From positions 1,018,418 through 1,075,788 of the forward strand of contig NW_006766883.1 of the NCBI RefSeq assembly GCF_000275845.1: DNA of 57,371 bases, in the 5' to 3' direction. Position numbers and translations under genes: made by a program. This document shows, piece after piece, positions 1-57,371 of this stretch. Numbering within the stretch: the stretch's first letter is position 1; every line of letters begins with the position of its first letter. Source of the stretch: Dichomitus squalens LYAD-421 SS1 (lineage: Eukaryota > Basidiomycota > Agaricomycetes > Polyporales > Polyporaceae). Under the pieces are notes generated by a model. That model was given only the letters and a program-made list of their open reading frames with translations. It did no database searches and was not told where the DNA came from.

Positions 1-1633
1 ACGGAGCCCATCGAGTGCGTCTCAAGCCAGAAGCACATGTGCATCCCATCTACAAGAGATCTGAGCAAATCATCAGCAGAATTAACGTAGAAAGAAGGCG
101 GGGTGAGGATCGTGAAGGAAAGCAAGACACATTGCCACGTATGCGTCGAAATAGACGCCCTCTTTGACGGTCAGCGCTTTCCATGTCGGGGTCAACGAGA
201 GTCGCTCCCGTCTGTTCCCTCGACCCATGCCCTCTCTCCCTGACTTATCCTCAATCGCTCCAAGCAGCGACTAGTAGCAGCTGTCTATTCCGCGCACACC
301 GTAGTCCTATGAATAGTGCAACCAGGATCTTGCGAGTCTCAAGGCCTCGCACATGCTTTGTGAATATCGTGTACACTGCCGAGGGCTTTGCCCGTACGAC
401 TGATACGGTGTTGGACATAGCGGGGACGTTGATAGGGACCGTGTTGGATAGCAAGGGATGCCGAGTCGTTGTATCGCTTGTTCGGCGCCGCGCACCCGTC
501 CTTCGTGAATAGACCTTCGTTGTCTACCTATGAGTAGCTACCGGCACTGGCGATCTGGAGCTGGGCGGTCGACTTGTCGTGCTTGTCATGAGAGCGGGTC
601 TCGAGGCGGGCCTGCTCCTCGGCGATCTGCTCCTCGAGCTCGGCGATAGTGTTGACGCCTGGTGCTTGGTCGCGAGGTGTACACCTCTCGGTGGAATCTG
701 GATCATGCACAAGAATGGTGTCTCGCACTTGACTGCTAGTAGCGACTTGGACATAGCATACATATATCCGCATCTTGTCTAATGAAAAGTAAATGGTATC
801 AAGTAATAGCGCAAGATACATACCTAACTACCATTGCCGGGATCCATCCGCGCAGATGCGAGATGGCCAGATTCCGTCAGGCGAGATGGGAGTTGGCCAG
901 TATTAGGCGGTGCTTGCGGTTTCCGGAAGGGGCAGGCCAGTTTCGGGCGCCGTGGCCATGCGAGACCATGGTTTGCTAGTTTTGCTGATGGACGTCGTTC
1001 GCAACGCGACCTGCGCAAGCAGCTGCCGTCCACGGCCAGTTTGGAACTGTTATTCCGTCATGTTCGAATCTGCATTCATCGCTCCCTGTAGAACTCCAGG
1101 GAAAGCTTCTTACTTGGTCCTTCTTTCCGAGGTGATGAGGTCATCACCATTCAGTGTGATCTGCGTTTATCCGGTTTTACTTACCACTGCGCACCCGATG
1201 CTAGATGCAAGGTCGTGCGTAACACTATGCATATCCGCAACACCGCCGCTGTGTAGCTAGTCGACTTCCACTACCTCTGCTGTTGGGGAAGCGACTAGAA
1301 GCCAGTTATGTATCCCCCCGGCTCCTGTCGTTGCTATCGAAAATCTGCTTCTCCTTCAATCAAGCCGCCACCCTGACTATCCTCGGCATGTAACAGCTCC
1401 GCGATTCCAAAAGATGGCAGCCTGAAATGCTGCTAACTGAGTTATCCTATTTCTTGTCATCGACGCCGCAGTTCGACTGGCTGACCGTACTTACTGCCCG
1501 CCAGAAGCGTCTCATCTTGAGTCTCCCTGCAATATCTTTGAGGCCATCTCAGACTCTCGCCTTCTGGTCCTCGACATCACGACTCTGGCGGACATACCAT
1601 CTCCGTGCCCCGACCTTGTCCGAGTCATCAGTC
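1..1633. other. intergenic, no confident gene
   Basis: Apart from the small coding-like fragment at about 528-665 on the minus strand, this stretch shows only short reading frames with no family signature and no coherent splice structure. I see no repeat or RNA gene in it. Confidence 0.4.
528..665 (-). other. coding-like fragment, coiled-coil C-terminus
   Basis: A stretch on the minus strand reads as a clean coiled-coil segment (AELEEQIAEEQARLETR) followed by a Ser/Ala-rich end and a TAG stop at 528-530. Its codon choice (GAG, CTC, ATC, GCC, AAG) matches the real genes of the window, unlike the surrounding DNA. Upstream on the same strand I find no exon that joins to it convincingly, and the frame soon becomes AT-rich and non-coding in character. 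It is therefore either the last exon of a gene with small upstream exons, or a relic of a duplicated gene end. No family recognised. Confidence 0.3.
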
Positions 1634-2644
1634 ATGAACTTCTCTGTTCATCTGCTTCGATGTCCCAGCGCTCTCTTCAGCTCTTCTGTTGCCGGTTCGG
1701 GCGCGCCGACATGTCGCACCTGCCGCTGCCTATTCGGGAGCATTTTGTTGGCCAGACGCGACCGATTCTCGAGCTCGCTGCAGAGCCAGATCTCACAGCC
1801 TCTCCTGCGTCCGCTGCCTCCGCTGCCTCCGGCCTTTCCATGCTACCCGACCTCCGACCCGTCCGGGGACTGCACTGACGTGCACCGATTGTGGTCAGTT
1901 GCGTCGTTCAGAGCGAACGAGTCCGGCGCCATGCAGGGAGCCAACTTCGAGACATTCGTCCTCACGAACAGCACCCTCAGCGCCTGTTTTAACAGCAACG
2001 TCGCTTGGCGTGCCCTGCGGTCAGGGTAGTGTCCCCGTTGTCGGCGTCGACATTCAGAGCTCAGACAGCTGTCGAGTTCGCAGCAGCACACAACCTCCGC
2101 GTGGTTTTGAAGGGTACCGAATGAGCGGTAGACGATCCCCTCGCCTGAGCGCCCCTTCTACATTCCTCGTCCATCTTCTTGATGGTGCTCATGATGTGCT
2201 AACAGGCATCATCTATCTGGACGAAGCACGGCTCGGGGTTCCTTCCTTATCTGGACGCACAATCTCAAATGCATCACATTTCACGAAACCTTCAGACTTA
2301 CAGGCGCACCCACGTCGGAGACACATGACAACGGTCAGGCGCGACCCTGCGTTATACGGTCCAGTGTATGCTTACGGTATTTTTCCGTAGCTGTTGCGCT
2401 AGGCGCTGACGTTCAATGGGAAGAAGCATACAATGCCGTCAACGCGAAAGATCGGGTCGTGGTCGGGGATGTTTCTGCCGGAGGCACCGTTGGCGCCGCA
2501 AGCGGCTGGATAATTCACAGTGCATCGTCTCCGACGTTTGGACTGCGTCCACTCCGACTATCCGATTAATGCGGGGTCTCCCGCGCCAGTCACGGAATTG
2601 ACAGGCGTGGACAATGTGTTGCAGTTTGCGATGATCAGCTCAAA

Positions 2645-2680
2645 CAGAGTGTTTACAATTGCACGCAACTGGCTACGTAG
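2645..2680 (+). repeat. left terminal inverted repeat of the MITE
   Basis: This is a 36-bp arm whose reverse complement is found without mismatch at 3087-3122. It contains the palindrome CTACGTAG at its inner end. The first C may be shared with the target-site duplication. Confidence 0.9.
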
Positions 2681-3122
2681 CCACGAATGCACGCAGTCGC
2701 GCGTTCGTTTTCGCAGTTACAACACAAGCGTGCAGTCGTGTAATCGCGGAGTCGGGTAAGCGACGCCAAGTATCCTATTCTTAGCTCTTAGTGGCCCCTG
2801 CAACAAAGCTCTTTCCTTGCGCAATGTAGATCGACCATAATTCAAATGTTCTCTACCATTAATCCAGTTCTCAATGCGCGCAAAACGAGTCTACTCAAGG
2901 GCTTTGCAGGATGTATAGACTTTGGCCTTGCCCTTCGCCGAACTCCTGCCGGAGGGCGCTCCAGTTACAACTTACAATAGACGCGCAGTTACACGACTGC
3001 TAGTAGTAACTGCGTGGCTGCATACACACAGAGCTTGGCGAGCTTCGCAATGAATCGACTGCGTGAATACGTGGTTACGCAGCCTGCTACGTAGCCAGTT
3101 GCGTGCAATTGTAAACACTCTG
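2646..3122. mobile_element. MITE-like element with long terminal inverted repeats, possibly hAT type
   Basis: A 36-bp perfect inverted repeat bounds the element (2645-2680 and 3087-3122; outer sequence CAGAGTGTTTACAATTGC). Weaker inverted similarity continues about 100 bp inward on each side, including ACGCAGTCG and GCAGTTAC-type subterminal motifs in both orientations. The flanks are GCTCAAAC (2638-2645) and GCTCGAAC (3123-3130), an 8-bp target duplication with one G-to-A difference. Removing the element plus one flank copy restores the reading of the host oxidase pseudogene across SSN-GTN, which is strong evidence for insertion. It encodes no transposase. The 8-bp duplication and the CAGAG terminus suggest hAT, but that class is an inference; the exact first base is ambiguous because the terminal C may belong to the duplication. 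Confidence 0.85.
3087..3122 (-). repeat. right terminal inverted repeat of the MITE
   Basis: Exact reverse complement of 2645-2680. Directly outside it lies GCTCGAAC, the right copy of the imperfect target-site duplication. Confidence 0.9.
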
Positions 3123-4190
3123 GCTCGAACGGGACAAACTTCGTCGCTAACCTCTTCTTCGCTCTCAGAGGCGGAGGCGGGGGCACGTATGGCGTCATCA
3201 TCTCGGTCACCGTACCAGAGACATGAAGACGTCCCGACCGTGGATGCTTTGTTCCGGGCGTCGACGAACTTAATGCCTCGCCGACCACTCCTGTGCAAAG
3301 CTTGTTGACTAAACTGGTGAGGGTACATCCCCAGCTATCAGATGACGACCGGGCGGATTTCGTGTCGCTCCAGCCCGATGTGACAACCGTAGGGCTGGGT
3401 CTTTCGCCCACCGTATGAGCGCGGATGAACAGCACCGTGGACGCAGCGAACGCAAGCATTGAACCATTCTGCGCCACCGCGCAGACAATTGCGCCGAACA
3501 GCTTCGGCGCCGTTACGTTCACCACCGCGCAAACCGTTCTCATTCAACTTCTTGGCCTGGTTCACGGCCTTCTTCCCGGCAGCTACGGTTACCGCAGGCA
3601 TGAACTGCGTGGGCGGCCCCTTGCCCCGCGATGTCATTCCGGGCCAGCCAGAGCACGTCGCAGAGACGCTAGTGGTCTCGTCATGCTGTGAGCCTCCAAA
3701 CCGGAATCTTACTTTCGTCCTAGACTCGATCGTTGATCGTTCACGCATTCTATTTTCCGTGCGCCATAGCTGGTTGGCGGTGGCGCTGTCTAAAGTGGAT
3801 CCCGATGCGATGGGATGAACTCCGCCTGGCGCACGGCTCTTGTGCATGCGATCTTCTCCAAAGGCTGGGTAGAATGCACCCCAGTTGATGTCATAAACCA
3901 TATGATGGACGAGCTTCGTCGAGGCTAACATGTCCGGCGTCCGGCGCTTACTTCAACGAGGTGCGGTGGGGCAACCCGTGTTCTCATTGTACATACTCGC
4001 ACTAACTTTGTTTGTCAACTACCATTCGCCAGGCTTCTCTGGTCGAGTCTGAGCCCCTCCAGGCTTTCTTCTGCAACCACCGCGATCGGCGGAGGGAGAT
4101 CAAGGCGATCTATGACCCTATCGACATGTTTGTGGTTCGGGAAGGCATAAGTAGGTTCGGATGAGTGGACGCGGACCTCGTGCAGGGTCT

Positions 4191-5021
4191 ACATTGGAGC
4201 TGGCCCAATGCGGAGATAGGGGTGTCACCCAATGATTGTGTACCATGGCGCTGTGGTATGCCGTATAAGAACAGACGAGGGTATGCTACGTATGTACCGC
4301 CTAGACAATACCCAGACGAGCGTAGACAGCATTGTACTTGGAGCCTACCATGAGGCGCGGCCTCGCAGGGCAATAGACGTGGGCTGGAAAGGAAAGGGAA
4401 AGGAAAGGGTATGCTGTGATACGGTCAACACAACAGTGGATTGCGACGTTCGACGAACATAAGCAGACATTCGAGCACTACGCTACAAAACTACAGATGA
4501 CGTACGCGATGTTACTAAGGGACTGCGACAACGAACTGGAACGAAGAGTAAGTGACATAGGTATAGCGAGGATGTCATGATTCGAAAAAGACGCACGAAA
4601 ACCGTGTTAGTCTGGGAATCGAGGAAGATAACGGGAGAAGGGAGCGAGCGTGACGGAGAGCGATACGGAGATGGCAGAAACGGAGATCGGAAGGAGGGGA
4701 CACGGACCATAGCTAGCCTATGATCGAAGCGGAGCAGGATAAGAATCAGAAAGACGAGAAAATTGGACTACAGGCGTGCTGGGATGTGAGAGGGGAGGGG
4801 GTACGCTGTGGCTGCACTGTCCATGCACGAAAGCAGATGCGGGCGGGGAAAGTGGGTGTTTGTGCGTATAGGGTAGGACAGGATAGAGGAGATATGGACA
4901 TGCAATATCAACAATAGACAGAGAACCAATACTATGACTGACTGTATCAATACAGGAAAGTGAGAACGCGCTGCTCAGCTATCATCATCATTATCTAGGG
5001 TCGGTACTCTTATTGACTAGT
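4191..5021. other. intergenic; purine-rich strand
   Basis: No gene recognised. The + strand is strongly purine-rich from about 4380 to 4900, beginning with a short GGAAAG-type direct repeat at about 4386-4409. The stretch lies between the oxidase pseudogene and the 3' end of DCP2. Confidence 0.5.
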
Positions 5022-7414
5022 TCACGCCCGGTATCCGGGGCTCGGTGCGTTAAGAATAGATAGTAACTGAGCATTGTTGGTGGCTCTGATGGCATTATTA
5101 TGAGCTACAATGAGCAGATTTAGCGAAAAACATCCGCGCAGAATCATGCGTGTACTCACCGATATGAGGTGCAGCATAGTGGGGAGGAGGGACAGTGCGC
5201 AAAGGACTGGTCGGCGCCTGGAGCAATGCAGGATACATCGGCGGAGGCGCGAAGGATGATGCCGAGCCGTGGCACGGACCGCTCAATGGCAGCATGGCAC
5301 GTAGCTGATGCTCGTTCATGCTCTGTCGAGGAATGGCCGCAGGAACGAAGGGAGGGAGGTGATAGGCATGACTGGTCTGGGGACGGTTCATGAACACATC
5401 TGGAGCTTGCCCCCGGTACGCGGAATGCAGGTCTTGCGAGCGGGGCATGTGTGGTGTGGGAGAGGAATAAATGACCGACTGGTCGATGGTGGGTGGCGGC
5501 ACGGAGGGAGGCTGAAGAGGTACGTAGGCAGGCTGGGATGGCGCCGCCATAGGGGAGCGATGACCCATACGAGAAGTAGCCCTATCCGACTCTTGAGCCA
5601 CGCTTTCCAGTATAGAGATGTACCGCATCTCCTTGGCTATGTTGCGACTATGCGAGAGGTAAGGAGAAATGTCTGCCGTCGAACCACGACGCGCATGGCC
5701 GCCGCCTACCGTGCCAAGAGAAGGTGATGTCGCGGACGATGTACCAGAAGAGCTACTTTGCAAGGGGGTGCGCCCGGGAGACTGTGGAGGTGGGATAGCT
5801 GCAGAGACGGTCGAGGGCAGCTGTACAATGGGTGCAGACATTTTGGCCGGCGCGTGAGCAGACCAATCCGGGCTCTCGCAAGGCTGAGCGGGTAGAGCTT
5901 GACGATGAGAAGCCGGGACTGGCACGGGTAACACCTCAACTGGCGGAGTCTGAGGCTTGCCCGTATCGTCCAATGTAACGGATGCGGCAGACCGCATCAG
6001 TCCACTAAGAAGAACGGCCAGATGGGAGTCTCCCGTATTGAGGGGGATGGGGTCGGCCTGTCGAGCAGGGTCGGGCGTGGCGGTGCTAATGCTTGACTCG
6101 AAAGTCGAGTCATGAACGCGAGCAGCACTGTACTGGGGGGAAGGCGTGTGGGGTTCTGCAGACGATGCTTGAGAGCTTAGCTCTTGAGCGTTCTGATCCT
6201 GCGCGGCTGCACCATCCTCCTCGCTAGAAGATTGAATTTCTTCCTTAACATTTTGTACAGGGGGTTTGGGTATTTTGCGCGGGAGATGATGGGGCTTGCG
6301 GTCATGAATGAAGGCTTTGAGAGGACTATGGAGAGATGAGCAGCCGGGAGGTGCCAATGATTCCACAGACATACCCGATGAATGGCGAGATGAGATAGAA
6401 CTTGCCAGGCACAGTTCTGCCGCGCTTCCAAGTCGGGAGCTCGCTCAATCGGAACCAAGAGATTTTCTAATCGGGCCCTCAGATTAGTGTTTTCGAACAC
6501 ATCATCAACCACACCCACGCTGATCTCCTTCCTCGTCCTTGTCTTGAAGGGGTAGTCTTCCGGCACTCCAGGGACTATGTACAGAGAGATCGACTGCTCC
6601 TTAATGGACATCTGCAGGACATTGTCGGGGTCTAGTTGCTCCTCTAGGTCATATCCAGTTTCTTCGAGCACCTACAGGTACGCCGGAATGAGGGGTGGTG
6701 CACTATGGAGCGCACAATAGGAGGGTCTCACCTCGCGAATGGCACAACGATGCTTCGGTTCCTGCTCATTGATCTTGCCTTTCGGGAAGCCCCATCCTGC
6801 TGACGATTTCCAGCCCTTGACGAGCACGACCTGCGGTAAGGGGGACATTCCTTACGTAAGCGAGAGATTCTGTGGTATTGTGCTGCGACCAACCTTATCC
6901 CAGGTGTCGTTGAGCATGATTGCGCCGCACACTGGCACGCGAGTCTTGTACTTCATGAATTGTTCAAAGGAGCGGTCGTGATCTTCTGCCCAGTGTGCGA
7001 GAAGAGGGCATGCGCGGAACAGAGCTTCGGAAAATGTCTTGAGTGTGTAGGATGGGAACTTGGATGGGTTCTGCTCTCGAATGAAGTCTTCGTAGTACCA
7101 ATGACTGTGGTTTGTGGTGTCAACTGAGTTCCGAGGATGGATGGGCTGGTCTACTGACGCTTGTTCCACCTGGAAGCAAACTCTCTCGACCGACGCGAGC
7201 TCCTCTTCAGGGAGGTTGAGGATGAAACGACTAAAGGCGTTCAACATATTGGTTGAGGAGAGGATTTGTGGTGAAAGACGCACCTGGACAGGTCCTCGAG
7301 GACCTCATCTCTACTGAGATCAGAATACTGAACAGTCGCATACGCGTGTTCGTGGGATGATGACGCTTGTGCGGCTGCATAGAGCTCTGGCGATGATGAA
7401 GATGATGAGGCCAT
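5022..7414 (-). CDS. DCP2: mRNA-decapping enzyme subunit Dcp2
   Basis: Dcp2 removes the 5' m7G cap of mRNA in the cytoplasm (P-bodies) as the Nudix catalytic subunit with Dcp1. The start at 7414 opens a Ser-rich leader, then the Dcp2 box A domain (SRFILNLPEEELASVERVCF, HWYYEDFIREQNP, PSYTLKTFS). After an intron comes the Nudix box GWGFPKGKINEQEP plus CAIREVLEETGYDLE, with the REVLEETG catalytic glutamates intact. Box B follows (SELPTW, GKFYLISPF), then about 400 residues of Pro/Ser-rich tail. If the last intron (starting at the GTGAGT just after PHI) is spliced, the protein ends in a short exon with NNAQLLSILNAP, stop at 5022-5024. This resembles the helical leucine-rich motifs that bind Edc3 in fungal Dcp2. 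Without that splice the protein would stop at 5098-5100. It is divergent from the TPR-MYND gene. Confidence 0.93.
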
Positions 7415-7756
7415 GTTGAGTGGCAAAGGGGGGAGGAGGGAGAAAAGGCGATAGAATGGAAGGAATTGGGTCAGAGCGCGAGAGTGTGGGCAGAGACTGT
7501 GGTAGTTGGTGGCTGGAGAACGAACGCCTGCCGAGCCAGGGCAATTGGCTCCCTTGGCGCCGCCACAATCGAAACAAGGACAAATCTTCTGCTCCGTCTC
7601 GTGGCCCAGTACTCGTCTGGCCCTGACATCTGCCCGAGCCTGTTCAGGTTCTGGCGCAGCAGCTTCGATCGAAGCTTGCCATCTCCGTCCTTTCGTTCAG
7701 GCTTGCGTTCGGTACTCCAATTGTCGTCTCACCTTCTATCTCTGTGCGCGTCCGAC
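7415..7756. promoter_or_regulatory. divergent intergenic region DCP2 / TPR-MYND gene
   Basis: This 342-bp region separates two genes transcribed away from each other and must hold both promoters. I see no convincing TATA box; a GCGCCGCC block and pyrimidine-rich tracts towards the right-hand gene are the only notable features. Confidence 0.5.
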
Positions 7757-8473
7757 ATGGCTTTCAACCTTTCAGTCAACCCCACGGCTGCCCAAGCCAT
7801 GGGAATTGGCGACGGTGTCGCGCTCAACAACGAAGCGTTGCGTCTCGAGAGCCAGGGTGACCTCGCTGGTGCAGAGCACAAGCACCTTGAGGCCATAAGT
7901 GTCAAAGAGGCTGGTCTTGGCACTGACCATTCTACGACTGCCGTGTCCTACAATGGCCTGGGTGAGCTCTATCTCAAGATGGAACGGCGTGACAAAGCGG
8001 AAGAGTATCTCACTAAAGCCCTGCGCGTCCGCGAGCATTGCGGTCCTGCTGCTGACCTGGCAGTCACCCGCGACAACTTGGGTAAGCTGTATGAGATGAA
8101 GGATGACCTGCAGGCAGCACAGGACATTCGCCTTGAGGGCGCGCCAGACAACATTGCATGCGGCAACTACAACGTGAGTGCTCGTGTCTTCCTTAGGTTT
8201 CGCCTTCGTTTAATCCTTCCCCCTCCAGTGTCTCAAGCTTCAGAATCTCCTGAGTAGCTTATCGAAGTGTTCGGCTTGCAAGGTATGCTTCCGAGCATGC
8301 CGCGTAGAATTCTTCAGTCTGCTCACTTACCTTTCAGGCCATCCTGTATTGCTCTCAAGCCTGTCAAGTCAGTTCCGTCTTCGGTACATCCCTTCTAAAG
8401 TGGCTCTTACCATCGTGTTTCCACACAGAAAGCCGACTGGAAACGGCACAAGAAGTATTGCCGGCGCAGGTAG
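7757..8473 (+). CDS. TPR-MYND zinc-finger protein
   Basis: A small protein of about 180 residues. Residues about 20-130 form tetratricopeptide-like repeats (LNNEALRLESQGDLAGAEHK, YNGLGELYLKMERRDKAEEY, RDNLGKLYEMKDDLQAAQ). The C-terminus is a MYND zinc finger read across three introns: CGNYNC, then KCSACK, ILYCSQACQ, and ADWKRHKKYCRRR, then TAG at 8471-8473. The Cys/His ligands needed for two zinc ions can all be placed. MYND fingers bind proline-rich peptides, and many small TPR-MYND proteins of mushrooms have no known role, so no function is assigned. A decayed second copy follows about 460 bp downstream. Confidence 0.8.
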
Positions 8474-8935
8474 AGGTTTGATCGCAGCAGACTGGTTCTT
8501 GGAAGGTAAGTATATCACTCCGCGTTACAACCGGTCGGGAAGCTGAGCTCTTGTCTTGCAGGCTACCCTCCATCACGAGGAATGGTTGAGGCGATTTTTG
8601 TCTCCTTTGTGTCCTATAGACCAAATGGGGCTCGGGTACCGTTGTACGAGAATTCTCCGTTACCAAGCACTTTCCTTGCCCCGGACTTTTAGCAACATTG
8701 GACTTGAATAGGCGCAATAGCTCCACGTCTACAAGGTGCAATCTTTGCCCCAGTCAGGATAGGTAGCTCACCATCGTGACGATTGAATCAGTTCCGTCTC
8801 GTCGACCAAGTGGTCAACCGCCGTAGCTGACGATAGCTTCAACCAGTCGTCTGTGGTAAGCGTTCGCAGCCACTATAAAGTGCGCACTCACTCTGGTTTC
8901 CCACGCCCTTCAGCCACACCACTGGAGCCTCCGCA

Positions 8936-9530
8936 TTGCTTTGTGCACCATCCATGATGGACAGTGGTGAACCGAACGTCGCCATCGCCTTGAACATCAG
9001 CGAGGGCGCGAAGTTCATAGACCATGTGTACCTGAACCAGAGGTTTGGCGATTTGAAGCGGGCCGAGCGAGCATATGGGGTCCATCCAGACCCGGGAGCA
9101 AGGCCCCGGGAAAGACTACTACCTCACCGTGATTCCTACAATGCGCTTGGGAACCTCTATGTGGCGAGGGGGAGGCGTAGGGGCGCCTCAACAAAGCGTT
9201 GGTTATCTGTGTCATGAACAGTCTGTTGGCTGATCTCGCTGTCGCCCGAGACAATTTGTTGGGAATTATCCAGATGAATGGCAGCCTGCGGGCGGCGGAT
9301 ATCCGTCGCAAGATAGCCCAGATAATGTTGCTTGCAGCAACTGGCGCAAGTACCTCACCTTTCGTTTCGCATTCGCCACTCATTACTGTCAGTGCACCAA
9401 GTATACGAACAGTCTAGCGCGATTGTGGCAATGCATCGACTACGAGATACGTACCACGTTGATACTGCGCCGTAGAGATCAGTGTCCGAAAGCGACTTGG
9501 ACAGGCCACGCGTTACTGAACATTGCGCTC
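8936..9530 (+). pseudogene. decayed tandem copy of the TPR-MYND gene
   Basis: Fragments of the neighbour can be followed in order across frame changes. SYNALGNLYVARGR corresponds to the TPR motif YNGLGELYLKMERR. The segment LNKALVI...LLADLAVARDNL at about 9187-9258 has exactly the same length as the parent segment LTKALRV...ADLAVTRDNL. NGSLRAADIR and PDNVACSNW follow, matching DDLQAAQDIR and PDNIACGNY. DQCPKATWTGHALL at about 9479-9520 resembles the last MYND helix. Frameshifts and lost cysteines show it is not functional. Confidence 0.7.
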
Positions 9531-10340
9531 GTACTCACTCCGTTCAGGACGCCGACTGAACAAGGCGCAACCAATGCTGCCGTCCCAATGGTTGCGCGCA
9601 GTTATCGGCCCCTACCAGTGAGACTGGTGCTTGTTTTCGATTCTTTCGCACTTAATCTGATATCGCTTTGCGTTGTAGAACTTCAATCTCTGTCCATCGC
9701 GAAGGCGGCGCTTTGGGGGTGCTGACGGGAGGGTCTGTAGTGCGGGCTGTGATAGTTTCGCTTGCTCGAACACCACCCCTGTGGGGTGTCTGCTTCAACC
9801 TGTAGCGAGTCATGACTCACCTGTATTCATGGATCTGGAGTTGGGCTGAGCGACGCGTGGAAGCAGTGGATATCCCAGTGGCTGGTCAGGAAGTCGTGGG
9901 CGAGGAACCTCAGCCACAGCGCGGCGCGGCGCGTCGTGCCGCGTTTGTTGCAAAAACCACGTGCGCGCGGCGTCATGGGCGCTTCATGGATATAGGACCG
10001 GCGCCCACTGTGTGGCAGACGGAAGCGCCGCAGACTCGGAGAACACATGCATACTATCATAGTGAGGACGTAGAGGCGACTCTTCTGCTTGTGTTCAGGG
10101 CTATGCATGCACTCAACAGCGCTGTCTGCTTTGCGCTATACCCACGGCTATGTAGATGACCTCACGACGACCTGCACGTCGCGTCGACGATCTCCTGTTC
10201 AGGAACATAGTGGACAGCACGGACCGGATATAAATACGACACTAGCATCCCGAACTCAACAGATAAAGTGAAACGCAGTGCGCCCTGTTGACGTCTCTTC
10301 CGCGCTCTTCTCGATACTCCAGTCTACCAAATAGATCTCT
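9531..10340. other. intergenic, no gene seen
   Basis: Only short reading frames without a family signature. The last 150 bases precede the GRAM-domain gene and probably contain its promoter; ATATAAAT lies at about 10228-10235. Confidence 0.45.
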
Positions 10341-13078
10341 ATGAGTGGCAGCGGAGTGCAAGATACAGGACTTGTGCGCCGTCCACCCGTGCATCCGTCA
10401 CGGTCGTCCGCATCAGTGTCGCCTTCAAGCTCCTCTGCCAATGTAGCGTTACGCCCCCCCATCCACCCCTCGCGCTCGTCTGTGAACAGTTCTGTTGGTA
10501 GCTCCAGTCCGAGCGCTCTGCCTGCTCCGCCGCCATACGCCAGCCCTAACTTATCGCCTGCACCCCCTCCAACCGCACCCAGACTAAGCCCAAAGGCACC
10601 CCCAACCCAGCTACCTCCCAGAGACTTCCGTCCAGAGTCGTCTTCCTCCCACCTTCCTCCTGCCAGTCCTGTCACCCAAGCGACACCGTCTCTGCCTCCC
10701 CGGCCGAGCGCACCAGCTGCAGCTGCCGTATCTTCGCCACCGCTTTCATCTTTCACGGCTTCAGAGGAAGATTCGGGGTCCGAATCGGACTCGGAGAGCG
10801 GTGCCGCTACACCCACACCAGAGCTCGGGGGAGGGCCGTCCACAGACACCCTTGGGACTCCGATAGAGTCTAAGGACGAAGAAGAGCTGTCCGAGATCCA
10901 GCTGCGTGAGCTGTACGATGACGAGGAAATCGACAGGTTCCTGAACCTGTTTTCTTCGGTGAGTCTTCAGCTTGTATGCGCAATCTTGCCAGCATCTCAA
11001 GCTGCCATAGTATGTCCGGGAAGTACGAGCAACGCAGCCGGCGGGTGCTGGACCCGGCCGTGGCGGGGAGCCTGCGTCCGCAAGTGCTCCTGATATCACG
11101 GAGCACGGTCCTTCAGTCCCGTCTCCCTCCACAGCGAGCCTGGCACCGCCCACGAAGATTAATTGGGACAGACCAATTTCAGAAGCGATCGCAATGGTAA
11201 GTGCGTCCGCGCAATGGCAAGTCCCATGCTGAACCAGTGTGGCGTCAGGAACTCGTCGTTCCCTTATTGCCTCCTCCCCGTGCCCCCCTTCCAAATTTCT
11301 CTATAGGACGATTGAGGCAGACGGCACAGCGACTCTATGTGGCGCTCGAGCCGATGTACACTCGGCTTGGCGTGCCGTTGCTCAGGCTCGCAACGTGGAC
11401 GGACCCCAGGCAAAGCTTCGTGTACTGCGCTGTGTGTATCCTCAACTCGGTCGCCCGGATCGTATTCTAACTAACTCCTCTTCAGCTCTACTGGATACTG
11501 TGGTACCATGGCTTGCTACTGTCTGCTTTCGCTCTGGGCGTCCTATACGAGCTCGTGCGCAGGAAGCTCCATCCTTATCCCAGTCTAGCCGAGCTTCGGG
11601 AGCATCGGCGTAGCATCGACCGATCACAGGCCGTCGGCCGTCTGCTCGCTACCCGCTTGGCGAATGCACCCTCTTTGGGTGTTCGAGACGTCTGGGACAT
11701 CTTCGGGGACTACAGACATCTACGGAAGCTGAAGAAGGCGAAGAGGGAGGCTGCTGGAAAGATTGGACCAGACGCCACTGAGGAGCTTGTCAGCGGGGAT
11801 GACACTTCCACCATCCGTAGCGCATCCCTCAGCACTGGCGATTTGCCTCAACCCCAAGACGGTTCAGCACAAGAAGCGCAGGAGGATGCGGATCTGAAAC
11901 GTCTCGGTCTCTTCGTCATGAACGAGACCGCCGACTTCCTGGAGCGTATCAAGAAGTACGTGTGCTCTGACTCCCCGGACGACGTCTAGTTAACTATCGT
12001 TCAGCATCTTCCTGTGGCGCGAGCCGACAGCTTCGGTTATCTATGGCACGGTACGCATCAGATCGAAATAGGAATGTGCGTGGGCGGCCGGCTGCTGACC
12101 GGCCTCCGCAGGTCATCCTAGGGTGGTTCCTGTTTGGCTTCTTGCCCGCACGGTATCTCGTGAAACTTGTGGGAGCCGTCGTAGGGGGAGTCTTCTGGCA
12201 TGTCATACCTGTCGCGGTGGCGATCCCACCTTCTGAGAGGAATCGGTACGTTTTGCTCCAGCAGAAGACTGCAGACGCACACCCTGACTTGATTCTAGCT
12301 TCCCGTCGCCGCTGTCGATCGTCCCCACCGACACTGAATACGCCATGGAGCTCATCTCGCAACGCGTGGCTCGGGGGCTGCCTGTCAAAGCGAGGCGGAA
12401 GAGATTCGGAAGGCAATCTTCCAAGTCGAGCCTGTTCGAGGCCGAAAGCGCCCTGGGACATGGAAGCAGCTCGTCCGTCGACTGGAAGAAGGTCGGCGAG
12501 CGGATCGCGACGACGAAGGAGATGGCAGGCGACCTGAAGGGCATCTTCCGCGATGGACAGGCGAGTGCATCGCGCGCAGCCTTGCTCGGTCTGATGATGC
12601 ATGCTGAACACGTCTCGCGCAGTGGAAGAAGGCAGACAGCTGGAAGGCGCTTAACCCGCTGGCGTCCAAGACGGTAGCGACGCATGGCGGGCTCGAGCCG
12701 TGCATCGAGACGCAAAGTACGTCCACGGGGTCTTCTGCAGCTGTGCCGCATACGCGTTTCGGGCCGTTGAAACGAGGTTGATTCGCAGCGTTCCCCGCAA
12801 CGACGAGAGCACATGGGCCGGGTTTGATCACCCTGACATCGACAACGCTCTTCTTCACTCCTTTGTTATCGTCCCATCCCGTGCTGACGATTGAGCTGGC
12901 CAACGTCAGCGGCGTAAAGAAGACGAAGCTGACGAAGGGGCTCGATATCCGCTACTCGTACCAGTCCGAGTCCGGGCGGACAGAAGACAAGGAGGCGTCA
13001 TTCCAGCTGGTCGGTGCCCGCAGCGAGCTGTTCGCCCGTCTGGTGGGCTCAGGAGGGAAGAAGTGGGCGAAGGTGTAG
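10341..13078 (+). CDS. GRAM-domain membrane protein, GRAMD4-like
   Basis: The first exon encodes about 190 residues rich in Pro/Ser with an acidic stretch and LSEIQLRELYDDEEIDRFL. Later exons give a membrane region (LYWILWYHGLLLSAFALGVL, then WFLFGFLPARYLVKLVGAVV plus a further hydrophobic stretch). A basic linker follows, and finally a C-terminal GRAM domain (LITLTSTTLFFTPLL, TIELANVSGVKKTK, SFQLVGARSELFARL). GRAM domains are PH-like lipid or protein binding folds; GRAMD4-type proteins sit in ER or mitochondrial membranes, and the precise role in fungi is open. Eight or so exons. The intron after the codons for RDGQ appears to use a rare GC donor (GCGAGT at about 12560). The start is the first ATG of the exon; there is no signal peptide. 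Confidence 0.75.
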
Positions 13079-13388
13079 GCGGAGTGTGGATTGTCTTGCT
13101 GTCGTGGTAAGAAGAAACTTGCGGCTTCTAGGACGCGTGCTGAAGGTGTCTGGTTTGGCAGCTCGCGTTGACATGTTGTGTGCTTCTGTTGTACTTGACA
13201 TGATGTACATCTAGGACTTTTCCCGATGACGCAACGAATCAATCAAGGAGAGCGACGAGTCCGGCGGTGACGGCCGGGCCGAGGCGTGGCGTGCTGCAGC
13301 GACCATTCTACTCGGAAGCGGCCCAGCTGCAGTAGTCATTACACTGGGACGCAGACCTTCTCTTGCGCTGTCTTGTCCTCTATCCGTC

Positions 13389-16300
13389 ATGTTCTTCTCA
13401 ACTGACCTCTTGGAGCGGAGGGATAGCGGCTATGGTCTTTTGTGGTACGTGCATCGTGCAGCTCCAGCGTTCCGGGAAGCCTGTCGACCCCTCTTGGTGA
13501 AGGCTCGCAGCAACCCTAGGAGCAAAGTCGTCCTTCAAGAAATTGCCCAAGCGTTCCGTCTTGACTGCGGACATATCCCAGCTATGCGGCCTCATTGCCC
13601 AACCGCCCGAGCCTCTTGCATTGAGGCTTTCGAGCAACCTGATGGTTGGTGCCGCTAGGTATGCTCTCGACGCTTGCGTTTGATTCCCGAGGCAGCGCTC
13701 ACGCACGCATATATCAGGGTCTACAAAGGTAGACAAGACCTGCGGCTGTTTCCATTAGGCTGACCGCTGCATGTGGCCGCAGTCAAACAAGAGATCTTCC
13801 TGACCGATGTGACGTCGTGTTTCAATGCGTTGAAGAAAGCCGTACAGGATTTCGCGACATTGTCTGCTGCCGCAGCAGAGCTTCAGATGGGCCAACCGAG
13901 CTTGCGGTACGCTACATGCCCTTGGATTGGGTGCTTGACTCAGTGACGTTTCACATGCAGTCCGGAAGCCTTGACTCTGGTTGCAGATCCAGGAGCTGCC
14001 TTTGGCATAGCCTTCGAAAACGTGTTCGCAGTACGTTATTTCAGTGCATTCCCCCCCAAACACCCATGTATCCTCATCTTATGTAACCTTAGGCGTGGGA
14101 TGAGCGCACACAAGAAGGTACGACAGTTACCCAAGCATTTCAACTACATCATGACACGCGATGTAGATGAGGACGGCGAAGAAGGTTCGGATGATGAATT
14201 CGACCCTAAGTCGAAGAAGCCCAAGTCGAAAGGCAAGCAGAAGCAGAAGGACGCGTCGACCTTGGTAACAGCGGAGCATCCCAGGGCGCTGCATACTCTT
14301 GAGGAGAATCACAATTACCTTTTGGCCGCCGCGCTTGAGGCGTCACTGAGCGGCAGCGTCCGGGGAGGGACGGGCATTGATGCTTCCTCTTCTGCAGTGG
14401 ACGGCCAGTTCGGATTTGACGACAGCGTGTTCGCATTCCCCGAGAATGCTGGTGGTCTGGATATCGGCGATGAACTCGCCCGTGAGCTGGGGGAAGGTTG
14501 GGGGGTCCCTGTGTCGGCTTCCGGGGCAAAGTACGTGTGCCCACTTGAGATTTGGACGCCCTGATGGATATCCCTAACCTGACCCCTGCAATGAAGCCAA
14601 CGTCTCCAAGGCGAGGATGGTTATCTAGATCCGTTCGGTACAAATGTGCAGCACGGTCTAGGAGACGACTTCCAGTTCGACATCGACCAGAATCTCGATA
14701 TGCAAGTACCCGATCCCCGAAGTGCGTGATGACTGCCATCTTGGTGTGACTCCTATGCTAAACTATGAAACAGGCAGCTTGCCACCGTCCGGTTCTGTGA
14801 TTATTGACATGGCAACTTTCAGCCCGCGAGCCTCAGAGGCTAACATAGACCAAGCAATTACGATGGCTCCTGGAGAATGCGAGCCTAGAAAGCCTGTGCA
14901 ACGCAAGGCAAAGCGCGTCAGATTGCTTCTAGATACCCGAACTGAGCTTACCGATGATGAACTAAAGGTAAGACCACCGTGTTTCGTTCCCTACCTTGTA
15001 ACGAACTCGAGCAGAGTGCTCGCGCGAATTATGTGGAAGACCAAGAAGCTCTGAAGCGGGAAATTGCACAGAAGAAAGCAGAAAAGGATAACAGCGGGGT
15101 CATAGAAGAAATGATCTATGGCGTACCTAAAGGAAGTGAGTGCAAGTGCGGCGGCCACGCAATGCAACTCATGAGTCATCTTTGCCAGTCGAGGCACCCT
15201 TGCTGGTCGACTTCTGGCTCGCAAACTTCAAGTTGCACGTAAGAGCCCACTCTGGACGGCTTCATCTAGAGATGGAAGGTAAGCCAAGCTCATGCGGTGT
15301 TTTGGCTCCTGCAGTTGTAATCGTGCGCAGGTGAGCCACCGAGGAAACGACAAAGAGTCCAAGATCTGGATGCACAACCCTTCTTTGCGGGATTGGGTCG
15401 AGACGCGTCTTCGCCTCGGATCGATGACTATCAGATGGACGTTGACTGGAGCATGGGGATAGAGGACTTTGGTGAGCTTTGGTGAATGCAATCGTGCGAT
15501 AGGCTCACCTTCTCCTAGCCCACGCTGGCGACGATAGGAATCTAGACTCCAGATTGCGTTCCTCGGAGGTTAGTGTCTATTTACACACAGAGGATTACAT
15601 ACTGAACTACGCTCTACAGGAACCTGGTCAAGCCCGTCATGCGTCGCGGCCGCCGTCTGCTCTGGGTAGTCACTTGGCCTTCGATCTGGGTCCTACACAG
15701 GACGTGATTTCGGGCTCACAGCGTAGCGCTTTCTTCCCTTGGGACCATGCTGGGCCAAGCTCCTCTGCAGGCGGTGCACCTTTCTCCGTCTATGGAAGTG
15801 ACGGGTTGAGTGGTCTTCGTCCCGGTAGGAAGCGAGTCAGTTCGGCCAGCAGCAGACGGGAGAGTCTTCTCCTTCCTCCGGGTGGTAACACTGTCCCTCC
15901 CTCTCCGATGGACCTGGGCTTGAGGAGCTCTCAGATAGGCGAAGACTTCCAATTTAACAGTAGGATACTCACTCAAGACCTTCTCTGAATGTTTGCTGAT
16001 ATGTCACAGTTCCGGAGGAAACGCAAGAAGAGTCGCAGCAGTCAACCGTCCTGACCCTTGAAAAGAACTCCTTCAACTTCCTAGAGTAAGTGGCCTTATC
16101 AATTCGAATCATATGTGTGCACTCTTCCAACGAATTGCGACAGGTACGCTAAGATGCAGCTGAGGGCGTTCCCCTCAGCAACGGCCGAGGTTAGCTTCGA
16201 CGACGTTGTGCCGAAAGCGACCAGTACGCGCCGCGTCGCCGCCGCGGCGTTCTATCACTGCCTTGGTAGGTGGTCGATGGACAACAACGTAGCGAGCAAC

Positions 16301-16394
16301 GAGATTGACTTGTTGTACAGTGCTCTCGACGAAGGATCTCGTGAGTGTAAGCCAAGATGAGCCGTACGCCGTTTTGAAGATTAGAGTGAAGTGA
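13389..16394 (+). CDS. REC8: meiotic cohesin subunit Rec8 (alpha-kleisin)
   Basis: Rec8 closes the cohesin ring on meiotic chromosomes and is cleaved by separase. The N-terminal Rad21/Rec8 domain is clear: MFFSTDLLERRDSGYGLLWL, then LAATLGSKSSFKKL, EPLALRLSSNLMVGAARVY, and VKQEIFLTDV, spliced from five small exons. The WLAATLGS and LRLSSNLM spelling fits Rec8 better than Rad21. The middle is long, low-complexity and acidic, as in all kleisins. The C-terminal winged-helix domain ends FEDVVPKATSTRR-like (here SFDDVVPKATSTRR), AAAFYHCLVLSTKDLVSVSQ and DEPYAVLKIRVK, obtained by splicing an intron (about 16267-16319) that otherwise reads through. About fifteen introns. No separase site was assigned with confidence. 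Confidence 0.88.
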
Positions 16395-16765
16395 TCGGAC
16401 GACGCCTTGCGATCAGATCTGTCTGATTCGGACCACTCGCATGTCCCGGATTTGCTGTATTTCTATGTGCGCCGAGATGGCTTCGTATACAATGTTCAAT
16501 GTACTGTTGCACGATAAATGTCTCATGTACAAGAATGAGGGATTGGCTGAGCTGTGGCAGCTTATGTAAGCACGAATAAGAAAACTGGGACGAGGAAGGG
16601 AGTGGGGTGGGTGATGGTTGTTGCCGATGGCTATCGAGTCGGACCACGCTCGTTCCTACCCCGCGCCAACAATACTTTATGAGCCTCCGTGTGGCTTCAT
16701 TCCTTCCCACCGCCCTCCGTCCTAGACTCGTCCGACCGCCTCTCTCATACACCTTCCCCCGTACA
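16395..16765. promoter_or_regulatory. intergenic region upstream of IDI1
   Basis: This lies between the REC8 stop and the preferred IDI1 start and contains no other gene. An in-frame ATG at 16679 in its right part could extend the isomerase N-terminus by 29 residues. The DNA just upstream is not clearly TATA-bearing. Confidence 0.4.
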
Positions 16766-17773
16766 ATGACCTCGCGCGCTGTCGAAGCTTCCCGAGCTGT
16801 CCTCAAGTCAATCGACCTTTCCGCCGGCTACGATGCAGAGCAGACGCGACTTATGGAGGAGAGATGTATCCTGGTAGACGAGGAGGACAACGCGCTCGGT
16901 GCAGCAGACAAGAAGACGTGTGCGTAATCCATCATCCTCATTCTTGTAGCAGAGTATCCGCTAACGTCCGTTCAGGCCACCTGATGGAGAATATCAACAA
17001 GGGCCTGCTCCATCGCGCGTTCTCCGCGTTCGTCTTCCGTCCGAGCGACGGCAAGCTGCTGCTCCAGCAGCGCGCGACGGAGAAGATCACGTTCCCGGAC
17101 ATGTGGACCAACACATGCTGCTCGCACCCGCTCGACGACTTCGAGGAAGAGAAGGAAGAGAAGGACCAGCGCGGCGTCCGCGTCGCCGCCTCCCGGAAGC
17201 TCGAGCACGAGCTCGGCATCCCGCGCAGCCAGACCCCCGTCGACGAGTTCCACTACCTGACGCGGATACACTACCTCGCGCCGTCGAACGGCCTCTGGGG
17301 CGAACACGAAGGTACGTCGCACCACTTTCACTCCGTTGCGCTCTTGCGCCGCAGCGGTGGCGGCGCGGAGTCGTACGAGATGCTGGAAGCGGTGTTTGAG
17401 GTGGCGTGAGCTCACTCGAGCGCCATCGCTCTCTTCTCTGCAGTGGACTACATCCTCTTCTTAACCGCGGACGTCACCGTCACGCCGAATCTGAACGAGA
17501 TCCGGGATCACAAGTATGTGGACAAGGCCGAGCTGCAGGCCATGTTCGAGGATCCTGGTGAGTCTCCGTAGCCCGCATTTCGTCTCGGTGCGTGCTCTGA
17601 CAGCCCGTCCGTCTCTAGCGAACTCCTTCACGCCTTGGTTCAAGCTCATCGCCCGCGACTTCCTCTTCGGGTGGTGGGACGAGCTCCTGGCGCGCAAGAC
17701 TGCCGACGGCCAGGTTTACGCGAAGAGCCTCGCAGGTCTCGTCGATGGCAGCAAGGTCGTGAAGATGGTTTGA
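16766..17773 (+). CDS. IDI1: isopentenyl-diphosphate delta-isomerase (type 1)
   Basis: Converts isopentenyl diphosphate to dimethylallyl diphosphate, feeding sterol, ubiquinone and prenyl synthesis. The Nudix-fold enzyme is complete over four exons: [40 protein letters not shown], the catalytic cysteine in TCCSHP, the Nudix helix region [12 protein letters not shown], and the catalytic glutamate in WGEHE followed after an intron by VDYILF. It ends FGWWDELL...VVKMV. Length (about 255 residues) is normal for fungi. An upstream in-frame ATG at 16679 would add a leader rich in Arg and Leu without acidic residues ([20 protein letters not shown] and onward), which looks like a mitochondrial presequence. 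Choice between the two starts is open; both could be used. Confidence 0.95.
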
Positions 17774-18046
17774 GATCTGAGATTAAGGTGCGAGGAGTGT
17801 CATGCAGCGAGTTGTCAACCTTGGTGATTTGGGGGCTCGACGCATGAGTCGGCGTGTATATCTAATAGATTAGACGAATGCGAGGTCTTGGTTTTTGTTA
17901 TGACAACGTTTGGGCAACTAGCAGATGATATATAATGTGCAAGCTTCAAGGAAAGCGACTAGCGAGATTGACCGCATCGTAGGAAAAGTAGAGTGAAAGG
18001 ACTAGCAGGAAACGATTGGTGAAACCCGTAACTGACCGTTACTGCT

Positions 18047-20393
18047 TCAGGCAGATTGAGAGATGTGGAAAGCCTTAGGCAGAGCTTGTTTTAGGTTCCA
18101 CAGAAACGACCGCACACCCTTGAACGCATCAAGCATCCGGACATCGCTCGGATGATCGAGGACGACCGGGCTATCAAATGCACTGCGAAGGATGCTGTTG
18201 ACATGCAACAAACCTCCCGCAACAAGTAAAGCGAGGAGGATGGCCGGACTGCGGATGATCAGTCCATAAATGTCCACCACAGCACTAAGGATGTGGGCAG
18301 CAAGGAACATCATGGACCAAGCCACCAGGGCACGAGGCAAGCAATAGGCCTGTGCGATAGGTTCGTAACCTAATCTCGGAAGCTGGACGCGTGCGAGGTG
18401 GTTTGCCTGCGCGAAAGGCCGTTAGAAGGGCTGAAAGGCTGAACAGCGCAGGCGAGGAGGACTCGCCACTGTGCCGGCGGTGAACTTGTCCGCTCCGGCG
18501 TACCACTGCAGGAGCACGGCACTGGTGGCCAGCCCGCTCAGGGAAAGGACGATTGATATGGATCCCATGGCTGCCGATATGGGGTTGGTTCTTTGCACTG
18601 TCGAGACCGTGCCGATCCTGGAAACGCACGGACAGTATAGTGAGATGATGGTCAATGAAGCCAAATAAGAACAATCGCGTATAGCTTACAGAGCCAGACC
18701 GACCGCCTGTGTCGGAAAGGGACTCCATCAGGGGGCGTGCGCTCCAAGAGCTGAGGCGATACTGTTCGACATACCAGGTAAGAAGACTCCCGCCACCCAT
18801 GCAACAAGTCAATTGCGAAGTCGCGCCAGTGCATCACATACGTGAGGTCATCCAACGAGAGGAGGTCCATTTGGGCCGAACGCTCCCTCGGCATATTGAA
18901 GAGCAAAGCAGAGCACAACTTCACCGCGAGTGTGCGCTGCTTGGCCGGCCTGTCGTATCGCTTTTGTTCCCGTGAAATCTTAGCGTAGTCCTCGCCAAAG
19001 AAAGTGCTAAACTTGTGCCTTGCTTTGAGCAGTCGAACGACCCACTCAGTCAACCTGGACGGCACGCAGTATGGCCTATATACTCACAAATTGTCCCCCA
19101 AAGCCGTGCTACCCTGAAGTCAGTTTCAGCCCGATCATTGGGTGTCGGTGAGCGTACCTAGAGTCCAAGTCATGTATTCATTGCATTCCGCTAGACAGAG
19201 AGACCACCATGAACCCTCCCCTTTACATAGCTGCACTTAAGCTACGTACTGTCCACGTCAATGACTTGCAGATAGTGCTTGCATTGCTGAGCACTATAGG
19301 GGAAGGTAGAGTTTTCCGAGGTCAGCTGATCTGAGCCATCATATGCATCAGTTTACGGAGACGTCGCAAACAGTGGACGACCGGACCCGCTCTGCCCTGG
19401 CGGAATATATCCACGAGCTCCGTTCTCAACCTTTGGGGCACCTGCCGGTGCGGAAAGTATTCATTGTGAACCCAATACTGTTCTTGCAAGGCGAATCCTG
19501 GAGGAAGCCAAGCGCACAAAAGTAAGCTCATATACATGATGTGATGCAGGGAACAAAGTGGGGCACCATTCTCCGGGGCTTTGGGAGCTGCCCTCGAAAG
19601 CATACGAGTCTCAGCCCTCTGCCGTCCACGATCACGATAGCTCGCATTCGGATAGAGAGCGAGCATCGTCATGCGTTTCGGGACACCTCCCACAATAAAC
19701 CCCGCTGAGCGGGCTCATACTCTCGGAGACTTCACGTACGTAAATGTGCGACGCTGCACACCGGGGGGAGTTCTAGTTCATGACGTTCTGGGTCAATTTC
19801 TTCTATCCAAAAGACGGTCTGAGTCGTGTGGTCCACGAAGTAATACTTGCATCCGTCATCGTCGGTCGCCACAGTGAGGAAGATTTCGTAGTCGTCAGGA
19901 AGTGTCATGCCATCGGTTTCAATTAGCGTATCAAGGCGTAGGATCCATGCCGATATCTTGGCCCAGATGTCTGGATGATCAATCGGGTCGTCTGTGACCA
20001 GGCGCTTCGTTGCATTGACGTAGTACTGCGTTCCCTCGGGGTTGAAGTGGGCGACCCAGCCGACTCCGAGATACTGAGGTCTGCAGGAAAGTCAGCCAGC
20101 AGCAAAGCATGCAGGGGCGTTCAATATACTCTGGGGATAGGAGCGCTGAATGAAGGCCTCTGGGGATCTTGATGTAGGCCGGTGTGGCACTGGAGGGTCA
20201 TGGTCAGCGGAACAGCCTTAGCAAAGCTCGTCATAACGTACAAGGCGATTCTGGCATAGCGCCTGTTCTGGGCTGGCGCCATCGGGACAAGCAGCCCATC
20301 CGTGGAGTAAGTAGGAGGGCACTCTAGGTCTGACAGTGAATTTGATTGGAAGACTGCCTGTGAAGCCTCAGAAGAGGGGACATCATTAGACAT
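18047..20393 (-). CDS. WW-like domain membrane protein of a basidiomycete family
   Basis: The protein belongs to a family I know from mushroom genomes, of unknown function. After about 75 N-terminal residues comes a WW-like module, GWVAHFNPEGTQYYVNATK, then a helix (DDPIDHPDIWAKISAWILRL). A second WW-like half follows, LPDDYEIFL and YYFVDHTTQTVFWIEE. Next are QEQYWVHNEYFPH, a helical linker and FSTFFGEDYAKI. A membrane-embedded C-terminus includes a segment with WYAGADKFT, the conserved RLGYEPIAQAYCLPRALVAW, and at least two hydrophobic helices (MMFLAAHILSAVVDI, ILLALLVAGGLL). Seven or more introns. The tail (FLWNLKQALPKAFHISQSA) and the stop at 18047-18049 are the least certain part. Convergent with IDI1. 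Confidence 0.78.
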
Positions 20394-21698
20394 TACGGGA
20401 AGCAAGAGTGAGACGGGGGCGCAGAGTCTGTTGTAGGTATGTAGATCGAGTTCGCCGACCGCTTAGTTATACCTCCGGCAGCGCCTCGTGTGTGAGAACT
20501 CTAATACACCTTGCGGCGCGCAAGTGGTTCTGCCTGTATACAACCAGATAAGCCCAGATTGAGCGCGGAGACAGCGGCCACAACACATGTGTTCTTCAAG
20601 ACAAATGAAACCGGAACGTACCACGGGGCACACGACGCCTGCAATGCTGTGGCTGCGCCAAGTGGACCTGGGGGCGCGGATGGTCTTGGAGAGGCTATGT
20701 GATTCAGGTTATTTGAAGGTGATAACTGCTTCTAGAAATCACGTAGTGAGAGCAGTGCGATATATGTATCATCTGCCACACCGGAAGTAAAGCTCTCAGC
20801 ATGGTCCGGGTTAAGGGGAGACCGCCGGGAGGGTATTGAATCCGTGGGGCAAATACAGTCGAAGCTCGCTAATCGTTGCGCCGAGGAGCTGGGGTGCACG
20901 CCGGAAACTTTTCGCGGGCAGTATGTGGTGGCCTGACCGGTGGCAGTCCGCAGCGTCCTATTGAGGCGGATGTGAGCAATTCGATCATGTAGAGCAGCAT
21001 CGGGACAAATAGTCTAACATACTCATGTCCGTCTCCAACTGCCTGGGTGAAAGCGAACGATTTGAGGTATTGAAACGCGAGCCTGGATGAGTGAGTGAGG
21101 CAACGGTGGTCGATTCTCGTTCAAGCGCCCATTCCAGCTGTGCTATGCCAAGCACGGCCGGAACCGCTATTGAGACTGGCATATTTGGCTCGTGGCAACT
21201 TGCATGTGCTCATGACGCCGTTCTCCTGTCTCTGCAGAACCATCGGCACCACCTGAGAATGATCAATGGGACCACGTTCTCGCAGTACACTCATCCCAAG
21301 ATGGCTCCGACGCCGCCTGCAGGGTCCTTGGCGCCACCTGACTGTCTGATTGTGGCTGATCAGCTTCTGGAATAGTTGGGCGCGTCCACCGCCTCAGCGT
21401 TCTCTCCTTCTCAATCGCCTTTCAAAGGTTCATGTTTGCCTTATGTGCGCCGCAAGACTTCATACTTCTCCCTTCTGAGATACCTGGCCGATTGCCCTAA
21501 TCCCCGTACTCGGATAACTCATGACGAGAATGCTGTGGTATGCTATGACCGTCTAGTACGGCCTCTAGATCTTCTGGGAGGTAGACCATTTCCGTGTCAT
21601 ACTTAGCTGAGCGTTGTACAGCTGCCGTGTCAATATCAAGAAAGGGGAGCCCGACGCCCCTCTTGCCAAATCCGCATCTTCACTCAGGCTGTTCCAAT
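20394..21698. other. intergenic, no gene seen
   Basis: About 1.3 kb with only short reading frames. I checked it for the acidic DDD-aromatic-KG motif of the neighbouring array and did not find it. It presumably includes the promoters of the WW-like gene and of array copy 1. Confidence 0.4.
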
Positions 21699-22333
21699 AT
21701 GGCACCTTCTGTCCACGTCGACGACGACGTCGACGCTGCCGATGACACATCTCCCTCTTTGAGAGGCCGCCTCGAAGTGTCGACGGCAGCGCCGCAGGTC
21801 GACCAGCTCTCGGTGGCATGGCCGGGAAAGGCATCCTCCTTCCCGGCTTCACCGGCTTGCAGTACGCCTACTGAGCTTGAGGGGTGGGTATATATGAACC
21901 TTGCCGTTCTCGACTCGTACTCACCTTGACGCTCTGCAGGCAATCTGGAGACTCTGAGGAGCTCGGTGCAGGCTCAGGGCTACTTACCTTCGTGCAAGGA
22001 GACGATGATCTACCCCCTGTGGTCTTGAAGGCAAAGGGACGAGCTGCTACGTAGTAAGTATTCATACAACCTTAAGACACGGTGTAATATAGTCTAACTT
22101 GACTTTCACAGCCCCCTGTCGGGCGTCCGCAAGTATGTCGCATGAACCTTTGGCGTTGCATCGTGCTCTTGTGACTTACGAACTGTCTTAGCGACCACTA
22201 CAAGTCTGAGCTCGAGGACAGCGATGACCCTGACGATGAGTGGTACCGGCCCAAGGGCCCTCCGAACAAGCCAACTGCTGACCGGCCGGTACTGCAAGGT
22301 CCCAAAGGTGTCGGAAAGCCTCAACAGGCCTGA
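21699..22333 (+). CDS. array copy 1, small acidic protein with DD-W-KGPP-PT module
   Basis: First of eight related genes; family not recognised. It is spliced from four exons of about 62, 38, 7 and 46 residues. The N-terminus is acidic (VHVDDDVDAADD) and then Ser/Ala/Pro-rich. Introns follow GG (at about 21890), TA (at about 22052) and AA (at about 22133), all in phase 2, and the third exon is a 21-nt microexon. The last exon contains DSDDPDDEWYRPKGPPNKPT, then a Gly/Pro/Lys tail and TGA at 22331-22333. About 153 residues, no signal peptide or membrane helix. It lies 3.4 kb from the next copy. An acidic run beside a basic Pro-rich tail suggests a disordered binding protein, which is inference only. 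Confidence 0.7.
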
Positions 22334-22689
22334 GTGGGCCAAGCCACCAGAAATGACTCGAGCAAGGCTTGGGTGCTTAGCGCAGTCGTTGGAGATGTGT
22401 ACCAGCTGCTCTATGTTGTATACTCTTGTGTGGACAATCGAGAACCATGGACATGGACCGTATGATGCCTTCTAACCACGAACATTCTTCTTATTTCTTA
22501 CCGCTGAAACTATCTTCGAAGCGTATGGCTTCAGTCAAGCTGTAACGATCATATAACTTGTCCCGGAACAGCTGCGTGACGAAAATCGAGCTGAGCCCGA
22601 GGGTTGACCTCCAGATTCATATGATACCACGCGCGACACATACTTATGGTTGTGTTCCACGCCGCTATGTTTCTGTGCCTACATATATC

Positions 22690-23060
22690 CGCCTGCCAGG
22701 CCAGCACGAAGTGTTAGACAGCTGAGGTTACGCAGCCGCGGAAGGAAGTCGTCCATTCCGATGAGCAGCCTCTCCCGCCCCTGCAGTATGCGCTCCCTCT
22801 GCTCCTCCACCCGACGCTAGGCGTCCTACACCTAGCCGTACTTCTCCTTCGGCCGCCTGTTCTCGTCCTCGAGATCTGCGTGAAGCTCGAGTTGTCCTCA
22901 GACATGCAGCGCGCCTGGAAGGCGTCCAAGCTCATATCGGCATCGTAGCGCGGCCTCGCGAGTCGGCGTGATGTGCTTGAATGTGCACGAGATGCCGCAG
23001 ACATCACAGACGATACGTAGGCGGAGTAGGCGATGCGTAGACAACTGATAGGAATGCCGT
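22690..23060 (-). pseudogene. decayed coiled-coil-encoding frame with in-frame stops
   Basis: Read on the minus strand, one frame gives LELHADLEDENRRPKEKYG, then three TAG codons in 8 positions, then RRVEEQRERILQGRERLLIG and MDDFLPRLRNL. The heptad pattern and high-GC codons look like a former coding region. Upstream in the same frame stand CDVCGISCTFKHITP and a TGA before the helix. Each stop could derive from CAG or CGA by one C-to-T change. The parent family is unknown; RING-plus-coiled-coil proteins of mushrooms are one possibility because of the CxxC...F pattern. Confidence 0.35.
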
Positions 23061-25676
23061 TGTCGCGCAGAGGTGGGGACATGGGGAGACCTGAGCTGAG
23101 GCCATCGCGGAATACAGTGCCGGCGCGCTTCATGGCGCTTCGTATAGACTCGGTGGACTAGGACGCTAAGGATGGCGGCGCATTTGCACAACATCGTGTA
23201 TCCTAGTCACTGGCCATGTGCCGCCCCTGTTCCGACGACAGTCGTGTCGTATCTCGGCCCCACAACCGGCTTCTATACTAGACGTCGCACGGGAAGTGTC
23301 TCCTTGGGAGTTCCGAAGCCATATTTGCAGCATGGTGGACGATCTAGACGGTTATGCAGTCTTCCGAAACTGCCTGCAAGAACACATATCCGATAATTGT
23401 CCTTAGACGCCAGGGTGGCGAGAAGGTCGGGCTGGAAATATTGTCAATTAGTCCTTGAAGCTTGATTAGTGACCTTAACGCACGTCCCACAAAAGAGGGG
23501 GACGAGCTTCCAACGCACTGTAGGTTCTAATTCGCGTGCTCAAGGAGAATCGAGGGCTTCGGTGAGAGCCAGCGTCCCGGTCAAGCTCGGCAACGATCGT
23601 GCGACGACTGACTAAGCATTTTCCATCATCATCATGAACTCATGTCTATCAGACGCGGTCTGATATTGAGCGTATCGTTGAACCACGATCCAAGGGCCCT
23701 CCTTTCCCTGTTGTTTTATACTGGTGGCTATCAGCCAGAACCTTGTCGAGTTTTTCCCACCGTCCCATTGTGAACCCATTACTCTATATCCATGGTGAGC
23801 AGTTGCAACTAGGTTGGTTGTATGTAATCCCAGTGCTTCCGAACACGCGTCCGGTATCCTGCATGCATTGTAGAACGCCGCCACATAGTCCCAAGTCTCA
23901 GAACAGGCCGTACTGCTTTTGGTCCTGTGATAGCGCACGCTAATGCATGACCTCCACTCCACTACTCGCTAGATCCCGCCAGTGTCTCCTCTAACCGAGA
24001 AACTAACTCCTCACAACACAGGTTGTCCCACTTTCCGCGATTCCGAATAGGATGTCGCACCTCGCAACCTATCGCATATCGAACGGAACTTGGATAAGCT
24101 TTTGCAGACGCTAGCGGAGCGCTGCAACGCGATCCTGGACGAAGCCGCACGGGCGGCCGAGTGGGGGGTCGCTCCAACAGCGGCAGTCTCGGATACCCCG
24201 CAGTCAGCTGGGGGTGCCTCTGGCTCTGCCACGATGACACGGGAGCACCTTCTGCAAATGGAGACCGAGGCAAGCGACTACGAGTTTCTAACGTGCCGTC
24301 GTTCTCTCACCGAGCGAATCATATAGTCGGACATAATTCTCCAGTTCCTTGCAAAGAGGCCACCGCATGACGCCCATCGTAAGTACACCGAGTCCTCCTT
24401 AGGAAACCTGCGCCCTTCCACGTTCAGTGATAGCTGACGTTGCCGTTGTGCTCCAGTCTGCGTTGTCCGACTGAAACAGGATCTGGGCGCTCTCCGATGG
24501 TCGAGGTTGCGGTACTGGAGTGCTGTGCCTCGGGGGGGAGGCAAGCGGAGGGCCAATACCTTTCCATCTCCTTCATGTCAACTTCTTCGATACGGAAGTG
24601 CCAGTGCTCGTGCACAGGCCGGAAGAATCAACAATTTGAGTGCATCCAGCCTTCGGGTGTCGACTGACGTGGCAAGTCATCCTCATCACATCGTAGCAGC
24701 CCGTATCGCGACGGTCGGGGAATGGACCACGCGATCACATGCCACGACTTCATGAACGGCACGCCTCGAAAGTGGACGATGTGCTGAGCGGTTGGCGATC
24801 AGACAGGCACGCCGGAGTGTGTTGTGTGGGCGGAATGCGCACAACGGTCGTGACGGCGTTCATGCCCAATGTGCTCAGCCATTCCCTTTCAGCTCCTCTC
24901 GGCTCCCGCACCGATCATTCAGTCGCGGACGCTTAACGGGTGCAGGGGAAGCGTGACCGTGACGGTGAACGGTCGCACTGGGCGGTAAGTGTCGCGCGTT
25001 CTGGACGAGGCGGGGCTGAGCTGGAAGGTGCTAAATATGGAAAGGGGAAAAGGAAGACCTGGAGCTGGAGGAAGCGGAAGGAGATGAGGGTACGGAGGAA
25101 TCAGGTTGGTTGTCGATAGGCTGAAACCACGCATCGGACGCGGGCTCTGCACTGTAACGTTAGGGCCCCAAGCCGCCCACACCAGCCTTCCATCGCATGT
25201 CATCTACGAATGCGACCTCTTGCGCATGCGGGCTGCCCACATATCTGTGCAAGAAGTCTCTGTGTGGTTTGCTAGACGCACGCGTGCGGTTAGGCGGCCT
25301 CGAGGCCAAACTTCGATGTTCGGAACCTTGTCACTATGGACTGGTGAGCCCATCTATCTCCCTGTAGTGGGACCCTCATGATCAATGCATTGATAACAAT
25401 TACGGGGCGTAGTCTTCACAGCTTTGCTCTGCACGCGTCTCCAGCCATGGAGGGGTTGCCTCGCGGCTTGGACGTATGTCTCAACTCTCGGCAAGTTGAC
25501 GCCTCGTGGTGGCTCTATTTCCATGGACTTCGTGCTTACCGGTGCTATGCGTATTCCTAAGCCACTGCCTACTCAGAAAACGGGGAAAATCGAGAGCCGA
25601 GCGCGATGTCTCTGTGCTCGCACTGCAACTGTTGAAGACCGGTGGAGCAGCTCATTTAGCCAGGGGGACTTCACTG

Positions 25677-25684
25677 TATAAAAG
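25677..25684 (+). promoter_or_regulatory. TATA box of array copy 2
   Basis: TATAAAAG about 90 bases before the ATG of copy 2, followed by a pyrimidine-rich leader with CCAAC and CACC motifs. Similar A/T boxes 50-180 bases upstream of the ATG are seen for copies 4, 6, 7 and 8. Confidence 0.6.
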
Positions 25685-25772
25685 CTGCGCCGTCAAGCCA
25701 ACTGTCTATCATCACTCCAACACCCGCTGGCTTCTTGCGACTCATTCAAACTCACCTACGGCCACAACTATC

Positions 25773-26138
25773 ATGACAGCAGCAACCTCCTCTGTCGCTA
25801 CGCAGGAGGCCGAGCTCCTAACATCTACCGCCATCAATGCCAAACACCTACCTTCAATGACTGGCAGCGTTTCGCACACAGGGGATATTGTCTCCGATGA
25901 GGTCAACTCGTGAGTTGCAAATGGGGCAGAGTCCGACGCGGAACTCACCACTTCTCTATGTAGGGCTGTCGAGCTTGCCGAGTACGTTGTTATAGCTAGC
26001 TCAAAAGCCTATTGAATATAAAGACTGAATGTTTATTTTAGCCTCGATGACGATGATGTTTGGACTCCTAAGGGACCTCAGACGCGGCCTACAGGCACTC
26101 CGCAGAAACCCGTGAAGCCCACAAGGCCTCTGGCATAG
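25773..26138 (+). CDS. array copy 2, small acidic protein with DDDD-W-KGP-PT module
   Basis: Shortest kind of family member, about 83 residues in three exons. The N-terminal exon (MTAATSSVATQEAELLTSTA onward) is Ser/Thr-rich. The intron after GVNTC-like ...VNS starts at about 25911 in phase 2. Then comes an 18-nt microexon (AVELAD), a second phase-2 intron, and the final exon LDDDDVWTPKGPQTRPT followed by a tail of Lys/Pro/Thr and TAG at 26136-26138. No signal peptide. No known domain. Confidence 0.7.
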
Positions 26139-26722
26139 CCCAGGAAAATGTAGTTTGAAGAATGAAAGCGTTCCGCCACGCTCGGATATGAACGGACCGA
26201 TTTCCTGTTTCCACATTCCTGCCTTACAATTCATGCTCTCCTTCTGATACGGACTATTTCCGTGGCTATATCACATCATACCCTGAACACCGATGACCGT
26301 TCCTCACTGATCGCTTTCCAACATTCGCTAATGCATGTATGTGTTCACGATGTGTTTCGGCGTTCACATACTAGGACATTTGACTAGTACTCAGACTATA
26401 TTGCTTCTCGTAACAATAGATACAAGGTTTAGTTGTGCTGCGAGGACTTCGTAGTCATTGGCTATCGCCTCGGATGTCTCACACTCGACCACACGGGCGC
26501 CCCCAGCTGTCACCCCGAAGCTAACCCGACTCTTCGGCTTCCTTCCAGGCCGGACTGCCCTATCAGCTCTAATGCAATCAAATTTGCCTCAGCTTCATCC
26601 GATTGTCTCTACATATAGCAGAGAAACATTGGCAGCAACCGTCCCCTCCCTTCAACCCACTAGTGTAACACGGCGGGCAACGGATTACTTTGATAGCTGT
26701 CAACCAGCAGGGCTGTATCATA

Positions 26723-27192
26723 ATGTCTCCTGTTCTTGATGAAATTCCTACGCTCGAGACTGAGGATGATCCAGACAGACTCGCGACAGATGGGTGCGTC
26801 CAGGTCAGGTGTCCATGATGATCAGGAACATTCTCTTGATAGATGTCTCAGGAACGCACCTAATGTCAACGGGGGGTTGACGAAGCCATTAACCGGGGAG
26901 GCAGACAAGGAAAACACTCCAGCAGAGTGAGCGACTTTGTCCCCTGTCTGTGTGGACGGTCTAACCTCTGCTCTCCAGAGATGTAGACCTGAATGATCAG
27001 GACGACGACGACGAGTTCATTGCGCGAGGACCTCCCAGGCAACCTACCGTCGCTAAGCCTTCTAGTAAGAAAAATACGCCACAGGGGCAGAAGGGGGACA
27101 CTGTGACATCGACGGCGACTGGGGAGTCCAATGCTGTATCTCCACAGGCAAGTAAAATTCCGAGTCAGTCGCATCATAGCACATGGCATTGA
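26723..27192 (+). CDS. array copy 3, small acidic protein with DDDD-F-RGPP-PT module
   Basis: Three exons, about 122 residues. Exon 1 is acidic (MSPVLDEIPTLETEDDPDRL). A 49-nt phase-2 intron ends at TTGATAG (about 26842). Exon 2 (84 nt) contains PLTGEADKENTPAE. After another phase-2 intron the last exon gives NDQDDDDEFIARGPPRQPT and a longer Ser/Lys/Gln-rich tail ending at TGA 27190-27192. The aromatic position is F rather than W, and K is R. A start at 26736 in another frame would avoid the first intron, but gives a basic N-terminus unlike the family and is less likely. Confidence 0.6.
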
Positions 27193-28511
27193 CAATCCCC
27201 AGACGGAGGGCCCTCCGAGCACTATCAAGTCTGCTAAGGCTAGCTAGATAGGCGGCCGTGTAGCCGCTCACAATATGTTGTATGGCTGCAATTTGAACGT
27301 CTGTCGTTGAAGTTTGTCGAGGGCTCACCAGGGGGCCAACCAGAGGGCCAACAACGGTACTTGCTCTGTCGAGGACATGTAATGTATTTGTGCTGACTAA
27401 GTGAATGTAGGTTCCAATCGGAATTCCCTTTGCCACATGAGCTGTGCTCCGGTAGGACTGCAGGACGATGATCTACCAATGCTTTACGAAAAATATGACA
27501 ATTCCGACTCACTATGGAGACCCTGACTCAACTCTTGTATACCATTCCCAGTGCGCAGTGGGAAGTGTAGTCGGACGTAGACAAGATGAGTCTTGCGTTA
27601 ACCTCTAGAGCTTGGGGCTTCTACGAAGCCCTGCTCGGACAAGAACGTAGGTTTCTGCGCCCAGGCGGTCTGACCGCGAGGGCCAGCAAAGTAAACGGAA
27701 TAGAAAACAAAACTCACGTGTCATGCAGTGGTGGTCGCGGCTGTCTAATCTGCCCGGATTATTGTCGAGCGCAAGAGGGGAGCTATCGCAAACTTCTCCA
27801 TCACTGTGTTGAGGCCATGCTAATAGCGGGATCTTCTCTTCAATGAGGGCATTGAAAGGCCCTGTAATCAAGTGTTCAGTGACCTCTAGATTGTTAGAAC
27901 GGCGAGATCAAATCCCTGCCTCAGGTGGGGGCGAGCCCGGCGGACTAACAGCCGGAGAAACCTGCTCGAACACGCGACCGCGAAGAAAAAAAGGTCATTC
28001 AGCAAAGCTCGCTCGCAGGTGTTTTCAAGATCGTGCGGGTGACCGGGCGCAGAAATCCATGTTCAGACGTTTCCGAGTAACCGTCTTTGGGAAGTGCTTA
28101 GGCGCTTTCTAAGCGCCGATGCAGGAATTTGCCGAGCTCCACCTCGGCGAGGTGCTTGACGTGCTTCGGTACCAAGTCAACGTAGCTGTGCTCGCATACA
28201 AGAGTGTGGCAATCACAATCTGGAACTCACTTCCAATCGCCTTCCTATTCTGTTCTTGCAGCCCGACGCTGTCGATCTGTCCACAGCCAAGACGTGGCTA
28301 CCTTACCAGATCTCATGACACAAGCTCTATAAAACGGCAGGAGACATCCGCAGAGAGTTCCAGGCCTCTCATTACATCGGCGTCGGGCTGTTCCGTTTGT
28401 TCCCCAGTCCATTCCGAATCATCTACTGTCAAGCTGAGGTACTTTTGTGACCAGCATCTCCGAGGTTTATCTATGCTAATGTATCTCTCATGTAGTGCTA
28501 GTAGTTTCGTA
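27193..28511. other. intergenic, no confident gene
   Basis: About 1.3 kb between copies 3 and 4. A 124-codon minus-strand frame (27062-27436) overlaps the end of copy 3 and has no family signature. CTATAAAAC at 28327-28335 is the likely TATA box of copy 4. Confidence 0.4.
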
Positions 28512-29790
28512 ATGGCTGGGCAATCCACCAGCAAAGAGGCTAGAACCACCGGCACTCTTGTGGCGGTTTCTGCTTCGCAAGGCTCAACAGCTGATGCGAC
28601 CACGAAAGCGTCGGCCACGGCTTCCCCTAACACGTCTTCATCGCAGGCAGCCCATACCAGTCAGGATCCTGCTCCACTAGTTTCTCTAGCATCGGTAACT
28701 TCTTCATCCACAGCGCTCAGCAGCTCAGCGGTCAACTCCGCGACGGGGAGGCTGTCGCAGAGCCCCACGGAGAAGGCAGCAACGACCACCGCAGGAGGTG
28801 ACGCCACCCTAACCAGTGGCAGCCGCTCAGTGACCCAAATTGCCATCTCGAGCCACACAACCAATAGCGAGGCTGACGCGCCAACCATTTCAGTACACGA
28901 TGTTAGTTCGACTTCCTCTCTTTCGTCCACTTCCCAGGGCGATACCCAGCCCCCCCTGGTATACCCATACCCCTCCCTCTCCATCCTAATTCAGCCGCTC
29001 CTTCGCCGACAATAATCTTGTCTTCTGCATCCTCTGTAATATCCCCTGCTGCCCTCCTTTCGTCTACCGCGGAGCTCCCCTTCGAGTGGACATGGAACTT
29101 GGAGATCCCAGCACCCTCTAGTTCCTCAGTATCATCATTGTCTCAACCTGTTCAAACATCGCCCACCCAGGGTACTGCGGTCATGGGAGCATGTGGGATA
29201 CATGCGTCCGCAATCATAGAACCGTCCCCCTCTGCTCTTTCTGCTACTTCTCTGTGGAATATAACCAGTTCTGAAGGCACCTCTTGCGTTACACAGGCAC
29301 CTCAGCAACAAGCGCTAAACCAGAATCCCGCCGAGACCACCAGCACGATCACGGACAAGCCGGAGGCTACTTTGTCTACCCCCGTGTTTGTCACCGTGAC
29401 CAATGATCAGACGTCACTTTCCGAACCTCCTGTGTTCACGAGCGTCGGCGTCCCTCCATCGGACGGACAGGTCGTCAGCGCCACTCGTGTCATTGCTTCC
29501 AAAACCTCCACGTAAGTGAGTCTACGTCGGTGCAGCCAACAGCAATATGTCTGACAAGCTTCTGACAGGATGGTAGATCTCCAGGATACCGTCAAGTGGG
29601 CGTGATTTTCCGGCACGTCCTATCCTAGTACCGCTTCTGATCACATTCCTTCAGCGATGGACCTGATCCGGACGCCGAGGACGACTGGTGGGCTCACAAA
29701 GGCGGCCCGCTGAGCACGACAGCAATGCCCAGACCCTCAAAGCCACAAGGGCCTGTCGCTGTTGGCAAGCCAAAGCCAAAGCCGCGATGA
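28512..29790 (+). CDS. array copy 4, enlarged Ser/Thr-rich member with DD-WW-KGG module
   Basis: The largest member. A long Ser/Thr/Ala-rich low-complexity region runs in one frame from MAGQSTSKEARTTGTLVAV at 28512 to about 28958. It continues in another frame from about 29018 or 29075 to 29513. The join is unresolved: a GTATAC donor at 28959 with an AG at 29074 would keep the frame, but an indel is also possible. Then come two phase-2 introns around a 27-nt microexon (MVDLQDTV), and the family exon DGPDPDAEDDWWAHKGGP, followed by a Lys/Pro tail and TGA at 29788-29790. The module is more diverged (no P-T after KGG). A TATA box lies at 28327-28335. Confidence 0.55.
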
Positions 29791-30227
29791 AGAGTCAGAA
29801 TGATCCATTCGCAACCGCAGGGGTCGTCTTCGACACGTTATTCGCTCTCTTTTGGCAATGCAACACGAACGCCTTCTGCTCTTGACGTGAACCTTGTTTG
29901 TAGCCTGTCTACTGAGCGAAGGCGAGTACGAATGTTAATGTACCTCATGGTCGGCTCGCCTTCCTGGCGTTGAAACACCGAACAAAGATCAAAGTCGGCT
30001 TCGATTGTCACATTTCGGGACGTGTCGCACAGGACCGACCACATGCGCGCTTTATGTCAGCCCGAGACAGCGTATTAGGTACTGCTTCCTGATACTAGCA
30101 GTCCAAGGACGCTCAGCATAGCAGCACTGCCCATGCTCGACCATTCATTTAAGGGTTCAGCCCAGCTACACTGTGCAATCGACATAGACGACTCTAACAT
30201 ACTCAACTGTCTCCCAAATCCGCCACT
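29791..30227. other. intergenic between array copies 4 and 5
   Basis: 437 bases without a gene. CATTTAAG at 30146-30153 is a weak A/T box at the expected distance from the ATG of copy 5. Confidence 0.45.
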
Positions 30228-30931
30228 ATGACCACAGAGGATTCCGTCCAACTCCCCTCCGAACCTCTTCCGAACACAGACGGCACGGACGTCTCCGACT
30301 CCTCTGCGACCATTCCTGGGATCATTGATATTGTTGAGGAAACGTAAGAGTGCTCAACCTGTAGCGAAGCAGCCCTTGATGACACGGAGTTCCAGGGAGA
30401 CTCTGAAACTCGCCTCTACTGTGGCTAATGCCGTTGCTCCTGCTGCTGCCGCCGTCGCCTTCATCGCCGTGGCGGTTGGGAATGTTCCGGACTTGTAAGT
30501 CTCAGTCCTGAGAGCATCTGTACCCTCCGTCTCACCCATGCTTTCGGTAGAGGGGGCACTGCTCTATTGGATCAGACAGAAGATGTCGCCCCTGTTGATG
30601 AACTGTCGCTAAACCCATCGGGCTCCGAAAGTCTCGCCAGAAACGGAGATGACGCCCTCAGTGATGGGGAGGATGACTCCGAAGACGAGTTCGTTCCTAG
30701 GGGGAAGGGGAAAAAGCCAACAGACACTCCACACGCCACGCATACCCGTCCGAAGGCAGTGGGTAAGGTGAGTGAGAGCCAAATCTGTCTCCTACCTTTG
30801 ACAACAAACGATTGTAGGACAAAACGAAGGATGAAGGCGCTGAAGAGGATGCTAAACAGAAGCAGAATGGCAAAAAGAAAGATAGCAAGAAGCAAGCGAG
30901 TAAGAAGGTTCAGAAGGCTACTGCGATATAG
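30228..30931 (+). CDS. array copy 5, acidic protein with a hydrophobic segment and a Lys-rich tail
   Basis: Four exons, about 180 residues. Exon 1 is acidic and Ser-rich (MTTEDSVQLPSEPLPNTDGT onward). After a phase-2 intron, exon 2 encodes ANAVAPAAAAVAFIAVAVG, a 19-residue hydrophobic run that could span a membrane and has no equivalent in the other copies. After a second phase-2 intron, exon 3 carries DGEDDSEDEFVPRGKGKKPT, the family module with F and R-G-K-G. A further intron (phase 0, GTGAGT) leads to a strongly basic Lys/Gln-rich tail ending TAG at 30929-30931. Confidence 0.65.
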
Positions 30932-31557
30932 AGGAGGGAACTCACATAGTTGTGCGGATTTACTGCTGTTCATGGCTATACAATGTATCGCTCCGTGATG
31001 ATGAACATGAAATACGTGTACAAAACATTCCAGCCGCTAAGAACTTCGGAGGTAGAAGGGGATCGTTCGATTTCTGTGCGCTATGTCATAGCTAGCTGAT
31101 GTGAAAGAGTACAATACACGGCCTCAAGGCACGTTGGGTGGATTCCGAATAGATATACCTGGAAGAAATTCTGCCGTTTGGCCTGTGCAACTCCATCGGG
31201 GTCATCTATCATTCTTGCTCGTTTGACAAGAGGTCTTCACCTTCCCCTCCGACACCTATTGAGCTTACCCTAAGCACTTCTAGCGTGACTTCTCACTGTC
31301 TTCCGAGCACTCCCACCGTACTCGTCCACATGAGCGTCTCCTGTACTCGGGCTTCCATTCACCGCGAGTCCACACTCGCGCAGCCTCACACTGCCCATGC
31401 CATGGGCGTTGGCGCCGCGTAGGGTCCCGAAAGGCTTAAAATCCGCAAGAGGTCAGTTCTGCACACAACCGACTCCGTTCCTATTCGACAATCATCCCGC
31501 ATACGTGGTCAATCATCCTTTCAAAGTCGAGCTACTCGGGTTTCGCAGACGGACATA
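30932..31557. other. intergenic between array copies 5 and 6
   Basis: 626 bases without a recognisable gene. CTTAAAAT at 31435-31442, about 115 bases before the next ATG, is a possible TATA-like element of copy 6. Confidence 0.45.
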
Positions 31558-31963
31558 ATGATTCGAGACAATCTCGACAACTCATTGGTTCAGAAGAAAT
31601 CAGTAGAGAGGTAGGTCTCGTTCACCTGTTGCACCTCACGAGTGGGACGTTACAACTGGAGGCATGCACCTATGCAGCGTCGATCAAATTGAAAAAGACG
31701 TGAAAGCTGACCCTTACCCTTAGACTAAATCTTGCTGATGACAAAGCGTACGTTCCATTCGGTGCTCGTCCTTGAGATGGCTCATGATCATAAGCAGCAA
31801 CGGACCCGAGGACGACGGCGACTTCATTCCAAAAGGGTTGACTGCACCCCCAACGGGGAACACCCCAGCTTCAGAGCCTGCCAGACCTGCGAAATTGAGC
31901 GAGCAACCCAAACCGTCTAGCAATGCTCAGTCGGCCCCGGTTGAAGTAGAGGCAAGCCATTAG
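31558..31963 (+). CDS. array copy 6, small protein with EDD-F-KG-PT module
   Basis: About 80 residues in three exons. Exon 1 (MIRDNLDNSLVQKKSVER) ends in phase 2. A long first intron ends at CCCTTAG (about 31722). Exon 2 is a 24-nt microexon (LNLADDK). The second intron ends at ATAAG or three bases later at AAGCAG, a tandem acceptor that would change the protein by one residue. The final exon has NGPEDDGDFIPKGLTAPPT and a Pro/Ser/Lys tail, TAG at 31961-31963. The acidic run is short here and the N-terminus is the least Ser/Thr-rich of the family. Confidence 0.6.
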
Positions 31964-33087
31964 TCTTTCGCAAACCTAGTTTATCGATGCTAAGGACCCC
32001 CCAGATGACCGGGAAGAAATCGAAGGTCGATTCCGAGAGCCACGGAAAGTGCTGCTGCCCATGTTGTACTGTGATGTAGACAGAGGCAAGACTTAGATAT
32101 CACGATAGGGTATGGAAGAGCGCATGAAGGACTGCATGAGTTGGCTTTGATTTCCGGAAGAATTGACACAACAACTTTGGAGCGCAAGCGTGTGTCTTCG
32201 GGAAAGTGCCGTTTCCTGCGCTTCGTTAGGGGGGTTCTGAACAATCCGAACTATAAAGTACCGACTTGGAAAGGATAACTAGATACTGGGCTTTTATCCT
32301 GAGATCCGAGTCGACAAGCCGACTGGGTGGTTGGTGACTAGTCGAATTGTCCATCGACCAGATTTTGCTGGAAGGCATGACCGGCCTTGACAGGAGCAGA
32401 ATGTGGGAGAAGCCCTTGGAGTCCACAAAGGCAGAGTCGGAGGCATAGTGGCGCTAAATGTGGTTTGCGCCTGCTTCGTCGTCACCCCAAAATGTCAGCG
32501 CCGTCCGGTGTGCAGTAGTACATCAGCGTCCGGCAGATTCCGAGTACATATCGTCACCTGCAGCGCACGCCGCATACACACCCCATCCTCATCGCACCAT
32601 TGAGGCGTCCTTCAACGTTTCAAATTTCGCCGACCTCATGGGCTGCACCCGCAATAGCGCGCCATGTGTGACTCTGTGAAGCCCCACGCACAGCGCCTTC
32701 GCCTTCTAGGTTACTTCTTGGATCGCTGCTCAAAGTCTGACATCGCACGAGGAGCCCGAGCGGACCAGCGATTGCGACGATGCTGCTTGCGTTTTCGACA
32801 TCGCTTTGCTGTTTCTGGAAATCAAGTTCCTGGCTATAGTATCGTGGCTAGATGTCCAACGAATGCGATGCTCATTTGCACTGTCTCTGTCCGGCGAACA
32901 TGGGTCCGCACCTTCCATTGAGCATCCATCGTGGTGGATCTATCTGGCTGGACTCGATGCTTAGCACTGTGGGATTGCGTTCGTCTTCAGAGCGTGCCCA
33001 GCCCTTTCCCGTCGTCTATCCGCGGTGCTATATAGCTGGGAAGCAGGGAAGCACCCGGGCTTATCACCCACACCTCCCCCCAAGCTC
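31964..33087. other. intergenic; right part is the duplicated promoter block
   Basis: The left 850 bases hold no gene I can support. From about 32840 to 33087 the DNA is recognisably the same as 33808-34081 upstream of copy 8, including the GCACCCGGGCTTA leader, so it is the promoter of copy 7. A TATA-like CTATATAG is at 33028-33035. Confidence 0.6.
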
Positions 33088-33580
33088 ATGTCCGCTGCAT
33101 TAGTACTGAACGAGCCCACGGGCCAGAATCCCATCTCCTCCACCCCTGCTGCGCTCGACTCTGCGACTGCTCGCGGTGTCCACGACTCTCCCTCTTCATC
33201 TAGCCCGGCAGCGTACGTCGATCGCTCTCAGTATCATAATCCCGGAGATTGTCTGACTGATGTGCGTGCACGTCCCCAGTGAGCACGTCCCCCCGAGCAC
33301 GGAAAAGGTTGCCGTCGCTGCCGCCGCCGACTCCCTTTCTAGGCCGAGCGACACCGACGCGCAGGAAGGGTAAGTGCCAGTGCTATGTATGGTATGCGCG
33401 CTGGTGGACGTGTGCTCATTGTACGCCCCTGCTTGTTCTAGGATTGCGATCACCGGTGACGATGACAAGAAAGACGACGATGACGATGGCGATGACTGGT
33501 TTCCCAAGGGCCCACCCATCCGCCCGACTGCTCACGGTACCGGCGGCGGCGGCGGAGTGCCCAAGGGAGTCAAAGGATAG
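33088..33580 (+). CDS. array copy 7, acidic protein with DDD-W-KGPP-PT module
   Basis: Three exons, about 117 residues. Exon 1 is Ser/Ala-rich (MSAALVLNEPTGQNPISSTP onward). A phase-2 intron (GTACGTCGATC donor) leads to a 90-nt exon with EHVPPSTEKVAVAAAADSL. A second phase-2 intron ends in TTCTAG. The last exon has DDDKKDDDDDGDDWFPKGPP followed by IRPT, a Gly-rich run and a KGVKG end, TAG at 33578-33580. It shares promoter, intron and exon sequence with copy 8, so the two are a recent tandem duplication. Confidence 0.75.
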
Positions 33581-34016
33581 TTGCAGGGAAGTCATCAGGT
33601 TGAGTGGCCGGCAGCGTACAGTGTCTCTTGCAACCTGATCGACACGACGAATTGAAACATTTCCAGTACATGAGGGGGGAAATGGCAGACGCATATCGTC
33701 GTCAATACCATTATTTCGATGTAGCAACATACGGTGGCCTCAGCTAACGAGCGAGCTGCCTGCCTTTGACGTGGGATCGCTCCTTTCGAGAGCCACGTTT
33801 TCGACTCTGATCGTGGCTGAATATTGTTAATATTGAATTGTGACCTGTCCAGTGAATGCGACGAACGTTTGCATTGTTTCTTCCTGGCGAACCTGTGCCC
33901 GCACCTTCCAGAGACCTTCCGTCGTGCTGGATCCGTCCAGCTAGACCTGACGTCAGATACTGTAGGTTTGCATCCACCTTGTGTACACAGCACCTCCAGT
34001 CGCCGCTCCGCGAGAC

Positions 34017-34024
34017 CTATAAAT
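34017..34024 (+). promoter_or_regulatory. TATA box of array copy 8
   Basis: CTATAAAT, 58 bases before the ATG. The equivalent position before copy 7 (33028-33035) is CTATATAG. The sequence between TATA and ATG is conserved between the two copies. Confidence 0.6.
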
Positions 34025-34081
34025 CGCGGGCCTGAGAAGCACCCGGGCTTAGCGCTTATCACCCACATCTCCTCTCAGCTC

Positions 34082-34667
34082 ATGCACATGCCCGCCGCCA
34101 ACCCGAACGAGCCAAGTCCCGCGGCCCAGACCCCAGCTTCCCCTCCTGCCGCGCTCAACTCCGCACCTGCGCGTGCCAACGAACCCCCCTCACAGGAGGA
34201 CGGCGTGCTGCAGAGCCCGGCCTCAGATGTCGACTCGCATAGCTCGCAAGACGGCTCTTCTCCATCGGAGGGACCCGTTACCACAGCAGAGTACGTCGAT
34301 CTCCTTACCAGGACCGACCCCTCGGCTCGTGGGGCGCGAAGGGCTGACCAGACCTTCACGTTGCAGTGAGCACTTCGCCCGTCGCGCCGATCAGGTTGCC
34401 GTCGCCGTCGCTGTCGCCGCCGGGGCGCCGGAAGGGTGAGTACCAGTGCCAGACATGATTTGCGTGGTGGTCGAAGTATGCTCATGATACGCCCTTGCTT
34501 GCTCTAGGCCAGCGACCACTCGTAAAGATGACGCGGTAGAGGACGATGACGATGACTGGTTCGTTGACAAGGGCGGACCCACCCCCCCGACTGGCACAGT
34601 GAAGAGCAACATAAGGCCGACGGGAGTTAAGACCCAGGTAGCCCAGGAGCCCAAGAAGCCCAGTTGA
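34082..34667 (+). CDS. array copy 8, acidic protein with DDDDD-W-KGG-PT module
   Basis: Three exons, about 147 residues. The N-terminus resembles copy 7 (NEPSPAAQTPASPPAALNSA against NEPTGQNPISSTPAALDSAT) but exon 1 is longer, with a Ser/Asp-rich end. Phase-2 introns at the same places as copy 7 flank a 69-nt exon that starts with EHFARRADQVAVAVAVAAG. The last exon has AVEDDDDDWFVDKGGPTPPT and a Lys/Pro tail, TGA at 34665-34667. Intron 2 aligns base for base over much of its length with intron 2 of copy 7. Confidence 0.75.
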
Positions 34668-35066
34668 GCGAATGGCGATGTACATACAGTCTCTTGTGAT
34701 CGGGCCAACGCGATAAACTTTGGATGACCACTACGTGAGCGGGGTTATGACAGATCTATACCACTGTCGATACATTCCATTCAATGAAGCGATATACATT
34801 GAGGTAGATCGATACAAAGAAAAACATACTCGGGCGCGCAGCACGGACCAGCATCACAAAGCAGGGCGATACACCAAAAGGACTACAGAAGCAAGGAGCA
34901 CCAGCTGAGCGCCCAGAGCACAACCGGTATGCGCTAGTCTAGACATAGAGAGAGAGAGAGAACGTGAGCGAGAGCTATCGTCATCGCCATAGTCATCGTG
35001 AACGGCGGGTCATCAGAGTCCGTGCAAGTCATGACGAGTCGAAGGCCGAGAGCGGGGTGCGAGAGG
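34668..35066. other. intergenic, convergent; AG microsatellite
   Basis: Lies between the last array gene and the 3' end of the gene at 35067-36492. It includes a short (AG)n tract at about 34946-34961 and no gene. Confidence 0.5.
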
Positions 35067-36492
35067 TCATAGCCCGTTCGCGCTGCGGCGGCTCTGGCGG
35101 CTCGACGGCCGCCTGGCGAGCTGCTCCTTCGGGCGCGTAGTCGGCGACCACGCGTTCTGGAAGACCCAGATTTCCTTGCGCTGGCCGAAGTGGAAGATGC
35201 TCCGGGTGCCCATGGGCACGCTCCCTGCGAGCTTGAAGCCGCCGGCGTTGAAGAAGCGGAGGACGAACGCGACGAGCATGCTCTTGTCCACCTCGACTGC
35301 GGACGGTTAGTCAGCCATGGGGATTGGACGCGAGGAGGGTGGGCAGATGTGAGAGGGACGGGACGCACCTCCATAACCGCTCCTCTTCACCTCGAAGACG
35401 TGCCGGCCATCCTCTGTTGCACGATCGGCGGTGATCTTCTTGGGGAAGGTTGCACGGAGCTCCATGCCCAGCTGCTCACTTAGCGAGTACGGGGCCTCCA
35501 GCAGAGTCAACCTATCGCCCGCCCTTGAGAGCATCATCAAGAAGATGGAGGGTTCGTGGTCAGGCGTCGAGTCCACAAAGATGAGCTGTGGTGGCTTCCA
35601 CTAGCAGGAGAAAACGTGAGGGACTATGCCCGAGCAAAACGATGATGAATACATACCGGATTCCCTACGTTGACTGTCGCGAGATATGAGTAGCCCTTCG
35701 GAGCTTCGTCAGCTAGATGGCAGCGTCAGAGCAGGTATAACTAACGTTGACTGCAAGAGTTCGGTACAATTGGAGAATCATCTTCGCCGCCCTAATGCAG
35801 CATACGATTGAGCAAGGACGGACCCCAAACAAGAAAATGCGCGTACCAGAGCGCATCCTGGCCGACAGCAGCCCATGGTGTGCCGGCGAACTGAATCTTC
35901 CACTTGCCCCGCCGGCTGTCCGCACTGTTGAAGCCTCGGGGCCAGTGCTGGAGCACGTCCTCCTGCAATTCGTGGATCATAGCTTCCTGGTGCACGTTCT
36001 CCAGCCACAGCTCATTGGTCGACCGCAGCGTCAGGATGAGATGATCTACCCGATGCACATGTAGCCCGTCCCCATCGCCACCGGACAACCGCAACGGAAG
36101 CACGTACCTGGTACAAATGCGCGGATCCGCGAGCCAGAACGCGTCCGCACGCGATGCATGCCGTGCCCATCTGCGGACCGTCCCCTGGACATCGGCCGGG
36201 AGAGCGGGACGTCGCCGACGCCGTGGTCTGGGGTGCGCGTCCGCTTGAGCGCGGACTTGAGGGGCTGCTTGTTCCGCCCCGGGGTGGACGACCGCGAGAT
36301 TTCTCGGTCGAGCGGACGCGGGCGGCCGTGGGCGGGGGTGCCCGGCTGCACGGTGGGATATGCCGGGAAGGGCTGGGCGATGGGGGGAGTGGGTTGGCCG
36401 TAGACATAGCTAGGGGGGAACTGCTGGAAGTAGGGCTGTCCGGGGAAGCCTTGCTGGGGGGCGTAGTAGCTGCGGTCGTTCTGGTACTGCAT
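35067..36492 (-). CDS. conserved basidiomycete protein of unknown function
   Basis: The first exon, from the ATG at 36492, is Tyr/Gln/Pro-rich and disordered (MQYQNDRSYYAPQQGFPGQP) and then Arg/Ser-rich (LKSALKRTRTPDHG). A folded region follows over several exons: HLILTLRSTNELWLENVHQE, HWPRGF, WKIQFAGTPWAAVGQDALW, GYSYLATVNVGNPWKPPQLI, SRAGDRLTLLEAPYSLSEQL, RATFPKKI. It ends with MLVAFVLRFFNAGGFKLAGS and RKEIWVFQNAW and a basic tail. I know this pattern (an N-terminal WPPG-like and a C-terminal ExLVFKG-like motif) from a multicopy family in mushroom genomes with no assigned role. One intron near 35730 appears unusually short as read, so that boundary is uncertain. Divergent from MPC1. Confidence 0.65.
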
Positions 36493-37057
36493 GCTGTGCG
36501 GCGAATCCGGGGAAATGGAGGGAGGTAAGCGTGGTCTTCGGGGAACGATCCGAGGCGCTGTGCGGTCAGCGGGCGGTCAGAGGATGCTGTCGGGAGAAGG
36601 TGGCTCAGGTGAGGTGGGCGACTAGAGGCGAGGATGTGTCTGGGAGACAAGGGGCGCAGGGCGAGGGGGCGAGCTCTGTTTTGCATTTCCCGTTAGCGCC
36701 TGCGAAGCCGCTGCAACGAGGCAGATGAGATGCACTCGACACTGTTTGCTCCTCAATGTCCGCCTCGATCACCATTCTCCCTGCACCGCTCGGGGCCTGG
36801 ACGAGAGAGGGGACCGTGCCCGTGTTTGTCGTGCATCAGTATCATAGACCTTCGTTCGGCCACAGAGAGAAGAGCATGACACGTTGTCGAGGTTCGAAGT
36901 GGTCCGAGTCGGATGCCTTCTCGCGCTGTCCCCACAGGCGCCCGGCCCCACGTGAGCGCTCCGCAAGAAGACGGGCGCCTCGCGTTGGCCGTGTCGGAGT
37001 CGTTGTACGAGAAATCGTGCTCGTCAGACTGCTCGCACTTCCTCCTCCACTCCCAAC
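36493..37057. promoter_or_regulatory. divergent intergenic region, conserved protein / MPC1
   Basis: 565 bases between two genes transcribed outward. No other gene is supported. No clear TATA box was seen next to MPC1; a pyrimidine-rich tract (about 37030-37055) precedes its ATG. Confidence 0.45.
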
Positions 37058-37679
37058 ATGGCTTCCAAGGTCGTCCAGTGGCTCCAGTCCCCTGCTGCCC
37101 GCGAGTACTTCTTCAGTGCGTATTCTGTGTGTTATTTTGAAGTCTTCATCTAACTCGCTCGACGCAGGCACGCATTTTTGGGGACCGGTCCGTGTCAAAC
37201 GCTCCGACTAGGTGGTATGAGTCGACTCACTCAGCCTTCTGCCCCAGGTCGCAAACTGGGGTCTCCCCCTCGCCGCCATCGCAGACTTGAACAAAACAGA
37301 GGATGTGATATCGGGGCCCATGACCACGGCGTTGGCTTCCTACTCGTGAGTGCAGTCATCCTCACCTTGCGTAGGCATCGAATTCACACCTCGAGGACAC
37401 CGCCTCCAAGTCTGGTCTTCATGCGTTTCGGTGCGTGTTCGTCCGTGTGCTATTCCCAGAGGCGTACTGAGTCGTGTCGTGCTATTCTCAGCATGGCGCG
37501 TACAACCAAGGAACTACCTGCTCTTCGCGTGCCACGCGACAAACGCGACCGCCCAACTCATCCAGGGTGGTCGCTTCGTCAACTACTGGTACCTCGGCGG
37601 GCAGGACAAGGAGCAATCGAGCAAGCCTGTCGCGCAAGAGGTTGTGGACACCGCCAAGACCGTTGTTGCGTCAAAATGA
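37058..37679 (+). CDS. MPC1: mitochondrial pyruvate carrier subunit 1
   Basis: Mpc1 pairs with an Mpc2-type subunit in the inner mitochondrial membrane to import pyruvate. The spliced protein of about 109 residues reads [87 protein letters not shown] and VNYWYLGG. It has the family WGP...NWG and FMRFAW...QPRN signatures. Five exons with four introns: the phase-1 intron before THFW, one between GP and VAN, and two around LVFMRF. Length and motifs are normal. The stop is at 37677-37679. Confidence 0.95.
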
Positions 37680-37857
37680 GCCTCAGGACCGCACTCCTGG
37701 TTTTCCTTCCATACAATTCACACGCGCTGGGCGGACGTTTTGTTGCCGTATTTGCTCCATACATAGCTTACCCTAATAGTAGAAGTAGAACAGTGCAACG
37801 ACGTCGTATGCCGGAGACAGCAAGAAACAAAAAAAAACGAAAAACCCATGTCCGAGG

Positions 37858-40800
37858 TCACCAGAAGCCGTCGTCCCCGTCCCCGCCCTTGCTCTTCTTC
37901 CCGCCCTTCGTCTGAGCGAGGGCTTGACGCTGATACATCTCTGCGATCTACACCGCAATCGTCATAAGAACAACTGGCATGATGGCCGCGAAATTGCTCA
38001 GCGTACCTGCTCAGGACCCGTCGCGTCGTCTGCGTCCTTGTCTTCTCGGATTTTGATGAATCGAGGGAACCGCAGGGAGATACCGCGCTCCTCGACCTTT
38101 TAGGCATCCGCGTCAGTTCTTGTCGCGTTCACCCGACTCGCTCAGAGCGCAGCTCGTAGTGTAGTGGGGACGTACCAAACCCTGCGCGGCGGTATATATG
38201 GGGCTCAGACTCAGGTCCGCCGTCAGGACCTCCCAGACGACCTTGGGCTCGAACCAGACGTCCGGCTTCGCGCCGCCGATCTTGATGTCCCCGCGGGGCG
38301 CGTGCACCTCGAGCGGCTTGAGCGTCTCGTAGTGCGCCTGCAGCGCCTCGTCGCTGAACCCGGTGCCGATCTTGCAGATCGTCTGGTACTCCTCCGCGTC
38401 GGCGTCGTAGCACGCGAGGAGGAACGCGCCGTAGACGTTCGTCCGCTTGCCCTTGCCGAAGTAGCCACCGACGACGACGAGGTCGAGCGAGTCGCCGACC
38501 CCGGCGAGGTAGTCCTTCTTGAGCTGCAACGCGGGGTCAGCTACTGAAAGAGAGAGGGGGGAGACAGTGACGTTTCGTGTGGCTAACTGACTGACCTTGA
38601 GCCAGTTGACGGTGCGCCTGCTGGGCTGGTAGTGGCTGAACTCGCCCTCGAGCATCTTCACCATGAGGCCCTCGCAGCCGTCCTTGACGCTCTCCTCGAG
38701 GAAGGTCTGGATTTCGTCCACCGTTTCGGCATCGGACGCCTTTGCGAACTGGAACTCGTGCTCCACGGGCTGGAAGTGCTCCTGGAGCAGCGCCCGACGC
38801 TCGGCGAAGTCCTTTTGCAGCAGCGGCTGTTGGACGCGTGAAATGGCACGTTGTTCGGTACGACATAGTCAATGTGTGTTCGGTAGGAGACAGGGCAGAT
38901 TGTCAGTCAGCCAGGCTCCGTAACGATCAACGGAACTCGGGCCAGGGGCAGAGCTTCTGATAGGGGACACAAGACGTACCTCGCCGTTCAAATATAGCAG
39001 ATCAAACGCGAACAGGCACACGCGGACTTTGATGTCCTCCACCTTGACATCCTTCCGCTTGCGCCTAGAGAGCTCTTGGAAGGGGAGGAGCTTCGCAGTG
39101 TCTTTGTCTATAGCCACCGCCTCGGCATCAAACACGAAGGTTTCCGTGCCCTCCTTGACACACTGTGGAATGCCACGAGATCAGATAAATATGTTCTCGG
39201 GATGCGTGGCCATGCCACCGTAGTATTCAAATGCGAATGTGGAGGGCTCCGTATGACATGGGGTTCGTGAACCACATACCCGGGGCAATTGTTCCATGAG
39301 ATCGGGGTACTTCTTGCTCATGTCCTCGGAATTGCGGCTGAACACGGCAATAGTGCCGTCTGCGAGCTTGTGGACCTGTACGCACAACGCGATAAACACA
39401 TGGAAGCTCGTGGACGGACTGTGGTCGAAGAAGGCTGTACCTGTGCGCGCTCGCCATCGTACTTGTACTCGCATGTGAATTTCTTGCCCTCGAACTTGTC
39501 GAGGACCTCTCCTATAGCCTTCGTAGGCTTGGCCAGCATAGGCTTAAGGGGCACCCCAGGACTGAGTTTGCACTTCTCCTTAAGGCCGTCAATGCCGGCA
39601 TTGAGGAGAGCGGGAATAACGAGGTCGTAGTTCGGAAGTTCGCTAGAAGATGATGTTGAACACGGACATGGTTCACAGCGACCTAACCAGTACGCGAAAC
39701 GTCATACCTGTACACCTGCTTGATGATCCCGGCAGCCTCTTCAAGCCGGGCAGCAAGCTTCTCCGTATTCAGCCTCTTGTTCGCTGTGAACGGCGAGAAC
39801 ACCAGTCCGATCAGTACCCTTACCCCCACACCGGCACAGCACATGTCAAACAAGACTCACCGCTTTCCTGTTCAGCGAGGACAGCGGCATGCGCTAGTGC
39901 AACAAGGACGGTGCGCTCGGCGTTACCTATTCGGAGCTTGCCTTCTAGACTGCGGATAATGTACTTCGCTTCCTGGCCCTGACAAGATGCGAGCAGCTTC
40001 GTGATGATGGACACTTTCTTGTTTTGTGACTGAGATGACATCATAAGTTGAACCGCGGTGGGAGTTGCACGCGGCGTGATCGAAGGGAAACGTACAGAGT
40101 GCCCGCTGCTCATAGCGATCTCTTTGAGATTCTTGAACACGGTGGGAAGAGTCAGTGGTTTAGGCTTGAAGAGCGTCTTCTGGCTATTCTTGGAGTTCTG
40201 CGATAGCGACAGTCAGTTCGCAAGGGGCCTCTCTCGATTGGCAGGCACTGACCATAGCGACGAGCCCGAGGTCACCCTCCTTCTTCAAGTCTGCCTTGAC
40301 GGTCGCCAGACTTCGGCCTGTAGACTCACTGATGGCCTTGACCAGCAAACTCTCGCCGATACCTAGCTCGATCCCCATATAGTCAGGGCAGAGCTGAAAG
40401 TATCAAATGAAGATGACGTGTCTCGTAGAGTATATCTGAAGCGTACTCGGTTAATGCAGAGGTAGACTGCTTGGAGCAGGGATTGCGTAACCCCCTCTGC
40501 TCTCCGTCGAATGACCAAAAGCAAGAAGGATGTCAATAAGGAGGTCTTCTCGATGCGTTTGGTGGTCGCCTCAATCAGCGAAAACACCTTGGCCAACGCG
40601 GCATAGGGCACACTATGTATACGAGTAAGTGCAGGGACGGAACGCAGAATCAGTCCGCTTACGGTTCTCCGACGTTCCAGCCGTTAGGGAGGTCGACCTC
40701 CTCGATCTTCAATAGTGCTGCTTCGGCGCTGCGGAGATGCGCTCAGTTCAGTCACAAAGTCGAGAGGCTGAGCTCACTTCTGTGACGCAACGCCGCCCTC

Positions 40801-41531
40801 CTCTTCCTCCTCCAAGTCCTCATCCGCATCAACCTCTTCCTCGCCTTCATCCGGGTCTTCTTCGACAGCGGATGAGACAGCGGCGTCATCTTCATCTATA
40901 GGTTCAGCCACCGCCACAACCTTGTTCGCCTTGGCATTGGGTCCCGATTTCGATGGTGCGCTCGGAACACTATTGGGCTTTGCCGTAGTGTTTGAGGACG
41001 GTGGTTTCTGTGAGCCCGCCCGCGTCTGCTTCGTATTGGACGGACCAGCTGGATGGCAGCACGCCTCAGCAAAATGAGAGTTGCGATGTCGAGCAGCAGC
41101 ACTCACGTCCCGAATCATCCTCATCGTCGGATTGGATCACTCGTCGTTTCTTCGACGCTGGTGGCTTCGGCTTGGCTGGCAACGATGTGAATCATTGCAA
41201 CGAGTCTAATCAAAATGACAACTCACGATGTTTGGCCGGTGATGGAGAGCGTGTCGCCGCCACCACTGTTGTATGTTGGCACTGTGATAGGTGACCCTTA
41301 GGGAAGCGCGTACCTTTCTCAGAATCACCGACCCCCCCTTTTGCATCCACTGCATCCTCCTCCTTCTCTGCTTTCGTACTGCGTTTCCTCTTCCCACCGA
41401 ACGCGTTGTCCAGTGTGGTTTGAACGGGGGGATCCCCTCCCTTCCCAAAGAACTTGCCTGGACAGACCGGTCAATCTCTAGTAGAGTTGCGGTGTATCAG
41501 AGCACATACCCAGAGTCTGTTGGCGGACCAT
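37858..41531 (-). CDS. CDC9: DNA ligase I (ATP-dependent)
   Basis: Seals Okazaki fragments and repair nicks in nucleus and mitochondria. The start at 41531 gives MVRQQTLG, interrupted by an intron, then KFFGKG, which rebuilds a PCNA-binding PIP box (QQTLGKFF). A basic/acidic linker follows, with an Asp/Glu-rich block around 40800-40900. The DNA-binding domain contains [60 protein letters not shown] and [16 protein letters not shown]. The adenylation motif [14 protein letters not shown] supplies the catalytic lysine, then [29 protein letters not shown] and NWLKLKKDYL. The OB-fold part ends in [35 protein letters not shown] and a short Gly/Lys tail, stop at 37858-37860. Many small introns; otherwise complete. 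Confidence 0.95.
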
Positions 41532-42399
41532 GATAGATGTAGCTGAGTTTCGGATGTAGCAGGTATGCAGACGCGACTCGACGCGGACCCTCGGAAGCGC
41601 GGCTTTGACGCGTAACGTGACTGTGACGAGCATAAGTTACTCCACGCGACTGGCGTGGAACAGGCTTTCTGAAAACGGTCAGCAGAGGCCGCTGTACATC
41701 CAGCCAGCAAGTGAGTGTGTCTCGAACAGCCTTCGAGTACCGCGAATTCAGGCGGACAAAGGCGAGAGGCAAGTTCAGCAAGCAGCAGCAGCACCGTCAA
41801 TCGTCGCCTACCACGAATGGAGATGACGCAGGGACGTGATTCGTGTCAAGAGCGCCTGTGACCTACGCGATCGAACGACGCGCGCAATAATGGTGGCTGC
41901 GCTGCATGCTTGTCACCAACGAGCATCACCCCCCTGCGTTTCGACACAAGCATGCCCCTCTGATACTATTGTGCTTCAGACTTCCAAATTCAATTGCGCT
42001 GATTTGACATTATAATGCATTGACTTACAAAAGCTCCAGCGACCAAATCCATGTGAAGATTCACACGACCCACTAGTTCAAGGGACATCCAGCTCGCGAT
42101 GATTCGCTCGGTCTCCGGATATCCTGTGGGCCTGCATCCATGCGGCTGCCATCGCTATGTGTGAAACCCATTCACAGGGCCACAGCCATGCAAGCGTCTG
42201 CTCCATATCACCATCTATCTGTCCACGGTCAAACCGTATCACCCAACTGTCTTCTACGCTTCTCTCCGAGCAGATTTCTCATGAATCGGTCGAGAGACAC
42301 AAATCCTCGTCCTCTTGAGTACCCACGAAGTCCCAGTACGTGCGTCTGCATGCCTCCGACCGCCCGTGCAAGCACTGTCCTCCCTCCGGGTCCCCAGCC
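41532..42399. promoter_or_regulatory. divergent intergenic region, DNA ligase / seven-helix protein
   Basis: 868 bases between two outward genes. GACGCGTAACGTGACTGTGA near 41606 contains ACGCGT, the MCB-like element found in cell-cycle promoters of fungi. Its position about 75 bases before the ligase ATG fits a G1/S gene, which is inference. No gene seen. Confidence 0.4.
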
Positions 42400-44277
42400 A
42401 TGTCTGCACTCGCGTCATTAACAACTTCTGTGATAATCCTTGAGGTATGTTGTGTCCATCGCTCACCTTGAAACACCGTGCTGAACAAAGCAGTTTATGA
42501 ACATTTCCCTCTTACTACTCCTCGTGTTTACGCCTGCTCCTAAACACCCTATTGTCAAAGCCCTCATGATCTCTTGTCTCCTTCGCTCCGTGTTGGACAT
42601 CCTACCTCCTATAGTACACAAAATCATCCCTCAAAAGCTCGGCATTCATATAACGAAACATCCAGCCACAGTCAACTTCTGCATCGTAGACTCTATATTG
42701 TGAGTCCTTATGCACGCCCCGCGCTCCTGACTTCAAGACGTTTTTCACAGGCTTAATTATGTCACCGTGGTCAAAGCAGCATTCGCTGTCAACTTTACCT
42801 TGGTATGAAGCCTCTCATGCACTTGAAGAGGGTCCTGAATCATGTCTTGTAGCCATTCCTGGGACTTGCTCTCCTTCAGGCCAAGCCAAAGCGCAGCGCG
42901 GATGATCATCCTCACCTTACGAGACGCAACGTGTGGATCCTGTGCGTCTCTCCGTTCTGTATGTGCGAATCTAGGTGTATCAAGTTCTATTCTTCCGCGC
43001 TGACCCTTCTTCTAGTATGGGCGCTGCCTGTGTTGCTCACCCCTATTCATGTTCTCTCGCAGGGAACCCCAAAGTCGGTACAATATAACATCGTCAGTCC
43101 CATTTGATCGCACTCATTGAAGCCGGGTAGTTAATCGATATTCAGACTTCATGTTACTTCGACGATCCTGCCTTCACAATAGTGTCCCTGATCTTCACTC
43201 TCATACCACTTGCCGTTTCCACCATCGTCGCCGCCGTTCTAGCCGTCGTCATCTGGCGCTTCTCCACCATGCTCGATCGCACGGGGTGGCACTTTGCGAA
43301 GACGAAGCGATTCGCTCGGTTTGGGGCCCTCGTCTTGGTGACTATGATTTCAGCATCACTCTACACGGTGGTGCTTTCACAATGGATCCACTTGCGCCGC
43401 CGATGGCCCGACGGGGATGGTACGTGGACACAGGACACCGGGTGGGTCAGAATTATCCGCACAAGCGTGCTTTGGGAAGGTAGTCTCCTTAACACATTGC
43501 ATCGTCACCATCTCCTGACAACCATCCCTAAGCTATAACTCCGATGCTGTTTTTCGTGATATTCGCAGCGCAAGAGGAAATATACGAGACGTGGCTCGGG
43601 TGGATATCTTGCATCCTTCCCAGGAGGAAACATGACGGGAACCATCACGGTCGCTTTGGGAATAGCCTCCAGACGTCGCACCGCGGTAAGTTGTCGCTAA
43701 ACTTAGCTATCTCCGCGAGGATGGAAGAAGTCTAACTCGACATGCCACGATCATAGTTGTATCTGCCGAACATGCATCTTGCGCTACCCTGCCAAACCGT
43801 AGCACGACTGCGCACGATGGCGAGACGGCAGCCGTCGAAAGACTAACACCGCAACCGATCTTTACGCGGCTGGAGAAGATCGTCTCGCGCCCGCTGACGT
43901 CTTCCGGTACACGCCGCTCTTACCAAAGCGAGCGGGGACGCCAGCGACCGCGGAGCATCCCCACGTTGGACGGTCTCACGCCCGCCCCACGACATGGGAC
44001 CACGGAAGCGGCCTTGCCACAAGAGCCGCAGGGGCCTGCACAGTCGCGTTTTGCGTTCTTGAAGGGTCCCTCCTTGATGACGTTTGGAAGCGCAGCCTCC
44101 GCAGGTACCAGCCGCGGTATCACGACCTCGTCCGGCGATACGTACGAGGTGGAGGAAGGCGTGCGGCCCGGTACTGGCGACCTGCAAAGTCCGTCGAGAG
44201 CTTACACTAGACCGGACACTCCAGGATCGTGGAAGACCTTTGGGACCGAGGAGGCAGGCAAGCGGCCGAAGGGCTGA
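42400..44277 (+). CDS. seven-transmembrane receptor-like protein
   Basis: Splicing an exon at 42400-42444 (MSALASLTTSVIILE) to 42494 gives a first hydrophobic helix (FMNISLLLLLVFTP). It is followed by KHPIVKALMISCLLRSVLDI, LNYVTVVKAAFAVNFTLPFL, ALPVLLTPIHVL, a CYFDDP loop, IVSLIFTLIPLAVSTIVAAV, LVLVTMISASLYTVVL and ITPMLFFVIFAAQEEIYETW. That is seven helices and then a Ser/Thr/Arg-rich cytoplasmic tail of about 190 residues. The layout is that of a fungal G-protein-coupled receptor. Orphan receptors with an FGTQ/DxxRVW-like end of helix 7 are common in mushrooms, and AAQEEIYETW fits that pattern. It is not a clear STE3 pheromone receptor. About seven introns; the ligand is unknown. Confidence 0.7.
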
Positions 44278-44583
44278 CAGAAGTCGCACGTTGAGATGTA
44301 TTCATTTTTGTGTGTTTTTACCCCGTAGCTCTGCATGTAACACTAGGCCGCTTGTAGCATACGACTGTACCTAATAGTTCCTAAGTATGCGTTAGCATTT
44401 GCCTTAGACCTCTCGGATATTCCTCCATAAGTGGAAGGCAGGAAGACTAGCGAGTCTAACCGGAAGATGCCGAACTGTACAGTTCATTGATGGTGGCTTG
44501 CCCTCTCAGTTAGCGCCCATAGCCCAAAAGCTTGAAGGTACTATCCGCCGCCGCCCACCGCCTCCATCCTCAAGACTCCAGCC
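44278..44583. promoter_or_regulatory. intergenic region upstream of RPS11
   Basis: 306 bases between the receptor-like gene and RPS11. No gene; presumably 3' UTR of the former and promoter of the latter. A pyrimidine-rich stretch lies just before the ATG. Confidence 0.4.
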
Positions 44584-45344
44584 ATGGCCGAACAGGTGAG
44601 CGCCGTCTCTTTCACCACAGAGGGAGAGCGTGCCTTTGACCCCGTTATGCTGGCAGATCGAGAAGGCATTCCAGAAGCAGCCCATCTTCCACAACGCGAA
44701 GGCTCGCGGTATGTTTTAGGCTCGGGAGTACGAGAGATGGCCGGATGCTCATAGCCGGATGGGTTGTAGGTGGCAAGAAGGTCTCCACCAAGGAGAAGCG
44801 GTGGTATAAGGATGTTGGTCTTGGCTTCAAGACCCCGTCTGAGGCGATTCACGGCAGCTACATTGGTACGTTCCTATGACCCTATATGCGCTTTGTTCCG
44901 AGAAGCGAACATCCACTCTAGACAAGAAGTGCCCTTTCACCGGTGAGGTCTCGATTCGTGGCCGCATCCTCACTGGCCGTGTCATCTCCACCAAAATGAC
45001 GCGCACTGTCATCATTCGTCGGGACTACCTTCACTACATCCCGAAATACAGTACGTCTCATCACCCGATCTATGGGCGCAACCATTCCTCATCGCTATGT
45101 GCGCTCGCTCTACGTAGACCGTTACGAGAAGCGTCACAAGAACCTTGCGGCGCATGTATCACCAGCTTTCCGTGTAGAGATCGGCGATGTGGTCACTGTT
45201 GGTGAGTACTCGTCGGTGTGCTTGCGATTATGCGTTTCTCAAGTTCGGATAGGTCAGTGCCGGCCGCTGTCGAAAACTGTGCGTTTCAACGTGCTTCGGG
45301 TGTCGAAGAACAAGGCCGCGGCAAAGTCTTTCGGCAAGTTTTGA
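44584..45344 (+). CDS. RPS11: 40S ribosomal protein S11 (uS17)
   Basis: Small-subunit ribosomal protein that binds 18S rRNA. Six exons give [133 protein letters not shown] and [17 protein letters not shown]. About 155 residues, as expected. Only the first 4 residues lie in exon 1, a common feature of fungal ribosomal protein genes. Confidence 0.96.
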
Positions 45345-45863
45345 GCTGTGGAGGTGTGCTGCCTGTAGGGCGCTTTGACGTTGGGGGGCGTAGGATATGG
45401 TATTATTGTTTCCTCATGTGCTATGACCGCATCAAAATGACACTGCACCATGCGACGACTCGAGCTCTTTGATTGTGTGCGGCAAGAGAGATAGAAAGAG
45501 TGAATATACGTGTAGCCGGGCGCGGGTGGTGCCAAGAGTGATAGACGGGAGCTGTGCACGAGGCAAACAGTTCCCAAACAAGGCTCTGGACCGTCCCCGG
45601 CGCGGGCGTTGGTCTCTGCTTGGCTCTGGCGTCCACCCCGACTCCCGTCCATCCTCTCCGTCCTGGCGATTGTGTACCATAATCTCACGTTTTAACGACG
45701 CCTACATACCCTTCGGTCCCTCCCCATTCCCACCCCCTAACCCCCCTACAACTCCGTCAAACTGGCGCCAACACTTCTCTCCGTATTCACCTCCAGACTC
45801 TCGAAGTCCAGGTCCCAGTCTCCCCAGCCCGGTTCACCTTCTCAGAACTCTTCTGCGCTTCCC
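45345..45863. promoter_or_regulatory. intergenic region upstream of PPZ
   Basis: 519 bases. The right part (about 45710-45860) is strongly pyrimidine/C-rich, typical of a fungal 5' UTR. No gene seen. Confidence 0.45.
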
Positions 45864-47531
45864 ATGGGCCAGCAGCAGTCCAAAAAGTCGAAGAAGGGCG
45901 GAAAGGACAAAGACAAGGATGCCAACGCCGACGCCGCAACTCCTGATACTCACGGTGCGGATGCCAACGACGCGAACCAGGGAAGCCTTTCCCGCGCGAC
46001 CGCTCCTCACGATTCCTCTGGCGAAGGGAACGGCCACGCTGCGACCGTCGCGGCTATGGGTACTCCAACAATGACCGTCACCGACCCCGACGGCGGCTCT
46101 GTCATCCCGAATGGGAGTGGTTCACGCCCTCCTGGCTCCCCGGGCACTTCTCCTAGTGATGCCCTCTCCACAGCTTCACCCAAGGCGGCATCGCCGCAGT
46201 CCTCACCAGTCGTGCATGGCAAACCCGCCCCTCTTGATATCCCGATCACACATACCATCCTCTCCACTTCGCCTGGCTACCCCACTCCCGGTTCCACGAA
46301 TAGCTTCTCCCTCAACGACCCAGCCAGCGTGACGAGTAAGAATGGGAAAGAGCTAGTGAAGGCTTTAGATATCGACGACATGATCCAGAGGCTCCTGGAC
46401 GTCGGCTACACCGGCAAAGTGAGCAAGTCGCTTTGCCTCAAGAACGCGGAAATTGTTGCCATTTGCCAAACGGCGCGGGAGGTCTTCCTCAGCCAACCCA
46501 CCCTCATTGAGCTCTCCCCACCTGTCAAGATTGTCGGCGACGTCCACGGACAGTACTCGGACCTTATCCGACTGTTCGAGATGTGCGGCTTCCCGCCTGC
46601 GGCGAACTACCTCTTCCTGGGCGACTACGTGGACCGGGGAAAGCAGAGCCTCGAGACCATCCTTCTTCTGTTATGTTACAAGATTAAGTATCCCGAGAAT
46701 TTCTTCTTGCTGCGAGGAAACCACGAGTGCGCGAACGTCACGCGAGGTGAGTCCCGAGCCGCCCATGCAGTTGGTCTACCACGTTCAACTGACACCTCCA
46801 GTGTACGGCTTCTACGACGAATGCAAACGACGGTGTAACCTCAAGACGTGGAAGACGTTCATTGATGTTTTCAACTGTCTGCCGATTGCTGCCATCGTCG
46901 CGTCGAAGATCTTCTGCGTTCACGGCGGTCTCTCGCCGTCGCTACACTCCATGGAAGAAATCAAGCGTATACAGCGACCAACCGATGTCCCTGACTATGG
47001 CTTGCTGAACGATCTCCTTTGGTCGGATCCTTCAGACACCGCCGTAGATTGGGAGGACAACGAGCGCGGAGTCAGCTATTGCTTCGGAAAAGCCGTTATT
47101 AACGACTTCCTGGTGCGGTACGACATGGACCTCATCTGCCGAGCTCACATGGTCGTCGAAGACGGGTACGAGTTCTGGAACGACCGGACGCTCGTAACTG
47201 TATTCAGCGCACCCAATTATTGTGGAGGTGAGTCATATAAGCCCCTTCATTGGCGCTTCTTCTAAATGCAACGGTGTAGAGTTCGATAACTACGGAGCAT
47301 GCATGAGGTTCGGAGTTATCCGTCTTCCATGAATATGCGGTATTTCTCACAGTCTAACAATAGCGTATCGGAGGAGTTGCTCTGCGCATTCGAACTGCTC
47401 AAACCGTTAGACGGCCCTGCCCTACGAAAAGAGATGACGAAGGCCAAGCGGAAGAGGTATGTCCTTTGTCCCATGGTTGTCAACATGCGCATCATAAATC
47501 TGTTTGCAGCATGATGGCCACGACGACTTGA
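45864..47531 (+). CDS. PPZ1: serine/threonine protein phosphatase PPZ type
   Basis: Fungal-specific PP1-like phosphatase controlling cation homeostasis and cell-wall integrity, inhibited by Hal3-type subunits. It starts [20 protein letters not shown]: Gly2 is a myristoylation site followed by a basic stretch, the PPZ hallmark for membrane attachment. About 165 disordered Ser/Pro-rich residues lead into the catalytic domain from [20 protein letters not shown]. Metal and catalytic motifs are all present: [56 protein letters not shown] and [12 protein letters not shown]. The last exons give [20 protein letters not shown] and a short KSMMATTT end, stop at 47529-47531. The CDS has four introns. 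The catalytic end DNYGACMS differs from the usual DNAGAMMS. Confidence 0.93.
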
Positions 47532-48372
47532 ACCGTTGATATCTCGCGCTCGGGGAAGTCCTATATGAATATAATCGCTGTTGGGGCCCTACCCCGATGT
47601 TTGTCCCAGCGCGGACAGTCGCGGCTCCCCCTTGGGGTGTGCACATGCCGTTGCATGGGTCGCATTGCCACTTGTACGGCGCTCGCCCTGGAAGGAGGGG
47701 AGCCGGAGATTATCCGGGCGCGACCGCCATCATTGATCCCGGCCCGCCTAACTTAACGTATGTTTTCATCGCGTCTCTCTTTCGTGCTACTGGCAATTAT
47801 CTGGGATTACGGACGGTCGGCTCCTTTGTGTACACGCGCTGCTGCTCTTGCATTCCATACAGTTACGTCGTTCGTTCCCTTTCGTTTGTTAGTACGTACG
47901 CGCCGTCATTCCTTTGTCCACGTCTCTACATTCTCTGTTGCAGTCTCATCTCCCACTCTCGTCCGCTTGGTAGTGGTTACCCTCGTCTGTGCTATAGTCA
48001 TTATCTCTCCCTCAGCATTTTTTTTTCAAAATCACGCATACACTTCTCATGATGGACCAGGGCCAGAGTGCGGCCACGTTTGGCGTAGGGCCTCCGCAGT
48101 TCCAGCGCGGTAAAACGACTCCACACTGCCAAGATAAAGTAAACGTGCTCAAAAGCCTCCGTGCAATCGGGAAGGAAGAGGTGTTATACATTCCCGGCGC
48201 CGCAGAGCCGGCGATGTCATCTACTTCGTTACAGTTCATAAATCTATGTCACTATTGCGAGCGTGCCCAACACCCAGGAAAGTGAGTCCTTCCACCGGCA
48301 CCGGAAAGCCTTCAGGCTTCTTGCCATGATCAGGGCAGGAACCCGGTACCGCGCCTGATGCCGATTTCACGT
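47532..48372. other. intergenic, convergent; no gene seen
   Basis: 841 bases between PPZ and the protease. A pyrimidine-rich tract occupies 47850-48020. Reading frames here lack codon bias and splice logic. Confidence 0.45.
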
Positions 48373-50236
<1,864 letters not shown>

Positions 50237-51696
50237 GGTGGCAAACGTCGTCGGGGCAGGAAGGCTAGGCGAGAAGCTGGTCGAGCTTGCAGAGCACCGA
50301 AGCACTGTAGTTGGTGGACGCAGACCACCTTGTCTTTATACTCTGCTGTCGTGCTGCGACCGGGTTGCCAAAAGCGAGATGGTTAGATCACCCGCCGGTT
50401 GGCGGTGTTCGAGCTCTCAAGTGCACGACGAGCCATACGGACACCGAGCATGGCTCGTTCTTGGCGTGGATGTCGCAACACCTGAAGTCGATTACAAGTG
50501 ACCCGACAGCGCCCTCGTGCAAGGCTGCAGTTTGCGTTTGGTAGAGACGTAGAGGACACAGAAGTGAAACTAGCCAAGGCTTATGATGTCAGATGGCGGC
50601 ATACGGCAAAGCGAAGGGAAGGAATCATGGAGAAAAGAGAAGCTTCTGATGGATTAGACCAGCCTTTCTGCTAGATTCAGAGTCAGAGAGTACACCTGGC
50701 TGTACGGATATGGGGGACACCAAGCTCAGCTTTGGTGAAGCGCCCGCTGTACCATTCCGTAAGAGTAACTGACTGCACTCACAATCCTTCTTGGGGCGAA
50801 TGTGATGGCCATCGTGCTCAGCCGCGACGAGAGTCTACCTTCTGCACCGAGAGCCCAGACTTCGCGTTGCAAACAAGGCGTCGCTTGGAAGACACTGTTG
50901 CAGGCAGCGTTGGAGGTGCCTGTCCATCTGTGAACCATGTTCACCGAGCCTTCGTATCAGCCGCCACGAGGCGACCGCAGCAGCGATCAGAACGGGGATG
51001 TTATGACCAGAGGTCCTTGCAGCCCGCAAACCGAGGCACTACTAGCGGGGTTCTCGCCAGATACCAGCCAAGCCAAGCTGCACCGACAGAGGACACGCGA
51101 TATGGCGTTCATCGGCGTCTGCGACAAGCAAGCAGCAGGCAGTGTTCTATCAACAAAGGGTATCACGCGCGTTGGACGCGCCGTTGCTTCGAAATTGCTT
51201 GGCAGGTGACTCGCGGCTCATGACATCGCTCGGGCACATGCATGGGCCGCTAAGACGATATTCCAGAGTCCTCGATTCAACTCTTCGAGAGTGTATGAAG
51301 GAACCCTGTAGCATGTGCAGCCTCATCGCAGCACGTGAGAATTCCCAGTCAGCTGCATGGAGAGCTCAGCACAGCGTAAAAGACCATGATGTCGTCACGT
51401 TGCGTACAAGGGTCAAGTCCCATTCCCACCGGAGGAGTGACTACATCTGGCAGACGGCCGAACAGGAACTTGAGCACAATAACGCATTTCGTCCTTGTCG
51501 GATTGTATGACCGATTAATTGTACGCCAGGAAAAGGCAGTGACACCTGCGTCGCGTAGAGGTATCATGTGATACAATTGCTGATTTGAGGTAGATAAGTA
51601 CGATATTCAAAGGCCACTGGAAACCAAACATGAGCATTTACACATGCGTCTTGCAAGGGTCTTGTGACACATACATACATGCATGAGTCGAGACAG
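50237..51696. other. intergenic, no confident gene
   Basis: About 1.46 kb. The left 100 bases are the protease promoter; TATAAAGAC (reading minus, about 50333-50341) is a good TATA box about 100 bases before its ATG. The rest has frames up to 163 codons without family signature, codon bias or splice logic. Confidence 0.45.
50333..50341 (-). promoter_or_regulatory. TATA box of the subtilisin-like protease
   Basis: On the minus strand the sequence reads TATAAAGAC, about 100 bases upstream of the protease ATG at 50236. Strong TATA boxes are usual for highly induced secreted-enzyme genes. Confidence 0.6.
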
Positions 51697-53135
51697 CTAA
51701 TGCCTGCTCATCAGATCATACGCCAGGATGGCGAAAGCGACGACGATTGAACCGCAACCCAGGACAGCCCAAAAAGTAACCTTGTCCACGGCTCCTCCCC
51801 AGATCGCGTCGGATAGGAAGACGAGAACGATGGTGAGGAGGTTTCCAACAGAAGTGACTACCGGTCCCCACACTCCGAGCAGAACCTGCCAAGCTACTGT
51901 TAGTACACATCGCCGGTGAACAATAGGGCAAAACCCACCATGAATCCGGCATTGAAGACCGCGCCGGACAGCGCGACGCCCCCTATAGCGAGATACGTGA
52001 TGCCCCTTTGCGGAAGCTCAAAAGGCACGATGCCCAGGATATGCAGGATGGGGATGGGGATCCAGAAGACGACCAATGTGCAAATGCCGATGCCGAACGT
52101 GAGCAGGTTAGGATGGAGGCCAAACGGCAGGGGATCTATGATCTGGCCATGAGACCAGACCACTGCGTCGGAGCCGGATTCGAGGTCATCAACGGGTCCG
52201 TCGGGCGAGTCAGCGAGTGGTGCATACACCTCGTTGGATTCGACTTCTGGGTCGTTAGGGAGAGCGGCGTAGGCCTTGTAGAAGACTTGGTAGGCAGCGT
52301 AGAGGATGGACGCGGCGAGGGTCAGCAGGTCACCCATCAGAGGGGAACTTGGGGCCTCGTCCTCAAGAGAAGGAGCGGAGAGAAGGCCTTCCGAGGAGTC
52401 CGTCTTGTCGGGGCCAGAATCACCGTAGACAACGACAGCAGCTCCCACAGTCGCGATGAGTACTGCTAGTAGACGCCGAGGATCCCACTTGTGGCCGAAA
52501 AGGAGTACCGTAAAGACGTACGCGAAGAGCGCGTTCGTATTCCAGAGCGCTGTCACATCAGTGACACTGTGGCCCGTGAATGAAGAAGTCTGTATATGGA
52601 GGACGACGGATTACTCACGGGGCTAGGGCCACCGCTACGAACCACAGCAGGGATGGTACTGTCATTCCCAACGTCAGGTAGAAAATCAATCGCAGGAATT
52701 TCAATGTCGGGAAGGTTGCCGAGTTGAGGGCAGTAGTAGACTTGGGAGACAACTGCTGCTGGGTCGCGACAAGAACGGTCTTCAAGATCGAGGTGACCGA
52801 ATGTTCAGAAGTTGCGGCGAGATAGAGGACATGCACAGGGAACGATGTCGCAAAGGCGGAATGTACAACATAGCTGATCACCAAGTCAATACACGATCGT
52901 TGCGGGTATCCAGCAGTCACAGAGACTCACAATATAAGGTATGGCTGCCTGAACCCAAGTTGCGCCTGCACATACTATTCCCAACCGCTGCGTCAGTATT
53001 AAGATATCGAGAGAATACTTTGACACAGACCTGCGTGAACTGAGTCTCGGTAACGAACGCGATAAGACAAACTGCAAAGATAGCGACGGCGCGCTTTCCG
53101 CCTAACTGAACCGCGGCGCGGTGTCCTGAGGGCAT
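51697..53135 (-). CDS. drug/metabolite-type transporter (EamA, SLC35F5-like)
   Basis: A multi-helix carrier of the DMT superfamily. The start at 53135 gives MPSGHRAAVQLGGKRAVAIF and a first helix ending in FVTETQFTQ. Small exons follow with YVQAQLGFRQPYLI and SYVVHSAFATSFPVHVLYLA. Then come LTLGMTVPSLLWFVAVALAP, DVTALWNTNALFAYVFTVLL, RRLLAVLIATVGAAVVVYGD, an acidic loop, LLTLAASILYAAYQVFYKAY, LLTFGIGICTLVVFWIPIPI, YLAIGGVALSGAVFNAGFMV and VTFWAVLGCGSIVVAFAILA. Ten or so helices. The closest layout is the SLC35F5/YML018C group of vacuolar or Golgi membranes; the substrate is unknown. Stop at 51697-51699. Confidence 0.83.
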
Positions 53136-53501
53136 GCGGATTGGTATACGTGTTATAAAAGAGAAGAAGAGTCTATCGCGCTGGCGGCATGAAGGGGCCT
53201 AGTCCACAGGGCTGAGACGAGATGTAATACGGGACAGGAGCGCAAGCTGCTTGGCTTAAAGTTGGCCACATCTGCGCGTCCGGACGAGAACTGCAGTTAG
53301 TTAGGCGCTCATATCCTAGCTGCCCAATCAGGCGCTTTCCCGCCCGTATCTTTGCTGCCGGGCCGCTGCCGGAGGCCTGTTTGGGCCAAGCACTGCCGAA
53401 GTTGGGGAGGATGCCGGAGCACGTCCGGGACAAAAGCCGGCGGACGGAGACCTGGCTGAGCTCGCAGAAACTGAGAGTGCCAAACACCTACTCTGCCCGC
53501 C
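53136..53501. promoter_or_regulatory. divergent intergenic region, transporter / bL36m
   Basis: 366 bases between two outward genes; TTATAAAAG near 53153-53161 could serve either direction. No gene seen. Confidence 0.4.
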
Positions 53502-53818
53502 ATGCTACGCGCACTCCTAGCCTCTAGCCGTCCTCTTCTGTCACGCTTCCGGCCAGCAACGCTTCCCCATGTACACCCCCACCATCACCCACATCATGGG
53601 CTTACCGCGGCGCCGTCAGCAAACGTCGTTCTGGCGAGGGGAATGAAGGTCCGGGCATCGGTGAAGGTCATGTGCGACGGGTGCAGCGTTGTGAAGAGGA
53701 AGGGGAGGGTATACATCATTTGTTCTAAGAACCCCAAGCACAAACAGGTGCGCTCATCTTTCGTTGGTTGCTCACAGTGGACGTGGCTTACTGACATGGT
53801 CTGCAGCGGCAAGGTTGA
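53502..53818 (+). CDS. RTC6: mitochondrial large-subunit ribosomal protein bL36m
   Basis: Two exons, about 85 residues. The N-terminus is a mitochondrial presequence rich in Arg, Leu and His ([20 protein letters not shown]). The mature bL36 part is [20 protein letters not shown] and [16 protein letters not shown], with the C-x2-C...C...H zinc ligands in place. Splicing the phase-0 intron (about 53748-53806) adds the three residues RQG and TGA at 53816-53818, matching the usual KHKQRQG end of the family. It is convergent with the DHFR gene, about 120 bases away. Confidence 0.93.
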
Positions 53819-53942
53819 GCGCCGAGCTACATCCGGTCTTCTTGCTCATCCTCATGCACTATTGCTACCTTCAATCTCGCACAATCATATCACGAACGCG
53901 AACTCTCTAGAGGGGAGCCGTATCTTTCCCCGGGCGCGGCAG

Positions 53943-54645
<703 letters not shown>

Positions 54646-54924
54646 TCAGGAGAAAGCAGTCCATGCATGCTATTACGGGCTGCTGATCAATTTGGCAAGT
54701 TCAAAACCATAGTGTAAAGTAGCGCCGGAAAACGTCATGAGTCGCACAGCACAGTCTGTGCATGTATAAGTACTCGTCTGATAATGGGTATAGAAAGCAG
54801 GTTTGCTGGGCCGGTATCCGGATTCTAGTCAGAGATAGACATGATGGGAAGAGTGTGTCCATAATGTCACCGAAGCCTTCCGTGAAGTGTATAGTATGTA
54901 ACTACGGTGCAATGCACCGACTCC

Positions 54925-56221
54925 TCATTTTTGCGATGGCGTCCTCGCTTCAGTCATGGCATAGCTTTGCGTCTGAGCCGTCGCATTGAGGAGAGTACCA
55001 GGATGCATCACGTTGAGGGTGTACAGAGCCAGCGTCACTAGACACGCGTCGAATATAACTGTAAGTAGCAACCCAAAGTCAGCCCGGTCACGTATCCGCT
55101 AGGATGAAAACGCCTAGGCTTACTGAAGGTGACCTGGTTGTGCGCTATTGACCCGTTGAAGCCGTCGATGAACTCTATGATACGGTAAACGGAACGGATG
55201 TACACGGCGGCGGTCGGGATGATGATGCCAAAGATGAGCATCTTCATGTTGCGGTCCATGGGCTGTGAGCGCTGGTACTGGCCTTCGATGGAGTCGACTT
55301 TATGGAATGGGCGATCTTTCGAACGGCGCCATGCGTACTCGCCCATAAGGAAAGAAAAGAAGGTCATGGAGACTGGAAGAGGCGAATATGATCAGGTCCC
55401 AGGAGGAATGACGAGTGCAACGAGGACTTACTGATCTGTACAAAGAGACCGCCCAGAATGATGTTGCTTCCCTACAGACTCGTTATAACGCCTGAGCCAC
55501 TACCAACCCACACATATGCAACCCAAGACTTACAAGACGGGCTTTGTGAGGATCGGTGGTGCCCTGTGCAGCGATGCCGCCGCCACCACCCTGGATCAGG
55601 AGCGAGAAAATATCGGCCGTCAAGAAGAACCTCGAGTCTTCGGAAAATCAACGGTCTGTGGGGTACGATAGGAACGCCACGGACACTCACACCATGTGGA
55701 ACGCAAACGACTGTACTGGCCTCCGAGACGTCTGACGACCCTTGCAAAACCCATGAACAGGGCAGCAACCAAGGGTGTGGGTGCAATAACGAGTATAGAT
55801 ACCCTGCAGGCATCACCCGTTAGTGAGGACTCAAAGACGAGAAGTAGTCGGTGAGCAGACGTACTGAATTATGTACGAAGTCCTGACCAGTGGATCATAG
55901 GCGGATTTCAACCGCGCCGCCCAACCGACTATCTCTGCAACCCCCGCGATGCAGACAGTCGGAAACAGCCACCATACGCGCGACCGGCCGGCTTGAATAA
56001 CGTGGAGGACTGCGCACTGTTTCAAAACGATGCTGCCGGATACTAGTACTGCGAGGAGACATACGAGTCGTGATGATGAATATGATTACGAAAATGTAAC
56101 CGGCGGCCTTTGAGGGCACATATCCGTACAGATTCAAATGAAAGTCGTCCGTGCCTGTGATGAAGAAACATTAGTACGAGACACACCGCGAAAAACGGCC
56201 TGACCACTGACCGTCAGCCAT
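54925..56221 (-). CDS. RTA1-like seven-helix membrane protein
   Basis: Fungal RTA1/RSB1 family: plasma-membrane seven-helix proteins linked to resistance to aminocholesterol and to sphingoid-base release. Short exons give MADG, TDDFHLNLYGYVPSKAAGYI, FVIIFIITTLLHVIQAGRSR, VWWLFPTVCIAGVAEIVGWA and VSILVIAPTPLVAALFMGFA. Further exons include a Gly-rich loop after an LTADIFSLLIQGGGGG-like stretch. MTFFSFLMGEYAWRRSKDRP, RNMKMLIFGIIIPTAAVYIR and SVYRIIEFIDGFNG follow. The end is FDACLVTLALYTLNVMHPG and a short tail, stop at 54925-54927. YGYVP, YRIIEFIDG, FDAC and HPG are family signatures. About eight introns. Confidence 0.88.
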
Positions 56222-57371
56222 GCTAGGTGCACTTGGGAAGCCTGCCAAAAAAAGACAAAATGATAGAGACCCAAGATATTGCTAGGGGGGAAAGGTGGAG
56301 ATGGCAGAGGGTTTCTTGGGACACCGGCGCTCTGTAAGTGATACCTTTATACTGTCCGGCGAAACGAGCTCCTTGACGTTCTGTTGCGGTGCATGCCACC
56401 CTACGTGCGCAGGCACCGACAGCGTGTGGGGCGCCATGCAGCCATAGCACAAACCGAGCAGTGATGTGTGCGGCGCGAGGACGGAGATATGCACGGAGAC
56501 GAACTTCAAATAGAAAGGAACGGGGGCTTCGTGCACTCTGCAGGGCCATGCGTAGTGAGTTACCTCAACCGGAGGCGGTGCTCTAGCGATTTACCTTGAT
56601 ACTTACGAACCTCTCTGTTGGTACCGCAGCAAACAGACCGACGAGGGATTTACGGTCACAAGACCCCTTGGCATGGGCGTACATAGCGCGAAGAAGTTGT
56701 ATACAAGGTGAAAATTGGGCACCGCACTCGCATAAGTATACGAGAGAGATGGACTTCCTAGACGCCCAGGGCGCAACGAGTTTATGATGAGTCATCATGC
56801 TTACTCACAGGCCTGCAGCTCGCTCTAATGCACGGCCCGTCCACCGTGAGACGCGCCAGCAGAGGACCCCCGGCAATACTTAGGCCCAAATGTATGATCC
56901 AAGATCCTTGAATCCGGCCAGAATTGTCCGATGGATCAGGCCTTGTCTGAGGCCAAATTCGTCCGGATTTGACCAGGCCTCCCGATTTTCGCTCAAATTT
57001 GGCCGGACTCTGGATCAGGCCATCGGGAGGTCCAAAATTATCCGGATTCGCTGGATCAGGCCTCCTGAAAGCAGATTTTCGTCGGGGACCGCTGTAACCA
57101 TGCTGATATTGACTACAGGTGTGGGATAGCATGCAGGAGAGGTCGTAGATAGAGGTATAATGTAAGGACGCAAGGAGGAGCTCGCATACGGCACTCTAGA
57201 TGTCCGGCGCTACATCCACCGAAGAGTGTACGAAGGGTCTCGTTCGGAGGATCTTCGCTGAATGCATGTGAGGCCTTCTGAGAGGTGAGTGCCGATGGAC
57301 GAGGGGGAAGATCTGTGCAGAGCAAATGCAGCACGGAATTGGTGGGGGTTGGCAGTGGAGGGTGTTGTATT
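56222..57371. other. intergenic end of window
   Basis: No gene recognised. The left end is the promoter of the RTA1-like gene. The region 56905-57090 carries an imperfect repeat; the final 280 bases show nothing. Confidence 0.45.
56905..57090. repeat. imperfect direct repeat of about 80 bp
   Basis: GGATCAGGCC occurs at about 56934, 57013 and 57053. Two units of about 80 bp share the order GGATCAGGCC, then GAGG-CCAAA-TT, then TCCGGATT, then an AGGCCTCC block and GATTTTCG. The sequence between is less alike. This is probably part of a dispersed repeat or a small satellite; its true limits cannot be seen from one window. Confidence 0.65.

What the first reader, a model, noticed from the sequence alone, without database searches (positions are those of the whole stretch)
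21699..34667. Array of eight related small acidic genes with no recognised family
Eight co-oriented genes over 13 kb share a C-terminal module: an Asp/Glu run, then W or F, two residues, K or R, G, and usually a P-T four to five residues on. A Pro/Lys tail follows. Examples are DDEWYRPKGPPNKPT, DDDDVWTPKGPQTRPT, DDDDEFIARGPPRQPT, GDDWFPKGPPIRPT and DDDDWFVDKGGPTPPT. The N-terminal halves cannot be aligned across the array, so the module is under constraint while the rest diverges fast. No signal peptide or known domain is visible. It looks like a lineage-specific, expanding family of disordered proteins; a function is not proposed.
Basis: partly seen in the sequence, partly recalled or inferred. 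Interest (0 to 1): 0.88.

Follow-up and report, generated by a model that had tools for sequence, protein, structure and literature searches.

The report
Fungal cluster sharing one short motif
A fungus carries eight neighbouring, related genes, mostly for small acidic and probably floppy proteins, that have drifted apart almost everywhere except in one short motif, perhaps a docking site for a shared but unknown partner.

Summary
Eight plus-strand genes (21699-34667) each carry an acidic run, [W/F], x2-3, [K/R]-G, x4, [P/T]-T. Leave-one-out scoring puts each of the eight above every other 17-residue word in 257 kb (514,636 words scanned). Two consensus queries of the 40.35-Mb genome hit only this array (6 of 6 and 6 of 6 hits; 7 of 8 genes found). 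Gene structure agrees: the intron before the module exon is phase 2 in 8 of 8, and the nine introns above it are phase 2 in the models chosen. Only g7/g8 align as DNA beyond short stretches. No Pfam family and no significant PDB match.

Corrections: spacing to P-T is fixed; g3, g5 and g6 run 35-52 residues past it; g4 is long, Ser/Thr-rich and has an unresolved frame; g7 against g8 gives dN/dS about 0.5; "lineage-specific" could not be tested.

Best reading: an old single-locus tandem family of disordered proteins that keeps one docking motif. The acidic-activation-domain, pheromone and dikaritin-precursor readings were tested and not met. Partner and function are unknown. It is a new orphan family of a familiar kind.

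The parts
21699..22333 (+). g1: exons 21699-21883, 21940-22053, 22112-22132 (21 nt), 22192-22333; 153 aa; box DDEWYRPKGPPNKPT
25773..26138 (+). g2: exons 25773-25909, 25964-25981 (18 nt), 26042-26138; 83 aa; box DDDDVWTPKGPQTRPT; TATA motif 96 nt upstream of the ATG
26723..27247 (+). g3: exons 26723-26793, 26843-26926, 26979-27147, 27203-27247; 122 aa; box DDDDEFIARGPPRQPT; last intron phase 0 with a GC donor
28512..29790 (+). g4: Ser/Thr-rich protein; start and internal join uncertain; 27-nt exon 29569-29595; module exon 29655-29790; box EDDWWAHKGGPLSTT; TATA motif 184 nt upstream of the assumed ATG
30228..30931 (+). g5: exons 30228-30343, 30396-30494, 30551-30767, 30818-30931; 181 aa; box EDEFVPRGKGKKPT; Ala/Val-rich stretch in exon 2; very basic tail
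31558..31963 (+). g6: chosen model exons 31558-31610, 31724-31747 (24 nt), 31798-31963; 80 aa; box EDDGDFIPKGLTAPPT; one of ten possible chains, so everything before the module exon is uncertain
33088..33580 (+). g7: exons 33088-33212, 33280-33369, 33442-33580; 117 aa; box GDDWFPKGPPIRPT; TATA motif 59 nt upstream of the ATG
34082..34667 (+). g8: exons 34082-34290, 34367-34435, 34508-34667; 145 aa; box DDDDWFVDKGGPTPPT; TATA motif 64 nt upstream of the ATG
32853..33087 (+). promoter and 5' leader of g7, 70% identical to 33846-34081 of g8: trace of the one recognisable tandem duplication
22340..25760 (.). spacer between g1 and g2 without a recognisable family member; holds two stretches that have a second copy elsewhere on the same contig

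Best explanation
A single-locus tandem array of eight paralogous genes in a basidiomycete. SHOWN: a common motif with fixed K/R-G-x4-[P/T]-T spacing, one orientation, phase-2 intron before the module exon in 8 of 8, and no other copy found by two consensus queries of the genome. INFERRED: the products are soluble intracellular disordered proteins. The acidic-aromatic-basic box is a linear docking motif that binds one shared partner: the aromatic goes into a pocket, the acidic run onto a basic patch, and K/R-G-x4-P-T continues as an extended chain. The freely diverging heads (and in g3, g5 and g6 the tails) distinguish the copies. Phase-2 introns on both sides make upstream exons frame-neutral, so whole exons can be lost or gained without breaking the frame of the module. 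The partner is not identified; a nuclear basic partner of the histone or coactivator sort is my first guess, no more.
For: Leave-one-out PSSM separates 8 of 8 from all other words. Consensus queries hit the array only: 6 of 6 and 6 of 6 hits. Introns upstream of the module: phase 2 in 15 of 15 for the seven complete models and in the last 2 of g4 (frame translated); g4's uncertain join is not counted. Within 44-120 nt of the module acceptor there is one donor of my strong pattern in 7 of 8 genes and two in g7. The frame used has the best codon score of six in 7 of 7. Net charge is -4 to -24 before the K/R of the box; from there on it is +4 to +11 in 6 of 7 and 0 in g6. In g2, g3, g6 and g7 the box holds the only W/F/Y of the protein (counts, sequences). 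A TATA motif lies within 250 nt upstream in 4 of 8 genes (within 150 nt in 3), against 180 of 5,723 window stretches of 150 nt, which suggests regulated expression.
Against: No transcript or protein evidence. The models were chosen by hand for open frames and canonical sites; g6 had ten possible chains, and g6 and g7 have an in-frame ATG in the unspliced frame, so short unspliced forms are not excluded there. Homologous introns are not independent events. The consensus queries were made from the members, missed g6, and single-member queries mostly found only themselves, so distant copies elsewhere could be missed. g4 has an unresolved frame and is neither small nor shown to be acidic. AlphaFold on the g1 module exon gives 28 of 46 residues at pLDDT 70-90 and none under 50, with pTM 0.17 and no output from DSSP, so it does not confirm disorder. 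g2 falls on the folded side of the charge-hydropathy line. No partner was tested.
Confidence: 0.42

Rival explanations
1. Acidic transcriptional activation-domain-like microproteins: the acidic run keeps the W/F exposed for coactivators such as Mediator, and the products tune transcription by recruitment or competition.
For: Acidic residues beside aromatic ones in disordered protein is the composition named by the acidic exposure model (PMC10550315, passages seen).
Against: The first 39-residue rule printed there (charge at most -9, W+F+Y+L at least 7, and the diagonal term) is met by 0 of 832 tiles over eight proteins, g4 only from 28907 on. The same paper's later, more relaxed rule was not applied, and the rule was made for human factors. 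The fixed K/R-G-x4-P-T is unexplained.
Confidence: 0.09
2. Histone-chaperone-like polyampholytes: acidic run plus aromatic binds H2A-H2B, basic tail binds DNA.
For: Charge reversal at the box in 6 of 7. Acidic-aromatic histone-binding segments are known from FACT and others (recalled; seen only as a listing with starts of abstracts).
Against: Profile searches of solved structures give best E-values of 0.14 and 0.16, to a glycosyltransferase and a fimbrial protein. No localisation data.
Confidence: 0.1
3. Stress-induced hydrophilin or LEA-like protectants, with the motif a relic of ancestry rather than a binding site.
For: Hydrophilic, acidic proteins with 0 or 1 Cys (7 of 7 models); TATA motif in 4 of 8 promoters.
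Against: A protectant needs no motif of fixed spacing; the heads have diverged past alignment while the box has not.
Confidence: 0.1
4. Precursors of ribosomally made peptides (dikaritin type).
For: Small tandem genes with one constant and one variable part.
Against: The five UstYa matches listed for this genome lie on C27 and C11, none on C1 (such counts are lower bounds). No repeated core and no signal peptide seen by eye. Other basidiomycete precursor classes and their enzymes were not searched.
Confidence: 0.03
5. Pheromone precursors of a B mating locus.
For: Tandem, short, fast-diverging genes in a basidiomycete.
Against: 0 of 8 predicted proteins end in a CaaX box. All 23 STE3 receptor matches listed lie on C32.
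Confidence: 0.005
6. Chance or relaxed open frames in a duplicated non-coding region.
For: Only g7/g8 align well as DNA, and exon 1 of that pair is no better conserved than its promoter (62% against 70%). g4's frame is unresolved.
Against: Leave-one-out scores, shared intron phase and codon scores, seven complete frames; dN/dS about 0.5 in g7/g8.
Confidence: 0.04

Closest known systems
Lineage-restricted tandem orphan gene families of fungi (general kind, recalled)
   Same: Tandem, co-oriented, mostly short, fast-diverging genes without a Pfam domain
   Different: Here one fixed-spacing linear motif and the phase-2 exon structure survive while DNA similarity is gone in all but one pair, and two consensus queries found no dispersed copy
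Acidic transcriptional activation domains
   Same: Acidic run beside aromatic residue in probably disordered protein
   Different: Fails the first published tile rule (0 of 832 tiles); the constant K/R-G-x4-P-T is no part of that model
Acidic-aromatic histone-binding segments of chaperones such as FACT (recalled)
   Same: Acidic stretch with embedded aromatic, basic region nearby
   Different: No significant sequence match to a solved structure; binding not tested

Membership tests
One paralogous family (the eight genes) | Motif recognisable from the other members | tested here: met
   Leave-one-out, 8 of 8 above all others
One paralogous family (the eight genes) | Shared gene structure | tested here: met
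   Phase 2 in 8 of 8 introns before the module exon and 9 of 9 above them in the chosen models; hand-made models, g6 ambiguous
One paralogous family (the eight genes) | DNA similarity between members | tested here: inconclusive
   g7/g8 align over hundreds of bases; otherwise short matches only, best g1/g7, 61 nt, 72%, E 0.003
Any Pfam-A family | Match at E 0.001 or over the curated cut-off | tested here: not met
   0 of 7 complete models and 0 of 2 long frames of g4
Acidic activation domain | First 39-residue tile rule of PMC10550315 | tested here: not met
   0 of 832 tiles; the relaxed rule was not applied
Basidiomycete mating pheromone precursor | C-terminal CaaX | tested here: not met
   0 of 8
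Basidiomycete mating pheromone precursor | STE3 receptor genes close by | tested here: not met
   All 23 listed matches on C32
Dikaritin-type RiPP precursor | UstYa-family enzyme close by | tested here: not met
   5 listed matches on C27 and C11, none on C1
Histone chaperone | Binding to H2A-H2B | not testable with these tools
   Needs biochemistry
Lineage-specific family | Absent outside close relatives | not testable with these tools
   Protein database switched off; no relatives of this genome held
Intrinsically disordered proteins | Charge-hydropathy on disordered side, low model confidence | tested here: inconclusive
   6 of 7 on the disordered side, g2 not, g4 not computed; AlphaFold of one module exon has no residue under pLDDT 50 but pTM 0.17

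The most novel reading that the evidence does not exclude
A hypervariable single-locus recognition or adaptor array: eight disordered proteins present different, freely diverging heads through one shared docking motif, so that a single conserved partner is linked to many species- or strain-specific outputs (for example self/non-self discrimination). The motif would be a new linear-motif class.
Probability: 0.1. Interest if true: 0.7.

Novelty: new member of a known kind. Interest (0 to 1): 0.42.

Why it matters
Families whose sequence has turned over except for one short motif are hard to find by homology search. Here gene structure and a leave-one-out profile tie eight such genes together at one locus, giving a defined motif whose partner can be fished for directly. 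If the partner is conserved, this would be a handle on what fast-evolving orphan genes of mushrooms do.

Tried and rejected
Protein homology over public genomes could not be made: the database is switched off. Profile searches of the PDB gave nothing significant: best E 0.14 and 0.16. Pfam gave one chance match, PF12628 at E 2 to g5, and MlrC_C at E 0.09 to a g4 frame. Alignment-based searches of viral and prokaryote contigs were not possible because the alignment is not conserved enough. First activation-domain rule: 0 of 832 tiles. Pheromone and dikaritin readings. Positive selection: not seen in g7/g8 (112 codons, dS near saturation). The N-terminal part of g1 as a query finds only its own exons; that of g5 finds its own exons and one weak match on C113 at E 0.06 with a stop inside. 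The bacterial promoter scan does not apply to a fungus and was ignored. Paper searches for a description of such a family: searches listed none; one search listed 2; one search listed 10 of 71, none of the ten holding the phrase 'small acidic proteins'; of these only titles and starts of abstracts were seen. A search for four module strings (four of the eight genes) listed no paper. One search (symmetric exons) listed 4 plant papers of no use. Subscription papers and preprints are not held, so none of this shows that the family is undescribed.
Full report
WHAT IS THERE. The window lies at 1,018,418-1,075,788 of a 3.41-Mb contig in a 40.35-Mb genome. Short introns, GC 55% and a cluster of STE3 receptor matches on another contig point to a basidiomycete, probably a mushroom-forming one; the species was not identified. 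Between 21,699 and 34,667 there are eight plus-strand genes whose module exon encodes an acidic run, W or F, two or three residues, K or R, G, exactly four residues, P (T in g4) and T.

IS IT MORE THAN CHANCE. A profile made from seven of the eight 17-residue modules scores the eighth above every other word in the six-frame translation, for 8 of 8: 0 of 114,628 others in the window and none of the others among 514,636 words in 257 kb (12,078 bases read N). The lowest member scores 21.6 bits, the best non-member 17.3. The eight were picked by the motif, so this shows mutual likeness, not a blind discovery. Two consensus queries over the whole genome gave six hits each, all in the array, together 7 of 8 genes. 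g6 was missed by both. Of four single-member queries, three found only themselves and the g7 query also found g3 at E 0.04, so very diverged copies elsewhere are not excluded.

GENE STRUCTURE. This is the best independent evidence. The intron directly before the module exon is phase 2 in 8 of 8. In the models chosen the nine introns above it are phase 2 as well, 17 of 17 in all (15 in seven complete models; the last two of g4 by the frame; g4's uncertain join not counted). The two introns after the module (g3, g5) are phase 0. The module begins 0-12 residues into its exon in seven genes and about 40 in g5. The exon before it is 18-27 nt in g1, g2, g4 and g6 and 69-99 nt in g3, g5, g7 and g8. 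Without splicing, the module frame closes within 4-6 codons upstream in g1, g2, g3, g4 and g8; in g5 it is open for 40 codons but has no ATG; in g6 and g7 it is open for 18 and 22 codons with an ATG, so short unspliced forms are not excluded there. The frames used have the best codon score of six in 7 of 7, with a small training set. The models were made by hand, g6 had ten possible chains, and homologous introns are not independent events. Exons between two phase-2 introns are frame-neutral, so they can be lost or gained without harming the module.

DIVERGENCE. Only g7/g8 align over hundreds of bases as DNA; the next best match is 61 nt of g1 and g7 at 72%, E 0.003. In g7/g8, promoter identity is 70%, exon 1 62%, intron 1 48% (shuffled mean 45%), exon 2 74%, intron 2 76%, exon 3 63% and 3' flank 53%. 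dN is 0.50 and dS 0.98 over 112 codons; before the module 0.55 and 1.36, module plus tail 0.42 and 0.45. Coding sequence thus diverges about as fast as non-coding sequence, with weak or relaxed constraint and no sign of positive selection; the numbers are small and dS is near saturation. No further copy, whole or decayed, scored near the members in 257 kb.

PROTEINS. pI is 4.3-4.8 in 7 of 7 models, and 6 of 7 lie on the disordered side of the charge-hydropathy line; g2 does not and g4 was not computed. Net charge is -4 to -24 before the K/R of the box; from there on +4 to +11 in six and 0 in g6. In g2, g3, g6 and g7 the box holds the only aromatic residues of the protein. An AlphaFold model of the g1 module exon with the other seven as alignment has mean pLDDT 70 (28 of 46 residues at 70-90, none under 50), pTM 0.17, and DSSP gave nothing; eight rows is a shallow alignment, and this neither shows a fold nor proves disorder. 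A weaker second box, P-x-[GA]-V-[GK]-[KG], follows at 14-16 residues; leave-one-out scanning recovers the place I assigned in 6 of 7 genes, but the permutation p is below 0.05 only in g1, g5 and g7 and 0.051 in g4. TATA motifs lie 59-184 nt upstream of the ATG in 4 of 8 genes (g2, g4, g7, g8), against 180 of 5,723 window stretches of 150 nt.

WHAT IT IS NOT. No Pfam family and no significant match to a solved structure. Not mating pheromones: no CaaX in 8 of 8 models, and all 23 listed STE3 matches are on C32. Not dikaritin precursors by neighbourhood: the five listed UstYa matches are on C27 and C11. Not a canonical acidic activation domain: 0 of 832 tiles meet the first published rule (rule read in passages of PMC10550315; the later relaxed rule was not applied).

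HOW IT MOST LIKELY WORKS. One motif of fixed spacing in otherwise free-running sequence is what a docking motif for one conserved partner would leave behind (inference). The aromatic with its acidic neighbours would be the anchor and the K/R-G-x4-P-T an extended continuation. The partner is unknown. I give about 0.42 to the whole statement, and over 0.9 to the narrower claim that these are eight real paralogous genes.

NOVELTY. A new orphan family as far as Pfam and the PDB show, but of a known kind: fast-evolving tandem gene families are common in fungi (recalled). What is unusual is how completely everything but the motif and the exon phases has turned over while the family, as far as found, stayed at one locus. 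Whether it is lineage-specific, or described under another name, could not be settled here.

Noticed in passing
window 24032-25147: Spacer stretch 78% identical to C1:904021-905187, about 137 kb upstream; the upstream copy (L037) holds a 136-residue open frame whose beginning resembles one read by eye in the spacer.
   Followed up: partly
window 22759-22957: About 200 bases 90% identical to C1:1796608-1796807, perhaps a repeat remnant.
   Followed up: no
window 28512-29511: g4 has two long Ser/Thr-rich open frames in different phases; five in-frame GT-AG joins exist in the range tried, none with a good donor: an unusual intron, an assembly error or a frame-shift.
   Followed up: partly
C32:276041-305343 of the same genome: Dense cluster of STE3 receptor matches (23 exon-level hits, three with stops in the read-through frame), the likely B mating-type locus.
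   Followed up: no
window 26843-26926: The g3 model holds the string DKENTPAE, which resembles a KEN-box degron (recalled motif); it is not in the other models.
   Followed up: no
window 19700-20400, minus strand: A neighbouring minus-strand stretch encodes a peptide resembling a WW-like segment (read by eye, recalled). That peptide itself was not given to Pfam; three nearby frames were and matched nothing.
   Followed up: no
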